From positions 124,001 through 188,000 of the forward strand of contig NZ_NQVN01000008.1 in assembly GCF_002770725.1 (NCBI RefSeq): 64,000 nt of DNA, given 5' to 3'. Source of the stretch: Pleomorphomonas carboxyditropha (lineage in GTDB: Bacteria > Pseudomonadota > Alphaproteobacteria > Rhizobiales > Pleomorphomonadaceae). Within the stretch, counting starts at the first letter, position 1; each line of letters opens with the position of its first letter. The position numbers and the translations under genes are program-made. Positions 1 to 64,000 of this stretch are shown here, in pieces. The notes beneath the pieces were generated by a model that was not told the origin of the DNA, ran no database searches, and saw nothing but the letters and a program-made list of their open reading frames with translations.

Positions 1-98
1 GACTATCGGGCCATGCCCCAATGGCAACCATTATCGCACCCGCGCCGTTCATCACCAAGTAACCCCCGATGCGACCATGGTCGCAAAACGACGGGGTC

Positions 99-1211
99 TT
101 ACCGATCAAAGATTGTCCTTTTCGGCGCGAGCACGTTCCGGGCGTGCCGGCTTTGCCGTCGCGCCGGCCGGTCAGTCGCCGCCTCCACCACCTTGCGCAT
201 GACGGAGGGCAGCGCCTCGCCGGCGACGGCGGCGGCGTCGAGCCAGAAACAGCCGGCAGGTGGCGGCCGGTCGCCGACCTCGGCCATCTTGACCGACAGC
301 ACGAGATGAAAATGCGTGAAGGTGTGCTCGACCTCGCCGGCGGTCTTCCAGTCGGCGGGGAATGGCGGGGCGGCTTCGGGCGGTGCGCCTTCCCGCCAGT
401 CGCCGCCGGGCACCTCCAGCATGCCGCCGAGCAGCCCCTTGTCGGGGCGACGGCGCACCAGCAGCGCATCGTCGTGCCGGCGGGCGACGAAGGCGACGCC
501 GTAGCGCGTCGGCCGCTCCGCCTTGGCCCGCCGGCGCGGTAAGGTCTCGGCGTCGCCGCGGCGGCGGGCGAGGCAGGGTGCCGACCACGGGCAGAGGGCG
601 CAGGCCGGCCGCTTCGGCGTGCAGATGGTGGCGCCGAGGTCCATCATCGCCTGGGCGAAATCGCCGGGGCGCTGTTGCGGCGTCAGCGTCGCGGTCAGGC
701 GGCGGATCTCCGGCTTGACGTCGGGCAGCGGCGTTTCCAGCGCGAACAGCCGGGCCACCACCCGCTCGACGTTGCCGTCGACGACGGCGGCCGGCACGTC
801 GAAGGCGATGGCGGCAATGGCCGCCGCCGTGTAGGGGCCGATGCCGGGCAGGGCGGCAAGGCCCTCGACCGTGTCGGGAAAGCGGCCGCCGTGGTCGCGC
901 GCCACGGCTTCGGCGCAGGCCTTGAGGTTGCGGGCGCGCGAATAGTAGCCGAGGCCGGCCCAGGCGGCCATCACGTCGTCGCGCGGCGCGGCGGCGAGCG
1001 CCGGCAATGTCGGCCAGCGGGCGAGGAAATCGAGGAAATAGCTTTTGACGGCCGCCACCGTCGTCTGTTGCAGCATCACCTCGGAAAGCCAGACGCGGTA
1101 GGGATCGGGCAGCACGCCCAGCGCCCGATCCTCCGGCGGCACCCGCCAGGGCAGGCGGCGGGCATGGACGTCGTACCAGTCGAGAAGGGCGGTGGCGGAC
1201 GGCGCCGGCAT
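99..1211 (-). CDS. mutY: A/G-specific adenine DNA glycosylase MutY
   Basis: Base-excision repair glycosylase that removes adenine mispaired with 8-oxoguanine. The 370-residue product shows the helix-hairpin-helix segment LPGIGPYTAA (about 121-130), catalytic Asp145 in VVDGNV, and the conserved Glu44 in WLSEVMLQQT. A [4Fe-4S] loop follows with Cys197, Cys204, Cys207 and Cys213 (C-x6-C-x2-C-x5-C). The C-terminal third is the NUDIX-like 8-oxoG recognition domain usual for MutY. The ATG at 1211 was chosen because the MutY fold begins right after it (LLDWYDVHARRLPWR). The frame stays open further upstream, but that stretch resembles no MutY. It is divergent from the DUF721 gene, 48 bp away. Confidence 0.96.
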   Translation of the reverse strand: MPAPSATALLDWYDVHARRLPWRVPPEDRALGVLPDPYRVWLSEVMLQQTTVAAVKSYFLDFLARWPTLPALAAAPRDDVMAAWAGLGYYSRARNLKACAEAVARDHGGRFPDTVEGLAALPGIGPYTAAAIAAIAFDVPAAVVDGNVERVVARLFALETPLPDVKPEIRRLTATLTPQQRPGDFAQAMMDLGATICTPKRPACALCPWSAPCLARRRGDAETLPRRRAKAERPTRYGVAFVARRHDDALLVRRRPDKGLLGGMLEVPGGDWREGAPPEAAPPFPADWKTAGEVEHTFTHFHLVLSVKMAEVGDRPPPAGCFWLDAAAVAGEALPSVMRKVVEAATDRPARRQSRHARNVLAPKRTIFDR

Positions 1212-1259
1212 GTGGGATAACCTCGGCTGGAGAACGGAACGCTGGAGGTTCCATAGCAG

Positions 1260-1787
1260 ATGGCGCGTCTGAGAAAACCGGCTTTCGTCTACAAGGGGGT
1301 GCGGCCGCTCGCCGACATCATCGCCGCGCCGCTCAGTGCCGCCTGCCGCAAGCGCGGCTTCGCCACGCTCGACCTCGTCGCCCACTGGCCGGACATCGTC
1401 GGTCCCGCCTATGCCGAGACGACGGCGCCCGACCAGTTGTCCTGGCCGCGCCGGCCGAAGGGGCTGATCGCCGAGGAGGAGCACGAGCCGGCGGTGCTCA
1501 CCGTGCGCTGCTCGGGCGCGGCGGCCATGCGCCTGACGCTCGAGGCACCGCAGGTGATCGAGCGCATCAACACCTTTTTCGGCTATCGGGTCGTCGGCCG
1601 CCTGAGGCCGCTGCAACTGCCGCCGGTCAGGATCGGCCCGCGGCCGCGCCCTCGGCCGGTGCAGCTTTCGCCGGAGGCGGAGGCCAGGGTGCGGGCGCTG
1701 GCCGCCGGCATCGACGACGACGGCCTCAAGGCGGCGGTGGAGCGGCTGGGGCGGGCGGTCGGCGGCGACAGTCGCGGCCGGCGTTGA
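1260..1787 (+). CDS. DUF721/DciA-like protein
   Basis: A 175-residue basic protein of the DUF721 (DciA-type) family, proposed in many bacteria to help load the replicative helicase. What can be seen is the family pattern: an N-terminal helix with PLADIIAAPL, a W-P-D-I-V-G element (WPDIVG near residue 45), a strand segment ending LTVRCSGAAAMRLTLE, and a basic proline-rich tail. It sits between mutY (divergent) and a DsbA-like gene, an order familiar in rhizobial genomes. The helicase role is inferred from the family, not visible in the sequence. The start ATG at 1260 leaves only 48 bp for both divergent promoters. Confidence 0.85.
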   Translation: MARLRKPAFVYKGVRPLADIIAAPLSAACRKRGFATLDLVAHWPDIVGPAYAETTAPDQLSWPRRPKGLIAEEEHEPAVLTVRCSGAAAMRLTLEAPQVIERINTFFGYRVVGRLRPLQLPPVRIGPRPRPRPVQLSPEAEARVRALAAGIDDDGLKAAVERLGRAVGGDSRGRR

Positions 1788-1941
1788 AGCTGCGGGCGAT
1801 CGGTCTTCAGTGCGATGCTTCCGGGAGCCGAAGTATCCTGCCGCGGATTGGCAAACGCATCCTCTTCCCAATGACGTGGGCTTGCCATAATTTGCCGTCA
1901 ATGACTTGCCCGGTAGGGCCGGTTATCCGAAAGGGAACGAC

Positions 1942-2592
1942 ATGTTGACTCGCCGCCGCTTTCTCGTGACCACTGCAATTGCCGCGGCCGGGTTCGCCGT
2001 CCTGGCGTCCTTCCCCGGACTGGCTTTCGCCCAGGAGCCGGCGGCCACCGTCGACGAGGCCGAGCTGTTGAAGCCGGGCGTGCTGCCCGACATGGCGCTC
2101 GGCAATCCCGACGCCAAGGTGAAGATCGTCGAATATATGTCGATGACCTGCAGCCACTGCGCCGACTTCCACAACAAGACCTTCGACGAGATCAAGGCCA
2201 AGTATATCGACACCGGCAAGATCTACTTCATCGTCCGCGAATTCCCGCTGGACCCGCTGGCCGCCGCCGGCTTCATGCTGGCGCGCAACGCGCCGGGCGA
2301 CAAGTATTTCGATGTGGTGTCCTACCTCTTCAAGACGCAGAGCCAGTGGGCCTTCGTCGACGACCCGCTCTCCGGCCTGCGCAACGTTTCCAAGCAGTTC
2401 GGCTACTCGCCGTCGACCTTCGAGGCGACGCTGACCGACCAGAAGCTGCTCGACGACATCAACGCGACGCGGCAGCACGGCGCCGACGCGTTCGGCATCA
2501 CCGGAACGCCGACCTTCTTCATCAACGGCAAGCGGGAAGTCGGCTTCATGTCGGTCGATGAAATGTCGGCCCAGATCGATCCGCTGCTCTGA
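1942..2592 (+). CDS. Tat-exported DsbA-family thiol:disulfide oxidoreductase
   Basis: Periplasmic thioredoxin-fold oxidoreductase, 216 residues. The N-terminus MLTRRRFLVTTAIAAAG is a twin-arginine type signal (RRRFL followed by a hydrophobic stretch) with a probable cleavage after AFA (about residue 30). The redox motif is Cys70-Ser-His-Cys73 and the cis-proline loop is GTPTFFING near the C-terminus, both typical of the DsbA/BdbD group. The ATG at 1942 is preceded by AAGGGAACG; an in-frame ATG at 1906 would put 12 residues before the signal and lacks a ribosome site. The gene is followed by smc, as in other Hyphomicrobiales. Its substrates cannot be told from sequence. Confidence 0.9.
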   Translation: MLTRRRFLVTTAIAAAGFAVLASFPGLAFAQEPAATVDEAELLKPGVLPDMALGNPDAKVKIVEYMSMTCSHCADFHNKTFDEIKAKYIDTGKIYFIVREFPLDPLAAAGFMLARNAPGDKYFDVVSYLFKTQSQWAFVDDPLSGLRNVSKQFGYSPSTFEATLTDQKLLDDINATRQHGADAFGITGTPTFFINGKREVGFMSVDEMSAQIDPLL

Positions 2593-2632
2593 GGCTCTTT
2601 CTCAACTGGTGATAACCGCCGGATATCAACAG

Positions 2633-2672
2633 GGCCGCGACGCCCGCCTCTTGCCGGGGCGGCGTCGCGGCC
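2633..2672 (+). terminator. Hairpin after dsbA-like gene
   Basis: A 12-bp perfect stem (GGCCGCGACGCC / GGCGTCGCGGCC) lies 40 bp after the dsbA-like stop. There is no T-run after it, so it is only a possible terminator, or a structured leader of smc. Confidence 0.4.
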
Positions 2673-2740
2673 TTCATGATATGGTGGTCCATTGTCCGGT
2701 CACACTCTATGAATAGGGTGCGCGCCGAAGCGGATCGCCA

Positions 2741-5700
2741 ATGCAGTTCGAGCGGCTGAAGATACAGGGCTTCAAGTCCTTCGTGGATTTCTCCGAGTTC
2801 GTCATCGAACCCGGCCTGACCGGCGTGGTCGGGCCCAACGGCTGCGGCAAGTCGAACCTCGTCGAGGCCATGCGCTGGGTGATGGGCGAAAGCTCCTACA
2901 AGGCGATGCGCGCCTCCGGCATGGACGACGTCATCTTCTCCGGCTCCGGCAAGCGGCCGGCCCGCAATGCCGCCGAAGTGACGCTGGTGCTGAGAAACGA
3001 CCTGCGCACCGCGCCGCCCGCCTTCAATGAAGCCGATCTCCTGGAGGTGACCCGCCGCATCGAGCGGCAGGCCGGTTCCTCCTACCGCATCAACGGCAAG
3101 GACGTGCGCGCCCGCGACGTGCAACTCCTGTTCGCCGACGCCTCCACCGGCGCCCGCTCGCCGGCCATGGTGCGGCAGGGTCAGATCGGCGAGCTGATCG
3201 CCGCCAAGCCGACGCAGCGCCGCACCATCCTGGAGGAAGCGGCCGGCATCTCCGGCCTGCATTCCCGCCGCCACGACGCCGAACTGCGGCTTAAGGGCGC
3301 CGAGACCAACCTCACGCGCATGGAAGACGTGCTGCGCGAGATCGAGACGCGCCTCGAAGGCCTGCGCAGGCAGGCGCGGCAGGCGGCCCGCTATCGCAAT
3401 CTTTCCGCCGACATCCGCAAGGCCGAGGCCATCGTCGCCTTCCTGCGGGTCGGCGACCTGATGACCCAGGTCGAGGAAGCCGAAGCGCAGATGACCGACA
3501 GCTTCGGCGCCGTCGCCGACGCCCAGGCCGCCCAGACCGAGGCCGTCCGCCGCCAGGCGATCATTGCCCACGAGTTGCCGGGCCTGCGCGACCGGGCGGT
3601 GGAGACGGCGGCGGCGCTGCAGCGGCTTCGCATCGCGCTCGCCGAATCCGAGGCCGAGGAGCGGCGTGCCCGCGAGCGGCTGGCCGAGCTCTCCCGCCGC
3701 GCCGAGGAGATCGCCCGCGATCGCGCCCGCGAGGCGGCGCTGGTGGCCGAGAACGACGAGCGTCTCGCCGCCCTTTCCGACGAGGCGGAGGCGCTGGCCG
3801 CCGAGGAGCTCGGCGAGGAGGAGCGGCAGGCGGAGGCGGAGGCGCTTGCCTCCGACATCGCCGCCCGTCTCGCCGACATCGACGCCGAGCTCGCCGCCGC
3901 CACCGCCGCCGAGGCCGAGGCGGCCGCGCTGAAGGGGGCGCTCGAACGCGAGATCCGCGAGGCCGGCCTTCGCCTCGATCGTCTTCTCCGCGATCTCCAG
4001 GGTCTCGACGCCGAGCTGGCCGAGCTCGACGAACGGCTCGATGCCGACGACGCCATCGCCGCCGCCCGCGAGGAGATCGAGCTGGCCGCCGCCATGGTGT
4101 TCGAGGCCGAGACCGCCGCCGACGACGCCGAGGCCGGCCGCCGCGCCGCCGAGGAAGAGCGTCTCGCCGCCACGGGGCCGCTCGCCGAGGCCGAGCGCGA
4201 GCTCCAGAAGCTCGACACCGAGGCGCGCACCCTGGCCAAGATGCTGGATATCGAGCACGGCCAGTTGTTCCCGCCGCTGGTCGACCGCCTGACGCCGCAG
4301 AAGGGCTTCGAGACGGCGCTGGCCGCCGCCCTCGGCGAGGACATCGAGGCGCCGATGGACGATCGCGCCCCGGCCTACTGGACCATGCCGGGCGACGGTG
4401 CCGCCGATCCGCCGCTGCCGGACGGCGTGCCGCCGCTCGCCAAGTTCGTCGATGGCCCCGATCTCATCGGCCGCCGCCTGCGCCAGATCGGCGTCGTCAA
4501 GGCCGAGGATGCCGCGCGGTTACAGCCGCTGCTCGCCGCCGGCCAGATGCTGGTGACGCTCGACGGCGCGCTCTGGCGCTGGGACGGCTACGCCGCGGCC
4601 GCCGATGCGCCGACCGTCGCCGCCCGCCGGCTGGCCGCCCGCAACCGCCTCGCCGAGATCGATGCCCTGCGCCAGGCGGCGGGCGAGCTGTGTGCCGCCC
4701 GGCGCCAGGTGCTCGACGGCGCCGAGGCGCGCCTGCGCGAGGCCGAGGCCGAGGAGCGCGCCGCCCGCGAAGCGGTCAAGGCGGCCGAGCGCGCCGCGTC
4801 CGCCGCCCGCGACCGCCTGCTGCTGGCCGAGCGGGCGCTGGCCGAAACCGTCGCCCGCCGCGCCGCCGCCGCCGGCCAGCGCGAGCGCCTTGCCGTCGAT
4901 GCCGAGGAGCTCGCCGCCCGCAAGGCCGAGGCCGAGGAGCGGCATGCCGAGCTGACCGACGCTTCGTACCTCTCGGCCCGTGTCCAGGATCTGCGGAGCG
5001 AGGCGGCCGACACGCGCGCCCGCTTCTCGGAGGCGCGCGCCGCCGTCGACCTGATCCGCCGCGAGGGCGAATTGCGCCAGCGCCGCGTGGAGGCGATCGA
5101 GCGCGAGCGGGCCGGCTGGGGCGACCGCGTGCGCCACGCCGCCGCCCATCTCGACGAACTGGACGACCGGCTCGCCCAGGTGGAGGACGAGCGGGCCGAG
5201 CTGATCGACCGGCCGGATGAGATCGTCGAGGCCCGCCGCGGCCTGATGCGGGCGATCGCCGACGCCGAGGCGGCCGGCACCGAGGCCGCCGATCGCCTGC
5301 GCGACGGCGAGCTGCAGGCCGGCGAGGCCGACCGCGCCGCCGCCGACGCCCTGGCCCGGCTTTCCACCATCCGCGAGGGCAGGGTGCGCGCCGAGGAGCG
5401 GCTCGCCGCGGTAAAGCAGCGGCTCGAGGAATATGCCGGCGAGATTCGCGACCGCTTCGACGCGCCGCTCTATGCCCTGCGCCAGCTCGCCGAAATCGAC
5501 GAGGATGCGCCGTTGCCGGACATCGTCGGCGTGGAGACCCGGCTCGAACGGCTGAAGGTGGAGCGCGACAAGCTCGGCGGCGTCAACCTGCAGGCCGAGA
5601 CCGAGCAGGCCGAGCTGGAGGAGCGGCTCGATACGCTGGTCAACGAGCGCGAGGACCTGATCGAGGCGATCCGCCGGCTGCGCCAGGGCATCCAGAACCT

Positions 5701-6199
5701 GAACCGCGAGGCGCGCGAGCGGTTGCTCAACGCCTTCGGCATCGTCAACGCCCACTTCCAGCGGCTGTTCGTCCACCTGTTCGGCGGCGGCACGGCGGAA
5801 TTGCAGCTCGTCGATGCCGACGATCCGCTGGAGGCCGGCCTCGAGATCCTCGCCCGCCCGCCGGGCAAGAAGCCGCAGACCATGACGCTGCTGTCCGGCG
5901 GCGAGCAGGCCCTGACCGCCATGGCGCTGATCTTTGCCGTGTTCCTCACCAATCCCGCGCCGATCTGCGTGCTCGACGAGGTGGATGCGCCGCTCGACGA
6001 CGCCAATGTCGAGCGCTACTGCGACCTCCTGGAGGAGATGGCGCGGTCCACCGAGACGCGCTTCGTGGTCATCACGCACAATCCGATCACAATGGCGCGA
6101 ATGAACCGGCTGTTCGGCGTCACCATGGCCGAACGGGGCGTGTCGCAACTGGTGTCGGTCGACCTCGAAACCGCCGAATCCTTCCGGGAGGCGAGCTGA
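2741..6199 (+). CDS. smc: Chromosome segregation protein Smc
   Basis: Structural maintenance of chromosomes ATPase that organises and segregates the nucleoid with ScpA/ScpB. The 1152 residues show the full architecture. Walker A is GPNGCGKSN (31-39). A long Ala/Glu/Arg-rich coiled coil follows. The hinge region without heptads spans about 500-640 (contains FPPLVDRLTPQKGFETALAA). A second coiled coil leads to the ABC signature LLSGGEQALTAMAL (about 1049) and Walker B ICVLDEVDAPLDDANV (about 1075-1090). Length and order match alphaproteobacterial Smc. ScpA and ScpB are not in the window. The coiled coil gives long open frames on the opposite strand, which are artefacts. Confidence 0.97.
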   Translation: MQFERLKIQGFKSFVDFSEFVIEPGLTGVVGPNGCGKSNLVEAMRWVMGESSYKAMRASGMDDVIFSGSGKRPARNAAEVTLVLRNDLRTAPPAFNEADLLEVTRRIERQAGSSYRINGKDVRARDVQLLFADASTGARSPAMVRQGQIGELIAAKPTQRRTILEEAAGISGLHSRRHDAELRLKGAETNLTRMEDVLREIETRLEGLRRQARQAARYRNLSADIRKAEAIVAFLRVGDLMTQVEEAEAQMTDSFGAVADAQAAQTEAVRRQAIIAHELPGLRDRAVETAAALQRLRIALAESEAEERRARERLAELSRRAEEIARDRAREAALVAENDERLAALSDEAEALAAEELGEEERQAEAEALASDIAARLADIDAELAAATAAEAEAAALKGALEREIREAGLRLDRLLRDLQGLDAELAELDERLDADDAIAAAREEIELAAAMVFEAETAADDAEAGRRAAEEERLAATGPLAEAERELQKLDTEARTLAKMLDIEHGQLFPPLVDRLTPQKGFETALAAALGEDIEAPMDDRAPAYWTMPGDGAADPPLPDGVPPLAKFVDGPDLIGRRLRQIGVVKAEDAARLQPLLAAGQMLVTLDGALWRWDGYAAAADAPTVAARRLAARNRLAEIDALRQAAGELCAARRQVLDGAEARLREAEAEERAAREAVKAAERAASAARDRLLLAERALAETVARRAAAAGQRERLAVDAEELAARKAEAEERHAELTDASYLSARVQDLRSEAADTRARFSEARAAVDLIRREGELRQRRVEAIERERAGWGDRVRHAAAHLDELDDRLAQVEDERAELIDRPDEIVEARRGLMRAIADAEAAGTEAADRLRDGELQAGEADRAAADALARLSTIREGRVRAEERLAAVKQRLEEYAGEIRDRFDAPLYALRQLAEIDEDAPLPDIVGVETRLERLKVERDKLGGVNLQAETEQAELEERLDTLVNEREDLIEAIRRLRQGIQNLNREARERLLNAFGIVNAHFQRLFVHLFGGGTAELQLVDADDPLEAGLEILARPPGKKPQTMTLLSGGEQALTAMALIFAVFLTNPAPICVLDEVDAPLDDANVERYCDLLEEMARSTETRFVVITHNPITMARMNRLFGVTMAERGVSQLVSVDLETAESFREAS

Positions 6200-6348
6200 G
6201 GAGCGCCCTTTGCCGGGAGCATGTTGCGAGCCGATCGCAGCTTAATCGATTATGCCCGCCTCGACTAAGGTCGTAGTCCACATTGGGCTATGGTTGCGGG
6301 GTAGGAAATGGCATATAAATCAATGAAATGTAGAGGCCCGCGTCAATC

Positions 6349-6377
6349 TTGACAGGCATCCGTGTGAACACTATGGT
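6349..6377 (+). promoter_or_regulatory. Sigma70-type promoter of the F0 operon
   Basis: A TTGACA hexamer (6349-6354), 17-bp spacer and TATGGT (6372-6377) lie about 70 bp upstream of atpI in an otherwise AT-richer gap. This is the best housekeeping-type promoter in the window. Confidence 0.65.
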
Positions 6378-6445
6378 GCCCGCCAAATCAGGGATTACCC
6401 CGATCTTGCAGGGCCTTGGTGACTGCATTCTCGAGGATGCCGCCT

Positions 6446-6820
6446 ATGGCTCAGGACGACGAACGGCTGGACGACGCCGGAAGCGATCCCCGCCTCAAAG
6501 CGCTGGGGGAGAAGCTGGCCGAAGCGCGGCGCGCTCCGTCCGAGCCGGAGGGCGGCGGGCCGCAATCGTCGGGGCTGTCGGGTTTCGGCCAGGCGATGAA
6601 GGTCGGGTCGGAGTTCGTGGCCGGGGTGATCGTCGGCTTCGTGATCGGCTACACGATCGATCGGCTTTTCGGGACCACCCCGTGGGGTATGATCGTGTTT
6701 CTGTTGCTGGGCTTCGCTGCCGGCACGCTGAACGTGATGCGCGCGGCCGGCGTGGCGAAGGATCCGTTCGCCGCCGGGCCGCGTAGCGCGCCGGAGCGGA
6801 CGAGGGACGGCGAAGACTGA
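6446..6820 (+). CDS. atpI: ATP synthase protein I (AtpI)
   Basis: Small membrane protein at the head of the F0 operon. AtpI is thought to assist assembly of the c-ring and sometimes Mg2+ uptake; it is not part of the finished enzyme. The 124-residue product has a hydrophilic N-terminal half (about 1-55) and two membrane segments (about 59-76 and 80-102: FVAGVIVGFVIGYTIDRLF, WGMIVFLLLGFAAGTLNVM), the usual AtpI/Gene1 layout. The start at 6446 is favoured over 6437 because GAGG at 6433-6436 is correctly spaced only for 6446. It is followed by atpB after 69 bp. Confidence 0.9.
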   Translation: MAQDDERLDDAGSDPRLKALGEKLAEARRAPSEPEGGGPQSSGLSGFGQAMKVGSEFVAGVIVGFVIGYTIDRLFGTTPWGMIVFLLLGFAAGTLNVMRAAGVAKDPFAAGPRSAPERTRDGED

Positions 6821-6889
6821 GTTTGAACGGCCGGGCGGGCTGGCCCGAGGCCGTGGTGTGGGCGAGACCGAGCGAGGGAGCTCCTCAAG

Positions 6890-7648
6890 GTGGCTGACGT
6901 AAGAACCGACCCCATCCATCAGTTCGGCATCCAGAAACTGGTGGACATCAACATCGAAGGCTACGACGTCTCCTTCACCAATTCCTCGTTGTTCATGATA
7001 TTGACGCTGGTCGTCATCGCGCTGGTGCTCTTGTGGGGCTCCTCGTCGCGTTCCGTGGTGCCGGGCCGGGCGCAGACGGTGGCGGAGCTTTCCTACGAAT
7101 TCGTCGCCAACACGCTGAGGACCTCGGCCGGCGAGGGCGGCATGCGCTTCATGCCGCTGGTGTTCTCGCTGTTCATGTTCGTGCTGACGGCCAACATCTT
7201 CGGCATGGTGCCCTATTTCTTCACGGTCACCTCGCATATCATCGTCACCGCCGCGCTGGCGCTGCTCGTCATCTTCACGGTGACCATCTACGGCTTCTAC
7301 AAGAACGGCACCCGTTTCCTGAGGCTGTTCGTGCCCTCGGGCGTGCCGGCGCCGATCGTGCCGCTGGTCACCGTCATCGAGATCATCTCCTTCCTGTCGC
7401 GGCCGCTCAGCCTCGCCGTTCGTCTGTTCGCCAACATGCTGGCCGGTCACATCACCCTCAAGGTGTTTGCCGGCTTCGTGGTGACGCTGACCGGCCTCGG
7501 CGCTTTCGGCTTCCTCGGCGCGCTGCTGCCGCTGATCATGGTGGTGGCGCTGACCGCTCTCGAATTCCTGGTGGCTTTCCTCCAGGCCTACGTCTTCACG
7601 ATCCTCACCTGCATGTACCTCAACGACGCCCTGCATCCGGGGCACTGA
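6890..7648 (+). CDS. atpB: ATP synthase F0 subunit a
   Basis: Proton-channel subunit a of the F1F0 ATP synthase. The 252 residues carry five to six membrane helices. They include the essential arginine in [14 protein letters not shown], the polar helix preceding it ([17 protein letters not shown]), and the conserved C-terminal [21 protein letters not shown]. Translation begins at a GTG (6890) preceded by GAGGGAG; no better start is in frame. It works with the AtpE ring encoded 64 bp downstream and with the b/b' stator. Length and motifs agree with alphaproteobacterial AtpB. Confidence 0.97.
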
Positions 7649-7712
7649 GGCCGGATCGACGAAGCTCACCCATCAAAACCATCCAGGTCTTTGTTTCTCA
7701 AGGAGCGTTACA

Positions 7713-7940
7713 ATGGAAGCTGAAGCCGCCAAGTACATCGGCGCTGGCCTTTCGACCATCGGCATCGCCGGTTCCGCCATCGGCCTCGGCAGCATCTTCG
7801 GCAATTACCTGTCGAGTGCCGTCCGCAATCCTTCGGCCGCCGACGGCCAGTTCGGCCGCCTCATCCTCGGCTTCGCCGTCACCGAGGCGCTGGGCATCTT
7901 CTCGCTGCTGATCGCCCTGCTGCTGCTGTTCGCCGTCTGA
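7713..7940 (+). CDS. atpE: ATP synthase F0 subunit c
   Basis: The c-ring proteolipid, 75 residues, with two transmembrane helices joined by the polar loop [12 protein letters not shown]. The proton-carrying carboxylate is Glu58 (AVTEALGIF) in helix 2, and the glycine-rich helix 1 has the usual ring-packing pattern ([14 protein letters not shown]). A strong AAGGAG ribosome site precedes the ATG. It is needed in about 10-15 copies per enzyme. The two hairpins immediately downstream (7986-8052) may help give it more transcript than its neighbours; that is inference. Confidence 0.97.
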
Positions 7941-7985
7941 TCGCGAGACAGCCGAAGCGAGCCCCGGAAGGGTTCGCTGCATGTT

Positions 7986-8052
7986 GCCGGCCGGCTTCCG
8001 GCCGGCCGTGACGAGCCGGCGCCTCGCGAGGTGATGTTCGCCTCGAGGCGCC
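7986..8052 (+). other. Tandem hairpins between atpE and b' gene
   Basis: Two stable stem-loops lie in the 147-bp gap. GCCGGCCGG-ctt-CCGGCCGGC (7986-8006) is 9 bp with a 3-nt loop. GGCGCCTCG ... CGAGGCGCC (8018-8052) is 9 bp with a 17-nt loop. Neither has a U-tract, so transcript stabilisation or partial attenuation after atpE is likelier than full termination. Confidence 0.6.
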
Positions 8053-8087
8053 GCTTGGTCGTCATCATCCATGGAGCCCGAGCGTCG

Positions 8088-8702
8088 ATGAGCTGGTTGA
8101 TCAGCCAAGCCAACGCACAAGAGCCGGCCATCGTTCCGGCGGACGGTGATCACGCGCCGACGGAGGCCACCGGCACGACGGTGGCGCACGAGGGCGGCGA
8201 GCACGGCGGCACCTTCCCGCCGTTCGATCCCTCCACCTTTCCTTCGCAGCTGTTCTGGCTGGCCATCGTCTTCATCGCGCTCTACGTCCTGATGGCCAAG
8301 AAGGTCATCCCGCAGATTGCCGGCATCCTCGAGGCGCGCGCCGCCAAGATCGCCGGCGAGCTCGTCGAGGCCGAGAAGGCCAAGGCGGAGACCGATGCCG
8401 CCATCGCCTCCTACGAGGCGTCGCTCGCCGCCGCCCGCAACAAGGCCAACGCCATCGCCCACGAGACGCGCAGCCGGGTCGCCCGCGAGATCGACGGCCG
8501 GCGCCACGCCGCCGAGGCGCAGCTCGCCGGCAAGCTTGCCGACACCGAGAAGCATATCGCCGACGTCAAGCGGATCGCGCTCGACCATGTGTCGACCATC
8601 GCCACCGAGACGACCGAGGCGGTCGTCGAGGCGCTGATCGGCAAGGTCGGCCGCGACGAAGCGGCCGCGGCCGTCGCCGCCGTTTCGGCCGGCAAGCACT
8701 GA
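8088..8702 (+). CDS. atpF2: ATP synthase F0 subunit b' (second b-type stator subunit)
   Basis: Peripheral-stalk subunit of the divergent b' type found in photosynthetic and alphaproteobacterial ATP synthases, where b and b' form a heterodimer. The 204-residue product has a polar, His/Glu-rich N-terminal tail (1-50), one membrane helix (about 55-77, QLFWLAIVFIALYVLMAKKV) and a long charged coiled coil to the C-terminus. ATG 8088 gives the usual ~200 residues. An in-frame ATG at 8031 would add 19 residues but lies inside the second hairpin. It is followed after 10 bp by atpF. Confidence 0.9.
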   Translation: MSWLISQANAQEPAIVPADGDHAPTEATGTTVAHEGGEHGGTFPPFDPSTFPSQLFWLAIVFIALYVLMAKKVIPQIAGILEARAAKIAGELVEAEKAKAETDAAIASYEASLAAARNKANAIAHETRSRVAREIDGRRHAAEAQLAGKLADTEKHIADVKRIALDHVSTIATETTEAVVEALIGKVGRDEAAAAVAAVSAGKH

Positions 8703-8712
8703 GGAGGTCCCG

Positions 8713-9195
8713 ATGCTCGACAACACGACCTGGGCCTTCGTCGGTCTCATCCTGTTCTTTGCCGTGCTGGCCTACTACGGGGTGTTCGGCATGGTCGGCC
8801 GCATGCTCGACAAGCGGGCCGAGGAGGTCACCGCCGAACTCGACGCGGCGCAGCGCCTGCGCCGGGAAGCGGAAGCGCTGCTGGCCGAATACCAGCAGAA
8901 GCGCGTCGCCGCCGAACAGGACGCCGCCGAGATCATCGCCCATGCCGAAGCCGAGGCCAAGCGCATGACCGCCGACGCTGAAGTGGCGCTCAAGGAACTG
9001 ATCGAGCACCGCACCCGCACCGTCGAAGCCAAGATCGCCCACGCCGAGGCGGGAGCCGTCGCCGAAGTGCGCGCCGTCGCCATCGACATGGCGATCGCCG
9101 CCTCGAAGCGTCTGCTGGCCGAAAAGGTTCAGGGCGAGGTTGCCGCCGAGCTCATCTCCAAGGGCGTCGACGAGGTGAAGGCGCGGTTCAGCTAA
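8713..9195 (+). CDS. atpF: ATP synthase F0 subunit b
   Basis: Stator subunit b, 160 residues. A single N-terminal membrane helix (TWAFVGLILFFAVLAYYGVF, 6-25) is followed by a continuous amphipathic helix that dimerises with b' and reaches the F1 head through delta. The ribosome site GAGGAGG sits just before the ATG. It is the last gene of the F0 operon, which ends in a clear terminator at 9224-9246. The F1 genes (delta, alpha, gamma, beta, epsilon) are not nearby, the split arrangement normal for alphaproteobacteria. Confidence 0.95.
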   Translation: MLDNTTWAFVGLILFFAVLAYYGVFGMVGRMLDKRAEEVTAELDAAQRLRREAEALLAEYQQKRVAAEQDAAEIIAHAEAEAKRMTADAEVALKELIEHRTRTVEAKIAHAEAGAVAEVRAVAIDMAIAASKRLLAEKVQGEVAAELISKGVDEVKARFS

Positions 9196-9223
9196 GCTGC
9201 CTTTACGGGACCGATATGGAACG

Positions 9224-9246
9224 AGGGGCCTTAAAGGCCCCTTTTT
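9224..9246 (+). terminator. Rho-independent terminator of the F0 operon
   Basis: Stem AGGGGCC-TTAAA-GGCCCCT followed by a T-run (9242-9246), 28 bp after atpF. The last base of the T-run is also the first base of the rnhB stop codon on the other strand. Confidence 0.9.
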
Positions 9247-9941
9247 CATGGCTGCCTGCAACCCGCCCGCGCCTCGATGCAGTCCCGGACCGGCCGGAAG
9301 CTGCGGCGGTGGATCGGCGTCGGCCCGAGTTCGGTCAGCGCCCTCAGGTGCTTTGCCGAGCCGTAGCCGACATTGGTCTCGAAGCCGTAGCCGGGAAATT
9401 CGGCGGCGTGGAGTTCCATCATGCGGTCGCGCATCACCTTGGCGACGACCGAGGCGGCGGCAATGGCGGCGACGCGCGCGTCGCCCCTGACGATGGCCAT
9501 TCCCCGATAGCCGGCGGCCATCAGCCCGGCGGGCACGTCCCGCCCGTCGACCAGCACGCCCACCGGCTGCTCGGCCAACGATCGCACCGCCCGCCCCATC
9601 GCCCAGAGATTGGCGGCGAGAATGTTCATGGCGTCGATGCGCGCCGCCGACGCCGAGGCGACGGCGACGATATGATCGCGGCAGATCGCTTCGAACATCT
9701 CTACGCGGGCGCTCGGCCGGAGCTGCTTGGAATCGGTGAGCCCGTCGGGCAGCGGCGCGTCGGTGAGAATGACCGCCGCGGTCACCACCGGACCGGCCAG
9801 CGGACCGCGCCCGACCTCGTCGACGCCGGCGACGGGGCCACCCCAGCGCTGCGCGAAATCCTCCTCGATGCGGCGATCGCAGGCCTCGTCGACAAGGCCG
9901 GCCAGAAGATCGGGAGCGGAAGAGGGAGCGAGGCGGGACAT
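9246..9941 (-). CDS. rnhB: Ribonuclease HII
   Basis: Removes ribonucleotides and RNA primers from DNA duplexes. The 231-residue protein shows the RNase HII signature GVDEVGRGPLAGPV with metal-binding Asp41 and Glu42. Asp132 lies in VLVDGRDVP, and the later acidic/basic helix is ASVVAKVMRDRMM. About 30 residues precede the core, within the range for alphaproteobacterial enzymes. It is convergent with the ATP synthase operon and divergent from aroC, 148 bp away. Confidence 0.95.
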   Translation of the reverse strand: MSRLAPSSAPDLLAGLVDEACDRRIEEDFAQRWGGPVAGVDEVGRGPLAGPVVTAAVILTDAPLPDGLTDSKQLRPSARVEMFEAICRDHIVAVASASAARIDAMNILAANLWAMGRAVRSLAEQPVGVLVDGRDVPAGLMAAGYRGMAIVRGDARVAAIAAASVVAKVMRDRMMELHAAEFPGYGFETNVGYGSAKHLRALTELGPTPIHRRSFRPVRDCIEARAGCRQP

Positions 9942-10089
9942 GAGGCAAAGTCAGTCTGGGCGAATCAGTGTTCCCACCATGATACGGCAAATTGGCGAAG
10001 TGTCGGCCATTTGACGTCCGCGTCCGCGCCCCATAAGAGAAATCCCAGATCGTCGCGGCGCCGCCGCTTACCAATGCCTGGGCAACCCG

Positions 10090-11208
10090 ATGTCACACAA
10101 CAGCTTCGGACATCTCTTCCGCATCACTACCTGGGGCGAGAGCCACGGCCCGGCGCTGGGCGTCGTCGTCGACGGCTGCCCGCCGGGGCTGCCCCTGACG
10201 ACCGAGTTCATCCAGGCCTTCCTCGACCGGCGCAAGCCCGGCCAGTCGCGCTTCGTGACGCAGCGGCGCGAGGACGACCTCGTCGAGATCCTCTCCGGCG
10301 TGTTCGAGGACGATCGCACCGGCGGTCCCGTCACCACGGGAACGCCGATCTCGCTCCTGATCCGCAACACCGACCAGCGCTCCAGGGACTACGGCGACAT
10401 CCGCGACAAATACCGCCCCGGCCATGCCGACGTCGCCTATGACCTCAAGTACGGTGTCCGCGATTATCGTGGCGGCGGCCGCTCGTCGGCCCGCGAGACG
10501 GCGGCGCGCGTCGCCGCCGGTGCCGTCGCCCGCAAGGTGATCGAAGGCGTCACCATCCGCGGCGCCCTCGTGCAGATCGGCAAGGAGAAGATCGACCGCG
10601 CCAACTGGGACTGGAGCGCCGTCGACGACAATCCGTTCTTCTGCCCCGACCGCCAGGCGGTGCCGCGCTTCGAAGCCTATCTCGACCGCGTGCGCAAGGC
10701 CGGATCGTCGGTCGGCGCGGTGGTGGAACTGGTGGCCGAGGGCGTGCCGGCCGGCTGGGGCGCGCCGATCTACGGCAAGCTCGACCAGGATCTCGTTTCG
10801 GCGCTGATGTCGATCAACGCGGTGAAGGGCGTCGAGATCGGCGAGGGGTTCGCCGCCGCCGAACTCACCGGCGAGGCCAACGCCGACGAGATGCGCATGG
10901 GCAACGACGGCGCCATCCTGCATGCGTCGAACCACGCCGGCGGCGTCCTCGGCGGCATTTCCACCGGCCAGCCGGTGGTGGCGCGCTTCGCCGTCAAGCC
11001 GACCTCGTCGATCCTCATCGACCGCCGCTCGGTGTCGGCTGGCGGCGAGGACGTCGACGTCATGACGCGCGGCCGCCACGATCCTTGCGTCGGCATCCGC
11101 GCCGTGCCGGTGGGCGAGGCGATGATGGCGCTGGTGCTCGCCGACCACAAGCTGCGCCACCGGGCCCAGACCGGCCGCGACGGCGCGGTCGCCTTCCCGC
11201 TGCGCTAA
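10090..11208 (+). CDS. aroC: Chorismate synthase
   Basis: Last step of the shikimate pathway: 5-enolpyruvylshikimate-3-phosphate to chorismate, needing reduced FMN. The 372 residues open with the family signature [20 protein letters not shown]. They also contain the flavin/substrate motifs RYRPGHAD-type ([16 protein letters not shown]) and [20 protein letters not shown], and the C-terminal [16 protein letters not shown]. The length is normal. A weak TTGACG at 10011 followed by ATAAGA about 16 bp later could be its promoter. The GNAT gene starts 11 bp downstream, so the two may be co-transcribed. Confidence 0.97.
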
Positions 11209-11218
11209 GCGCCTCGCC

Positions 11219-11746
11219 ATGGCCGACACGACGGTCGTTCTTGCGCCGCTTCATCCGGTCGTCGACCTCGATGCCGTGATGGCCGTCTATCGCCGCGCTG
11301 CCGACTACCTCGCCCTCGAGAGCGGCCTGACGCCGGATGCGGCCGCTCGCGCCTTTTTCGACGACCGGCCACCGGCGAGCGCCGGGGAACCGCTGAAGTT
11401 CGGCGTCGGCGGTGAGGCCGGCCCATTGGCCGCCATCGGCGATCTGGCGTTCGGTTATCCCGAGCCCGGCGACGCCTATCTCGGCCTGCTGCTGCTGGTC
11501 CCGGAGGCGCGCGGCAGGGGCCTGGGGCAGGCGATTGTCGGCGAGGTGCAGAAGCTCGCCGGCGCGCGCGGTGCGTCGCGCTTGCTGGTCGGCGTCCTCG
11601 ACGCCAACCAACGGGCGCGGATCTTCTGGGAACGGCAGGGCTTCAGGCTGACCCGGACCAGCGGGCCGCATGACTTCGGCCACCGGCGGCATGTCGTTCA
11701 TCGCCTGGAACTGTCGCTCGCCGGTGCTCTCGGGACTTGTGCGTAG
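11219..11746 (+). CDS. GNAT-family N-acetyltransferase
   Basis: Acetyl-CoA-dependent acetyltransferase of unknown substrate, 175 residues. The acetyl-CoA pyrophosphate loop (motif A) is visible as LLLLVPEARGRGLGQAIV, with the R-G-x-G-x-A pattern. It is followed by the motif B strand-helix containing ANQRARIFWERQGFRLT, where the Tyr-like position before GF is a Gln. The short spacing to aroC suggests a shared transcript but no functional link to aromatic biosynthesis is evident. Confidence 0.85.
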   Translation: MADTTVVLAPLHPVVDLDAVMAVYRRAADYLALESGLTPDAAARAFFDDRPPASAGEPLKFGVGGEAGPLAAIGDLAFGYPEPGDAYLGLLLLVPEARGRGLGQAIVGEVQKLAGARGASRLLVGVLDANQRARIFWERQGFRLTRTSGPHDFGHRRHVVHRLELSLAGALGTCA

Positions 11747-11967
11747 GGCGCCGGCAATCTTTGGGTTATCGTGAATTCTTCACATTGGCTTTACCGCCTG
11801 TTTACGCGCAGCCACGCACAACTCCTACGAAAGTATCAGTCGAAGGCGGGGACCAGTCGTCGGCGAAAGCCGGGCCGGTCTGTCGAATCCGGGTGGGGGC
11901 ATCGCGCCGCCGCGTCGTTTCGGCACGCGAATACGGGCGGTCCCGCGCCAATTGAGCGGGGGCACGC

Positions 11968-14097
11968 ATGCTGAAGTCGTTCACGGGGAGAATAGTTTTC
12001 GTCGTGCTGGCGTCCGCGCTGGCGCTGGCCGCCGCCCTGACCTTCGCGACGCAGCGGATGGCCGAGCAGACGGTGACCGACCTTTCGAACGAGGCCATCG
12101 TCACGGCTGCCGGCGCCCGCGCCGCCGCGCTGCAAGCCTGGATCGACAGCCTGTCGAGCCAGGCGGCGGCCGTCGCCTCGGCCTCGACGCTCCAGGATTC
12201 GGCGCGCGAGTTCAGCAGCACCTGGAACCAGCTTCTCGATGACGATCCCGGGGCTCGCCTGCGCCAGGTGTTCGTCGACGGCAACCCCAATCCGCAGCAT
12301 CGCGAACAGATGACCGCCGTCGACGATACGTCGGAGCGCTACTTCATCTACCACGCGACAGGCCACAAGGCGGTGGCCACCGCCCTGCGCGATACCGGCT
12401 TCGACGACCTGGTGCTGTTCGACGATGGCGGCCGGGCCTACTATTCCTATGCCAAGGACGAGCTGTTCGGCCGCCGCATCACCGACGCCACCGACAAGCC
12501 GGCGCTGGTCGACGTGGTCAGGGCGATGATTCCGGCGCCGGGCGCCAAGCCGGCGAACCTCCGGCCGGCCTTCACCGGCTTCATGCCGAATCCGTCCGCC
12601 GCCGTCGGCCTCAGCGGCTATTTCGTGGCGCCGGTGATCCTGGATGGCCGCTTCGTCGCCGTGGTGGCGCTGCGCGTCAACATGGCCCAGGCGTCGAAGA
12701 TCCTGAACGACAAGACCGGCCTCGGCACCACCGGCCGCTCCGTTCTGCTGTCGTCGGCGACCGGCGCCGGCTTTGCCTTCGGCCAGACGGCGAACGGCGA
12801 CATGCTGGTCGACCTCTCGGCAAATCCCTTGCGCAAGGCGGCGGACGGCAGCGCCTTCGAGGCGGAACTGACCCCCGGCGTCGTCGAACTCGCCGCACTG
12901 GCGCAGGTGCGCCCCGGCTGGCAGGTGTTGTCGCTGCACGATCGCAAGGCGGCGCTGGCGCCGGTCAACCGGCTGACGCTGATCCTCGTCGCCGTCGCCG
13001 CGGCGGTGCTGCTGTTGGTCGGCGGCGTCGCCGTGCAACTGACCCGCCGTCTGACGCGGCCGTTGGCGACGCTCGCCGCCGACGTCCGCCGGCTCGGTGC
13101 CGGCGAGCTCGAGACCGAGCTGTCGGGGCGCGACCGCAAGGACGAGATCGGCGATCTTGCCCGCGCCGTCGACCTGTTCCGCGCCGCCGCCATCGAACGG
13201 CTGCGGCTCGAGGAACAGCAGATGCAGGAAGGGCGTCGGCGCGAGAGCCGGCAGCAGGAGATCGATCGTCTGGTCGCCGAGTTCCGCGCCGAGGTGCACA
13301 ACACCATCGAGGCGGTCGCCCGCCGCATGGCCGACATGACCGCCACCGCCGCCGACCTGACGCAGGTCGCCGAGGAGACCACCAGCCGCACCGGCGAGGC
13401 CGCCCATGCCTCGTCGACGGCGTCCGGCTCGGTGGGCTCGGTCGCCGCCGCCGCGGAGGAGCTGGACGCTTCCATCCGCAATCTCGGTACCCAGGTGAAT
13501 GCCGCCCGCGACGTGGTCGAGAGCGCCACCCAGGGCGCCAACGCCGCCAATGCCAAGGTCGGTGGCCTGCGCGTCGCCTCCGAGGAGATCGGCAAGATCG
13601 TCACGCTGATCCAGTCGATCGCCGGTCAGACCAACCTTCTGGCGCTCAACGCCACCATCGAGGCGGCGCGCGCCGGCGAGGCCGGCAAGGGCTTCGCCGT
13701 CGTCGCCTCCGAGGTGAAGAACCTGGCCGGCCAGACCGCCAAGGCCACCGAGGAGATCTCCCACCAGATCGCCGCCATCCAGACCTCCTCCGAGGAGGCG
13801 GCCGGAGCCATTCAGGCGATCACCGACACCATGGCGACCGTCAACCGCTACACCGTCGCCATGGCCGATGCCATGGGTCAGCAGAGCGAGGCGACCACCT
13901 CGATCAGCGGCAACGTCCACGCCGCCGCCGCGGCCACCGGCTCGGTGCTCGGCATCGTCGAACGCGTGGCCAGCGCGGCCGACGCCACCACCCGCTCGGC
14001 GCAGTCGGTCAAGGACAGCGCCGCCGATGTCGAGCGCGAGACCAAGGCGCTGGAAGAGCTGCTGGCCGGCTTCCTGGAGAAGGTCACGGCGGCCTGA
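11968..14097 (+). CDS. Methyl-accepting chemotaxis protein (periplasmic sensor)
   Basis: Transmembrane chemoreceptor, 709 residues. TM1 is at about 7-27 and a ~300-residue periplasmic region follows that resembles a double-Cache type sensor (contains [10 protein letters not shown] and [20 protein letters not shown]). TM2 is at about 335-355 and HAMP at about 356-410. The cytoplasmic signalling domain has the near-invariant hairpin tip [20 protein letters not shown] (about 551-570). No C-terminal CheR-binding pentapeptide is seen. The start ATG has GAGCGGGGGC upstream. No che genes are nearby, so it is an orphan receptor here. The ligand cannot be inferred. Confidence 0.93.
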
Positions 14098-14117
14098 AGC
14101 TTTCCCTTGTCGGCAAG

Positions 14118-14172
14118 GCCCGGAGCAGGACGTCGATCCGGTTGATCGGCTTCCTGCTCCGGGCTTCTTTTT
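14118..14172 (+). terminator. Rho-independent terminator after the chemoreceptor
   Basis: Stem GCCCGGAGCAGGA / TCCTGCTCCGGGC (13 bp) encloses a small inner stem and is followed by TTCTTTTT. It ends 12 bp from the convergent Lrp gene. Confidence 0.9.
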
Positions 14173-14184
14173 GAGGCTGGCCGT

Positions 14185-14643
14185 TCAGATCGGCAGCTTG
14201 GTGGAACGCTTCACCGTGCGCAGCGTCAGTTGCGACTGGACGCGCACCACGCCGGGCAGGGGCGTCAGGATCTCGCTGTGGATGCGCTCGAGGTCGGCGG
14301 CGTCGCGATAGACGACGCGCAGCAGATAATCGTGCTGGCCGGCCAGAAGATAGCACTCGGTGATTTCGGGAATGGCGCGTACCGCCGCCTCGAACCTGTC
14401 GAGCGCGGTTCGTCCCTGGCTGTCGAGCGTCACGGAAACATAGGCGGTGCCGGGCACGCCGGCTATTCGCGGGTCGAGAATGGCGACGAAGCGGGCGATG
14501 AGACCGCTTTCCTCGAGAAGGCGCGTGCGCCTCAGGCAGGCCGAGGCTGAGAGATGGACCCGATCCGCGAGCTCGGCGTTGGTCGGTCGGGCATTGTCTT
14601 GCAAGGCGGTCAGGATCGCACGATCCGTCACGTCGAGGCGCAT
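14185..14643 (-). CDS. Lrp/AsnC-family transcriptional regulator
   Basis: DNA-binding regulator of amino-acid metabolism, 152 residues. The N-terminal winged helix-turn-helix is DRAILTALQDNARPTNAELA through HLSASACLRRTRLLEESGLI (about 6-55). The C-terminal RAM ligand domain includes PEITECYLLAGQHDYLLRVV and the closing LTLRTVKRSTKLPI. The ATG at 14643 has AGGA nine bases upstream; an in-frame TTG at 14673 is less likely. It is divergent from ald, so it probably controls alanine dehydrogenase in response to alanine or another amino acid, like other ald-linked Lrp proteins. Confidence 0.93.
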   Translation of the reverse strand: MRLDVTDRAILTALQDNARPTNAELADRVHLSASACLRRTRLLEESGLIARFVAILDPRIAGVPGTAYVSVTLDSQGRTALDRFEAAVRAIPEITECYLLAGQHDYLLRVVYRDAADLERIHSEILTPLPGVVRVQSQLTLRTVKRSTKLPI

Positions 14644-14809
14644 AGGCTGAATTTCCTGCGTTTCAAGGGGCAAGGGTCGAAATTTTATGCCGATTTTCGA
14701 CTATAGTCTGCTGAATCTGTGCAAGAAATTGCGCCAAGATTGGCCAAATATGCGCCATCGTGCCAAGCCGGGAGCAACCCGGCGGCAGAACCAGCAGGGG
14801 ACTACCAAA
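14644..14809. promoter_or_regulatory. Divergent lrp-ald control region
   Basis: The 166-bp gap is AT-richer than its surroundings. It holds a perfect 10-bp palindrome GACTATAGTC (14699-14708) and a pair of related half-sites GCGCCAAG / GCGCCATC (about 14731 and 14754). Lrp-type proteins bind several degenerate AT-rich sites, so this is the expected operator region; exact sites are guesses. Confidence 0.45.
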
Positions 14810-15925
<1,116 letters not shown>

Positions 15926-15954
15926 TCCGTCCTTCTTATCCTGAATGCAACTTG

Positions 15955-15986
15955 GCCGGGGCGAACAACCGTCCCGGCTTTTTATT
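15955..15986 (+). terminator. Rho-independent terminator of ald
   Basis: Stem GCCGGG / CCCGGC with a 12-nt loop, followed by TTTTTATT; lies 30 bp after the ald stop and just before the convergent toxin gene. Confidence 0.8.
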
Positions 15987-15989
15987 CGG

Positions 15990-16382
15990 TCACCAGGTAA
16001 TGATAGTGTCGCTGTAGGCGGCCACCTGCCGGTCGTACGTGACGAGGCGCAGCGGTTCGGTGAGAGCCTGGGCGACGAGCAGGCGATCGAAGGGGTCGGC
16101 ATGCAGTAAGGGGAGATCAGCCACCGCAATGGCATGCTGAGCTGTAATGGGCAGAAGCCGGATTCTGGTCTTTTGCAGGTATTCGACAATCTGCTGCGAT
16201 GTGATCGGCGGCGCTCCTGCTCTTTTGGGCAGTTTCTGCTTAATTGCAATTTCCCAGACGCTGGCGACCGACACGAACACATCATTCTGCGGGTCGGAAA
16301 TGGAGACCAGAATTTCCGGCGGAATCAGTTCGGGTTCGGCGAGTGTCCAAATGACTACGTGCGTATCGAGCAAAAGACGCAT
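15990..16382 (-). CDS. PIN-domain ribonuclease toxin (VapC-like)
   Basis: Probable toxin of a type II toxin-antitoxin pair: a PIN-domain RNase, 130 residues. The acidic residues of the PIN active site are visible: Asp in LLLDTHVVIW (residue 6), Glu in SVWEIAIKQKL (about 44), and Asp in HADPFDRLLVAQAL (about 95-98). The sequence fits the subgroup annotated as PIN toxins paired with Phd/YefM antitoxins rather than classical VapB. It starts 3 bp after the antitoxin stop, so translation is probably coupled. Base composition is a little lower in G+C than neighbouring genes, in keeping with mobility of such modules. Confidence 0.88.
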   Translation of the reverse strand: MRLLLDTHVVIWTLAEPELIPPEILVSISDPQNDVFVSVASVWEIAIKQKLPKRAGAPPITSQQIVEYLQKTRIRLLPITAQHAIAVADLPLLHADPFDRLLVAQALTEPLRLVTYDRQVAAYSDTIITW

Positions 16383-16385
16383 CGC

Positions 16386-16643
16386 TTACTCAAGAGGCTG
16401 GCCGAGGAATAGAGCGGCGATTTCGGCGTCGTGCTCGTTGAATTCCTCTAGCGTCGGAACATAGACCTTTCCCCGCAGCAACCCGAGCTGTCGGCGGCCC
16501 GTCGGCTTCGGCTCGGCCGGCACCAGCCGGGCCACCACCTTGCCGTTGCGGGCGATCGCCACTTCCGGCACCTCGCCTTCCTCCACCTCCTTGACGAGGC
16601 GGGAAAGGTGCGTCTTGGCGTCGAGCATGTTGACGGTCTTCAT
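16386..16643 (-). CDS. Phd/YefM-family antitoxin
   Basis: Antitoxin, 85 residues, encoded first in the toxin-antitoxin operon. The N-terminal DNA-binding/dimerisation part MLDAKTHLSRLVKEVEEGE and the strand VAIARNGKVVARLVPAE are diagnostic of the prevent-host-death (Phd/YefM) fold. The C-terminal tail (LGLLRGKVYVPTLEEFNEHD) is the toxin-neutralising segment. Upstream on this strand the sequence has TTAG/GGTTAGCC repeats and a GGTACC palindrome close to the ATG, a plausible autoregulatory operator. The pair appears intact. Confidence 0.88.
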   Translation of the reverse strand: MKTVNMLDAKTHLSRLVKEVEEGEVPEVAIARNGKVVARLVPAEPKPTGRRQLGLLRGKVYVPTLEEFNEHDAEIAALFLGQPLE

Positions 16644-16694
16644 GGCAGGGTACCTTGGCTAACCTGACTAAGATAACGCCGCCCCCGCCCGATT

Positions 16695-17936
16695 TCAATC
16701 CGCTCGGCGTCTCAGCACCGCCACCACCTCGACGTGGCTCGACCACAGGAACTGGTCGACCGGCGTGACGGTCTCGATGCGATAGCCGCCGTCCACCAAG
16801 GTCCTGAGATCGCGGGAGAGCGTGGCTGGATTGCAGGAGACGGCGACGACGGTCGGCACCTTCGAGCGGGCGAGCCACAGGCTCTGTTCGGCGGCGCCGG
16901 CGCGCGGCGGATCGAACACCACGGCGTCGATCTTCTCGAGTTCCTTTTCAATGAGCGGGCGGCGAGCCAGGTCGCGCCTCTCGGCGGTGATCCGGTGGCG
17001 CCCCGTCATGCCGCGCGCCGCCCGGTCGAGCGCCGCCACGGCGCCGGCCTCGCCCTCGATCGCCAGCACCTCGGCCTGCCGGGCAAGGCGCAGCGCGAAG
17101 GTGCCGATGCCCGAGAAAAGGTCGGCGACGCGCTTCGCCTTGGCGGGAATGGCGGCCGTCACCAATTCGCCCATGATCGCTTCGGCCTCCGCCGAGGCCT
17201 GCAGGAAGCCGCCGGGCGGCAACGTGACGGCAACGCCGTCGATATCGATGGCGGCGGAGCGGCGTTCGACGATCGCCTCGCCGCCGGCCGACAGGCGGGC
17301 AAGGTCGAAGCGTTCGGCAAGTTCGATCAGCGGCAGGCGCAGGCGGTCGACGTCGCGCGCCGCGATGCCGGCGACCGACACGTCGAGGCCGCCGGCGGTC
17401 AGCGTCACCGTGAGGTCGAGCCCGCCTTTCCTGGGTGCGACCAGACCGGTCAGCGCGGTCAGCGCCGGCAGCGCGGCGAGAAGCTGCGGCTTGACGACCG
17501 GACACTCCTCAAGGCCGACGAGCCGGTGGCTGGCCCGCTCGTTGAAGCCGACCAGCGGATGCCGGCCGGCCATGATGCCGGCGAAGGTGGCGCGGCGGCG
17601 GGAGTGCGGCGGCACGACGCGCGTTTCGCCGATATCGGCCGTCAGGCCGCGATCGGCCAGCGCGTCGACGACGAGCCGCCGCTTGAAGTCGGCATAGGGC
17701 GCCGGCGCCACATGCTGTAATAGACAGCCGCCGCAGGCGCCGAAATGCCGGCAGGCCGGCTCGATGCGGTCGGGGGAGGGCGTGAGGATGCGGTTGAGCC
17801 GCGTCGCGCCGCCCTGGAGATCGACATCGACGGTTTCGCCGGCCAGCGTATACGGCACGAACAACGACCGCCCGTCCGGTTGGAGGACGACGCCGTCACC
17901 GCGATGGCCGAGGCGGTCGATTACCAGTTCAGTCAA
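16695..17936 (-). CDS. Class I SAM-dependent RNA (uracil-C5)-methyltransferase, TrmA/RlmD family
   Basis: Methylates C5 of a uridine in rRNA or tRNA. The 413-residue protein has an N-terminal TRAM-like part. A [4Fe-4S] ligand set of Cys62, Cys68, Cys71 and Cys145 follows (CRHFGACGGC ... EECPV). The SAM motif is VADLFSGIGTFALRLA (about 272), and FDPPRAGA and the catalytic Cys appear in AVSCNPATLSRDL. TTG at 17936 was taken as start: it has GGAG upstream and overlaps the tlyA stop by eight bases (TTGACTGA), a coupling signal. Which of the paralogues RlmC, RlmD or TrmA it equals cannot be decided here. Confidence 0.9.
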   Translation of the reverse strand: MTELVIDRLGHRGDGVVLQPDGRSLFVPYTLAGETVDVDLQGGATRLNRILTPSPDRIEPACRHFGACGGCLLQHVAPAPYADFKRRLVVDALADRGLTADIGETRVVPPHSRRRATFAGIMAGRHPLVGFNERASHRLVGLEECPVVKPQLLAALPALTALTGLVAPRKGGLDLTVTLTAGGLDVSVAGIAARDVDRLRLPLIELAERFDLARLSAGGEAIVERRSAAIDIDGVAVTLPPGGFLQASAEAEAIMGELVTAAIPAKAKRVADLFSGIGTFALRLARQAEVLAIEGEAGAVAALDRAARGMTGRHRITAERRDLARRPLIEKELEKIDAVVFDPPRAGAAEQSLWLARSKVPTVVAVSCNPATLSRDLRTLVDGGYRIETVTPVDQFLWSSHVEVVAVLRRRAD

Positions 17937-18663
17937 GGCTCGCTCCGAGAAGATATTCGTGGTTGCCGTCGCCGCCGAGGAGGGGCGAGGGGACGAGATC
18001 GTGGACGCGCCAGCCGTCGCGGCCGTCGAGCCAGCCGCCAACGCGTTCGGCGGCGGCCCGGCCGACCGCCGCGTCGACGAGGCCGCCCTTGCCGATCGCC
18101 TGCCGGCCCGCCTCGAACTGCGGCTTGACCAGGAAGACGCCGACGGCCGGCCGGCGCGCCAGCGCCAGCACCGGCGGCAGCGCCAGGGTCAGCGAAATGA
18201 AGGAAACGTCGGAGACGATCACCTCCGGCCGAAACGGCAGGTCGGCCGACGTGACGTCGCGGGCGTTCAGCCCCTCGATGTTGCTGACGCGCGCATCGCT
18301 CGCGATGCGCGGATGCAACTGTCCGTGACCGACGTCGAGCGCCACGACGCGGGCCGCTCCCCGCTGGAGCAGCACCTCGGTGAAGCCGCCGGTGGAAGCA
18401 CCGACATCGAGGCAGTCCCGGTTGCCGACATCGAAGCCGAAATGGTCGAGGCCGGCGATCAGCTTGAGCGCCGCTCGCGAAACATAGGCGGCGGCCGGAT
18501 CGGAGATCGAAAGCGCCGCGCCCTCGTCGACGGCAAGCCCGGGCTTGTCGACCGGCCGTCCCGCCACCGTCACGTGGCCGCGCAGGATGGCGTCGCGGGC
18601 GCGGGCGCGACTGTCCGCGAGGCCGCGGGCGACGAGAAGCTGATCGAGACGGATCCTTGCCAT
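17929..18663 (-). CDS. tlyA: TlyA-family rRNA (cytidine-2'-O)-methyltransferase
   Basis: 2'-O-methyltransferase of the TlyA/hemolysin A family, 244 residues. An S4 RNA-binding domain (about 1-60, RIRLDQLLVARGLADSRARA) is followed by an FtsJ-type Rossmann domain with CLDVGASTGGFTEVLLQRGA (SAM motif, about 83) and the K-D-K-type residues in DVGHGQLHP, VSDVSFISL and VKPQFEAGR. ATG 18663 is the S4-domain start. In most alphaproteobacteria tlyA follows dxs; here dxs is 6 kb away on the other strand. It is coupled to the downstream uracil methyltransferase gene. Confidence 0.93.
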   Translation of the reverse strand: MARIRLDQLLVARGLADSRARARDAILRGHVTVAGRPVDKPGLAVDEGAALSISDPAAAYVSRAALKLIAGLDHFGFDVGNRDCLDVGASTGGFTEVLLQRGAARVVALDVGHGQLHPRIASDARVSNIEGLNARDVTSADLPFRPEVIVSDVSFISLTLALPPVLALARRPAVGVFLVKPQFEAGRQAIGKGGLVDAAVGRAAAERVGGWLDGRDGWRVHDLVPSPLLGGDGNHEYLLGASLD

Positions 18664-18709
18664 GGCGTTGCTTTGCGGCAGGCGCCGGCCTTTGGCAAGA
18701 GCCGTCAGA

Positions 18710-18806
18710 GCATCGGACCGAAAAGTGGAATCCGGTTTTCGGAGAATCCGATGCGGTTGCAAAAGAGAGATCGCCCCCCGGCGTCCGCCGGGACGCGCGG
18801 CGATCT
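18710..18806. repeat. Two-palindrome intergenic repeat, copy 1 (RIME-like)
   Basis: Palindrome A at 18710-18754 has ends GCATCGGA/TCCGATGC and inner CCGAAAA/TTTTCGG. It is followed by hairpin B at 18768-18806 (AGATCGCC/GGCGATCT with inner GCGTCC/GGACGC). Read on the minus strand, B is followed by TCTCTTTT and serves as terminator of the MFS gene, whose TAG stop (18805-18807) lies in the arm. Size and two-palindrome structure resemble the RIME elements described from rhizobia. Confidence 0.85.
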
Positions 18807-20100
18807 AGGGAGAATCGGCTTCCGCCGGTTCCTTGGGCTCGGGGGCCGGCACCACCGGCGTCTGCAGGATGGGATCGTCCGGCGACGGGGCTTCCGGCGG
18901 AATGGCGCCGCCGACCGGGGCGGTGGCATACATCTCGTAGGCCTCCTTCGGGTCATCCGGGCGCGACGGACGGATGCGCCAGCGCAGCGCGATGAAGGCG
19001 GCGAGCAGCAGTTCGACGATGGCCATGACCACGAACAGCGAGCCGTCGCCCCAGCTCTCCATGGCGAAGGAGGCGATCAGCGGCCCGAACACGGCGCCGA
19101 CGCCGTTGGCGAGCAGCACGCCGGTCGCCATCTCGACGTAGGCGGATTTTTCGGCGCGGTCGTAGGCGTGGGCGGCCGCCACCGAATAGCTGGTGAGCAC
19201 CACGGTTCCCAGCACGAAGGCCATGACGAACAGGCCGTTGCCGCCGAGCGGCAGCAGAACGGTGAGCAGGCTGGCGAGCGCCGACAGCACCATCACGCCG
19301 GCCAGCACCAGGCGGCGGTCATGGGCGTCGGACAATCGGCCGACCGGCCATTGCATCAGGGCGCCGCCGACCACGGCGATGGACAGGAAGATGGCCGCGC
19401 CGTTCGTCGACAGGCCGCGCCCGATGGCGAAGACGGTGACCAGCGACCAGAAGGCGCCGTTGGCGACGCCGATCATGAAGGTGCCGGTGAGGCCGACCGG
19501 CGCCATCTTCAGGAGGCGCAACGGCCGGAACTGCACGATGGCGATCGGCGCCGGCTGCGCCGAGGTGGTCAGCGCCACCGGCACCACGGCGAGCGACACC
19601 AGCAGCGAGGCCGTGGCGAACAATTCGAAATGCTGGATGGGCGCCAGCAGCACCATCAACTGGCCGACGGTGGTGGTAAGGAAGTTGACGACGATGTAGA
19701 CGCTCATGATCAGGCCGCGGTTGTCGTTGGTGGCGCGGTCGTTGAGCCAGCTTTCGATGATCAGGTAGAGGCCGGCGAGGCAGAAGCCGGTGATGGAGCG
19801 CGCGCCGATCCACACCAGCGGATCGACGACCATCGGATGGAGGAGCGTGGTAGCGGCGGCCAGCGACACCAGCGTCGAATAGGCGCGGATATGGCCGGCC
19901 CTCAGGATCAGGAAGGGGCAGGCGAGGCAGCCGACCACGAAGCCGAGATTGTAGGACGAGCCCATCAGGCCGATGATCACCGGCGTGAAGTGCTCGTGGA
20001 GGCCGCGTAGCGGGATCACCGTGCCCAGTAAGGCATTGCCGCACAAAAGGAAACCGATGCCGGTCAGCAGCGAGACGAGCGGAGCGAAAGTCTTGGACAA
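18805..20100 (-). CDS. MFS transporter (YcaD-like)
   Basis: Major facilitator superfamily carrier, 431 residues, with twelve predicted membrane segments. The signature between TM2 and TM3 is weak, but the conserved ITGFCLAGLYLIIESWLND segment is typical of the YcaD/UPF0226-like group of small-molecule exporters. The final ~55 residues are a hydrophilic, proline-rich tail (PPEAPSPDDP). The start is a TTG at 20100 with no clear ribosome site, so the exact N-terminus is uncertain. The stop codon is part of repeat copy 1. The substrate is unknown. Confidence 0.88.
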   Translation of the reverse strand: MSKTFAPLVSLLTGIGFLLCGNALLGTVIPLRGLHEHFTPVIIGLMGSSYNLGFVVGCLACPFLILRAGHIRAYSTLVSLAAATTLLHPMVVDPLVWIGARSITGFCLAGLYLIIESWLNDRATNDNRGLIMSVYIVVNFLTTTVGQLMVLLAPIQHFELFATASLLVSLAVVPVALTTSAQPAPIAIVQFRPLRLLKMAPVGLTGTFMIGVANGAFWSLVTVFAIGRGLSTNGAAIFLSIAVVGGALMQWPVGRLSDAHDRRLVLAGVMVLSALASLLTVLLPLGGNGLFVMAFVLGTVVLTSYSVAAAHAYDRAEKSAYVEMATGVLLANGVGAVFGPLIASFAMESWGDGSLFVVMAIVELLLAAFIALRWRIRPSRPDDPKEAYEMYATAPVGGAIPPEAPSPDDPILQTPVVPAPEPKEPAEADSP

Positions 20101-20315
20101 GGGATGAACTCGTGGGCAGGCGGAAAGACAGTGCGCCGGTCGATACCGGACATAATAGCCGCACAGATATCGGTCCGCCCGGCCTCTCGATGCGGAAGGT
20201 CGCGAACCTCTGCGGCGTTTCGATGAACTTTGTATTTTGAATCGGTTTGATGCAGTTCGTCTGGAAATGCAAGCGCCGCTCGGTCATATTCGGCGGGTTG
20301 TCGGGAGACTGCGAC

Positions 20316-20735
20316 ATGACGACGACAGCATGGGCAACGACCGACGGAACCTTCGACGACGGTGACGGGCATGGCCGGCCGGCAAGGGCCGAATTGTCCC
20401 GTCAGGGGCTCGCCATCGTTGCCGCCGACGGCGAGCGGATCGCGCTATGGAAGTCCGCCGAGCTCATACGCACGATGGGGCCGGACGGCTTCCGCATCGG
20501 CGCCCGCCGGCAGGCCGGAATATTCGTTTTCGATCCCGATACCGGCGGTGATCTGATCCGGGCGCTGGCCGTCATTCCCGACGCCGGCGCGCCGATGATG
20601 CCGCGCACGCTGGCAGGAACGATGGTGACGATCGTTATGATGGCGCTCGCCGCGCTGTTTGCTCTGGCCTGGGGATTCTTCTGGCTGATCGGATGGCTGT
20701 TCGAGGCCGGCTCGGGTCTGGGCACGGCCGGGTGA
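20316..20735 (+). CDS. Small membrane protein with PH-like N-terminal domain
   Basis: A 139-residue protein. The hydrophilic part (about 10-90) is strand-rich (RAELSRQGLAIVAADGERIA, RIGARRQAGIFVFDP). It resembles the DUF7092-type domain that precedes the protease in some membrane-bound M48 metallopeptidases. One hydrophobic segment follows (about 103-133, MVTIVMMALAALFALAWGFF). The protein then stops, with no HExxH peptidase part behind it, so it may be a truncated or free-standing relative. ATG 20316 has GGGAGA upstream. The family assignment is tentative; a real gene is likely from codon pattern and ribosome site. Confidence 0.65.
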   Translation: MTTTAWATTDGTFDDGDGHGRPARAELSRQGLAIVAADGERIALWKSAELIRTMGPDGFRIGARRQAGIFVFDPDTGGDLIRALAVIPDAGAPMMPRTLAGTMVTIVMMALAALFALAWGFFWLIGWLFEAGSGLGTAG

Positions 20736-20740
20736 GCGAG

Positions 20741-20780
20741 TCCATGCGGGCTCATGGGGAATCATGGCGAGTCATGCGGT
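20741..20780 (+). repeat. Four phased 10-bp tandem repeats
   Basis: TCCATGCGGG, CTCATGGGGA, ATCATGGCGA and GTCATGCGGT follow each other without gaps; all share TCATG or CCATG at the same position. One helical turn per unit would place each CATG on the same face of the DNA. The array runs straight into the palindrome at 20780-20798. Confidence 0.7.
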
Positions 20781-20798
20781 GTCCCGATGATCGGGACA
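20780..20798. promoter_or_regulatory. 19-bp perfect palindrome upstream of the MBL gene
   Basis: TGTCCCGAT-G-ATCGGGACA, nine-base arms around one central base, ending 25 bp before the GTG start. Its position and symmetry suit a dimeric repressor operator; no regulator gene is adjacent. Confidence 0.55.
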
Positions 20799-20823
20799 TG
20801 CCATGGCGACTTTGGAGGGTGGC

Positions 20824-21660
20824 GTGAACGTCGATCCGATCCGTGATTTCACGCCCGCCTATGGCGTCGCCGAACGGCTGGCCGCGGGTATCCGCCGCCT
20901 CACCGCCCGTAACGGCGGGCCGCTGACCTTTCGCGGCACCAACTGTTATCTTTTGGGCGACCGCGACATCACCGTGATCGACCCCGGCCCCGACGATGAT
21001 GCCCACCTGGCCGACCTCGTGGCGGTGGCCGGCGCCCCGATCCGCCGGATCGTCGTCACCCACGATCACGCCGACCATGCCGGCGCCGCGCGGCGACTGT
21101 CGGAAATGACCGGCGCCGAGATCGTCGGTTCGGCGTCAAACACCCGCTCGCTTTACCAGCCGGACAGGCTGCTTGCCGATGGTGAGACGGTGGCGACCGA
21201 AGCCGGCGACCTCCGGACCGTTGCCACGCCCGGCCACGCCGCCGGCCATCTCTCTTACGACCTTGCCGGTTCGGGGCTGCTGTTCTCGGGCGATCACGTC
21301 ATGGCCTGGTCGACCAGCGTCGTGGTGCCGCCCGATGGCCGCATGGCCGACTACATGGCCTCTCTCGACCGTCTCGCCGTCCTCGGCGCCCGCAGCTATC
21401 TGCCGGGGCACGGCGGTCCGGTGATCGACGGCCTGGCCCGCATTGACGAGCTGAAACGGCATCGCCAGGCGCGCGAGGCGGCCATCCTGCGGGCGCTCGA
21501 CAATGGCGAGCGGACCATCGGGGAGATCGTCTCGGCGGTTTACATCGGTCTCGACCCGGCGCTGGCCGGCGCGGCGGCGCTGTCGGTCACGGCGCATACC
21601 GATTGGCTGGAAGAGCGGGGCCTCGTGAGAAAGGTCGGTGAGCGGTTAAGTCGTTGGTAG
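20824..21660 (+). CDS. Metallo-beta-lactamase-fold hydrolase (LACTB2-like)
   Basis: MBL-fold metallohydrolase of the LACTB2 / hydroxyacylglutathione-hydrolase-like group, 278 residues. The zinc-binding motif is THDHADHAG. Other ligand positions are the His in PGHAAGHLSY, the Asp in LFSGDHVM and the His in LPGHGGPV. A C-terminal winged-helix-like part (EIVSAVYIGLDPALAGAAALS) is also typical of the group. GTG 20824 is preceded by GGAGGG and is preferred; ATG 20803 would add seven residues without a good ribosome site. The substrate is unknown; relatives include RNA-cleaving and thioester-cleaving enzymes. Confidence 0.9.
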   Translation: MNVDPIRDFTPAYGVAERLAAGIRRLTARNGGPLTFRGTNCYLLGDRDITVIDPGPDDDAHLADLVAVAGAPIRRIVVTHDHADHAGAARRLSEMTGAEIVGSASNTRSLYQPDRLLADGETVATEAGDLRTVATPGHAAGHLSYDLAGSGLLFSGDHVMAWSTSVVVPPDGRMADYMASLDRLAVLGARSYLPGHGGPVIDGLARIDELKRHRQAREAAILRALDNGERTIGEIVSAVYIGLDPALAGAAALSVTAHTDWLEERGLVRKVGERLSRW

Positions 21661-21666
21661 GCTAAA

Positions 21667-21766
21667 GCATCGGACCGAAAAGTGGAATCCGGTTTTCGGA
21701 AAATCCGATGCGACAATAAATAACTAGATCGTCATCTTGCGTCCGTAAGGACGCACGACGATCTAG
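21667..21766. repeat. Two-palindrome intergenic repeat, copy 2 (RIME-like)
   Basis: Palindrome A (21667-21711) differs from copy 1 at a single base. Hairpin B (21724-21766) has a 10-bp outer stem CTAGATCGTC/GACGATCTAG and inner GCGTCC/GGACGC. The TAG stop of the DUF1499 gene (21763-21765, minus) is inside the arm, and the T-rich TTATTTATT beyond B on the minus strand makes it a likely terminator. Confidence 0.88.
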
Positions 21767-22545
21767 TTTGCCGCCTGCCGCCGCGACACCTCGGCGAAGC
21801 GGGCGATGAAGTCGCCGACATGGCGGGCGTTTTCGCCGAGATCGGGCATGGCCACCCGGCTCAGCGAGCGGACGTCGATGCGGCTGCCGCCGTCGCCGGG
21901 ACGGATGCGCACGACGACATCCTCCTGCGTGCCGAGCACCAGCGAGCGGGCCTCCGCCTCGATGCGGCCGTTCGCCGCCTCGGTGTCCGGCTCTTCGGCC
22001 AGCCGGATCACCCAGCCGAGGTCGTCGACGGTCTGGCGGGCGAGGGCATAGGCCTCGACGGTGGAAAGGTCGGCCGCCTGCGTCGTCAGTTCGGGATAGG
22101 CGTCCTCCTGCAGGGCGGCCGCCTCGGCCGGCGCGGCGCGCAGGTCGATCGGCAGCGCCACCTGCGTGAAGCCGCTTGGCGCGGCCGGCGGGTCGTCGGG
22201 ATCGGTCGAGACGCTGTCGAGCGCCGGGTAGGCGATATAGGCGGTGGCGGCGCCGATCAGCGGCGAGAAGGCGGCGATGACCAGCAGCAGCGTGCCAAAG
22301 GCGCTGTTGGCCCCGTGCCGTCCCTCGCGCCACACGTCGCGCACCGTCACCGAAATCACGGCCAGCGCGGCGAGGCCGAGCAGCAGGCTGGCCGCGACGG
22401 CGGTGTACATGGTGGCGCTCGATATGAAGTCGAGGTGGCGGGAAGCGATCCCCACCACCATCACCATGAAGGCGAGGCTGGCCAGAAAGCGGGCAGGACG
22501 GGCGCCGCGGGCCGGTGGCAGCGGCAGCGGCGGCAGGCGGCTCAT
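21763..22545 (-). CDS. DUF1499 membrane protein
   Basis: A 260-residue protein with three N-terminal membrane segments (about 22-36, 42-68 and 85-107). They are followed by a soluble DUF1499 domain that begins at YPALDSVSTDPDDPPAA and ends near RFAEVSRRQAAN. It contains the conserved R-I-E-A-E-A and S-R-V-A/G-x-x-D-x-G patterns (NGRIEAEARSLVLG, SRVAMPDLGENARHV). Function is not established for the family. The start overlaps the stop of the upstream DnaJ-type gene by four bases (ATGA), so the two are translationally coupled. Confidence 0.9.
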   Translation of the reverse strand: MSRLPPLPLPPARGARPARFLASLAFMVMVVGIASRHLDFISSATMYTAVAASLLLGLAALAVISVTVRDVWREGRHGANSAFGTLLLVIAAFSPLIGAATAYIAYPALDSVSTDPDDPPAAPSGFTQVALPIDLRAAPAEAAALQEDAYPELTTQAADLSTVEAYALARQTVDDLGWVIRLAEEPDTEAANGRIEAEARSLVLGTQEDVVVRIRPGDGGSRIDVRSLSRVAMPDLGENARHVGDFIARFAEVSRRQAAN

Positions 22546-23540
22546 GAAGAGAATTCCGGTCCGCGCACGTCGTAGGGACGCACCTCGCGCCAGCGCTCCA
22601 TCAGCTTTTCGAGGCCGGCGTCGGCGCCGTCCGGCAGCACGATGCGCGGGGTGACGAAGATGTCGCCGCGGGCGCCCTTCTTGTCGGGCAGCCCCTTGCC
22701 GCGCAGCCGGAAGGCCTTCGAGCCGGTCACGCCGGCCGGGATGGTCATGTCGACGGCGCCCTCCAGCGTCGGCACCCGCACCTTGCCGCCCAGCACCGCC
22801 TCGTCGAGCGTGACCGGCAGGTCGAGGCGCAGATTGTAGCCGTCGGGGCGGAACAGGGCGTGCGGCTCGTAGACCAGAATGGCGATGGCGTCGCCCGGCG
22901 GCGTGCCGTTGCCGCCCTGGCCCTTGAGGCGGAGCTGCTGGCCCGGCTCGAAGCCGGCGGGAATCTTCGCGTCGAGCGACTTGCCGTTCGGCAGGGTGAT
23001 GCGCACCTTGCCCGAGCCGACGATGTCCTCGAGGCGGACGCGCGCCGTCACCATGACGTCGGCGCCCTTGTTTGGCGCGGCGCCGGCCGCGCCGGGACCG
23101 GCGGCGCCCGAAAATCCCTCGAAGCCGGAGAAGCCGCCGCCGCCGCCGCGCCGCCCGCCGCGCGCGCCGCCACGGGCAGCGCCGCTGGCGAAGTTGGCGA
23201 AGGCGTCGCCGAAGATGTCGTGCAGGATATCGTCGGTGGCGCGGCCGCCGGCTTGGCGGAAGCCGCCGCCGTTCATGCCGCCGGCGCCGCCGAAGCCCTC
23301 GAAACCGGTAAAGCGCTGCTTGCCTTCGGCGTCGATCTCGCCGGCGTCGAACTGGCGGCGCTTATCCTTGTCGCCGACGATCTCGTAGGCCGAATTGACC
23401 TCGGCGAAGCGTTCCTTGGAACGCGGGTCGTTCTTGTTGGCATCGGGGTGATGCTGCTTGGCGAGCTTGCGGTACGCCTTCTTGATCGTCGTTTCGTCCG
23501 CGCTCCTGGGCACGCCCAGGACCTCATACGGATCACGCAT
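22542..23540 (-). CDS. DnaJ-class (CbpA-type) co-chaperone
   Basis: J-domain protein of 332 residues. The J domain (1-70) carries the HPD motif in KQHHPDANKND. A glycine/phenylalanine-rich linker follows (about 75-155, many GGF/GFEGF units). Two C-terminal substrate-binding beta domains complete it (VMVTARVRLEDIVGSGKVRI; LPVTLDEAVLGGKVRVPTLE). The four CxxCxGxG zinc repeats of true DnaJ are absent, which puts it with CbpA/DnaJ-like proteins. It recruits DnaK. A good promoter on this strand lies at 23637-23663. It is co-transcribed with the DUF1499 gene. Confidence 0.93.
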   Translation of the reverse strand: MRDPYEVLGVPRSADETTIKKAYRKLAKQHHPDANKNDPRSKERFAEVNSAYEIVGDKDKRRQFDAGEIDAEGKQRFTGFEGFGGAGGMNGGGFRQAGGRATDDILHDIFGDAFANFASGAARGGARGGRRGGGGGFSGFEGFSGAAGPGAAGAAPNKGADVMVTARVRLEDIVGSGKVRITLPNGKSLDAKIPAGFEPGQQLRLKGQGGNGTPPGDAIAILVYEPHALFRPDGYNLRLDLPVTLDEAVLGGKVRVPTLEGAVDMTIPAGVTGSKAFRLRGKGLPDKKGARGDIFVTPRIVLPDGADAGLEKLMERWREVRPYDVRGPEFSS

Positions 23541-23636
23541 GCTGGTTGGCCCTCTTCAAATGGCTGGTGGCGCTCCGTGGCGCCAAGGTTCTGCCAAGCA
23601 TGTAATGCCCGATCACGTTCCGTTCCAGAGTGTGCC

Positions 23637-23663
23637 ATTATACGGGTCGGGCGGCTTTGACAA
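23637..23663 (-). promoter_or_regulatory. Promoter of the dnaJ-like operon
   Basis: On the minus strand TTGTCA (23658-23663) and a perfect TATAAT (23637-23642) are separated by 15 bp, leaving a leader of about 90 nt before the ATG. Confidence 0.5.
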
Positions 23664-23700
23664 AATCTTTTCAGGGGATCGCGTAGGAGGTTGTCGCCGG

Positions 23701-23722
23701 CCGGCATGTGGCTATATGCCGG
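23701..23722 (+). promoter_or_regulatory. Hairpin and possible pdxH promoter
   Basis: CCGGCAT-N8-ATGCCGG inverted repeat. TTGTCG (23691-23696) and TATATG (23713-23718) with 16 bp between them could be a promoter overlapping this dyad, 60 bp before pdxH. Confidence 0.35.
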
Positions 23723-23781
23723 GCTGACACTTGCCCGAATCTGGCCGATGGCCAACCGGCATGACGAGGCGCCGACGAGAG

Positions 23782-24390
23782 ATGTCCAGTTCCGAGCCCG
23801 ATTTCACCCAAGCCTCCGAGCCCTACCAGCTTTTCGTCAGCTGGATGAAGGAGGCCGAGAAGAGCGAGCCGAACGACCCCAACGCCATGGCGGTCGCCAC
23901 CGTCGACGAGGACGGACTGCCGGACGCGCGCATGGTGCTGCTGAAGGGCTTCGACGAGCGCGGCTTCGTCTTCTACACCAACTTCGGCTCCGCCAAGGGC
24001 GAGCAGATCCTGAAGAGCGGCAAGGCGGCGCTGCTGTTCCACTGGAAGAGCCTCAAGCGGCAGGTGCGGGTGCGCGGCACCGTCTCCGAGGTGGCGAAGG
24101 AGGAGGCGGACGCCTATTTCCAGAGCCGCGACCGCGGCAGCCGCATCGGCGCCTGGGCTTCCAAGCAGTCGCGCCCGCTCGAAAGCCGCTTCGCGCTTGA
24201 GAAGGCGGTGGCCGAATGGGGGCTCAAGTTCGGCATCGGCGCGGTGCCGCGGCCCGATTACTGGTCGGGCCTGCGCGTGTCGCCGACGGCCATCGAATTC
24301 TGGCGCGACGGACTGTTCCGCCTGCACGACCGCGTCCGCTTCCTGCCCGACGGCAACGGCGGCTGGACGCGCACCCGCCTTTACCCCTGA
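23782..24390 (+). CDS. pdxH: Pyridoxamine 5'-phosphate oxidase
   Basis: FMN enzyme that makes pyridoxal 5'-phosphate from pyridoxamine or pyridoxine phosphate. The 202-residue protein has the FMN-binding [19 protein letters not shown] and [19 protein letters not shown]. Substrate residues lie in [16 protein letters not shown], and the C-terminal [14 protein letters not shown] plus the final RLYP is the family ending. ATG 23782 gives the normal length; in-frame ATGs at 23761 and 23731 lack ribosome sites. xseB follows 20 bp downstream. Confidence 0.95.
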
Positions 24391-24410
24391 CCGACAAAAG
24401 GTTGCCGACA

Positions 24411-24656
24411 ATGACCAACGCTTCCGACGTCAGCGCCCTCAGCTTCGAGCAGGCCTTGAAAGAACTCGAGGGCATCGTTGCCCGGCTCGAGCAGGGCTCG
24501 GTGCCCCTCGAGGAGAGCATCTCCATCTACGAGCGCGGCGACGCGCTGCGCAAGCACTGCGACGGCCTGCTGAAGGCGGCCGAGGCCAAGGTGGAGAAGA
24601 TCCGCGTCGCCGGCGACGGCTCGGCCGCCGGCGTCGAGCCGCTCGACCGCGAATGA
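24411..24656 (+). CDS. xseB: Exodeoxyribonuclease VII small subunit
   Basis: Small subunit of ExoVII, which degrades single-stranded DNA in both directions. The 81 residues carry the complete family core [40 protein letters not shown] and [16 protein letters not shown] lies ten bases before the ATG. xseB followed by a histone-deacetylase-like gene or dxs is common in this order; here dxs follows after a 168-bp gap. The large subunit gene xseA is not in the window. Confidence 0.95.
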
Positions 24657-24699
24657 CCACCTCCGATTGCGGCCTGTTTGGAAACCACGGCTGATTCCA

Positions 24700-24824
24700 A
24701 AATGCATTTCGTGCATTTGCCTCAATTGGGGGCGATAAAGGGCGGCTTGCGAATTGAAGAGACTGCGATTGACTGGTATCTGGGTATGAGGGATTTTCCC
24801 TCGTAGTTTCACGGATTTTTTGGA
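24700..24824 (+). promoter_or_regulatory. dxs upstream region with two dyads
   Basis: AAATGCA-TTTCG-TGCATTT (24700-24718) could end the pdxH-xseB transcript. GAGGGA-TTT-TCCCTC (24788-24802) sits just before dxs. A weak promoter TTGAAG-N17-TATCTG (24754-24782) lies between them. Confidence 0.35.
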
Positions 24825-26747
24825 TTGCCGCGTCCCGCCACTCCGCTCCTCGACAAGGTATCGTCGCCTGACGACCTCAAGGTGCTGTCGGTTGCCGAGC
24901 TCGAACAGCTCGCCGCCGAGGTGCGTGCCGAGATGATCGACGCGGTGTCGGCGACCGGCGGCCATCTGGGGGCCGGACTGGGCGTCGTCGAACTGACGGT
25001 GGCGCTGCACGCCGTGTTCGATACCCCGCGCGACCGCCTGATCTGGGACGTCGGCCACCAGGCCTATCCGCACAAGATCCTGACCGGCCGGCGCGCCGAT
25101 ATCCGCACGCTGCGCCAGGGCGGCGGCCTTTCCGGCTTTACCCGCCGCGCCGAGAGCGCCTACGATCCGTTCGGCGCCGGACATTCGTCGACCTCGGTGT
25201 CGGCCGGTCTCGGCATGGCCGTGGCGCGCGACTTGAAGGGCGGCGACAACCAGGTGATCGCCGTCATCGGCGATGGCGCCATGTCGGCCGGCATGGCCTA
25301 CGAGGCGATGAACAACGCCGGCGCCATGGACAGCCGCCTGGTCGTCATCCTCAACGACAACGACATGTCGATCGCCCCGCCGACCGGCGCCATGAGCGCC
25401 TATCTGGCGCGCCTCGTCTCCGGCCCGACCTATCTGACGCTGCGCGAGGCGATGAAGCAGCTCGCCTTCAACCTGCCGCGCGGCCTCCGGCAGAAGGCGC
25501 AGCGGGCGGAGGAATATGCGCGCGGCTTCCTGACCGGCGGCACGCTGTTCGAGGAGCTCGGCTTCTACTACGTCGGCCCCATCGACGGCCACAATCTCGC
25601 CCACCTCCTGCCGGTGCTGCGCAACGTCCGCAACGCCAAGGACGGGCCGGTGCTGCTGCACGTCGTCACCAAGAAGGGCAAGGGCTATCCGCCGGCCGAG
25701 GCGGCCGCCGACAAGTATCACGGCGTCAACCGGTTCGACGTGGTGACCGGCGCCCAGGTGAAGCCCAAGGCCAATGCGCCGACCTACACGCAGGTGTTCG
25801 GCGAGACGCTGGTCGACGAGGGACGGCGCGACGATCGCATCGTCGGCATCACCGCCGCCATGCCGGCCGGCACTGGGCTCGACCTGTTCGCGAAGGCCTT
25901 CCCCGACCGCATGTTCGATGTCGGCATTGCCGAGCAGCATGCCGTCACCTTCGCGGCGGGCATGGCGACCGAGGGCATGAAGCCCTTCTGCGCCATCTAT
26001 TCCACCTTCCTGCAGCGCGCCTACGACCAGGTGGTGCACGACGTCGCCCTGCAGAACCTTCCCGTCCGCCTGCCGATCGACCGGGCCGGCTTCGTCGGCG
26101 CCGACGGTGCGACGCATGCCGGCGCCTTCGATACCGCCTTTCTCGCCTGCCTGCCCAACATGGTGGTGATGGCGCCCGGCGACGAGGCGGAGCTCAGAAA
26201 CATGGTGGCGACGGCGGTCGCCTACGACGACGGCCCCATTGCCTTCCGCTATCCACGCGGCGAGGGCGTCGGCGTCGATCTGCCGGCCCGCGGCCAGCCG
26301 CTCGAGATCGGCCGCGGCCGCATCGTCGCCGAGGGCGGCAAGGTGGCGATCCTGTCCTTCGGCACCCGTCTCGCCGAGGCGCTGAAGGCGGCCGAGGAGC
26401 TTGCCGCTTTCGGCCTGCCGGCCACGGTGGCCGATGCGCGCTTCGCCAAGCCGCTCGACCGCGACCTGATCCGCCAGCTCGCCGCCCACCACGAGCTGCT
26501 GATCGCCGTCGAGGAAGGCTCGACCGGCGGCTTCGGCAGCCAGGTGGCCCAGGCGCTGATCGACGACGGCCGTTTCGACCGTGGCTTCCGGTTCCGGGCG
26601 CTGACGCTGCCGGACGCCTTCGTCGATCACGACAAGCCGGAGCGCATGTATGCCGCCGCCGGCCTCGACGCGCACGGCATCGTCCAGGCGGCGCTCGCCG
26701 CGCTCGGGCGGAACCGGATCGAGCTCGCCGGCGTGGTCGGCAAGTAG
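24825..26747 (+). CDS. dxs: 1-deoxy-D-xylulose-5-phosphate synthase
   Basis: First enzyme of the MEP isoprenoid pathway; thiamine-diphosphate dependent, joins pyruvate and glyceraldehyde 3-phosphate. The 640 residues show His47 in [10 protein letters not shown] and [15 protein letters not shown]. The ThDP/Mg motif is [18 protein letters not shown] (about 148) ending in NDNDMSI, and the transketolase-type Glu is in [17 protein letters not shown]. The start is a TTG at 24825 ([12 protein letters not shown]), which matches the usual N-terminus PLLD-V. No ATG fits. The tlyA gene that normally lies downstream is instead on the other strand upstream. Confidence 0.96.
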
Positions 26748-26769
26748 GGCCGGGACGGCGAGGGCACTC

Positions 26770-26862
26770 CGCGGGAAAACGCGACTGGGTTTTCCGCGAA
26801 AATGATGCGACAACAAGGAAGTAGAGCGACGCTTGGCGTTCGCCGCAACGCGCGTGGCTCTC
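26770..26862. repeat. Degenerate two-palindrome repeat, copy 3
   Basis: The same A-then-B architecture as copies 1 and 2 but with diverged sequence. A: CGCGGGAAAAC/GTTTTCCGCG (26770-26798). B: AGAGCGACGC/GCGTGGCTCT with inner GCGTT/AACGC (26823-26861). It sits between dxs and the GNAT gene, both on the plus strand. Confidence 0.6.
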
Positions 26863-26875
26863 GGGGGGACGGGGC

Positions 26876-27580
26876 ATGAATGCTCGGGAATTGGACGGCC
26901 ACAAGGATCCGGTCGGGCCGGTGGTCGAGGGCTGGACGCCGCGGCTGCGCCCGTCGCGGACCGTGCTGGAAGGCCGGACGGTGCGGCTGGAGCCGCTGTC
27001 GGTCGCTCACGTTTCCGACCTGTTCGCCGCCTATTCCACCGATGCCGGCGGCCGCATGTGGACCTACCTGTCCGTCGGTCCCTTCGCGAGCGAGACCGAT
27101 TTCGCCGTCTGGATCGGCTCGATTGTCGCGTCGGAGGATCCGCTGTTCTTCGCCGCGCTGGACAAGGCGAGCGGCCGGGCGGTCGGCATCGTCTCCTATC
27201 TCCGCATCGATCCGGCCAACGGCTCCATCGAGGTCGGCTGGGTGACCTGGTCGCCGCTGATGCAGCGGTCGGCCATTTCCACCGAAGCGCAATACCTGCT
27301 GATGAAGCACGCCTTCGAGGACCTCGGCTATCGCCGCTACGAATGGAAGTGCAACGCCCTCAACGCGCCGTCGATGAAGGCGGCCGAACGGCTCGGGTTC
27401 ACCTACGAAGGCACCTTCCGCCAGGCCGTCATCGTCAAGGGACGCAACCGTGATACCGCCTGGTTCTCGGTGATCGACGGGGAATGGCCGGCGGTGAAGG
27501 CGTCCCTGGAGGCCTGGCTGAAGCCGGACAACTTCGATGCCGGCGGGCGGCAGAGACGGCGGCTCGAGGATTTCAGATAG
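26876..27580 (+). CDS. GNAT-family acetyltransferase (RimJ/RimL-like)
   Basis: Acetyltransferase of 234 residues of the RimJ/RimL type, which acetylates protein N-termini or small molecules. Visible family elements are LEGRTVRLEPLSVAHVSDLF at the start of the fold (about 31-50), the central SIEVGWVTWSPLMQRSAIST, and the motif B region KCNALNAPSMKAAERLGFTYEGTF, where Asn/Ser-x-x-Ala-x-x-x-Gly-Phe is typical. The substrate is unknown. The long N-terminal extension of about 25 residues is a common feature of this subgroup. Confidence 0.88.
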   Translation: MNARELDGHKDPVGPVVEGWTPRLRPSRTVLEGRTVRLEPLSVAHVSDLFAAYSTDAGGRMWTYLSVGPFASETDFAVWIGSIVASEDPLFFAALDKASGRAVGIVSYLRIDPANGSIEVGWVTWSPLMQRSAISTEAQYLLMKHAFEDLGYRRYEWKCNALNAPSMKAAERLGFTYEGTFRQAVIVKGRNRDTAWFSVIDGEWPAVKASLEAWLKPDNFDAGGRQRRRLEDFR

Positions 27581-27649
27581 CGTTTGCCGCAGCGTCGCCG
27601 TCGGCGCCTGTCGCCCGGCGATGGACATTCATTCAGGAGACCAGTCGTC

Positions 27650-29602
<1,953 letters not shown>

Positions 29603-29716
29603 GCGTCCAACGGTGGGATGTTCATTTCCGGTATTGCCGGCATAAGAGTGCTTGTAGTCTGCGCCGCCGGTCCATCGGGATCGGCGACGCTGGCAGTGCC
29701 GACGCCAGAGAGGCGG

Positions 29717-30100
29717 TCAGGATAGTGGCAGGCAATAACCCACGTCGGCCGGCCTGGCGCGCCCAGCCTTCAGGTCGCTCAGTTGCGGGATAGAAGGGTC
29801 GAAGCCGCCGATTATTCTCTCGTAGGTCGCGCGATCCACCCCGACCTGCCGTCCACTCGAAGTGAAGCCCACCATTCCATCCTTGCCGACGTAGGCCTTG
29901 TTTGCCAACATCTTGCAAAAATACTGCTTGGTGCCATTCGAGGCGATCCAGCCCGGCAGGCCCGATTTTCCCGTGGTGAGCTTGCCGAGCTTGTAGCCCT
30001 GCTGCGTCAGCTTGGTGAAAGATTCGGCCTGCGCAACGCCCGTTGTGGCGATCACGGCGACGAAGGCGCCGATGGCAAGTTTCTTCAATGAATTAAACAC
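29717..30100 (-). CDS. Small secreted protein of unknown function
   Basis: A 127-residue protein whose first 25 residues are a clear Sec signal peptide (MFNSLKKLAIGAFVAVIATT, cleavage after AQA). The mature part of about 100 residues has two cysteines (YFCKML and GYCLPLS) that could form one disulfide, and a glycine/lysine-rich strand pattern (YKLGKLTTGKSGLPGW). GTG at 30100 was chosen because GGGGG lies five bases upstream and the signal peptide begins exactly there. I do not recognise the family. An 18-bp palindrome lies 10 bp upstream. Confidence 0.75.
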   Translation of the reverse strand: MFNSLKKLAIGAFVAVIATTGVAQAESFTKLTQQGYKLGKLTTGKSGLPGWIASNGTKQYFCKMLANKAYVGKDGMVGFTSSGRQVGVDRATYERIIGGFDPSIPQLSDLKAGRARPADVGYCLPLS

Positions 30101-30110
30101 AATTACCCCC

Positions 30111-30128
30111 GAGGTCGATGTCGACCTC
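30111..30128. promoter_or_regulatory. 18-bp palindrome before the secreted-protein gene
   Basis: GAGGTCGA-TG-TCGACCTC, eight-base arms, between 11 and 28 bp upstream of the GTG start (minus strand). It could be an operator or a leader hairpin that exposes or hides the adjacent ribosome site. Confidence 0.5.
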
Positions 30129-30218
30129 GTACTTTCTAGCACGATCGGAAATGCAACCAAAGCCTGCGTTCGCCGATAACGCATGTCCCGCATGTTGTGC
30201 GCTGTGCAGGCTTCCGCC

Positions 30219-31196
30219 CTATAGCCACCTCTTCCAGCGGAAGAGACCATAAGTGCCTGCCGCCGACAGGACCATCGCCGCGATGCCCCAGATATAGCCG
30301 AAGGACCAGTCGAGCTCGGGCATGTAGCGGAAGTTCATGCCGTAGAAGCTGGCCACCAGCGTCGGCGGCATGAAGATCACCGCCAGAACCGAGAAGATCT
30401 TGATGGTGTCGTTCTGCTGGATCGAGATCAGGCCCAGCGTCGCGTCGAGCAGGAAGGTGATGCGCTCCTCCTGGCCGCGGCAGTGGTCGGCCAGCGCCGT
30501 CACGTCGCTCTTCATCGGCTTCAGGCGGGCGACATCCTCCTTGGAATAGCGCGGCCCTTCCATCTTGGCGGTGAGGAACAAGAGGAGGCGGGAGAGCGAG
30601 ATCAGGCTCTCCTGGAAATGACCGAGGCGCAGGCCCTCGCGGCCGATGCGCCGGAGCGAGCTCTTGTAGCGGTCGCCCGACGGCGAGGCGCGCGAATCGT
30701 CCTCGAACACGCGGCGGGCGATGGTCTCGATGCGGGCGCCCGACTGTTCGATGACGTCGGCCAGCCGGTCGATGGCCGCCTCCAGAATGGTCAGGAGCGC
30801 GCCGTGCGATGTCGTCACGTTGGCGCCCGCCGTCGTCACGTTCTTGATGGCGAGCGGAATGGTGCCCGGCTCGTCGTAGCGGACGGTGACGAGGTGCTTG
30901 TCGGTGAGCACGAAGGTGACGACGGTGATGCCCGGATCGTTGCTGCCGGCCCGGCAGGGCAGGGCGGCGGTCAGATAGAGGACGTCGTTGGCGACCGATA
31001 GCCGGCTCGACGGTTCGATCTCTTCCATCTCGGCGCGGGTCGGCAGCTCGGCGCCGATGAACTTCTCGACCGCCAGCTCCTCGGCGCGCGTCGGCGTCAT
31101 CAGGTCGATCCACAGCGTCTGCTGGTCCGGCACGAGGGTGCTGCAATTGGGGGCGTATTCGAGTTTGTCGCCGACGGGATGAAACGCGTTGAGCAT
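30219..31196 (-). CDS. corA: CorA-family magnesium transporter
   Basis: Pentameric divalent-cation channel, 325 residues. The large cytoplasmic N-terminal domain (1-260) ends in the long stalk helix. Two C-terminal membrane helices follow, with the selectivity motif Gly-Met-Asn in SFYGMNFRYMPELDW (about 285) between them. The protein closes on the basic LFRWKRWL tail. ATG 31196 is the only start near the family N-terminus (MLNAFHPVGDKLEY). The usual substrates are Mg2+ and Co2+. It is convergent with the secreted-protein gene's upstream region and divergent from the copper genes. Confidence 0.95.
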   Translation of the reverse strand: MLNAFHPVGDKLEYAPNCSTLVPDQQTLWIDLMTPTRAEELAVEKFIGAELPTRAEMEEIEPSSRLSVANDVLYLTAALPCRAGSNDPGITVVTFVLTDKHLVTVRYDEPGTIPLAIKNVTTAGANVTTSHGALLTILEAAIDRLADVIEQSGARIETIARRVFEDDSRASPSGDRYKSSLRRIGREGLRLGHFQESLISLSRLLLFLTAKMEGPRYSKEDVARLKPMKSDVTALADHCRGQEERITFLLDATLGLISIQQNDTIKIFSVLAVIFMPPTLVASFYGMNFRYMPELDWSFGYIWGIAAMVLSAAGTYGLFRWKRWL

Positions 31197-31409
31197 GGGC
31201 GACGTCCAGAACTCTGGCCTTCGCAAGGCCGGTTCGCTTGGCGATGGGCGAATTCTCCGAATGCGGCGACTCCCCCCGAAAGAAGGAGGCGTCACCGTCC
31301 GCCGTCTGTCTATACGCGGCCGCGGCGGCGGTCGAGTCTTTCTCGTTGAGCATTGCACCGCCACGGCAATCTGCTAAGTGTTTCGTCGGATGTGGACCTG
31401 GGGGAGGCC

Positions 31410-31799
31410 ATGACAGGCGCCGGTCGGCGGCAGGGGCTGGGGGATCTGGCGCGCGACGTGGTGCGCGTCCTTTTCGCCTATGCGCTTGTGCTGCAAACGC
31501 TGGCGCCGCTCGCCGTCGCGCAGGCGGACGCTCGCGATGGCCTCGGGGGGCACTCGGTTCTCTGTTCGGCGATGGCGGGAACCGACGCGCAACAGCCGGC
31601 CAAAGCGCCGGCGCGGATCGTCCACGACTGCCTCTCCTGTTGCCTCGGAAGCGTTGCCGGTGTGTTGCCGGCGCCGGCCGAATTGCCGGAGCCGGCGCGT
31701 TTCCCGTTGCTGGTCGCGTCTTTCGTGTCGAAGGCTCCCGCCCTGCCGGCGCGGGCCGGCAGTCCGCCGCCGCAACGGGCGCCACCCGGCTTCGCCTGA
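31410..31799 (+). CDS. DUF2946-like protein
   Basis: A 129-residue protein with one N-terminal hydrophobic segment (about 14-36, VVRVLFAYALVLQTLAPLAV). A cysteine cluster HDCLSCCLGS (about 85) follows, the pattern of the DUF2946 family found beside copper-handling genes. The remainder is Ala/Pro-rich. ATG 31410 has GGGGGAGG directly upstream. It precedes the PCuAC chaperone by 117 bp on the same strand. The cysteine cluster and context suggest a copper-related envelope role, which is inference. Confidence 0.75.
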   Translation: MTGAGRRQGLGDLARDVVRVLFAYALVLQTLAPLAVAQADARDGLGGHSVLCSAMAGTDAQQPAKAPARIVHDCLSCCLGSVAGVLPAPAELPEPARFPLLVASFVSKAPALPARAGSPPPQRAPPGFA

Positions 31800-31916
31800 A
31801 CCGATTGCCGGCCCCCGCCGAAGAGCGGCGGCCTTTTTCTCACGCAATGGATCGGCTCGCGACACGAGCCCGCCGGCGCCACGGCGACCGGCCATCAATC
31901 AGTTCCCGAGGTTCCC

Positions 31917-32486
31917 ATGATGCACATTTCCCCGATCTTTCTCCGCGCGGCGCTGGTCGCCGGCTTGCTGGCGGCTTTGCCCGCCGCGTCCGGACTGACC
32001 GTCGACCCGGCCGCCGCCCATGAATTCAAGGCCGGCGCGCTCACCCTGAAGCATCCCTGGACGCGCGCCACGGCGAAGGGCGCCGAGATGGGCGGCGGCT
32101 TCGTCACCATCGTCAACGCCGGCAGCGATGCCGACAGGCTGACCGGGGCGACCTTCGCCGCCGCCGGCCGCGCCGAAGTGCACGAGATGAAGATGGAAGG
32201 CGACGTCATGAAGATGCGGCAGCTCGAGGGCGGTCTCGACATTCCCGCTGGCGCCACCGTCGAGCTGAAGCCCGGCTCCTACCACCTGATGTTCATGAAG
32301 CTGACGGCGCCCCTCGAAGCCGGCACCAAGGTGAAAGGATCGCTGATCTTCGAGAAGGCCGGCGAGGTGCCGGTGGAGTTCTCGGTCGAGGCGATCGACG
32401 CCAGGGCGCAGGACCACAAGGCCGGCGGCCACGACGCCATGCCGATGGACGGCGGCGCCAAGATGCCCGACGCGCACGGGGGATGA
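31917..32486 (+). CDS. Periplasmic copper chaperone PCu(A)C
   Basis: Copper(I) chaperone of the PCuAC/DUF461 family that delivers copper to the CuA site of cytochrome oxidase. The 189 residues start with a signal peptide (cleavage near AAAHEF). The diagnostic ligand set H-x-M ... M ... H-x-M is visible as VHEMKMEGDVMKM followed by SYHLMFMKL. A C-terminal His/Met tail (HKAGGHDAMPMDGGAKMPD) adds extra metal-binding residues. It is encoded after the DUF2946-like gene; together they form a small copper locus. Confidence 0.92.
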   Translation: MMHISPIFLRAALVAGLLAALPAASGLTVDPAAAHEFKAGALTLKHPWTRATAKGAEMGGGFVTIVNAGSDADRLTGATFAAAGRAEVHEMKMEGDVMKMRQLEGGLDIPAGATVELKPGSYHLMFMKLTAPLEAGTKVKGSLIFEKAGEVPVEFSVEAIDARAQDHKAGGHDAMPMDGGAKMPDAHGG

Positions 32487-32516
32487 TGTGTCGGCGGCGA
32501 AATTCCTCGCTACAAA

Positions 32517-32553
32517 CGTCGAAGGCCGGAGCGGAACGCTCCGGCCTTCGACG
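32517..32553. other. 17-bp perfect hairpin after the copper genes
   Basis: CGTCGAAGGCCGGAGCG-GAA-CGCTCCGGCCTTCGACG, a 17-bp perfect stem with a GAA loop, 30 bp after PCuAC. No T-run follows on either strand, but it would halt or stabilise transcripts from both convergent genes. Confidence 0.7.
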
Positions 32554-32696
32554 AATTCAGCCGTTACTTCAGAGACACAAGCCCTACCTCACACGAGGCC
32601 ACGAAGGACCGTCGCGTCGAGCCTTTGAAGCAATTCTGAAAAGGGATCGCCGCCGGGCCGGCTGCAACATGCGCCAGCCCTCGGAAAGTCGCCCGC

Positions 32697-32888
32697 TCAG
32701 TCCTCGTAGGAGAACATCGGAGCGGTCTGCTGGACCGTCGTGTAGTCCTTCTGCTGTACCTGACGACGCATCGCGCGCGCCGCGGCATTCACCGCCGGAA
32801 TGCCGATTTCATGATACTGGGCATCGAGTTCCAGCTCGCTGCCTTGCTGAATTTGACCTTTGTTCACAGCGTCAGCCTGCTTGACCAT
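32697..32888 (-). CDS. Small protein of unknown function (63 residues)
   Basis: A 63-residue hydrophilic protein with normal residue use: MVKQADAVNKGQIQQGSELE, then EIGIPAVNAAARAMRRQV and an acidic end FSYED. There is no signal peptide, membrane segment or cysteine. AGGACGG lies about ten bases before the ATG. It stands alone between the 17-bp hairpin and a 600-bp noncoding region. I do not recognise the family; the balanced composition and ribosome site support a real gene. Confidence 0.6.
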   Translation of the reverse strand: MVKQADAVNKGQIQQGSELELDAQYHEIGIPAVNAAARAMRRQVQQKDYTTVQQTAPMFSYED

Positions 32889-33166
32889 CTGGGTACCGTC
32901 CTACCCCGTCGCCGGGTACGTGGTTTGTCTTATGTATTCGTTCGGGAATATCGTGTTTAAATCACGCTTTCCACGTTCATATATTATGCCTGCGAATGCG
33001 GCCGAACAAGGGCACGCAGCATTCATGCGGTTCGGATTTCTTCCTAGGCTGAATTAGATTTTTGGATGCGTGACCAAAATGCGACATTTGCTTCCATGGT
33101 AGCTGAGATCAAAAGCTGATCAAGTATTTGGCTTGCTGCAAAACAAATGACCATGCCAAGAAAATC

Positions 33167-33181
33167 TTAACCGGGCTTTAA
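33167..33181. promoter_or_regulatory. CtrA-type binding site
   Basis: TTAA-CCGGGCT-TTAA matches the alphaproteobacterial cell-cycle regulator CtrA consensus TTAA-N7-TTAA exactly. The nearest candidate target is the small gene at 32888, about 280 bp away on the minus strand, or an unseen RNA. Confidence 0.45.
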
Positions 33182-33400
33182 GCAAAAGTTCTTCCGACCT
33201 TCGGATTGCCTGCCGTATGGCATAGCAGCGCGCGACGAGGCGGCGCCTTTATCGAGCGGATGTCGAGAGTTGACGGCAGCCAAGTCCGGATGGAGTCGCG
33301 GCGCATGGCTCCGAACACTCGCGGCTGGCCATGCCGGGCCGGCGATTGGAAATAAACGCCTTTCCGATTACGCGGCCCCGAACGGCATTGCTCGGGCGAC

Positions 33401-33439
33401 TCAATGGCCCATCAGGGTCGAGACATGGTCCGTGAGCAC
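33401..33439 (-). repeat. Second copy of the deacetylase 3' end
   Basis: On the minus strand this reads VLTDHVSTLMGH-stop. Positions 33401-33428 match 33497-33524, the end of the deacetylase gene (HVSALMGH-stop), at 26 of 28 bases. The two stops are 96 bp apart in the same reading frame, and the 31 codons between the first stop and the second are free of stops. Confidence 0.75.
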
Positions 33440-33496
33440 CGGAAGCGCAGAAAGTCGCGTCAGACGGCCGCCAGAGTAGAAGTTCAAAACGGTCTC

Positions 33497-34429
33497 TCAG
33501 TGGCCCATCAGGGCCGAGACATGGGCGGCGGCCGACAGGCCGAGGGCGTCGATGTCGTAGCCGCCTTCGAGCAGGGAGACGACACGGCCGCCGCAAACCC
33601 GATCGGCAACCTCCATCAGGGCGCGGGTCAGGGTGCCGTAATCGGCCTCGACGAGGTTGAGGTCGCCCAGGGGGTCGCGAAAGTGGGCATCGAAGCCGGC
33701 CGACAGCACCAGGAGATCGGGCCGGAAGGCCTCGACGGCCGGCAGGACGGCGCCGGTCATCGCCTCCAGCACGGCCGCTCCATTGGCGCCGGCGCCGAGC
33801 GGCAGGTTGAGAATGTTGCCGTCGATGCCGGTCTCCGATGTCTCTCCGGTGCCGGGAAACAGTTGCGCTTGGTGGATCGAGGCATAGAACACCGTTCTGT
33901 CGGAATAGAAGATGTTCTGCGTGCCGTTGCCGTGATGGACGTCGAAATCGACGATGGCGACGCGTTCGGCTCCATGCGCCGCCTGGGCGTGACGGGCGGC
34001 GATGGCGGCGTGGTTGAAGAAGCAGAAACCCATGGCCTGCCGCGCGCTGGCGTGGTGACCGGGCGGACGGGCGGCGGAAAAGGCGTTGTCGACGAGGCCG
34101 GTCATCACCTCGTCGACGGCAAGGCAGGCGGCGCCGGAAGCGAGCCGCGCCGCTTCGTAGGTGCCGTTCGACAGGATGGTATCGCTGCTGATCGACATCA
34201 TCAGCCCGTCATGCGGCGCCTGGATGCGGATATGGTCGACATAGGCGGCGGGATGGATGCGCTGGATTTCCGTGTCGGTGACCGGCCGCGCCGTGTCGCG
34301 GATCAGGTGCTGGAACGCCTCGCCCTCGAGTTGCCGCTCGATGGCGACGATGCGCTCCGGCTGCTCGGGATGGTTTTCCGGGGCGAGGTGGTCGCGATAG
34401 CGCGGGTGGCTCAGGAAAAGTGTCCGCAT
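33497..34429 (-). CDS. Histone-deacetylase-family amidohydrolase
   Basis: Zinc-dependent deacetylase of the HDAC / acetylpolyamine amidohydrolase / acetoin-utilisation superfamily, 310 residues. The active-site pair His125-His126 is in ARPPGHHAS and the charge-relay HHGNG in VDFDVHHGNGTQ. Zinc ligands are Asp163, His165 and Asp247 (GFDAH). The substrate is unknown; acetylated lysine, polyamines or acetyl-CoA-linked proteins are possible. ATG 34429 has GGAGAGG upstream. In rhizobia this gene often neighbours xseB; here it does not. A repeat of its last codons lies downstream. Confidence 0.93.
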   Translation of the reverse strand: MRTLFLSHPRYRDHLAPENHPEQPERIVAIERQLEGEAFQHLIRDTARPVTDTEIQRIHPAAYVDHIRIQAPHDGLMMSISSDTILSNGTYEAARLASGAACLAVDEVMTGLVDNAFSAARPPGHHASARQAMGFCFFNHAAIAARHAQAAHGAERVAIVDFDVHHGNGTQNIFYSDRTVFYASIHQAQLFPGTGETSETGIDGNILNLPLGAGANGAAVLEAMTGAVLPAVEAFRPDLLVLSAGFDAHFRDPLGDLNLVEADYGTLTRALMEVADRVCGGRVVSLLEGGYDIDALGLSAAAHVSALMGH

Positions 34430-34551
34430 GCGAGCCTCTCCGGAAGGCGCCGTGTGGCGTCCGTGAAAATCCTGAGACAGAGGATGCCGCCACGGCCGCG
34501 CCGTCAAGTGGCAGGAAGGCTTAGCGCATCGCGCGAAACGTGCGCGTGGCC

Positions 34552-35541
34552 CTAACGCGGTGCCGCCGCCCGCCTCAGCCGGTCGCGGATCGCCTCGCCG
34601 AGCCCATGGGTTGGGATGGGCGCCACGGCGATGCCGGCGACGTCGTCGCCGTCGGCCCGGCGCAGCATGTCGAACAGGTTGGCCGCCGCTTCCCGCAGGT
34701 TGCCCGACGGGCTGAGGTTGAAGACGCGGGCGGCTTCCGCGATGCCGCGGATCGGCGCGCCGCCGAAGGCGAGCAGCGCCTCGCGGGGCTCGACGCGGCG
34801 GGCGTCGAGCCGGACGCGGGCGCGCGGCGCGTAGTGGGAGGCGAGCATGCCCGGCGCCACCGGCGCGGCGGACGGGTCGCCCTCGGAACGGACGACGGCG
34901 ATGCCGGTCGCCGCTTCGATCTCCTCGCGGGCGAGGCCGCCCGGCCGCAGGAGATAGGGAGTGCCGTCGCGGACCTGCAGGATGGTCGATTCGAGGCCGA
35001 CCTCGGTGCGACCGCCGTCGAGGATCAGCGGGACGCGGCGGGAAAGATCGCCATAGACGTGAGCGGCGGAGGTGGGGCTGACGTGGCCGGAAGTATTGGC
35101 GCTGGGCGCGACGATCGGCACGCCGGCGGCGCGGATCAGATCGAGCGCCACCCGGTGCGACGGCATGCGCACGGCGAGCGTGTCGAGGCCGGCGGTGGCC
35201 AGCGAGGAGACCGGGCAATCCGGCCGCGCCGGCAGCACCAGCGTCAGCGGCCCGGGCCAGAAGGTCTCGGCGAGCCGTCGCGACAGCGGGTCGAAGACCA
35301 CCAGCCTCTCGGCCATGGCGATGCTGTCGACATGGGCGATCAGCGGGTTGAAGGAAGGGCGCCCCTTGGCCTCGTAGATGGCGGCGACGGCCTGGCCACG
35401 CGTCGCGTCGGCGCCGAGGCCGTAGACGGTCTCGGTCGGAAAGGCGACGAGCTCGCCCTGCCGGATATGGTCGGCGGCGAGACGGATGGCTTCATCGGTC
35501 GCCGCTTCGATGCGGGCAAGTTCTGAAGAGCGATGGGGCAC
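34552..35541 (-). CDS. L-threonylcarbamoyladenylate synthase (Sua5/YwlC type)
   Basis: Makes threonylcarbamoyl-AMP, the precursor of the t6A modification next to the anticodon of ANN-decoding tRNAs. The 329-residue form is the long Sua5 type. The YrdC domain (about 10-200) has FPTETVYGLGADA, KGRPSFNPLI, SLATAGLDTLAVRMPSH and APSANTSGHVSPT. A linker and a Rossmann-like Sua5 domain follow (from APVAPGMLASHYAPRARV). GTG 35541 was chosen because GGAA is correctly spaced and the fold starts shortly after it. The other t6A enzymes are not in the window. Confidence 0.93.
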   Translation of the reverse strand: MPHRSSELARIEAATDEAIRLAADHIRQGELVAFPTETVYGLGADATRGQAVAAIYEAKGRPSFNPLIAHVDSIAMAERLVVFDPLSRRLAETFWPGPLTLVLPARPDCPVSSLATAGLDTLAVRMPSHRVALDLIRAAGVPIVAPSANTSGHVSPTSAAHVYGDLSRRVPLILDGGRTEVGLESTILQVRDGTPYLLRPGGLAREEIEAATGIAVVRSEGDPSAAPVAPGMLASHYAPRARVRLDARRVEPREALLAFGGAPIRGIAEAARVFNLSPSGNLREAAANLFDMLRRADGDDVAGIAVAPIPTHGLGEAIRDRLRRAAAPR

Positions 35542-35693
35542 GGAGGATTCCGGTGATGACCTGTCCTGGCGGTTCGCCCGACCGGGCTGGTGTGGGACCA
35601 ATCCGTGGCGACGTCAAGGCAGGGATAGCCGCGATCCGCATCGGGGTTGCAGGAGGACGCCAAACGGGCGGGGACGCTGGTCGTGGAACGAAC

Positions 35694-36248
35694 TTAGCTG
35701 TTCGTGCTCCACCCGGTGGATGTGGCTGCCCCGGAGCCGCTGACGGCGGGCTGAGCCAGCCTGACGATTTCGGTAATGAAACCGCTCTTCTCGGCTGTGT
35801 AGCGATCCCCATCGTATGGAAACCGCCTGGCGAGCTGCATTTTTAATGAGGAATAGGCCTCGGCAATATCGGCATGGGCGCGTAGGTAGTCGCGAAAAAT
35901 GACGCGGCGCATATGGGTTTCATTCTCGGGAGGACAAAGGTACACGCGCTGTTTGGGCACGCTGTCATGCTTCATAAAGGCCCAGACATCGTCATGGTAA
36001 CGATTGCCGCGAGGTTGATATCCTGCCGAAGTCAATATTGCACTCGCGATAGGAACGTCGGATAGGCCGCGCAAGGTAATGTCGATGTCCAGAATGGGTT
36101 TTGCCGGCATCGCGGGTATGGAGGTGCTTCCTATATGGTCTATGCCGACTGCCATGCTCCCCAAAAGCTGGCGCAGTTTGGATTCGGCAGCCGAAAAAAG
36201 CCGGGGCCAATTCTGATCGTAGGGCACTATTTCCACCAGCGTAGCCAT
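35694..36248 (-). CDS. GrpB family protein (UPF0157)
   Basis: Nucleotidyltransferase-fold protein of the GrpB/UPF0157 family, 184 residues. Diagnostic stretches are VPYDQNWPRLF near the start, IDHIGSTSIPAMPAKPILDI with the GS motif and the metal-binding DID, and later YLCPPENETHMRRVIFRDYL. The function is not known; some relatives are fused to dephospho-CoA kinase. Codon and base use is visibly less GC-rich than in the neighbours, so it may have been acquired. It is divergent from the SOS operon. Confidence 0.9.
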   Translation of the reverse strand: MATLVEIVPYDQNWPRLFSAAESKLRQLLGSMAVGIDHIGSTSIPAMPAKPILDIDITLRGLSDVPIASAILTSAGYQPRGNRYHDDVWAFMKHDSVPKQRVYLCPPENETHMRRVIFRDYLRAHADIAEAYSSLKMQLARRFPYDGDRYTAEKSGFITEIVRLAQPAVSGSGAATSTGWSTNS

Positions 36249-36395
36249 TGAAAACTTAGCCCCCGCACAATGATTTCCGCGCTGGCTGCAGTGTATGCCC
36301 CTGTCATGCGGGCGGATGCCCGAAGGTTCGATCGTCGTCCGTTATCCCCCAATTCGGGCTGTATTCCCCCCTCCATTCCCGCCGCACGCCCGTTC

Positions 36396-36439
36396 TTGAC
36401 TCTTCGAACGCCTCTCCTATACTGGAACATAAAGAGAAC
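36396..36439 (+). promoter_or_regulatory. SOS promoter with LexA box before imuA
   Basis: TTGACT (36396-36401), 16-bp spacer and TATACT (36418-36423). The alphaproteobacterial LexA box GAAC-ATAAAGA-GAAC (36425-36439; GTTC-N7-GTTC on the other strand) covers the expected transcription start. This arrangement predicts LexA repression of imuA-imuB-dnaE2. Confidence 0.85.
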
Positions 36440-36467
36440 AAAGGCCACGGAAACGAGGGTTTGGACC

Positions 36468-37550
36468 GTGCTCGCGAGCGAGTCGACGGACAGGATTGCC
36501 ATGCTTCGACGGCAGATCGCCCGGCTGGAACGGGCGCGCGGCCGGGGCGAGGGGCGTGCCGATCCTGCGGCAGCGGAAGAATTGGCCGGCGTGCCGGTGC
36601 GCGACATCGCGTCCGCCGCTAGAGCATTTTCGAGCGAAGTGGACACCGGTTCGCGTGAAGAAAATGCGTCAATTCAAGAAGATAGAGCGTTTCCGCGTTT
36701 CCATGAAACGCGGAAACGCTCTAACCGCGCCGCGCCGATGTCCGCCTTTCGCGCCGGACGGGCGGCAAAGGCCTGGGCGGGGGCCGAGACGGCGGCGATC
36801 CCCTTCGGCCATCCGGAGGTCGACGCGGCGACGGCCGGCCTCCGGCGCGGCGCGCTGCATGACGTCAGCCCGGCCGGCGCGCCGGATATGGCGGCGGCGA
36901 CCGGTTTCGCGCTGGCATGTGCCGGCCGGCTCCTGTCGGCGGCCGGGCGGGGCAGCCTCTGGCTCTGGGTGCGCGCCGAGATGGCCGGCCGCGAGGCGGG
37001 CGAGCCCTATGGTCCCGGCCTTGCCGCCTTCGGCCTCGACCCGTCGCGCCTCGTCGCGGTGACGGCCGCCAATACTGCCGACGTGCTGCGCGCCGCCGAG
37101 GAGGGGCTGGCCGCCCGCGCCTTCGCGGCGGTGCTGATCGAGCCGTTCGGCGACGACCGCCACCTCGACCTGACGGCCTGCCGCCGCCTGTCGCTGATCG
37201 CCGACGGCGGCCGCTCTACCGGAATTCTGCTCAGGACCGGCGGCGCTCCGGGGCCGACCAGCGCCGTCACGCGCTGGTGCGTCGCGGCCGCGCCGAGCAG
37301 CGGCGGTCCGCACCCCGGCAACCCGGTGTTCGCGGCCGAGCTCGCACGCAATCGCCTCGGCCCGGTCGGCGCGTGGATGATGGAGTGGCGTATCGATGAG
37401 CAATCCTTCCGAGCCCCGCGCCTCCGGCATCGAGCCGAAGCATCCGGCTCCCTGGCGGTCCCGCTATCTGGTCGCCTGGCTGCCGCATCTGGCGACCGAT
37501 CGTCTCGTCCGGCTGGACCGGCAGCGGTCGTCCCCTTCCGCGCCCGCTGA
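36468..37550 (+). CDS. imuA: ImuA, SOS mutagenesis factor (RecA-like)
   Basis: First gene of the DNA-damage-inducible mutasome; ImuA helps ImuB and DnaE2 replicate past lesions. It has an N-terminal helix (AMLRRQIARLERARG). After the insert comes a RecA-like domain starting IPFGHPEVDAATAGLRRGAL and including SLWLWVRAEMAGREAG and GILLRTGGAPGPTS. GTG 36468 lies 38 bp after the predicted transcript start and has GAGG upstream; ATG 36501 is the alternative. Residues 51-86 are encoded by a palindromic repeat (36620-36723) that keeps the frame open, so the protein carries a 35-residue foreign-looking insert. The end overlaps imuB by 155 bp. Confidence 0.88.
   Translation: MLASESTDRIAMLRRQIARLERARGRGEGRADPAAAEELAGVPVRDIASAARAFSSEVDTGSREENASIQEDRAFPRFHETRKRSNRAAPMSAFRAGRAAKAWAGAETAAIPFGHPEVDAATAGLRRGALHDVSPAGAPDMAAATGFALACAGRLLSAAGRGSLWLWVRAEMAGREAGEPYGPGLAAFGLDPSRLVAVTAANTADVLRAAEEGLAARAFAAVLIEPFGDDRHLDLTACRRLSLIADGGRSTGILLRTGGAPGPTSAVTRWCVAAAPSSGGPHPGNPVFAAELARNRLGPVGAWMMEWRIDEQSFRAPRLRHRAEASGSLAVPLSGRLAAASGDRSSRPAGPAAVVPFRAR
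36620..36723 (+). repeat. Palindromic repeat inserted in imuA
   Basis: A different two-palindrome family. GCATTTTC/GAAAATGC (36624-36667) is followed by a 19-bp perfect stem TAGAGCGTTTCCGCGTTTC / GAAACGCGGAAACGCTCTA with loop CAT (36683-36723). The whole 104 bp is translated in the imuA frame. Confidence 0.85.
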
Positions 37551-39039
37551 GGCACGGCCGCCCATGGTGCTGACGGCGAAGCATCGCGGTGCCGCGCGCC
37601 TTGCCCATGTCGACGCACCGGCGGCGCGGCTCGGCCTGCAGCCGGGGCTCGGTCTTGCCGACGCGCGCGCCCGCGTGCCTGGCCTCGACGTGCGCGCCGC
37701 CGACCCCGAGGCCGATGCCGCCTGCCTCGACCGGCTGTGCGACTGGGCGCAGCGCTATACGCCGCTCGCCGGCCGCCGCGTCGGCACGTCGTCCATCGAC
37801 CCGGAGTTTCCCTATCCCGAGGATTTCACGCTGGTGCTCGACATCGCCGGCTGCGCCCATCTGTTCGGCGGCGAGGAGGCGCTGGCCGCCGACATGGCGC
37901 GGCGGCTCGAACGGCAGGGCCTGACGGTCACCATCGGCATCGCCTCGACCATCGGCGCCGCCCATGCCCTGGCCGCCTTCGGACGCGGCGGATTGCTTCG
38001 GATCGGCGACGAGCGGTGGGCGCTGGCCGACCTGCCGGTGGCGGCGTTGCGGCTCGACGCGGCCACCGTCGACGGGCTCACCCGCGTCGGCCTGAAGCGC
38101 GTCGGCGACCTCGTGGACGGCCCGCGCGCGCCGCTCACCGCCCGCTTCGGCCGCGCGCCGCTCGTCCAGCTCGACCGGGCGCTGGGGTTCGCCGAGGAGG
38201 CTTTCTCGCCGCGGCTGCCGGTCGCCCCCTATTGCGCCGAGCGGCGCTTCTTCGAGCCGATCGTCCGCGAGGAGGACGTGCGCGCCGTCGCCCTGTCGCT
38301 GATCGGCGCGCTGGCCGGGCGGCTGGAGGCGGCGGGCGAGGGGGCGCTGCGTCTCCGCCTCAGCCTGTGGCGCGTCGACGGCGCTCTCACCCACATCGAG
38401 GCGGGCCTCAGCCGGCCGAGCCGCGACGCGGCGGTGATGGGGGACATTCTCTGCCGCCGGCTCGACGGTCTCGCCGAGGAGTTCGACGCCGGCTACGGCT
38501 TCGACTGCATCACCGTCGCCGTCACCGAGGCGAGCCGCCGCGACGCCGAGGCGCTGTCGCTCGCCGGTCCCGATGCGGCGCTGGAGCTGACGCGCTTCGT
38601 CGACCGGGTCGGCGCCCGCATCGGCCGCGGCCGGGTGCGCCGCCTCGCGCCGCACGAGAGCTACATCCCCGAACGGGCGAGCCGCGCCGTGCCGGCCCAT
38701 ATGGCGGGGGAGGGCGCCTTCCCGGCGGCCGGGACGCTGCCCGGCGATCCGCCGGAGCGGCCGATCCGCCTGTTCGCCCGGCCGGAGCCGGTGGAGGCGC
38801 TGGCCTCGGTGCCGGACGGTCCGCCGCTCCGCTTCCGCTGGCGGCGCGTCACGCACGAGGTGAAGCGCGCCGAGGGGCCGGAGCGGATCGCCGGCGAATG
38901 GTGGCGGCAGGAGGCGCCGACGCGCGACTATTTCCGCGTCGAGGACGCCGAGGGCCGGCGCTTCTGGATGTTCCGCGAAGGTCTCTTCGAGGTCGAGACC
39001 CTTCATCCCCGCTGGTTCGTGCACGGGCTGTTCGCATGA
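37396..39039 (+). CDS. imuB: ImuB, catalytically inactive Y-family polymerase
   Basis: Y-family DNA polymerase relative that acts as the hub linking ImuA, the beta clamp and DnaE2. The 547-residue protein has the family palm/fingers pattern (RYLVAWLPHLATDRLVRLDR, TLVLDIAGCAHLFGGEEALA, TVTIGIASTIGAAHALAAFG). The catalytic acidic pair of true Y polymerases is not evident. A helix-hairpin-helix follows (VDGLTRVGLKRVGDLVDG), with a long C-terminal tail ending RDYFRVEDAEGRRFWMFREG. Translation starts inside imuA, implying coupling. A strong inverted repeat separates it from dnaE2. Confidence 0.93.
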   Translation: MSNPSEPRASGIEPKHPAPWRSRYLVAWLPHLATDRLVRLDRQRSSPSAPAEARPPMVLTAKHRGAARLAHVDAPAARLGLQPGLGLADARARVPGLDVRAADPEADAACLDRLCDWAQRYTPLAGRRVGTSSIDPEFPYPEDFTLVLDIAGCAHLFGGEEALAADMARRLERQGLTVTIGIASTIGAAHALAAFGRGGLLRIGDERWALADLPVAALRLDAATVDGLTRVGLKRVGDLVDGPRAPLTARFGRAPLVQLDRALGFAEEAFSPRLPVAPYCAERRFFEPIVREEDVRAVALSLIGALAGRLEAAGEGALRLRLSLWRVDGALTHIEAGLSRPSRDAAVMGDILCRRLDGLAEEFDAGYGFDCITVAVTEASRRDAEALSLAGPDAALELTRFVDRVGARIGRGRVRRLAPHESYIPERASRAVPAHMAGEGAFPAAGTLPGDPPERPIRLFARPEPVEALASVPDGPPLRFRWRRVTHEVKRAEGPERIAGEWWRQEAPTRDYFRVEDAEGRRFWMFREGLFEVETLHPRWFVHGLFA

Positions 39040-39053
39040 GGAAGCTCGGCTCA

Positions 39054-39199
39054 CCCCTCTCCCTGGTCCCTCCCCCACAAGGGGGGAGGGGACGATGGGA
39101 GTTGCCGACCCATTTTCCGAGCAAGTCGAGCCTTCCAGTCGTGGGTAGACCCAAGCTGCGTCCCCTCCCCCCTTGTGGGGGAGGGACCAGGGAGAGGGG
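39054..39199. repeat. 40-bp perfect inverted repeat between imuB and dnaE2
   Basis: Arms at 39054-39093 and 39160-39199 are exact reverse complements (starting CCCCTCTCCCTGGTCCCTCC), separated by 66 bp. The whole sits in the 205-bp gap of the SOS operon. In RNA it would form a very stable hairpin. The C-rich arms look like a dispersed repeat or a miniature transposable element. Confidence 0.92.
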
Positions 39200-39244
39200 T
39201 AGCGGGGGCGAAAATCGGCACCATAAGAGCCTTCGGGGGCGATC

Positions 39245-42200
39245 ATGACCGCCTATGCCGAGCTTGCCGCCGCCACCAACTATTCCTTCCTGCGCGGCGC
39301 CTCCCATCCCCTGGAGATGGTGGGAACCGCGGGGCACCTCAAATATGCCGGCATCGGCATCGCCGACCGCAACACGCTGGCCGGTGTGGTGCGCGCCCAT
39401 GTGGCGGCCAGGGAATACGGCGTGCGGTTCGCCGTCGGCACCCGCCTCGTCTTCACCGACGATACGCCCGACCTTCTCGCCTATCCCGAGGATCGCGCCG
39501 CCTATGGCCGGCTCTGCCGCCTGCTCACCACCGGTAATCATCGGGCGAAGAAAGGCGATTGCATCCTGACGATCGCCGATCTCCTGGAATTCTCGGAGGG
39601 CCTCCGGCTGATCGCCGTGCCGCCGCGCCGCCTCCTGCCGGCCTTCGGCGAGCAGGTGAAGCGGCTCGCCGCCGATCTGGCCGGCCGGCTCTGGCTCGGC
39701 ATCACCATGCCGCGGCTCGGCAACGACCGGCGGCGGCTGGCCGGCCTCGCGGCGCTGGCGAGGGCGGCCGGCCTCAAGCCGATCGCCCTCGGCGATCCGC
39801 TCTATCACGTTCCGGACCGGCGGCCGCTGCAGGATATCGTCACCTGCATCCGCGAGCACGTCACCATCGATACCGCCGGCTTCCGCCTCGAGCAGAATGC
39901 CGAACGCCACCTCAAGCGGCCGGAGGAAATGGAGCGGCTGTTCGCCGATCTGCCGCAGGCGGTGAGCGAGACGGTGCGCTTTCTCGACGGGCTCGATTTC
40001 TCGCTCGATGAACTCAAGTACGAGTATCCCCACGAGGCTTTCGAGGACTATGCCTCGGCGGCCGAAGCGCTGGTGGCGCTGGTCGAGGAGGGGGTGAAAC
40101 GGCGCTTTCCGGAGGGCGTCGACGAGAAGACCAGGGAGGTCATCGCCCACGAGCTCGCCATCATCGCCGGCAAGCAATACGAGCCTTATTTCCTCACCGT
40201 CTACGACATCGTCCGCTTCGCCCGGTCGCAGGACATTCTCTGCCAGGGGCGCGGCTCGGCCGCCAATTCCGTCGTCTGCTATTGCCTGGGGATTACCGAG
40301 GTCGATCCCGTGCGCGGCGACCTGCTGTTCGAACGCTTCATCTCGACCGAGCGCGACGAGCCGCCGGACATCGACGTCGATTTCGAGCATGGCCGGCGCG
40401 AGGAGGTGATGCAGTATATCTATAAGCGCTACGGCCGCGAGCGGGCCGGCATCGCCGCCACCGTGATCACCTATCGCGGCCGCAGCGCCGTGCGCGAGGT
40501 GGGCAAGGTGTTCGGCCTCACCGACGACGCGGTGACGGCGCTGTCCGGTTCGGTCTGGGGCTCGCCCCGCGGGCTGAAGGACGACGATGCCATCCGCACT
40601 GGCTTCGACCCCACCGAGACGCGGCTCGCCATGGTACTGAAATACGCCCGCGAACTCTCCGGCTTTCCGCGCCATCTCAGCCAGCACGTCGGCGGCTTCG
40701 TGCTGACGGCGGGCCGGCTCGACGAGGCCGTGCCGATCGGCAACGCCGCCATGGCGGACCGCACCTTCGTCGAATGGGACAAGGACGATCTCGATGCGCT
40801 CGGCATGCTGAAGGTCGACGTGCTCGCCCTGGGCATGCTGACGGCGCTCGCCAAGGCGCTGAAGCTGCTCGACCAGCACTATGATCGGCAGTGGACGATC
40901 GCCAGCCTGCCGCCCGAGCGGAAGGCGGTCTACGCCATGATCCAGCGCGCCGACACGCTCGGCGTCTTCCAGATCGAGAGCCGGGCGCAGATGAGCATGC
41001 TGCCGCGCCTCAGGCCGGCCAATTTCTACGATCTCGTCATCGAGGTGGCGATCGTCCGGCCCGGCCCCATCCAGGGCAACATGGTGCATCCCTATCTCAG
41101 GCGCCGGCAGGGCCTCGAAAAGCCGAAATATCCCGAGCCATCGCCGCTGCATGGCCGGAAGGACGAACTGGAACAGGTGCTGGGCAAGACCTTGGGCGTG
41201 CCGCTGTTCCAGGAGCAGGCGATGCGCATCGCCATCGTCGCCGCCGGCTTCACGCCGGGCGAGGCCGACCAGCTCCGGCGGGCCATGGCCACCTTCCGCC
41301 GCATGGGCACCATCGGCAACTTCCGCGCCAAGATGGTGGAGGGCATGGCCGGGCGCGGCTACGACCGCACCTTCGCCGAGAACTGCTTCCGGCAGATCGA
41401 GGGCTTCGGCGACTACGGCTTTCCCGAGAGCCATGCGGCGAGCTTCGCGCTGCTGGTCTACGCCTCGGCCTTCATCAAGTGCTATTACCCGGATGTGTTC
41501 GCCGCCTCTCTGCTCAATGCCCAGCCGCTCGGCTTCTACGCCCCGGCGCAGATCGTCCGCGATGCGCGCGACCATGGCGTCACCGTGCGGCCGCCGGATA
41601 TCAACCTTTCGCAGTGGGACGCGACGCTGGAGCCCGGTGCGCCGGACGTGAAGCCGCACCCGCGTCATGCGTCGATGGCGAAGTGGATCCAGACGACGCA
41701 TGCCGTCCGCCTCGGCTTCCGCGAGGTGAACGGCCTCAAGGAGGCGGATGGGCTGATGATCGCCGAACGGCGGGGCAGGGGGTATGATTCCATCCGCGAC
41801 GTCTGGCTCCGCACCGGCCTGCCGAGCCAGACGCTGGAGCGGCTGGCCGACGCCGATGCCTTCGCCTCGCTCGGGCTCAGTCGCCGCGACGCGCTCTGGG
41901 CGGTGCGCGGCCTCGGCCGGTCCGGCGACAAGGACGACCTGCCGCTGTTCCTGGCAGCCGGAGAGGCCGGGCGTGAGATCGAGCCGGACATGCACCTGCC
42001 GCCGATGCCGCCCGGCGAGGAAGTGGTGATGGACTATCGTCACCTTCGCCTGTCGCTGCGCGACCATCCGGTGAGCTTCCTGCGCTCTCATCTCGACCGC
42101 CTGCGGGCCATGCCTTGCGACGACCTGACGCGCACCGCCGACGGCCGCCGCGTCACCGTGGCCGGCCTCATCGTGGTGCGCCAGCGGCCGGGCACCGCCA

Positions 42201-42601
42201 AGGGCACCATTTTCCTGACGCTCGAGGACGAAAGCGGCATCGCCAACATCGTCGTCTGGGCCAAGGTGTTCGAGGCGCATCGGGCCATCGTGCTGGGTTC
42301 GCGCATGGTGTCGGTGACCGGCCGCATGCAGGCGGAGAGCGGCGTCATCCACGTGGTCGCCGACCGCATCGTCAACCTGACGCATCTGCTCGGCCATCTC
42401 GCCGCCGACGATGTGGCGACGGCGCTGACGCCGCCCGGCGAGGCGGTGCGCGCCACCGACAAGGGCGGCAACCTGCCCGATCCCGTCGGCCGGCCGCCGC
42501 TGTCGGCCAACGCGCCGCTGCCGCTTGAACCGGAGGTGGCCGCCGACCTCGACGTTCCCGCCCGGGCGACGCGGCACGTGCCGGCGCGGCGGCGAGCGTG
42601 A
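39245..42601 (+). CDS. dnaE2: Error-prone DNA polymerase DnaE2
   Basis: C-family DNA polymerase III alpha-type enzyme specialised for translesion synthesis, 1118 residues. The N-terminal PHP domain (1-280) starts YAELAAATNYSFLRGASHP. The polymerase core includes ILCQGRGSAANSVVCYCLGI and the catalytic aspartates in PDIDVDFEHGRREEV (about 375-390), plus FQIESRAQMSMLPRL. A helix-hairpin-helix/OB region follows (VTVAGLIVVRQRPGTAKGTI, about 980). The first His-containing motif of PHP begins YAELAAATN rather than F-x-x-L-H-x-H-S, the usual DnaE2 difference. It is the third gene of the LexA-controlled cassette. The start uses GGGGGCG upstream of ATG 39245. Confidence 0.96.
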   Translation: MTAYAELAAATNYSFLRGASHPLEMVGTAGHLKYAGIGIADRNTLAGVVRAHVAAREYGVRFAVGTRLVFTDDTPDLLAYPEDRAAYGRLCRLLTTGNHRAKKGDCILTIADLLEFSEGLRLIAVPPRRLLPAFGEQVKRLAADLAGRLWLGITMPRLGNDRRRLAGLAALARAAGLKPIALGDPLYHVPDRRPLQDIVTCIREHVTIDTAGFRLEQNAERHLKRPEEMERLFADLPQAVSETVRFLDGLDFSLDELKYEYPHEAFEDYASAAEALVALVEEGVKRRFPEGVDEKTREVIAHELAIIAGKQYEPYFLTVYDIVRFARSQDILCQGRGSAANSVVCYCLGITEVDPVRGDLLFERFISTERDEPPDIDVDFEHGRREEVMQYIYKRYGRERAGIAATVITYRGRSAVREVGKVFGLTDDAVTALSGSVWGSPRGLKDDDAIRTGFDPTETRLAMVLKYARELSGFPRHLSQHVGGFVLTAGRLDEAVPIGNAAMADRTFVEWDKDDLDALGMLKVDVLALGMLTALAKALKLLDQHYDRQWTIASLPPERKAVYAMIQRADTLGVFQIESRAQMSMLPRLRPANFYDLVIEVAIVRPGPIQGNMVHPYLRRRQGLEKPKYPEPSPLHGRKDELEQVLGKTLGVPLFQEQAMRIAIVAAGFTPGEADQLRRAMATFRRMGTIGNFRAKMVEGMAGRGYDRTFAENCFRQIEGFGDYGFPESHAASFALLVYASAFIKCYYPDVFAASLLNAQPLGFYAPAQIVRDARDHGVTVRPPDINLSQWDATLEPGAPDVKPHPRHASMAKWIQTTHAVRLGFREVNGLKEADGLMIAERRGRGYDSIRDVWLRTGLPSQTLERLADADAFASLGLSRRDALWAVRGLGRSGDKDDLPLFLAAGEAGREIEPDMHLPPMPPGEEVVMDYRHLRLSLRDHPVSFLRSHLDRLRAMPCDDLTRTADGRRVTVAGLIVVRQRPGTAKGTIFLTLEDESGIANIVVWAKVFEAHRAIVLGSRMVSVTGRMQAESGVIHVVADRIVNLTHLLGHLAADDVATALTPPGEAVRATDKGGNLPDPVGRPPLSANAPLPLEPEVAADLDVPARATRHVPARRRA

Positions 42602-42667
42602 CGACGATTTCTGCATGCATCCTGGCAACGGAACGGGTAAAGCGAAGCTCATGGTGTGAGGACGGAC

Positions 42668-43303
42668 ATGCTGGGCTACGACTTGGCGCACTGGGCGACC
42701 TTCTTCGCGGCGGCCTTCCTGCTGAACGTGTCGCCGGGGCCGGACATCGCCTTCATTCTCGGGCACACGGCGCGCGGCGGCCGCCGGCAGGGGCTGGCCG
42801 CCATGCTCGGCCTGTGGGCCGGCGCCTTCTGCCATGTGCTGTTCGCCGCCATCGGCCTGTCGGCCATCGTCGCCACCTCGGCCGCCGCCTTTGCGGCGGT
42901 GAAATGGGCCGGCGTCGCCTATCTCGCCTTCCTCGGCGTCAAGGCCTTGCGGTCGAAGGCGAGCGCTTTCGACGTTGGCAAGGCGCGGGACGAAAGCCGC
43001 CTGCCGGCCGTCTTCCTGCAAGGCATGCTGGTCGACATCCTGAATCCCAAGGTGGCGATCTTCTTCCTCGCCTTCCTGCCGCAATTCGTGGTCGACGGCG
43101 CCGGGCCGCTGCCTTGGCAGCTCCTGCTGCACGGCGTGCTGATCATTGCCGTCGCCGCCATCGTCGAACCGCTGGTGGTGCTCGGCGGCGCCTGGCTGAC
43201 GGCGCGGCTGCGCTCCAGCGCCCGGCTGGCCCTGTGGCTCGATCGCTCGCTGGGCGCGCTGTTCCTCGGCCTCGCGGCAAAGCTCGCCGCCTTGCAGCGC
43301 TGA
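42668..43303 (+). CDS. LysE/RhtB-family amino-acid exporter
   Basis: Inner-membrane exporter of amino acids or related compounds, 211 residues, with six predicted membrane segments. The family signature FLLNVSPGPDIAFILGHTAR lies at the end of TM1 and GLWAGAFCHVLFAAIGLSAI in TM2. GMLVDILNPKVAIFFLAFLP is the conserved NPK loop near residue 135. ATG 42668 was chosen because AGGA lies six bases before it; GTG 42656 is in frame too. The substrate (Lys, Thr, homoserine or other) cannot be told. Confidence 0.92.
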   Translation: MLGYDLAHWATFFAAAFLLNVSPGPDIAFILGHTARGGRRQGLAAMLGLWAGAFCHVLFAAIGLSAIVATSAAAFAAVKWAGVAYLAFLGVKALRSKASAFDVGKARDESRLPAVFLQGMLVDILNPKVAIFFLAFLPQFVVDGAGPLPWQLLLHGVLIIAVAAIVEPLVVLGGAWLTARLRSSARLALWLDRSLGALFLGLAAKLAALQR

Positions 43304-43441
43304 GAGGTTCAGCTCGCCGCCCGCGTCGCTTCGGTCGGTGCATTCGCGCCGTCGCCCAGGGCATGCTATCATGGGACGACACGGAAGAGACCGCCGCGCC
43401 TTCTCCCAGCCGCCGGCGGGATTCGGCAAGGAGGGTGTGCC

Positions 43442-43951
43442 ATGACGCCTGCCGCGCTCTATTGGTTGTTCGCGCTCGCCTTCACGGTTCACAATATCGA
43501 GGAAGGTCTGTTCCTGCCGGCCTATGCGGCCGACGAATCGCGTCTTGCCGGTCGGGTGACGCCGTTCGCTCTGCGCTTTACCCTGGTGATACTGACCGCC
43601 GTCCTATGCGGCATTGCCGCCTTTGCGGCGGCGGGCAACCATTACGCCATCGAGCTTCTGGCCGGTTTCGCCGCCGTCATGGTGGTCAATGCGATGGTTC
43701 CGCACCTGACGCTCACCGTGGCCTTCCGCCGCTACGCGCCGGGCACCGGCACCGCGATTTGCCTCGTGGTGCCGCTGTCTCTGCTGGTCATCGTCAATGG
43801 CTTGGCAGCCGGCGTGCTCACCGGACGAAGCCTGCTTGTCACGGCGATAGCGGTTGCCGTGACGCTGCTTGTCGCCATTCCCCTGCTGTTCTGGGCCGGG
43901 CATGTCGCCGAACGCCGGTTGCCCTGGCTGTCGGCCAATGGAGCAACTTAG
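43442..43951 (+). CDS. HXXEE-domain membrane protein
   Basis: Membrane protein of 169 residues with about five hydrophobic segments. It carries the family's namesake motif His-x-x-Glu-Glu at residues 17-21 (VHNIEEGLF) in the first helix. NAMVPHLTLTVAFRRYAPGT is the second conserved element, with Asn and His facing the membrane. Function is unknown; the paired His/Glu suggest metal or proton handling. A ribosome site AAGGAGG precedes the ATG. It stands 138 bp after the LysE gene and probably forms its own unit. Confidence 0.85.
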   Translation: MTPAALYWLFALAFTVHNIEEGLFLPAYAADESRLAGRVTPFALRFTLVILTAVLCGIAAFAAAGNHYAIELLAGFAAVMVVNAMVPHLTLTVAFRRYAPGTGTAICLVVPLSLLVIVNGLAAGVLTGRSLLVTAIAVAVTLLVAIPLLFWAGHVAERRLPWLSANGAT

Positions 43952-43978
43952 CTCTTCGCCTAACTGCTTTCCGCAGGC

Positions 43979-44025
43979 TTGACAAACCGCCCTGCGGGAT
44001 TGCCCTAATTGCGAATGCATTGCAA
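43979..44025 (+). promoter_or_regulatory. Flavodoxin promoter and possible iron-response box
   Basis: TTGACA (43979-43984) is a good -35. The dyad TTGC-N9-GCAA with an internal AATGCATT (44009-44025) resembles Fur/Mur-type boxes of alphaproteobacteria. Flavodoxins are often iron-repressed, so iron control is plausible; no clear -10 was identified. Confidence 0.35.
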
Positions 44026-44089
44026 CCGCATTTAGGCTTCATCCAAGGTCGAAGCCGGACGGCTCCACCGCAGCAGAGAGGAAAATGAA

Positions 44090-44572
44090 ATGACCGTTCA
44101 CGTGATCTATGGGTCGGACTCCGGCCGCACCAAAGCGGCCGCCGGCAAGATCGCCGCCAAGCTTGACGGCAAGGTCATCAACATTAAGGACGCGACGGTG
44201 GCCGACTTCGAAGGCTGCGATTTCCTGGTCCTGGGTTCGCCCACCTATGACGAGGGGAATTTGCAGGCTGATTGGGCGGACGGCGTCGATGTGCTCGCCG
44301 AAGCCGATCTCACCGGCAAGAAGGTGGCCCTGTTCGGCCTTGGCGATCAGGCCACCTACCCGGATAACTTCGTCGATGCCCTTGGCACGCTTTACGATGC
44401 GGTGGTGGAGCGGGGCGCCGAGGTGGTCGGCTTTACCGACACCAAGGGCTACGAGTTCGAAAGTTCGACGGCGGCCCGCGACGGCCAGTTCGTCGGCCTC
44501 GTCCTCGACCAGGACAACCAGGCGGGCAAATCCGAGAAGCGGATCGCGGCATGGACCAGCCAGATCCTGTGA
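44090..44572 (+). CDS. fldA: Flavodoxin (long-chain type)
   Basis: FMN-binding electron carrier that can replace ferredoxin, 160 residues. The phosphate-binding loop is IYGSDSGRTKAAA (6-18), with Ser in place of the usual first Thr. FMN-contacting loops are VLGSPTYDEGNLQADW and FGLGDQATYPDNFVDALG, and the ~20-residue insertion of long-chain flavodoxins is present (FTDTKGYEFESSTAA). A GAGG site precedes the ATG. It overlaps the DUF2023 gene by 22 bp, a pairing seen elsewhere, suggesting a joint role in electron transfer. No nitrogenase genes are in the window. Confidence 0.94.
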   Translation: MTVHVIYGSDSGRTKAAAGKIAAKLDGKVINIKDATVADFEGCDFLVLGSPTYDEGNLQADWADGVDVLAEADLTGKKVALFGLGDQATYPDNFVDALGTLYDAVVERGAEVVGFTDTKGYEFESSTAARDGQFVGLVLDQDNQAGKSEKRIAAWTSQIL

Positions 44573-44955
44573 TCTCGGTCAGCGGCCGCATCGTCAACCA
44601 CTCGCTCTACGAGTTGGACAAGGGCGTGCGGCAACTGTTCATGCTGACCGTCTCCTGGGCGGACCTGCCGGGCGTCGTCGCCCGGCTGGGTGCCGAGCGG
44701 GTGGACCATTACGTCCACCGGCTCAACGACAGCCGCGTCAACCTGTTCTTCGGACGGCCGGCGCTGGTGGAGACGGTCCGCCGCTTCGTCGACAAGCCGC
44801 TTTGCGAGCTGACGGCGGAGGAGGATTTCATGCTCGGCGCTCTGCTCGGCTATGATCGCGAGCAGCAATGCCGGCGCTATCTCGAACGCACGGCGACCGC
44901 CGAGCATCGGGACCATGCCGCCGGAGCGGCGGCCTCCCCCGTTTCCCTGTGCTGA
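44551..44955 (+). CDS. DUF2023 family protein (flavodoxin partner)
   Basis: A 134-residue soluble protein of the DUF2023 family, which from memory is typically found next to flavodoxin genes. The diagnostic N-terminus is GRIVNHSLYELDKGVRQLFM and a second conserved part is NLFFGRPALVETVRRFVDKP, then LTAEEDFMLGALLGYDREQQ. Its start lies inside fldA, so translation should be coupled. Its role is unknown; modulating the flavodoxin or its partner protein is a reasonable inference. The transcript ends in repeat copy 4. Confidence 0.85.
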   Translation: MDQPDPVISVSGRIVNHSLYELDKGVRQLFMLTVSWADLPGVVARLGAERVDHYVHRLNDSRVNLFFGRPALVETVRRFVDKPLCELTAEEDFMLGALLGYDREQQCRRYLERTATAEHRDHAAGAAASPVSLC

Positions 44956-44966
44956 CATAACATTTT

Positions 44967-45064
44967 AGATCGTCCTGCGTCCTGACGGACGCAAGATGAC
45001 GATCTCATTCCCTATTGTCGCATCGGATCTTCCGAAAACCGGATTCCACTTTTCGGTCCGATGA
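44967..45064. repeat. Two-palindrome intergenic repeat, copy 4 (RIME-like)
   Basis: Inverted relative to copies 1 and 2: hairpin B first (44967-45005, AGATCGTC/GACGATCT with GCGTCC/GGACGC), then palindrome A (45020-45064, GCATCGGA ... TCCGATG). It begins 11 bp after the DUF2023 stop and ends one base before the cidB stop, so it separates two convergent units. Confidence 0.88.
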
Positions 45065-45065
45065 C

Positions 45066-45800
45066 TTAGCCGCCGAGGAACGACGCGGCCAGCGGCACCA
45101 GCACGGCCGTCATCAGGCCGTTGAGGCTCATGGCGACGCCGGCGAAGGTGCCGGTGAGCGGATGCACCTGAAAGGCGCGGGCGGTGCCGACGCCGTGGGC
45201 GGCGAGACCAACCGCGAAGCCGCGCGCTCGGCGATCTTCGATGCGCAGGAGGTTCAGGAGCGGCGTCGCCATCACCGCGCCGACGATGCCGGTGGCGACG
45301 ACGAGGATCGCCGTCAGCGACGCATCGCCCCCCACCGACTGTGAGATGCCCATGGCGACGCCCGAGGTGGCCGATTTCGGCAGGGACGAGATGGTGATCA
45401 TCGCCGGCAGGTCGAAGACGGCGGCGCAGACGATCACCGAACCGATGGTGGCGATCGACCCCACGAGGAGGGCGGCGACGATCGGCACCAGCGAGCGCAT
45501 GACGACCCGCCGGTTCTCGTAGAGGGGCAGGGCGAGGGCCACCGTGGATGGTCCGAGCAGGAAATGGATGAAATAGGCGCCATCGAAATAGGTCTGGTAG
45601 GGCGTGCCGCTGGCCACCAGGATCACGCCGATCACCCACACCGAGTGCAGCACGGGATTGGCGAGCGGGTTGCGCTGCACCAGCAGGGACAGCCGGTCGG
45701 CGATCGCATAGACGCCGAGGGTCAGCGTCAGCCAGAGCAGCGCGCCGCCGGAAAGATGCGCCCACAGGCCATCCATCGCATTGAGGCCCGGGCCGGTCAT
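45066..45800 (-). CDS. cidB: CidB/LrgB-family membrane protein
   Basis: Integral membrane protein of the CidB/LrgB family, 244 residues, about seven membrane segments. Family hallmarks are VLHSVWVIGVILVASGTPYQ (NP...GTPY region), FLLGPSTVALALPLYENRR, SLPKSATSGVAMGISQSVGG and GLAAHGVGTARAF. These proteins act with CidA/LrgA in holin-like control of murein hydrolases, and some relatives export glycolate or pyruvate. The start overlaps the cidA stop by four bases (ATGA). ATG 45779 is a possible second start. Confidence 0.92.
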   Translation of the reverse strand: MTGPGLNAMDGLWAHLSGGALLWLTLTLGVYAIADRLSLLVQRNPLANPVLHSVWVIGVILVASGTPYQTYFDGAYFIHFLLGPSTVALALPLYENRRVVMRSLVPIVAALLVGSIATIGSVIVCAAVFDLPAMITISSLPKSATSGVAMGISQSVGGDASLTAILVVATGIVGAVMATPLLNLLRIEDRRARGFAVGLAAHGVGTARAFQVHPLTGTFAGVAMSLNGLMTAVLVPLAASFLGG

Positions 45801-46183
45801 TCCTGATGCTCCGGGGGCGCCGGAAACCAGCGCGAGACGAAGCGGAAGGTGAAGGCCGTGACGGTGATCGAGAAGGCGGTGGTCACCAGGATGATGGTGA
45901 GAACGCCGAGCACGTTGGCCTCGAGGATGCCGAGGCGCTGGACGATGCCGACGCCGGCCGGCACGAACAACAGCGCCATCTGCTGCACCAGCGTCTCGCA
46001 GGTCTTGTCGATTTCCTCGCTGCGCAACGAGAAGGGCAGCCATTGCCAGCGGTCGCGCATCAGGAAGAAACCGAACAGCAGCACCAGCCCCACCACGGGA
46101 GCCGGCACCGGCAAATGCGTCAGATAGGCGAAAATTTCACCGATGAGCTGGCAGAGCAGCACCACCGCAAGTCCGACGATCAT
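45797..46183 (-). CDS. cidA: CidA/LrgA-family holin-like protein
   Basis: Small membrane protein with four helices, 128 residues. The family pattern is GLAVVLLCQLIGEIFAYLTH, LPVPAPVVGLVLLFGFFLMR (P-x-P-x-x-V-x-G-x-x-L), LLFVPAGVGIVQRLGIL and LGVLTIILVTTAFSITVTAF. It works as a pair with the CidB/LrgB protein encoded directly behind it. No LytTR or LytS-type regulator is adjacent. Confidence 0.92.
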   Translation of the reverse strand: MIVGLAVVLLCQLIGEIFAYLTHLPVPAPVVGLVLLFGFFLMRDRWQWLPFSLRSEEIDKTCETLVQQMALLFVPAGVGIVQRLGILEANVLGVLTIILVTTAFSITVTAFTFRFVSRWFPAPPEHQE

Positions 46184-46287
46184 GGGAGACCCTTAGGACA
46201 GGTTTGAACGTGGCTTCCGAATAGTCGACCTTGCCGGTCTCGTCCAATGCGTAGTGCGCGACGCAGCCGCGCGCCTCGGACCACAGG

Positions 46288-48759
46288 TCAGGCACTGCGC
46301 TCGGCCGTCGCCGAGACTTCGTCGCCGGTCAGCCGGGCGGGGCGGCCGAACAGGAAGCCCTGCGCCTCCTCGCAGCCTTCTTCCTCGAGGATGCTGAGCT
46401 GGCCGGCCGTCTCCACGCCCTCGGCAAGCACCGGCACGTCGAGGCTGCGGCCGAGCGCCACCACCGCCTTGACGATGGCCCGCGAGTCGTCCTTCACCTC
46501 GGCTTCGGCCAGGAAGGACCGGTCGATCTTGATCTTGTCGAAGGGGAAGGAGTTCAGCGTGTCGAGCGAGGAATAGCCGGTGCCGAAATCGTCGAGCGCC
46601 ACGGTGATGCCCAGCGCCTTCAACTGCCGCAACACATGCAGGGCATGCGCCTTGTCGCCGATGATGGTGGATTCGGTGATCTCGAGTTCGAGCCGCTGCG
46701 GCGCCAGGCCGGTTTCGAGCAGCGTCTCGTGGACCAGCTTGACGATGTCGTCGTTGGCGATCTGCACCGGCGACAGGTTGACGGCGACACGCAGGTCGTC
46801 GCTCCAGGCGACGGCGTCGGCGCAGGCGCGCTTCAGCACCCAGCGGCCGATCGGCAGGATGGCGCCGCATTCCTCGGCGATGGGGATGAAGGCATCCGGC
46901 GGCACGGCGCCGCGGGTCGGATGCGTCCAGCGGATCAGGGCCTCGTAGCCGATGGTCTCGCGCGAGCGAATGTTCTTCTGCACCTGGTAGGTCAGGTGGA
47001 ACTCGTCCCGGTCGAGCGCATCCCACAGGTCGCGCGCCATGGCCCGGCGCTCGCGCGACGCCTCGTCCATCTCCGCCTCGTAGAAGCAGACGTTCTGCGT
47101 CACCGACCGCTTGGCGCGATATTTCGCCAGATCGGCGTTGTTGACGAGCTGCTCGGCATCGACCGCGTCGTCCGGGTAGATGGCGACGCCGATCGACACG
47201 CCGACGGAAATATCGTTCTCCTCGACGCGGATGGGATCGTTGAAGCAGCGTTCCAGGCGGCCGATGAATTCGGCGACCTCCGTCTGGCTGCGGAACTTCT
47301 TGAGCGCGCAATATTCGTCGCCGCCGATGCGTCCGACGAACTCGCCGTCCTGCGCCGCGCTGTCGAGCCGCCTGCCGATCGCCACCAGCACGGCGTCGCC
47401 GGCGCTGTGGCCGCGCTGGTCGTTGATTTCCTTGAACTTGTTGAGGTCGAGCCCGATGGCGGCCAGCTTGATGCCGTTGTCGGCGGCCCAGGCGAGATCG
47501 AGGGCGAGGCGGTCGTTGAACTGGGTGCGGTTGGGCAGGCCGGTCAGCGCGTCGAAGCGCGAGAGATAGGCGAGACGCGCCTCCTGCGCCCGCCGTTCGG
47601 TCACGTCCTCGACGGTGGTGACCCAGCCGCCTTCGCCGGTCACCACGTGGGTGAAGGAGATGATCCAGTCGCCGAACGTCTCCTCGCCGGACACCGGTTC
47701 CGCCTGCGTGAACAGGCGGCTGAGATGGCGGCCGAACAGTTCTCCGCCGACGGAATGGCCCGTGGCGTCGTGCGTCGCGGCGATCCGGCCGGCGATGAGG
47801 TCCTCGACGTCCTGGGCCGTCAGCTTGGCGCCGAACGCCTGTTCGGAAAGGTCGAAAATCTCCAGGAAGCGTTCGTTGACCAGCAGCAGGCGGTGCTGCG
47901 CGTCGAAAAGGGCGAGCCCCTGCGTCATCGATCGCAGCGCCATGTCGAGGTTGCCGGTCGTCCATTCGAGCTTGCGCAGGGCGACGACATTGGCGGCTTC
48001 CAGGGCGTTCTTCTGGGCGAGATTGTTGCGGAACACCACCAGCGCTTCGGAAAGCTCGCAGATTTCGCGGGCGCGGTCGGCGGGCTCGGGAACTTCGACC
48101 AGTTCGCCGGCGGCGAGGCGGCGGGTGAGGCGGCTCAGCCGTTCGAGCGGGCTGACCACGGTCACCCGCATCAGGATGACGGCCAGCATCAACACCGACA
48201 GCACGATGAAGGCGGCGAGCTGGGCCCGGTCGCGGATGGTCTTGCGCCAGACGGCGTAGTCGCCGCCGAGGTCGACGCGCGCTGAGAAATAGCCGGAGAC
48301 GGGCGTCGCGCCGTCGTCGAGAACGAAGGCGCGGCGAACGCTGAGATCGCTGTCGCCCCAAATCGCGCTGTCGCCGTCCGTCGCGGCCGGTTGACCAGCG
48401 GCTCCGTCGCCGACTTCGACGCGGATCGTCTCGCCCGGATGGTTGCGCGTGTAGATGTCGGCGATGGAATGCAGGGAGTCCAGCACCGCCTTGGCGTCGG
48501 CGTTATCGCCGCCGTTCACCGCGTTGCGGGCCGGAATGGCGGAGAGAAGATCGAGCCCGGTCGTCGCCCGGTAGATGGCTTCCGACCGGATGCCGTCGAG
48601 CTGTCGCACCGTTTCCGTGACGCCGACGGCCAACTGCAGGGCGGCGAGCATCAGGCCGACGATGGCCACCACGATCGCCTGGAGCGACAGGACCCGCGGC
48701 TTCCACGACGGCTCTTCGGGGAGAGGCTGCTTTTTCGAGAACGTTTTCAGGCGTTTCAT
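46288..48759 (-). CDS. GGDEF-EAL cyclic-di-GMP enzyme with HAMP and PAS
   Basis: Membrane-bound c-di-GMP turnover protein, 823 residues. TM1 is about 22-45, a periplasmic region to about 180, TM2 about 183-203, and a HAMP-like linker (PLERLSRLTRRLAAGELVEV). A PAS-type domain follows with LALFDAQHRLLLVNERFLEI (about 275-390). The GGDEF domain has IGGDEY (about 477) but no RxxD inhibitory site just before it. The EAL domain has YEALIRW (about 603), NLSPVQI, LELEITEST, LDDFGTGYSSL, KIDRSF and AEGVET, so phosphodiesterase residues are complete. ATG 48759 is preferred over GTG 48777; neither has a strong ribosome site. Confidence 0.93.
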   Translation of the reverse strand: MKRLKTFSKKQPLPEEPSWKPRVLSLQAIVVAIVGLMLAALQLAVGVTETVRQLDGIRSEAIYRATTGLDLLSAIPARNAVNGGDNADAKAVLDSLHSIADIYTRNHPGETIRVEVGDGAAGQPAATDGDSAIWGDSDLSVRRAFVLDDGATPVSGYFSARVDLGGDYAVWRKTIRDRAQLAAFIVLSVLMLAVILMRVTVVSPLERLSRLTRRLAAGELVEVPEPADRAREICELSEALVVFRNNLAQKNALEAANVVALRKLEWTTGNLDMALRSMTQGLALFDAQHRLLLVNERFLEIFDLSEQAFGAKLTAQDVEDLIAGRIAATHDATGHSVGGELFGRHLSRLFTQAEPVSGEETFGDWIISFTHVVTGEGGWVTTVEDVTERRAQEARLAYLSRFDALTGLPNRTQFNDRLALDLAWAADNGIKLAAIGLDLNKFKEINDQRGHSAGDAVLVAIGRRLDSAAQDGEFVGRIGGDEYCALKKFRSQTEVAEFIGRLERCFNDPIRVEENDISVGVSIGVAIYPDDAVDAEQLVNNADLAKYRAKRSVTQNVCFYEAEMDEASRERRAMARDLWDALDRDEFHLTYQVQKNIRSRETIGYEALIRWTHPTRGAVPPDAFIPIAEECGAILPIGRWVLKRACADAVAWSDDLRVAVNLSPVQIANDDIVKLVHETLLETGLAPQRLELEITESTIIGDKAHALHVLRQLKALGITVALDDFGTGYSSLDTLNSFPFDKIKIDRSFLAEAEVKDDSRAIVKAVVALGRSLDVPVLAEGVETAGQLSILEEEGCEEAQGFLFGRPARLTGDEVSATAERSA

Positions 48760-48901
48760 GATAACGGCGCTCGCCACTTCACCCGACGTACCAGCCGCCG
48801 AGGGTATCGCCCTCTTTGATAATATTTCGCTAAGTTCGGCTTGCGGCTTGATTCGAACGGCCTTGGCCGGTCATCGGCGGCTGGCGCCGGCAGGGACGGA
48901 A

Positions 48902-48941
48902 TTGCCAGATTGCGTATATTTGAATATTATGAGTCTCATAA
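48902..48941 (+). promoter_or_regulatory. Promoter and operator of the BigR-like gene
   Basis: TTGCCA (48902-48907), 17 bp, TATTAT (48925-48930). Two AT-rich dyads overlap the -10: ATATT-TG-AATAT (48916-48927) and TTATGAG-T-CTCATAA (48927-48941). BigR/SqrR repressors bind such AT-rich palindromes, so autoregulation is expected. Confidence 0.65.
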
Positions 48942-48960
48942 CGTACCAGGGGCTCGGATC

Positions 48961-49317
48961 ATGTCGGCGTCGGTCGAATCCACTGTTTGCGACTCGTTCG
49001 GCAATCCTGTCGACATCATGGAATCCCGCGCCGAGGAGGCGGCCCGTCTGCTGTCGGCCCTGGGCCAGACCAAGCGGCTGATGGTGCTCTGCCGTCTGGT
49101 CGACACCGAAATGTCGGTGGGCGCACTTGCCGAAGCCGTCGGTCTCGGCCAGTCGGCGCTGTCGCAGCACCTGGCGCGCCTGCGCGACCTCGGCATCGTC
49201 GCCACCCGCCGGGAGGCGCAGACCATCTATTACCGCCTCGCCTCCGACAACGCGCGCCGGCTGATCGGCCTGCTTTACGAGCTCTACTGTGCCCCCGCGG
49301 CGCCGAAGACCGGCTGA
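48961..49317 (+). CDS. ArsR-family repressor, BigR/SqrR-like persulfide sensor
   Basis: Winged-helix repressor of 118 residues. The recognition region is SVGALAEAVGLGQSALSQHL with ARLRDLGIVATRREAQTIYY. Cys44 (LMVLC) and Cys110 (LYELYC) are 66 residues apart, the same spacing as the redox pair of BigR and SqrR, which form a tri/tetrasulfide bridge with hydrogen sulfide. A third Cys at position 10 is extra. The next gene is a rhodanese, in keeping with sulfide/persulfide control. ATG 48961 has GGGGCTCGG upstream; dyads in the promoter suggest self-repression. Confidence 0.85.
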   Translation: MSASVESTVCDSFGNPVDIMESRAEEAARLLSALGQTKRLMVLCRLVDTEMSVGALAEAVGLGQSALSQHLARLRDLGIVATRREAQTIYYRLASDNARRLIGLLYELYCAPAAPKTG

Positions 49318-49392
49318 GGGCCGACGAAGCGATCCGCGGGCCGCGGAGCGTACCCTGATAACCGATCGGACGTCTGGCCGGAGATCGCCCCC

Positions 49393-49728
49393 ATGTCCTT
49401 TTTCACCCGCAATGCCCTCAGGACGCTGACGCCGCAGGAGGTCGGGGACCTCCTGGATCGCCAGGCCATTCATCTCGTCGACGTGCGCGAGGCGCACGAG
49501 TGGAACGAGGGGCACGTCCCCGGCGCCCTTCACCGGCCGCTGTCGGAGCTGGCGACCTGGGCCGGCGAGCTTCCGGACGACAGGCCGGTGATCTTCTATT
49601 GCCTGTCCGGTGGTCGGTCGGGGCAGGCGCTCTCCTGGTGCAAGTCGGCCGGACATCCGGTGGAGGGCCACATGGGCGGCGGCATTTCCGCCTGGCGGAT
49701 GCAGGGCCTGCCGGTGACGCGGGACTGA
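49393..49728 (+). CDS. Rhodanese-like sulfurtransferase
   Basis: Single-domain rhodanese, 111 residues. The active-site loop is Cys70-LSGGRSG, preceded by the CH2A-type VDVREAHEWNEGHVPGALHRP and followed by HMGGGISAWRMQGLPV. Such proteins carry persulfide sulfur to thiol acceptors. It lies 75 bp after the BigR/SqrR-like repressor on the same strand and is probably its target, so the two make a minimal sulfide-response module. No sulfide:quinone reductase or Blh-type dioxygenase is next to it. Confidence 0.9.
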   Translation: MSFFTRNALRTLTPQEVGDLLDRQAIHLVDVREAHEWNEGHVPGALHRPLSELATWAGELPDDRPVIFYCLSGGRSGQALSWCKSAGHPVEGHMGGGISAWRMQGLPVTRD

Positions 49729-49868
49729 CCGGTCCGATGGTGCTTTCCCGCCGGCCGGAAGGCAAGTAACCCCTTGCCAGCCTTGCGCGAAACAGCCAAT
49801 AGTGGCCGTCACGCGCCGGCGGCGGAGGGATCCCGTACCGGCTACCTCAGCGACGGAGGATTCCTTTC

Positions 49869-50669
49869 ATGCAGGTTCTTGCGAACGCGGCTGCCGCCGC
49901 CGCAATTCTGTTGTCCGCCTTCGCGTCCCAGGCCGGCGCCGCCGACCTTCCCGACCTCAAGGGACGCACCATCATCGCGGTCACCGAGAACGCCTACGTG
50001 CCGCTCAACTTCGCCGACCCGAAGACCGGCGAAGGCATCGGCTGGGAGTACGACGCCTTCAACGAGATCGGCAAGCGCCTCAACGCCAAGGTCGAGTGGA
50101 AGCTGACCTCCTGGGACGCCATGATCCAGGCGGTGCGCGACGGCCAGTTCGACGTCGGCATGGACGGCATCACCATCAACGACGAGCGCAAGCAGCAGGT
50201 CGACTTCTCCGATCCCTACATGGTCTCCGAGCAGTTCATGCTGGTGCGCGCCGACGAGAGCCGCTTCACCGACGGTCCGAGCTTCGCCGCCTTCAACGAC
50301 GGTCTGGTCGGCGCCCAGGCCGGCACCACCAACTTCTACGTCGCCGTCTACAGCGTGCTCGACGGCGACGAGAAGAACCCGCGCGTCAAGCTGTTCGACA
50401 CCTTCGGCGCCTCGGTGCAGGCGCTCAAGGCCGGCGACGTCGACACGGTGCTGATGGACCGCACCTCGGCCGACGGCTACATCGGCGCCCAGCCCGGCGC
50501 CTTCAAGATCGTCGGCGGACCGCTCGGCCGCGAGGAGTTCGGCTTCATCCTGAAGAAGGGCTCCGACCTCACCGCCCCGATCAACGCCGCCATCGCCTCC
50601 ATGAAGGCCGACGGCACCATCGACGCGCTCAACAAGAAGTGGCTCTACGACTACAAGAGCCAGAACTGA
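49869..50669 (+). CDS. Polar amino-acid ABC transporter, periplasmic binding protein
   Basis: Solute-binding protein of the family-3 (HisJ/GlnH) type, 266 residues. The signal peptide ends at about residue 24 (QAGAADLP). The mature fold has NAYVPLNFADPKTGEGIGWE near the ligand site, WDAMIQAVRDGQFDVGMDGI and TINDERKQQVDFSDPYM (the family signature). LVGAQAGTTNFYVAV follows later, and the protein ends LNKKWLYDYKSQN. The ribosome site GGAGG precedes the ATG. The permease gene follows after 7 bp. The ligand is probably a polar amino acid. Confidence 0.93.
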   Translation: MQVLANAAAAAAILLSAFASQAGAADLPDLKGRTIIAVTENAYVPLNFADPKTGEGIGWEYDAFNEIGKRLNAKVEWKLTSWDAMIQAVRDGQFDVGMDGITINDERKQQVDFSDPYMVSEQFMLVRADESRFTDGPSFAAFNDGLVGAQAGTTNFYVAVYSVLDGDEKNPRVKLFDTFGASVQALKAGDVDTVLMDRTSADGYIGAQPGAFKIVGGPLGREEFGFILKKGSDLTAPINAAIASMKADGTIDALNKKWLYDYKSQN

Positions 50670-50676
50670 GCCGGCC

Positions 50677-51501
50677 TTGACCCCGACAGAGACCCGTCGC
50701 CGCGAGCTGCCGTTCTGGTTGATCGCGGCGATCCTCCTGGCGATCGCCTTCGGTCTGGTCATCGGCGCGGACGCCAGCTACCGCATCATCTTCCGCGCCG
50801 TGGCGAGCGGCATCTGGGTGACCGTCTTCGTGACGGTGATCGCCTATGCCTTCGCCTGCCTGATCGGCCTCGGCATCGCCTCGGCCGGCCTGTCGAGGCA
50901 TCGCCTGCTGCGGGAAGTTGCCACCTTCTACGTCGAGATCATCCGCGGCGTGCCGGTGCTGGTGCTGCTGTTCTACATGGCCTTCGTCGCCGCGCCGGTC
51001 ATGGTGGCCGCCTGGAACCTCGTCACCGCGCCGCTGCAGGCGGTGGGGCTCATCGAACCGGCGAGCATCCGCGACTTCGATCTCCTGTGGCGGGCCGTGG
51101 TGGCGCTGGTCATCTCCTATTCGGCGTTCCTGTCGGAAATCTTCCGCGCCGGCCTGCAATCGGTCGACCGCGGCCAGATCGAGGCGGCCAAGGCGCTCGG
51201 CCTCAGCCGCTTCAAGGTGTTTCGCCTGATCGTCCTGCCGCAGGCCTTCCGCACGGTGCTGCCGCCGCTCGGAAACGACTTCGTGGCGATGATCAAGGAT
51301 TCCTCGCTGGTCTCGGTGCTCGGCGTGCAGGACGTGACGCAGCTCGGCAAGGTCTATTCGTCGGGCACCTTCCTGTTCTTCGAGACCTACAACGTCGTCG
51401 CCTACGTCTATCTGTTGATGACCGTGTCGCTGTCGCTCGCCGTGCGCGGCCTGGAGCGCCGTCTGCAACGCCATCGCGATTTCATCGGCGACCGGCGGTA
51501 A
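50677..51501 (+). CDS. Polar amino-acid ABC transporter permease (HisM/GlnP type)
   Basis: Membrane subunit of a polar amino-acid importer, 274 residues, about five to six membrane segments. The permease EAA loop is seen in QIEAAKALGLSRFKVFRLIV and PQAFRTVLPPLGNDFVAMIK, with FYVEIIRGVPVLVLLFYMAF and ISYSAFLSEIFRAGLQSVDR as other family marks. It begins at a TTG (50677), seven bases after the binding-protein stop. There is only one permease and no ATPase gene beside it, so a homodimer served by an ATPase encoded elsewhere must be assumed. Confidence 0.92.
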   Translation: MTPTETRRRELPFWLIAAILLAIAFGLVIGADASYRIIFRAVASGIWVTVFVTVIAYAFACLIGLGIASAGLSRHRLLREVATFYVEIIRGVPVLVLLFYMAFVAAPVMVAAWNLVTAPLQAVGLIEPASIRDFDLLWRAVVALVISYSAFLSEIFRAGLQSVDRGQIEAAKALGLSRFKVFRLIVLPQAFRTVLPPLGNDFVAMIKDSSLVSVLGVQDVTQLGKVYSSGTFLFFETYNVVAYVYLLMTVSLSLAVRGLERRLQRHRDFIGDRR

Positions 51502-51574
51502 CCGGGCAGGGGACTGCTGACGCGATCCAGCGCCGCCGCTGGTACCATCCGCTTCCGAAACCGGAGACCACGCC

Positions 51575-52087
51575 ATGATCTGCGGATATATCGCCTCGAC
51601 GCTCGACGGCTACATCGCCGCGTCCGACCACAGTTTTTCCTTCCTCGATCCCTATCCGGCGGAGGAGGCCGGCTACGAGGCGTTCTACGCTGGCATCGGC
51701 ACGCTGGTGATGGGCCGCATCACCTACGAGGTCTGTCGCCGCTCCCTGTCGCCATGGCCCTATGCCGGCAAGCGTCTGCTGGTCGTCACCTCGGGAACGC
51801 TAGCCGATCTGCCCGCCGACGCCGAAATCTGGAGCGCCGGCATCGATGCCCTGATCGATCATCTGCGGGCCGATGCCAGGCAGGACGTCTGGATCGTTGG
51901 CGGCGGCCGGCTGCAACAGGCCTTCATCGACCGCGACGCCCTCGACCGGCTCGATCAGTTCATCGTGCCGGTGGTGCTCGGCGGCGGCATCCCGCTCTAT
52001 CCCGATGTGGCGCGGCCGCGAACGCTGAAGCTCGCCGAAGTCGGACGCTTCGGCCAAATCGCCCATCTCCGCCTCGAACGGCCATGA
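51575..52087 (+). CDS. Dihydrofolate-reductase-like (RibD C-terminal) protein
   Basis: Reductase-fold protein of 170 residues belonging to the RibD C-terminal/dihydrofolate reductase superfamily, usually annotated as dihydrofolate reductase family protein. The start MICGYIASTLDGYIAASDHS, the NADP-binding LVMGRITYEV and VWIVGGGRLQQAFID, and the C-terminal VPVVLGGGIPLYPD are the typical motifs. The substrate is unknown; real DHFR activity is unlikely for this group. It stands alone, convergent with the MCP-PilZ gene. Confidence 0.9.
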   Translation: MICGYIASTLDGYIAASDHSFSFLDPYPAEEAGYEAFYAGIGTLVMGRITYEVCRRSLSPWPYAGKRLLVVTSGTLADLPADAEIWSAGIDALIDHLRADARQDVWIVGGGRLQQAFIDRDALDRLDQFIVPVVLGGGIPLYPDVARPRTLKLAEVGRFGQIAHLRLERP

Positions 52088-52133
52088 ACGAAGACGGCGC
52101 CCGCTGCAAACCCGAAGCGCATAGGCTGCCGCC

Positions 52134-53753
52134 TCAGGCGGCGGTCGCCAGCGCCTTGCCCTTGCTCACCAGCTTGCGCAGGCGATCCGACGCGGCCGAC
52201 GTCATTTCGGCGAGCTTGAATTCGACGCCGACATTGTCGTCGCGAATCCAGCGCACCGTGGCCGGCACGTCGACGCCCTTTTCGACGGCGATGCGTATGT
52301 CGTCGCCGATCTTCAGCGGCGGCAACTGACCGGCGAACCGACCGCCGGTCAGCGAAATGTCGACGCAGGTCGCCTTCGCCGACCCCTTGGCCGAGGCGAT
52401 GGCGACGGCGTGGCCGCCCGGCACGCGCTCGGACGACTGGCGGCGGTCGAGCGGTCCGCGCCGCAGCCCGACCAGGAATTCCTGGACGGTGACCGACAGC
52501 CGGTCGCCCTCGGTCGACAGCGCGCCGGAGGTGGAGAACAGGCTCTGCGCCAGCGCCGAGGTCTCGCGGGCGATGCCGGTGATGCCGGAAATCCGGTCGG
52601 ACACCTGCCTGGTCCCCTCGGAGGCGTTGCTGACGCCCTGGGCGATCTCCGTCGTGGCGGAGATCTGCGCCTCGATGGAGCCGCGCATGTCGGCGGTGAT
52701 GGCATTGATCTCGGCGATGGTGCCGCCGATGCCGACAATGCTGCCGACCGCCGCGCGCGTCGCCGTCTGCACTTCCGAAATGTGCTGGGTGATCTCGCCG
52801 GTGGCCGCCGCGGTCTGCGAGGCGAGTGCCTTCACCTCCTGCGCGACGACGGCAAATCCCCGGCCCGCCTCGCCGGCCCGTGCCGCCTCGATGGTGGCGT
52901 TCAGCGCCAGAAGGTTGGTCTGGCCGGCCACCTGCTCGATCAGGCCGATGACGGCGCCGATCTTCTCGGCGGCTTCCGACAGGCCGGCGACGATGCGCTT
53001 GGTCTCCTCGGCGCGGGCGACGGCGTCCCTGGCGATGGTCGCGGAACGTTCGATTTCCCGGCCGACGTCGCGGGCCGAGCCGGTGAGCTGCGTTGCCGCG
53101 TGGGCGACCCGCTGGACGTCGGTGGAGGCCATGCTCGAGCTGGAGGCCGCGTCGCTGGCGCGCTGGTCGGTGGAGCTGGCGCCCTGGCCGAGGCGCGTCG
53201 CCGCGTCTCCCATGTCGCGTGAAGCGTCGACGAGGCTCGCCACGATGGAGTTGATGGTGGCGCCGAATTCGGCGGTCGACGCCTCGAAGGCCTCGACGCG
53301 GCCCTGAATGACGTCGGTGGCCTGATTGATGGTGGTCGAGGCGCGAAGCAGGGCGCCCTCCATGCCGTTGGGCAGGATGCGGCGGTAGTAGCGGTTCAGG
53401 CGAACCGCCTCCATGGCGGCGCTGGCTTCGCGCACGAAGGCGTCGATGCGGTCGGCCATGTCGTTGATGGCTTCGGCCAGCTCGCCGGCCCGGCCGCGCT
53501 GATCGAACACCAGGCCACGGACTTCGAAATCGCCTTTGCCGAGGGCCCGCGCCACCTCGATCGCCCGCCCGACGGCGGCGGAGAGGCGCAGGGCAAGGGC
53601 AAGCCCCACCGCCGCGCCGACGGCGGCGGCGGCGATCAGCGCGAGCGCGACAACCGGCATGCCGGCCGCCACGGCGCCGGCCGCGCCGGCGAGCAGGAGG
53701 ATGACCGCCGCGCCGGGGGCGAACGCTTCAAAGCGAGAAGATGAGTTCGTCAT
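52134..53753 (-). CDS. Methyl-accepting chemotaxis protein with C-terminal PilZ domain
   Basis: Chemoreceptor of 539 residues without a periplasmic sensor. Two adjacent hydrophobic segments (about 12-32 and 34-55) are followed by a HAMP-like region and a signalling domain with tip [20 protein letters not shown] (about 275-294). The last ~105 residues are a PilZ domain: [12 protein letters not shown] gives the R-x3-R type motif and [13 protein letters not shown] the D-x-S-x2-G motif that bind c-di-GMP. It overlaps the upstream PAS gene by 26 bp. The pair looks like an Aer receptor split into sensor and transducer, with c-di-GMP input added. Confidence 0.92.
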
Positions 53754-54252
53754 AGCTGGCGGCTTTCGATTTCACGATATTCATGAGCTGGGCGAAGGAG
53801 GCGACGAGCCCGTCCTTGGAACTGGCATGCGCGGCTTCGGTCCGGAGCAATTCCTTGTAGAGCGGCTCGATCACCTCCCGGACGACGCGCCGGTCCGGCA
53901 CGCGCCGGCTGGAATGATAGCCGGTCACCTTGCCGTCGTTGTCGAATGACGGCGTGATATGGGCGAACACCCAGTAGAAGGCGCCGTTGCGCGCCATGTT
54001 CTTCACGTAGGCGAAGATTTCGCGTTCCTCGCCGAGCTGATCCCACAGCAGCTTGAAGACGCAGCGCGGCATGTCGGGGTGGCGAATGATCGAGTGCGGC
54101 GCATTCATCAGTTCGGCGCGGCTATAGCCGCAGATCCGCGAAAACGTAGCGTTGGCGTAGGTAATTCGTCCCTTGAGATCGGTCTTGGAAACAATGATTT
54201 CGTCCGGGAGAAATGTGACTTCCTCGGAGGTCGGCTGAACGCGCGGCTTCAT
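53728..54252 (-). CDS. PAS-domain protein, Aer-type sensor part
   Basis: A 174-residue cytoplasmic protein with one PAS domain (about 18-125). [40 protein letters not shown] and [20 protein letters not shown] match the FAD-binding PAS of Aer (energy taxis) receptors. A C-terminal helical part follows (about 130-174). ATG 54252 has GAGG nine bases upstream. The gene ends inside the MCP-PilZ gene, so the two are coupled and probably work as one receptor, the PAS protein feeding redox or oxygen signals to the membrane transducer. FAD binding is inferred. Confidence 0.88.
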
Positions 54253-54481
54253 GAGCTGCACCTCTATGCACCGGTCTAGAATGGCGCAACCATGGCGCGT
54301 CAGTCGTAAATAAAGAATAACGCCTCTGAAATATGACGGATAACCAGGGTGCGCCGGTATTTTTACTTATAGAGATTTATGTATTTCTCCAGATGAGAGA
54401 TCCCGGGGTTCCATTGGCGGAAACGACAAGATTTCCACAACTAGAAGACGTAGTAAAGACCATAGGGCTTGCGCTGGTACA

Positions 54482-54512
54482 CAAGAAGAAGGGCGCCTCG
54501 CGGGACGCCCTT
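54482..54512 (-). terminator. Terminator of the GH94 gene
   Basis: On the minus strand AAGGGCG-N10-CGCCCTT is followed by CTTCTTGT, 28 bp after the phosphorylase stop. The stem is good and the T-tract interrupted. Confidence 0.6.
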
Positions 54513-54539
54513 GTTCCACTCATCCTATGGCCGCCGACG

Positions 54540-56984
54540 TCAGCCCAGCACCGCCTCGACCTTCACGGTTTTCACCCCCTTGGCCGGCGGCGGCACGATG
54601 TCGCCGTCGATCGGCTTGCCGTCGACGACCAGCGACACCGTGTTGCCGGCGCCGTTGCGCTTCACCGAGATGTCGTAGGTGACGCCGCGGAAGACGCGGC
54701 TCGCCGTGAAGCCGGTCCAGCGCTCGGGCACCACCGGCGCGACGCGCAGGCCGGCGTATTCGGGCCGGATGCCGAAGATCCATTGGGTGATGGCGTAGTA
54801 GTTCCAGGCGGCGGTGCCGGTCAGCCAGGAGTTCTTCGCCTCGCCGTGGGTGGGCGCGTCGCGGCCGGCGATCATCTGGGCGTAGACGTAGGGCTCGAGG
54901 CGATGGACGTCGGAGATGCCCTCGCGCGCCGACGGGCAGATGCGGCTGTAATAGTCGAAGGCGGCGTCGCCGTTGCCCAGCACCACCTCGCCGATGATCA
55001 CCCAGGGATTGTTGTGGCAGAAGATGCCGGCGTTCTCCTTGTAGCCGGGCGGATAGGTCGAGATCTCGCCATACTCGATATAGTAGCGGCTGTAGGCCGG
55101 CTGCTGCAGCACGATGCCGTGCGGCGTGGCGAGATGCTTCCTGACCGCGTCGAGCGCCGAGCGCGCCTTGCCGTCGTCGACGCCGATGCCGGCCAGCGCC
55201 GCGAAGCCCTGCGACTCGATGAAGATCTTGCCTTCCTCGTTCTCCCTGGAGCCGATCTTGCGGCCGAAGTCGTCGTAGGCGCGGACGAACCACTCGCCGT
55301 CCCAGCCGGAGGTGCGGACGGTCTCGTCCATCTTCTTCGCGACGTCGGTATAGAAGGCCGCATCGTCGGCCTTGCCGACCTCGTTTGCCAGAGCGGAGAG
55401 CTCGCGGGCCGACAGCACCATCAGCGCGCCGATGAACACCGACTCCGCCACCTTGCCGTCCTTGCTGGTGGTCGTCTGGAACGACTGGCCGGGCGTGTCG
55501 GAGAAGCAGTTGAGGTTGAGGCAGTCGTTCCAGTCGGCGCGGCCGATCAGCGGCAGGCCGTGCGGGCCGAGCCGGTCGAGCGCATACTGGATCGAGCGGC
55601 GGAGATGCTCGTAGAGCGGCGCCTCGCTGCCCGGCTGGTTGTCGAACACGACGGGCTCGTCGAGGATCGAGAAGTCGCCGGTCTCCTTGAGGTAGGCGGC
55701 GACGCCGATGATCAGCCAGTGCGGATCGTCGTTGAAGTCGCCGCCGATGTCGTTGTTGCCCTTCTTGGTCAGCGGCTGGAACTGGTGATAGGCGCCGCCG
55801 CTCGACAACTGCGTCGCCGCGAGGTCGAGAATGCGCTCGCGCGCCCGCGACGGCACCATGTGCACGAAGCCCAGGAGATCCTGGTTGGAGTCGCGGAAGC
55901 CGAGGCCGCGGCCGATGCCCGTCTCGAAGGACGAGGCCGACCGCGACATGTTGAAGGTGGCCATGCACTGGTAGGCGTTCCAGATGTTGACCATGCGGTC
56001 GGCATGCTCATCCGGCGAGGCAACCTGATAGACGCCGAGCAGTTCGTCCCAGTGCTTGCCGAGCGCCGCGAAGGCCGCCTTGACGTTCCTGACGTCGCGA
56101 TACCTGGCGATGATCGGCTTGACGGTCGCCTTGTCGATGGTCTGCGAGCCCGGCGGGTCGAACTTCTGCTCGTCGGGGTTCTCGTGATAGCCGAGTACAT
56201 AGACGATTTCCCGGCTCTCGCCCGGGGCGAGCGTCAGCTTCACGTGATGCGAGCCCATCGGCGACCAGCCATGGGCGATCGAATTGCGCGACTTGCCTTC
56301 CTCGACGGCGGCCGGCTTGTTCCAGCCGCGCCACGGTCCGAGGAAGCTTTCGCGCTGGGTGTCGAAGCCGGCGAGCGGTTCGGAGCAGGCGAACCAGGCG
56401 AAGTGGTTGCGGCGCTCGCGGTACTCGGTCTTGTGGTAGATCACCTCGTCCTCGACCTCGACCTGGCCGGTGGAGAGGTTGCGCTGGTAGTTGGTGGCGT
56501 CGTCGTTGGCTTCCCACAGGCAGAATTCCACCGACGAGAAGATCGATACGTCGGCCGGCGTCAGGCGCTCGTTGGTGATCGTCGTCTGCCAGATCTCCAG
56601 CGTCTCGTCGAGCGGCACGAAGTAGCGCGTGGCGGCCCGGATGCCGCCGCGCTTGGCCGAGATGACCGAATAGCCCATGCCGTGCCGGCAACTGTAGTCC
56701 TCGAGCTCCGACTGGGTCGGCATCCAAGACGGCGACCAGTAGTCGCCGCTCGCATTGTCGCGGACGTAGACGTAGCGGCCGCCGAAATCGGCCGGCACGT
56801 TGTTGTAGCGGCCGCGCGTCAGCCGGCGCAGGCGGGCGTCGCGATAGTAGGAGTAGCCGCCGCCGGTGGCCGACAGGATGCCGAAATAGCCCTGGCAGCC
56901 GATGTAGTTGATCCACGGCAGCGGCGTGTCCGGCCGTGTGATCACATACTCGCGGGCTTTGTCGTCGAAATAACCATACTTCAT
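54540..56984 (-). CDS. GH94 glycoside phosphorylase (cellobiose-phosphorylase type)
   Basis: Phosphorolyses a beta-linked disaccharide to a sugar 1-phosphate and glucose (or analogue). The 814-residue protein has no signal peptide. The N-terminal beta-sandwich begins MKYGYFDDKAREYVITRPDT. The linker and (alpha/alpha)6 barrel contain FNMSRSASSFETGIGRGLGF and RDSNQDLLGFVHM. The catalytic aspartate is in IGRADWNDCLNLNCFSD, and CHNNPWVIIGE and GTAAWNYYAITQWIFGIRPE are also present. Size and motifs fit cellobiose phosphorylase better than chitobiose or laminaribiose enzymes, but specificity is inferred. It is single, without nearby uptake genes. Upstream, 56985-57298 holds a GGCCGG/CCGGCC hairpin. 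Confidence 0.9.
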   Translation of the reverse strand: MKYGYFDDKAREYVITRPDTPLPWINYIGCQGYFGILSATGGGYSYYRDARLRRLTRGRYNNVPADFGGRYVYVRDNASGDYWSPSWMPTQSELEDYSCRHGMGYSVISAKRGGIRAATRYFVPLDETLEIWQTTITNERLTPADVSIFSSVEFCLWEANDDATNYQRNLSTGQVEVEDEVIYHKTEYRERRNHFAWFACSEPLAGFDTQRESFLGPWRGWNKPAAVEEGKSRNSIAHGWSPMGSHHVKLTLAPGESREIVYVLGYHENPDEQKFDPPGSQTIDKATVKPIIARYRDVRNVKAAFAALGKHWDELLGVYQVASPDEHADRMVNIWNAYQCMATFNMSRSASSFETGIGRGLGFRDSNQDLLGFVHMVPSRARERILDLAATQLSSGGAYHQFQPLTKKGNNDIGGDFNDDPHWLIIGVAAYLKETGDFSILDEPVVFDNQPGSEAPLYEHLRRSIQYALDRLGPHGLPLIGRADWNDCLNLNCFSDTPGQSFQTTTSKDGKVAESVFIGALMVLSARELSALANEVGKADDAAFYTDVAKKMDETVRTSGWDGEWFVRAYDDFGRKIGSRENEEGKIFIESQGFAALAGIGVDDGKARSALDAVRKHLATPHGIVLQQPAYSRYYIEYGEISTYPPGYKENAGIFCHNNPWVIIGEVVLGNGDAAFDYYSRICPSAREGISDVHRLEPYVYAQMIAGRDAPTHGEAKNSWLTGTAAWNYYAITQWIFGIRPEYAGLRVAPVVPERWTGFTASRVFRGVTYDISVKRNGAGNTVSLVVDGKPIDGDIVPPPAKGVKTVKVEAVLG

Positions 56985-57298
56985 GGCGGCATCCTGCTTG
57001 TCGATGCGATGTTGCCGCCCGGACGGGCGGAGAATGCGAGGCGAACGTGTCCTCTCCGGCTGGCCGGCCGGCGTTCGGCACCTCTTAGCATAGTTGCACG
57101 AAGGGCAGAAGCGTAACGTTTCGAATTTGGCAGAAGGTAGGGTTATCCCGGTGATGCGTGGCCTGCTTCGGCCGCCGTATCGGGCGATTTTGGCGGAATA
57201 GGCCGGAAAATGCCGGCCATCTTCCCCTTCGCCAATCTCGCCCCTTTCAGCCCCTCAGCTAAGATGCGGTAACGTTCAGGATTGCCTGTTCATGGGGT
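56985..57298. other. 314-bp gap with a small hairpin
   Basis: No gene seen. GGCCGG-AAAATG-CCGGCC (57201-57218) is a minor hairpin. The similar strings GCGTAACGTTTCG (about 57108) and GCGGTAACGTTCAG (about 57266) occur on the plus strand, about 160 bp apart, upstream of the phosphorylase and downstream of the reductase gene. Confidence 0.4.
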
Positions 57299-58222
57299 TC
57301 ATTCGACGAGACGCCGCGCCGCGTATATGCCGAGATTGATGGCCGCGAGATGCAGATAGGGCGTCTTGACGCCCACCGCCGCGGCGCGGGCGAGCAGGTC
57401 GTCGAGGATCTCGTCGTTCTCCACCGGCAGCCCCTTGGTGAGGTCGCGATACATGGACGCGGTCATGGGCGAATCCGGCGTGGTGAGCAGCTTGCGTGTC
57501 GCGTCGAGATAGGCGGGGTCTGGCGCCTTGCCGTGGGCGGTGGCGACCGCCGTCACCTCGTCGAGCAGCGCCTCGATGAAAGCGCGGCCGCCGGGGCGGG
57601 CGACGATGTCGCCGATGGTGCCGCGCATCAGGCAGTTGGCCGCGCCGAGGCTGGCGAGCAGCACCCATTTCTCCCACAGCTCGCGGCCGACGTCGTCCGA
57701 CAGCCGGGCATCGAAGCCGGCGCCCTTGAAGAAGGCGTCGATCGCCTCCATGCGCGGCGTGCGGCTGCCGTCGTATTCGCCGTAGATCACGTCGTGCAGC
57801 GGCGACATCTGAACGATGCGGCCGTGATCGTCGAGCCGGGCGTTGATCTTGCAGAAGCTGCCGATCACCCGCTCGGGTCCGAAGCGCTGGGACAGCAGGT
57901 CGAAATGCTTGAGGCCGTTCAGCACCGGCAGGATCAGCGTATTCGGACCGATCGCCGGAGCGATGTCCTCGATGGCCACCGGCAGCGAATAGGCCTTCAC
58001 GCTGATCAGCACCAGATCGTAGGGTCCCTTGAGCGCATCGGCGGTGACGATCTTCGGCTCGATCCGCGTCTCGCCCTTCGGATCGACGATGACGAAGCCG
58101 TTCCTGGCGATCTCCGCCGCCCGCTTGGGACGGATGAGGAAGGTGACGTCGCGCCCGGCGGCCGCCAGCCGCCCACCGAAATAACCGCCGGTGGCACCGG
58201 CGCCGACGACGAGAAGCCGCAT
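57299..58222 (-). CDS. 2-dehydropantoate 2-reductase (ApbA/PanE family)
   Basis: NADPH-dependent ketopantoate-reductase family enzyme, 307 residues; the classic reaction supplies pantoate for coenzyme A. The N-terminal nucleotide motif is [20 protein letters not shown] (5-24). The catalytic Lys is in [11 protein letters not shown] (about 76), Asn in [11 protein letters not shown], a second active-site region is [20 protein letters not shown], and the Glu motif is [13 protein letters not shown]. Several paralogues with other substrates exist in alphaproteobacteria, so PanE function itself is not certain. It is divergent from the aldo/keto reductase gene. Confidence 0.9.
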
Positions 58223-58400
58223 GGGAAAGTCCTTTCCGAATGATCCATCGAGCGCCGGACGGCGCGGAAGTCACCGCAGGATAGAGGATTCCCGCCGCGT
58301 TCGTCATCCATTCGGCGCGGCCCGGCCCGGAAACGAACAGCAATCGCCCGCCGATGCGGATCGGCTGCTATACTCGAACCTTGAATCAAGGGAGATGCCG

Positions 58401-59234
58401 ATGAAGACCGTTCGTTTGCCAACCGGCGAAGACGTGCCGGCGCTGGGCCTCGGCACCTGGATGATCGGCGACGATCCGCGGACACGCGCCGATGAGATCG
58501 CCGCGCTGCGCCGGGGCATGGAGCTCGGCATGACCTTGATCGACACCGCCGAGATGTATGGCGAGGGCGCGTCCGAGCGGCTGGTGGGCGAGGCGATCGC
58601 CGGCCGGCGCGACGAGGTGTTCCTGGTGTCCAAGGTCTATCCGCACAACGCATCGCGGCAGGGAACGGTGGCGGCCTGCGAGCGCTCGCTGCAGCGTCTC
58701 GGCACCGACCGCCTCGACCTCTATCTCCTGCATTGGCGCGGCCAGTATCCGCTCGCCGAGACGGTCGCCGCTTTCGAGGCGCTACAGGCGGCCGGCAAGA
58801 TCCGCCACTGGGGGGTGTCCAACCTCGACGCCGACGACATGAACGAGCTGGCGGGCGTGCCGGGCGGCAATGGCGTCGCCGCCAACCAGGTGCTCTACAA
58901 TCTCTCGCGCCGCGGCATCGAATGGGACCTGCTGCCCGCGATGCAGGCGCGTGGCGTGCCGGTGATGGCCTATTCGCCGGTGGAGCAGGCCAGGCTTCTG
59001 AAGGACAAGCGCCTCGCTGCGCTGGCGGCCGAGCATGGCGTCGGCGTCGCGCAACTGGCGCTGGCTTTCGTGCTCGACCATGACGGCGTCATCGCCATTC
59101 CCAAGGCCGGGCGGGTCGCCCATGTCGAGGACAACGCCGGCGCGCTCGACGTCGTCGTCACCGACGCGTTGCGTGCGGCGCTCGACGCACTGTTTCCGCC
59201 GCCTCGGCGGGCGACGTCGCTCGAAATGATTTGA
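58401..59234 (+). CDS. Aldo/keto reductase
   Basis: NAD(P)H-dependent carbonyl reductase of the AKR superfamily, 277 residues. The catalytic tetrad is visible: Asp48 and Tyr53 in [14 protein letters not shown], Lys78 in [10 protein letters not shown] and His111 in [12 protein letters not shown]. The C-terminal cofactor loop is [18 protein letters not shown] 58401 is preferred over 58395 because AAGGGAG is spaced correctly only for it. The substrate is unknown; the group includes YeaE-like methylglyoxal reductases. Confidence 0.92.
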
Positions 59235-59332
59235 GGCGATCGGTCACGGCGGCGGAAAGCGCTTGTTGCGGCCCTCCCGGCGATGGCCCATAAATCGGCT
59301 GCCCCGAGATGTTCTGACGAGAAGCCCGCCCC

Positions 59333-60499
59333 GTGACCGATCCGCGAAATCCCGTGACGAAAGACCAGCCGCGCTGGCTTGGCAGCGTTTCCTCCGGCCG
59401 TGTGCCGATCGTGCCGCTGATCGCCGCCGCGCGGTGGCTGCTGCTGCTGATCGTCATCGCCGGCATCTATTTCTTCAGCGGTTTCGTCATCCCGGTGCTG
59501 GCCGCGCTGGTGATCGGCTTTGCCACTTGGCCGCTGTTCCGCGACCTGACGCGGCTCTGCGACGGCAATACCAAGCTCAGCGCCTCGATCGCGCTCGTCT
59601 GCATCCTGCTGTTCCTGATCGTGCCGATGCTGGTGGCCGCCAGCTTCGCCTTCGACGAGTTCAAGGTCTGGTTCAACTGGCTGCTGGAGGCCAATCGCAG
59701 CGGCGTGGCGGTGCCGCCGTGGATCGCCGCGCTGCCGATGGTGGGGGAGTGGCTGGCCGAGCAGTGGAGCCTGCATGTCGGCCCGCCGGGCGCCATCGGC
59801 GAACTGATCCAGATGACCTCCGGCGCCAACATCGGCAACATCTACAGGGCCATCATGACGGCCGGCGGCGAGGCCTTCCGGCTCTTGCTGACGCTGCTGT
59901 TCATGATGATCGCCCTGTTCTTCGTCTACAAGGACGGCAGCGCCCTGGTGGCGCAGATCGATCTGGTCGGCGAGCGCATCCTGCCGGCGCGCTGGGCCCG
60001 CATATCGCGCATCGTGCCGGCCACCATCAGCTCCACCGTCACCGGCATGACGCTGATCGCCATCGGCGAGGGCATCGTGCTCGGCGTCGCCTACTGGATC
60101 GCCGGCGTCCCTTCGCCGGCCATCTTCGGGGTGATCACCGGCATCATGGCGCTCATTCCGGGCGGCGCGCCGCTCAGCTTCACGCTGATTTCGATCTACC
60201 TCATCGCCAGCGGGCATATTGTCGAAGGCGCCGCGCTGTTCACCTGGGGAACGGTCGAGCTGTTCATCGTCGACAAGACCTTGCGGCCGCGCCTCGTCGG
60301 CGGGCCGATCAAATTGCCCTTCCTGCCGACCTTCTTCGGCCTCATCGGCGGCGTCAAGACCATGGGCTTTCTCGGCCTGTTCATCGGGCCGGTGCTGATG
60401 GCGCTGCTCGTCGCCATCTGGCGCGAATGGCTCATGGAGCTGCGGAGCGAGGAAACGCCAGTCGCGCCGCCGCCGTTGCGTGAGCCGCCCAAGACCTGA
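59333..60499 (+). CDS. AI-2E family transporter (YdiK-like)
   Basis: Membrane protein of the AI-2E/PerM exporter family, 388 residues, about eight membrane segments. They include FFSGFVIPVLAALVIGFATW, ASIALVCILLFLIVPMLVAA, LLTLLFMMIALFFVYKDGSA and the C-terminal pore-like FFGLIGGVKTMGFLGLFIGP, a conserved G-G-x-x-x-G-x-x-G-x-x-x-G-P pattern. Members export small molecules or exchange Na+/H+; autoinducer-2 transport is only one reported case. The start is a GTG at 59333. A short proline-rich tail closes the protein. Confidence 0.9.
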   Translation: MTDPRNPVTKDQPRWLGSVSSGRVPIVPLIAAARWLLLLIVIAGIYFFSGFVIPVLAALVIGFATWPLFRDLTRLCDGNTKLSASIALVCILLFLIVPMLVAASFAFDEFKVWFNWLLEANRSGVAVPPWIAALPMVGEWLAEQWSLHVGPPGAIGELIQMTSGANIGNIYRAIMTAGGEAFRLLLTLLFMMIALFFVYKDGSALVAQIDLVGERILPARWARISRIVPATISSTVTGMTLIAIGEGIVLGVAYWIAGVPSPAIFGVITGIMALIPGGAPLSFTLISIYLIASGHIVEGAALFTWGTVELFIVDKTLRPRLVGGPIKLPFLPTFFGLIGGVKTMGFLGLFIGPVLMALLVAIWREWLMELRSEETPVAPPPLREPPKT

Positions 60500-60540
60500 G
60501 GGGGCGGCCAACCTGCCGGCAGGCGGCTGGCTCGGCAACT

Positions 60541-61176
60541 CTACTTGAGGGGAATGGCCGTCCGGAACTTGCCCTGCTGGTAGGCGTCCGACAGCTCCGC
60601 GTAGTCCGCCCGGATGCTGTCGGCCCGCGCCCGAAACGCCGCGCGGCCGGCGTCGTCGCAGGCGGCTATCAGGTCGGCGATGTGCTCGCTGCGCCAGAAG
60701 GCGTTGCTGCGCCGGTAGCCGCCGGGCTCCAGCGTGAAAACCTCCCTCAGTATCTTCAGGTCGTGCGGGATGGAAAAGGCATCGCGCGAATCCTCGTGGC
60801 TGAAGAAATAGAAGAAGTTGTCGAAGCCGGCCCAGGTGATGGCCGACAGGCACATCGGGCAGGGCTCATGCGTCGACAGGAAGAGCAAATCGCCGGTATT
60901 CGGCCGTTCCCCGATCTCGTAGAATTTCTTGATGGTGTGCACTTCGCCGTGCCAGAGCGGATTTTCAATCTCGTTGTTGGTCCCGGCCAGCACGACCGAA
61001 TAGTCCCTCTTGTCGAGGAGGGCGGCGCCGAACACCTTGTTGCCGGCGGCGACGCCGGCCCGCGTCAAAGGCAATATGTGCCGCTCGATCGCCATGAGCA
61101 GCGCGTCGACGAGCCGTTCCTGTCGTCCCTCGGCCATGCCTCGGTTCCCATCCGGTATGTTTTCCAACGCCATCAT
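60541..61176 (-). CDS. Cytidine/deoxycytidylate deaminase-family protein
   Basis: Zinc-dependent nucleoside or base deaminase of 211 residues. The metal site is His77-Ala/Gly-Glu79 (WHGEVH) and Pro-Cys106-Pro-Met-Cys109 (HEPCPMCLSAI). The region after the zinc site is longer than in CDA or TadA (FDNFFYFFSHEDSRDAFSIP), with a C-terminal helical extension. Substrate is unknown. ATG 61176 has GGAGAG eight bases upstream; ATG 61137 is a second choice. It is convergent with the AI-2E gene. Confidence 0.88.
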   Translation of the reverse strand: MMALENIPDGNRGMAEGRQERLVDALLMAIERHILPLTRAGVAAGNKVFGAALLDKRDYSVVLAGTNNEIENPLWHGEVHTIKKFYEIGERPNTGDLLFLSTHEPCPMCLSAITWAGFDNFFYFFSHEDSRDAFSIPHDLKILREVFTLEPGGYRRSNAFWRSEHIADLIAACDDAGRAAFRARADSIRADYAELSDAYQQGKFRTAIPLK

Positions 61177-61219
61177 CGCGGGTCTCTCCAGCCGGCACAA
61201 GGCGGCATCGGCCGAACCG

Positions 61220-61663
61220 TCATTGGCGCCGCTGTCCCGCCTTCTCCAATGTCTCGCTCATGCGAGCGCGCCAGTCGGCCCCGCCGAGTGCCTTGAAGCG
61301 GGCGATTGTCTCCGGCGACAGGCGAAGGGTGACCGCCTCTTTCGGACTGGCGACCTTTGGCCGTCCCCGCGCCCGCTTGATGCTCGCCGCCAGTTCGGGG
61401 AGAGCCTCCGACAAGGGAACCATCTTCGCCAGTTCGGCATCGGTCAGCGGACGTTCGATTTCCGGATCAGGCCCAATAAGCTCGCCGGTCGCATTGTCCA
61501 CCCACCAACCATCGTCGTCCTGATGGACACCACCCGTGGCGATAAGAGCTTTCATCTCGCGGTCGTAGGCTTCCCACCGGCGCCGCATCTCCGCGTCATC
61601 CTCCGGACTGTCGCCTAGGTCCCGGGTTGAGAAGTTGGGCCATTTCTTCTGCATTTCAGCCAT
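61220..61663 (-). CDS. brnA: BrnA-type antitoxin (orphaned)
   Basis: Antitoxin-like DNA-binding protein of the BrnA/DUF4415 family, 147 residues. The N-terminal ~65 residues are an unusual acidic, Trp-rich part (WEAYDREMKALI, DDDGWWVDNATGEL). The family core follows: RPLTDAELAKMVPLSEALPE, then GRPKVASPKEAVTLRLSPET and the ribbon-helix-helix end FKALGGADWRARMSETLEKA. It would neutralise BrnT and repress its own operon. The toxin gene in front of it (61656-61796) is truncated, so this is an antitoxin without a working partner here. The ATG overlaps the brnT remnant by eight bases. Confidence 0.85.
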   Translation of the reverse strand: MAEMQKKWPNFSTRDLGDSPEDDAEMRRRWEAYDREMKALIATGGVHQDDDGWWVDNATGELIGPDPEIERPLTDAELAKMVPLSEALPELAASIKRARGRPKVASPKEAVTLRLSPETIARFKALGGADWRARMSETLEKAGQRRQ

Positions 61664-61796
61664 AGACCATGCTCCTTTCCCTGCGGCTTGCCGGGCGCAT
61701 TGAAATCACGGACAGGGCCTCGGAACCCAGCGGCCGGAAGACTACGGCGATGATCGTCTCACCCCGAAACTCTCCGATCGCGACGATTAGCGTCTA
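61656..61796 (-). pseudogene. brnT toxin gene, 5'-truncated remnant
   Basis: Reading the minus strand in frame to TGA at 61656 gives the C-terminal 45 residues of a BrnT-type RNase toxin: TLIVAIGEFRGETIIAVVF, then RPLGSEALSVISMRPASRRE and RSMVYG. Directly upstream (61794-61796) is a TAG, and no frame further upstream resembles the missing N-terminal half (the usual W-D-E-x-K-R ... N-x-x-K-H-G part). There is no start codon before the conserved core. The normal brnT-brnA overlap is kept, so the toxin was lost by a break near 61793. The plus-strand frame across this stretch is antisense to it. Confidence 0.75.
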
Positions 61797-61927
61797 TCGC
61801 GATGTCAACGGCCGACGTGAGCAGCGCACGACGCAGGTTGGCGGCATGGAGATCGAGGACATTGCCCGCCAGTTGGCGAGCGAGTTGCCGAAGGCATAGC
61901 CGCCCCAAGCATCGAGAACGAACCTAG

Positions 61928-61953
61928 AGCCCGCTGGGGAGCCTCGGCGGGCT
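61928..61953 (+). terminator. Possible terminator between the brnT remnant and the low-GC cassette
   Basis: AGCCCGC-N12-GCGGGCT stem ending at 61953, where the stop codon of the minus-strand gene begins. It is followed by TTATCCC only, so weak. Confidence 0.35.
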
Positions 61954-62291
61954 TATCCCTCTCCGCCGTGCACAGAACAATAGCTTCCTTCAAGCTCAAT
62001 CCATTCAGCTATTGGTCTCTGGATGCCACCCTTTATGATGTTCTGGCAACGAGTCCCTTTCTTCGTGATCGCTCCGCATCTCGGAGCACCGTCTGATTCG
62101 ACCCAAGCAATATACTGCTCCCGGCTAGCACCTACTGTTTTTGCAGAGAAACTGACTCGATCCTGAATAAAGAAAGGAACATCTGACGCATCTAGTAGAA
62201 TATTATGCCCTCCACCGGGGACGATAATATTAACAGCGAACTTAATACCAGCCGATTTCATTGCAGAGATTGTGTCTATATCTAGTTTCAT
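61953..62291 (-). CDS. Unknown protein with C-terminal Cys/His knuckle (low-GC cassette)
   Basis: A 112-residue protein not recognised. The first 60 residues look like a small alpha/beta domain (IKFAVNIIVPGGGHNILLDA). The C-terminal part has a zinc-knuckle-like set CGAITKKGTRCQN ... SYCSVHGG, i.e. C-x9-C and later C-x2-H, which resembles short metal-binding tails found in phage and plasmid proteins. It starts inside the stop of the preceding gene (ATGA overlap), so both are one operon. Base composition is far less GC-rich than the chromosome around it, indicating acquisition. No function is proposed. Confidence 0.7.
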   Translation of the reverse strand: MKLDIDTISAMKSAGIKFAVNIIVPGGGHNILLDASDVPFFIQDRVSFSAKTVGASREQYIAWVESDGAPRCGAITKKGTRCQNIIKGGIQRPIAEWIELEGSYCSVHGGEG

Positions 62292-62743
62292 TTTGGATAG
62301 CTCTTAGTTACCATTAATCGACAGGCTAATTTTGGGCTATGACTGCGGATCGCAAAGTAGTCGGATACCTCAAACCAGCTTCCACTAACTCCAGTCCCAT
62401 GATTCACCCCCATGCAGGAGCATTGACATTCGTGCCCCTCTGCCTCCATGCATGCGCGCGCACAAATTTCTTGCTCTCGAAACGGCTGAACAACATAAAC
62501 ACAGCCATATTTTTCCAAAGACCTGTCGACAAAATCGTTGAACCAAGCCTTGGGTAGCTCCCAATACTTCTCGGATGCAATCCACTCCGGCTTTATTCTA
62601 CGAGCATCGCGCAACCATTGATAATTATCGTCGGCAAATGGCAAGCGAACACGCAATCGCTCACCTTTACCCCCTCGCCTTAGGACAATGGGTATCCTCG
62701 TTTGGTTCCACGCGGCCTTAAGACGGTATTCCTCGGGGCTCAT
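62288..62743 (-). CDS. Unknown Cys-rich protein (low-GC cassette)
   Basis: A 151-residue protein not recognised. The N-terminal half is basic with many aromatic residues (RVRLPFADDNYQWLRDARR, KPEWIASEKYWELPKAWFND). The centre has a dense cysteine motif CARACMEAEGHECQCSCMGV followed by NHG, that is C-x3-C-x7-C-x-C-x-C-x4-H, likely a metal site. No signal peptide or membrane segment is seen. It is first in a two-gene operon with the Cys/His protein. Low GC content and the tRNA-Gln gene 220 bp upstream suggest a small island. Confidence 0.72.
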   Translation of the reverse strand: MSPEEYRLKAAWNQTRIPIVLRRGGKGERLRVRLPFADDNYQWLRDARRIKPEWIASEKYWELPKAWFNDFVDRSLEKYGCVYVVQPFREQEICARACMEAEGHECQCSCMGVNHGTGVSGSWFEVSDYFAIRSHSPKLACRLMVTKSYPK

Positions 62744-62965
62744 AGCAGACTCCGAGTCGGTTGTTTAATCATGGCACGAACAACCGTTCGCTTAAACCGC
62801 ACCATTGCGGAGAAGGACCAGCAATCCACACGCCTACGAAGAAGCGATTCCGAACCTTAGGTCCGATTATCCACAGGCCCTAGCCCCGGTGTAGCACCCA
62901 CAAAACTGTAACACTTAGCATTTTCTAATATTCTATAAGCCATTGAAAAATAATATAAAAGACGA

Positions 62966-63040
62966 TGGCTGGGGTGGCAGGATTCGAACCTACGAATGGC
63001 GGAATCAAAATCCGCTGCCTTACCACTTGGCGACACCCCA
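62966..63040 (-). tRNA. tRNA-Gln (anticodon TTG)
   Basis: Cloverleaf on the minus strand. The acceptor TGGGGTG pairs with CACCCCA and the anticodon stem is GCGGA/TCCGC with loop TTTTGAT (anticodon TTG, reads CAA). The T arm contains GGTTCGAATCC. Discriminator G and an encoded CCA (62966-62968) follow. The low-GC cassette lies off its 3' end. Confidence 0.95.
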
Positions 63041-63273
63041 TCCGGCGGCCTCGGCCGCGGTCCGCTCGATATAGCCGCAACATGATCGGACTGCAACAAC
63101 GCCGGTGACGGCGAACCACGACGATGACGGCCGCCGCATCCCGGTCCCGTCGACCTCGCCGGCGGCGGTTTTGCACTGCGGTCCGGGGCGCGCAAAATCC
63201 CTGATTCACAAGTATGAATTTGGGGCTTGCAGAGGCGGGGAGGGGACGCTATACACCGCCCCACCGACGGTTA

Positions 63274-63350
63274 CGGAGTGTAGCGCAGCCTGGTAGCGCA
63301 CCTGCTTCGGGAGCAGGGGGTCGCGTGTTCAAATCACGCCACTCCGACCA
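63274..63350 (+). tRNA. tRNA-Pro (anticodon CGG)
   Basis: Acceptor CGGAGTG pairs with CACTCCG, followed by discriminator A and encoded CCA. The D arm is GCGCAGCCTGGTAGCGC. The anticodon stem is CCTGC/GCAGG with loop TTCGGGA (anticodon CGG, reads CCG). The T arm contains GTTCAAATC. A 77-nt gene. Confidence 0.96.
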
Positions 63351-63431
63351 TTCTTCCCGCAAATTCAATGAACTGCCGATGATGCGATGGGATATGCGCC
63401 GGCGTTTGCGCGCCGTCGCGGCGGCATCGCG

Positions 63432-64000
63432 CTATCTTGCCGCCGGCTCGCCGTTGGTCATCGCGGCGAAGGCGCGCATCGCATCGATGCTGCGGCGGGC
63501 GAAGCGGTCGAAGTCCGAGGGATTGTCGTGCTCGGCGATGAGCAGCGACGCACCGGCGGCAATCGCCGCCTTCCACAGCTTCGGCCAGGGCACGATGCCC
63601 GTTCCGACATCCGCCCAGCCGTCCTCGTCGGCGCGGCTGCCGCGCGGCGCGACGTCCTTGACGTGGACGGCGGCGATGCGGCCGGCGTAGCCCTCCAGCC
63701 ACGGCTGGGGATCCATGCCGGCCAGCGCTATCCAGGCGATATCGACTTCGAGATGCACCGCCGGGTCGGCGGCGATGTGCTGGATCGGCATCGATCCGTC
63801 GCGAAGCGGCCGGAACTCGTAGTCGTGGTTATGCCAGGCGAAATCGAAACCGCGCGACCGCAGCAGGTGGGCGATCGCCGCCAGGCGGTCGCCGAACCGC
63901 CGCCAGTCGTCGGTGGCGGCAGGACGCGCCTCGGCCGGCACGAAGGGGCAGACGACGAGGCGCATGCCCAGCGTCTCGGCGATGCGGCAGGCGGCGTCCG
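63432..64000 (-). CDS. Sugar phosphate isomerase/epimerase (TIM barrel), partial
   Basis: C-terminal part of an AP-endonuclease-2-type TIM-barrel protein (sugar phosphate isomerase/epimerase, IolE/IolH-like); the 5' end is beyond the window. Visible barrel strands with metal-binding residues are DFAWHNHDYEF (His and Glu pattern), HLEVDIAWIALAG (Glu/Asp), AAVHVKDVAP (His-Val-Lys-Asp) and LLIAEHDNPSD (Glu). The reading frame continues to the edge (DAACRIAETLG before the internal Met at 63965), so that Met is not the start. The substrate is unknown. Confidence 0.88.
   Translation of the reverse strand, partial: DAACRIAETLGMRLVVCPFVPAEARPAATDDWRRFGDRLAAIAHLLRSRGFDFAWHNHDYEFRPLRDGSMPIQHIAADPAVHLEVDIAWIALAGMDPQPWLEGYAGRIAAVHVKDVAPRGSRADEDGWADVGTGIVPWPKLWKAAIAAGASLLIAEHDNPSDFDRFARRSIDAMRAFAAMTNGEPAAR

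Follow-up and report, generated by a model that had tools for sequence, protein, structure and literature searches.

Organization of the locus

The DNA analyzed here (referred to below as the window, the whole stretch of 64,000 nucleotides) contains two small overlapping genes, A and B, located between a damaged toxin-antitoxin operon and a tRNA-Gln gene. In a sequence-only reading they had been put forward as a candidate for an undescribed two-component system on a small defence or phage-derived island.

Both open reading frames at 61953–62743 were confirmed and both are intact. Gene A (62288–62743, minus strand) encodes a protein of 151 amino acids from a conserved family, composed of an N-terminal alpha/beta domain (approximately residues 15–88), HARP-like by predicted fold, and a C-terminal Cys/His knuckle with the motif E-x-C-x3-C-x2-A-x4-C-x-C-S-C-x-G-x2-H-G. 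Gene B (61953–62291, minus strand) encodes 112 amino acids with a C-terminal C-x9-C...C-x2-H finger. The stop of A and the start of B overlap by four bases (62288–62291, minus strand), as is evident from both the coordinates and the sequence, and the two genes are presumably co-transcribed. The tRNA-Gln (TTG) gene revealed by Rfam at 62966–63040 is on the minus strand, so that its 3' end is directed toward the A-B block, just as the earlier reading had placed it. The right flank is formed by a tRNA-Pro gene (63274–63350, plus strand; Rfam), which is conserved in the genus. Apart from these two tRNAs, no Rfam match was found over the locus. A scan of the locus for terminators detected none, and the number of promoter-like sites (three, against a mean of 1.5 in shuffled sequences) was uninformative.

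The base composition of the two genes was said to be unlike that of the chromosome, and this proved correct: the GC content of the 791-bp A-B block is 0.480 (0.493 for A and 0.460 for B), against 0.674 for the window. Among 1265 sliding windows of 791 bp (mean GC 0.674, s.d. 0.045) only five were at or below the block value plus 0.005, and all five overlap the A-B block, which is the lowest-GC part. The A family is not GC-poor in general: over 21 further loci the GC content of A ranged from 0.485 to 0.668 and was near that of each respective locus.

The remaining genes of the locus have a different composition. An intact brnA antitoxin gene (61220–61663, minus strand; PF14384, 59.7 bits) has a GC content of 0.635. 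Upstream of it we found only a C-terminal fragment of brnT (61662–61793, minus strand), which matches the last 34 positions (44–77 of 77) of PF04365 with 22.5 bits and an E value of 1.5e-4, below the cut-off of 34.5 bits. The toxin-antitoxin pair is thus broken, as had been noticed from the letters, and brnA remains beside the brnT remnant as an orphan antitoxin. Farther to the left is a cytidine/deoxycytidylate deaminase-like gene (60541–61200, minus strand; GC 0.636), identified by PF00383 and synteny. It also matches MafB19-deam, more weakly than PF00383. Since brnA and the deaminase gene are both near the GC content of the window, the inserted stretch is a mosaic. Pfam analysis of the five proteins encoded at 60541–62743 revealed no defence system besides the orphan BrnA.

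The tRNA-Gln gap in related genomes

The stretch with the tRNA-Gln and tRNA-Pro genes has matches in all 20 genomes of the family, the source genome included, and aligns unbroken in the source genome, in 11 genomes of the same genus and in G001 (68%). For the region to the left of it, where the deaminase gene forms the flank of a variable gap, we compared stretches of G001 and of nine among the 13 relatives belonging to the same genus; G010, G012, G016 and G018 were left out of this comparison. The distance from the deaminase gene to tRNA-Gln is only 155 bp in G009, 187 bp in G017 and 214 bp in G011, against 1.76–1.81 kb in the window, and the stretch at 61203–62963 (1761 bp, compared with the 155 bp of G009) has no counterpart in G009. 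From these near-empty gaps the net extra DNA in the window can be estimated at about 1.6 kb. A near-empty site, as expected for a tRNA-integrated island, is present in these three close relatives.

Other relatives carry different DNA at the same place. In G007, G014 and G019 the gap is filled with 1.4–1.6 kb of DNA different from that of the window; by Pfam, this DNA includes a DUF4238 gene in the case of G007 and a GGDEF gene in that of G014, and a similar ORF can be read in G019. In G008 the deaminase gene, a conserved flank in several relatives, is missing too, and no match to the left flank of the window was found in G013 and G015 within the 17.5–17.7 kb taken. Searches of the other 19 genomes of the family found neither A nor B. 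The suggestion that horizontally acquired DNA lies on the 3' side of tRNA-Gln is in agreement with all these data: by sequence comparison the tRNA-Gln gap is a variable spot, and the window appears to hold a small imported remnant there.

At the tRNA-Gln spot of G013 we found a DUF4238 gene together with a phage-type integrase gene (PF00589, PF20172), and a fragment of this integrase (54% over 68 residues) is retained in G007. When the G013 integrase, the only type searched for, was sought in the window, the best E value was 0.048, which is not significant. The tRNA end occurs only once in the window when up to three mismatches in 21 bases are allowed, and its 3' part is not directly repeated at the far edge within 60400–63400. 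With a single copy, the mode of entry can only be inferred. Intergenic DNA aligns poorly in the genus, so that the break of alignment at the tRNA gives weak support to site-specific integration. The supposed defence or phage-derived nature of the island stands in part. It is favoured by the integrase at the site in G013 and by the linkage of A to defence genes in other replicons (see below); the lack of a significant match to that integrase, of a second tRNA end and of any defence system other than the orphan BrnA among the five proteins scanned counts against it.

The DUF6538/phage-integrase gene of G013 is located at positions 2331–3653 of L103 and its fragment in G007 at 17430–17627 of L101; its product is a possible user of the site. 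The DUF4238 genes of the tRNA-Gln gap are found at 5230–6123 of L103 and 16596–17450 of L101.

Distribution and conserved residues of the A family

Homologues of A were detected by tblastn in 32 plasmid records and in eight Streptomyces phages, and 33 loci and one weak further match were found in IMG/VR. In chromosomes the gene is rare, judging from the genomes searched: it was present in four of 297 genomes of the order set (search with a single protein) and in two of 385 genomes of the class set (search with a profile), the source genome being counted in both.

The metal knuckle proposed for A, C-x3-C-x7-C-x-C-x-C-x4-H, is invariant in 19 aligned members. The residues common to all of them are W43, W61, C94, C98, A101, C106, C108, S109, C110, G112, H115 and G116. 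The A protein of the window received no name from Pfam, NCBIfam or PADLOC-DB 2023, and Pfam analysis of the 19 members gave only two stray hits with E values of 0.15 and 0.23. One of the closest known groups is phrog_6842, a phage family with no assigned function, which was matched by 16 of the 19 members at E values of 0.01 or less; for A of the window the match (E = 0.0019) extends over 27 residues and covers the Cys knuckle. No significant sequence relatives of A or of B were found in the PDB. A limited set of literature contained nothing on A or B, and a description elsewhere is possible. A represents a genuine, unnamed family in which Cys and His residues are invariant.

Predicted fold of A

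The AlphaFold2 model of A has a pLDDT of 84–94 at residues 11–80 and of 54–57 at the knuckle (residues 91–120). The N-terminal domain starts with a helix, followed by five strands and two core helices; two more strands are predicted past the knuckle, at 125–132 and 138–145. According to PMC4666394, the HARP domain consists of a sheet of five strands that packs on two helices, and T4 UvsW contains one such domain.

Structural searches with this model gave weak matches. The single BFVD match with an E value under 0.001 (7.8e-8) is an unnamed protein of 138 amino acids. The lower matches include two phage proteins, one related to HepA (E = 0.016) and one of 73 amino acids under the name 'SWI/SNF-related matrix-associated actin-dependent regulator ...' (probability 0.97, TMt 0.67, E = 0.083), as well as MutS-like proteins (E values of 0.15 and above). 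We read the HepA-related and SWI/SNF-related names as pointing to HARP/SMARCAL1. In the PDB the highest-scoring structures were N-domains of the MutS family (Z 5.0–5.2), followed by Alba (4.7) and, farther down, XPB (5tnu, 4.1), at a level of Z that is common by chance; no Foldseek match in the PDB had an E value under 0.001 (the best was 0.057), and no HARP structure is among the PDB matches listed for A. HARP is said to have been grouped with XPB and MutS domains by Mason et al. in 2014. MutS and XPB domains, as fold neighbours, both appear among the PDB matches.

The similarity of A to the HARP domain (PF07443; SMARCAL1, T4 UvsW) is thus in the predicted N-domain of five strands and two helices. 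Unlike the proteins with this domain, A has no motor domain and nothing in Pfam matches it; its C-terminal part carries an additional Cys knuckle and two further strands, and the statistics are weak. PF07443 did not match A or any of the 19 members at an E value of 1, and no match to it exists in the source genome. Since Z values of about 5 can arise by chance, we call A HARP-like by predicted fold and not a member of this family; its N-terminal model weakly resembles a DNA-binding domain of the HARP, MutS mismatch-recognition or XPB type.

Genes adjoining A in other replicons

The surroundings of A were examined in 18 loci of plasmids or genomes (L003, L004, L009–L012, L018–L024, L026 and L110–L113). 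PADLOC was applied to selected neighbour proteins, L011, L020, L022, L026 and L111 being outside the scan, and gave positive neighbours of A in 11 of the 18 loci. A CBASS phospholipase or cyclase is encoded near A in six of them (L004, L009, L010, L023, L110 and L113), and Gabija GajA with GajB in two (L019 and L112). The other systems were each found once: PDC-M54A in L018, where an adjacent gene carries a Shedu annotation; an argonaute of class II in L024; and an LmuB-like, that is Lamassu-like, ATPase in L003 (95.5 bits). Two scanned loci, L012 (a fragment of 272 amino acids) and L021, were negative, and in L026 Abi and Cas2 are present near A by annotation only. In L110, L112 and L113 the A genes form one cluster at 90% identity, yet their neighbours are CBASS, Gabija and CBASS, respectively.

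For comparison, five control slices of 50 kb were taken from five of the same plasmids. Their annotation includes toxin-antitoxin genes, but CBASS, Shedu, Gabija and Abi are absent from it. When ten large proteins encoded in four of the slices were scanned, one weak match resulted (mad8, 25 bits); this control is small and consists of nine 'hypothetical' proteins and one ATP-binding protein picked for their size and uninformative names. Genes of the M78 (ImmA/IrrE-like) type flank 11 of 39 A clusters, at distances of up to 4.4 kb, and none of the five control slices has them; by Pfam, three of these neighbours are HTH plus M78 proteins. The neighbourhoods suggest a role of A in defence.

The explanation that we prefer, tentatively and with somewhat less than even confidence, is that A is a stand-alone accessory of mobile defence islands, binding junction or damaged DNA, which was left in a decayed island, and that B is an independent passenger. 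The locus would then be the remnant of such an island beside tRNA-Gln, and A a mobile accessory gene, associated with many anti-phage systems and bound to none of them. Its N-terminal domain would most likely bind branched, mismatched or single-strand-containing DNA, as the HARP, MutS mismatch-recognition and XPB domains do, and the Cys knuckle would probably bind zinc and add a contact with nucleic acid or protein. As an adaptor or regulator, A might in this way respond to the DNA structures that replication or damage produces during phage growth. B would be a zinc-finger-like protein whose overlap with A is here a matter of chance.

Another explanation, possible though doubtful, is that A is a general accessory of plasmid or phage replication or recombination that occurs in defence islands only through common mobile elements. 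Some A genes are located in phages or near conjugation genes and may therefore be passengers: in Streptomyces phage Quantum a DNA helicase gene and a DnaE-like gene are nearby, on pSH A is near traA, and 33 IMG/VR contigs contain the gene. The defence neighbours of A are, in addition, diverse, and its orientation relative to them varies. However, the proportion of PADLOC-positive loci, set against the single weak match among the control proteins, argues against this explanation.

It is unlikely that A and B are decaying passengers with no function at present in the source genome. The island is truncated, as the brnT fragment and the lack of a significant match to the G013 integrase indicate, but both frames are intact and A retains the residues invariant in its family.

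A further-reaching form of the preferred explanation seems to us rather improbable. According to it A would be a shared DNA-structure sensor, a stand-alone HARP-like and zinc-knuckle protein which recognizes phage-made replication forks or damage and then permits or adjusts the action of the adjoining defence system (CBASS, Gabija, argonaute or Lamassu-like), a new class of immune-pathway controller.

CapH and CapP are described in PMC13373217 as an HTH repressor and an ssDNA-activated peptidase that control adjacent immune operons. Like CapH with CapP, CapW and CapK with CapS ('controllers of associated/adjacent pathways'), A is a small gene adjoining immune operons of many kinds, and M78 peptidase genes are often near it. 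Unlike them, A and the 19 members have no Pfam match to HTH, peptidase (M78), WYL, STAS or kinase (GHKL) domains. If the preferred explanation is right, one small family connects the recognition of DNA structures, as known from fork remodellers, with many unrelated anti-phage systems, a matter of interest for the way in which these systems sense infection. A, an unnamed, defence-linked and possibly HARP-like Cys-knuckle protein, is the most interesting part of the locus, and as a gene of about 150 residues beside CBASS and Gabija it is a concrete candidate for testing.

Co-occurrence of A and B

The B profile was compared with six-frame ORFs of 53 A loci (14 from plasmids, one from a phage, 34 from IMG/VR and four from genomes) and the A profile with 11 B loci; neither comparison gave a single locus with both genes, in a count in which some locus flanks are short and 12 A plasmid records were left out. 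On the 11 B loci themselves the B profile gave eight strong matches, weak ones in L066 (28.3 bits) and L067 (17.1 bits) and no match in L068. Among the 297 genomes of the order set and the 385 of the class set, A and B occur together in the source genome alone. The homologues are always separate as far as searched, an outcome that the earlier reading had named as refuting its proposal, and within this material the A-B pairing is apparently specific to the source genome. A genuine two-component system, whether a toxin-antitoxin or a defence pair, could be suspected from the common strand, the four-base overlap and the similar low GC content of the genes, but it is very improbable in view of this co-occurrence record, on which we rejected it. 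The A-B pair itself is of little importance.

Gene B

Relatives of B were found in 11 plasmid records and in one further genome of the class set (G471), as well as in a Marivivens MAG (45% identity); there is also a short match in Bacteroidaceae. In viral contigs a scan with the single protein revealed none, and a scan with the alignment revealed two short matches to the finger (L067 and L068). Two of 83 stretches were confirmed in the contig scan, and because the peptide patterns used in it were narrow, B may be commoner than seen.

The second probable metal knuckle of the earlier reading was also recovered in the alignment: C72, C82, C105 and H108 of B are invariant in seven aligned members, one of which is a part sequence. 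B resembles the HGGxSTG domain (NF041373) in its C-x9-C...C-x2-H-G-G finger; unlike true members it scores 17.9 bits, below the NCBIfam cut-off of 29, and just one of the seven B members matches NF041373 at an E value of 0.1. In four of the seven, GvpO_arch_Nterm gives a better match than NF041373 (best E = 2.9e-4), and in B of the window this match covers the finger. The structural model, built from two sequences, is poor (pLDDT 58.6). These data are consistent with B being a rare, small zinc-finger-like protein.

The surroundings of B differ between replicons. In Paracoccus B adjoins recJ, in Marivivens it comes after an ORF that by our reading may encode RecJ, and in Halomonas it adjoins par genes. 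The Paracoccus copy (L005, 2413–2742) is interrupted by an in-frame stop. On a Caulobacter plasmid (L017, 4398–5228) a B-like finger forms the end of a longer annotated protein, with SbcCD-type, AbiEii and restriction genes located nearby.
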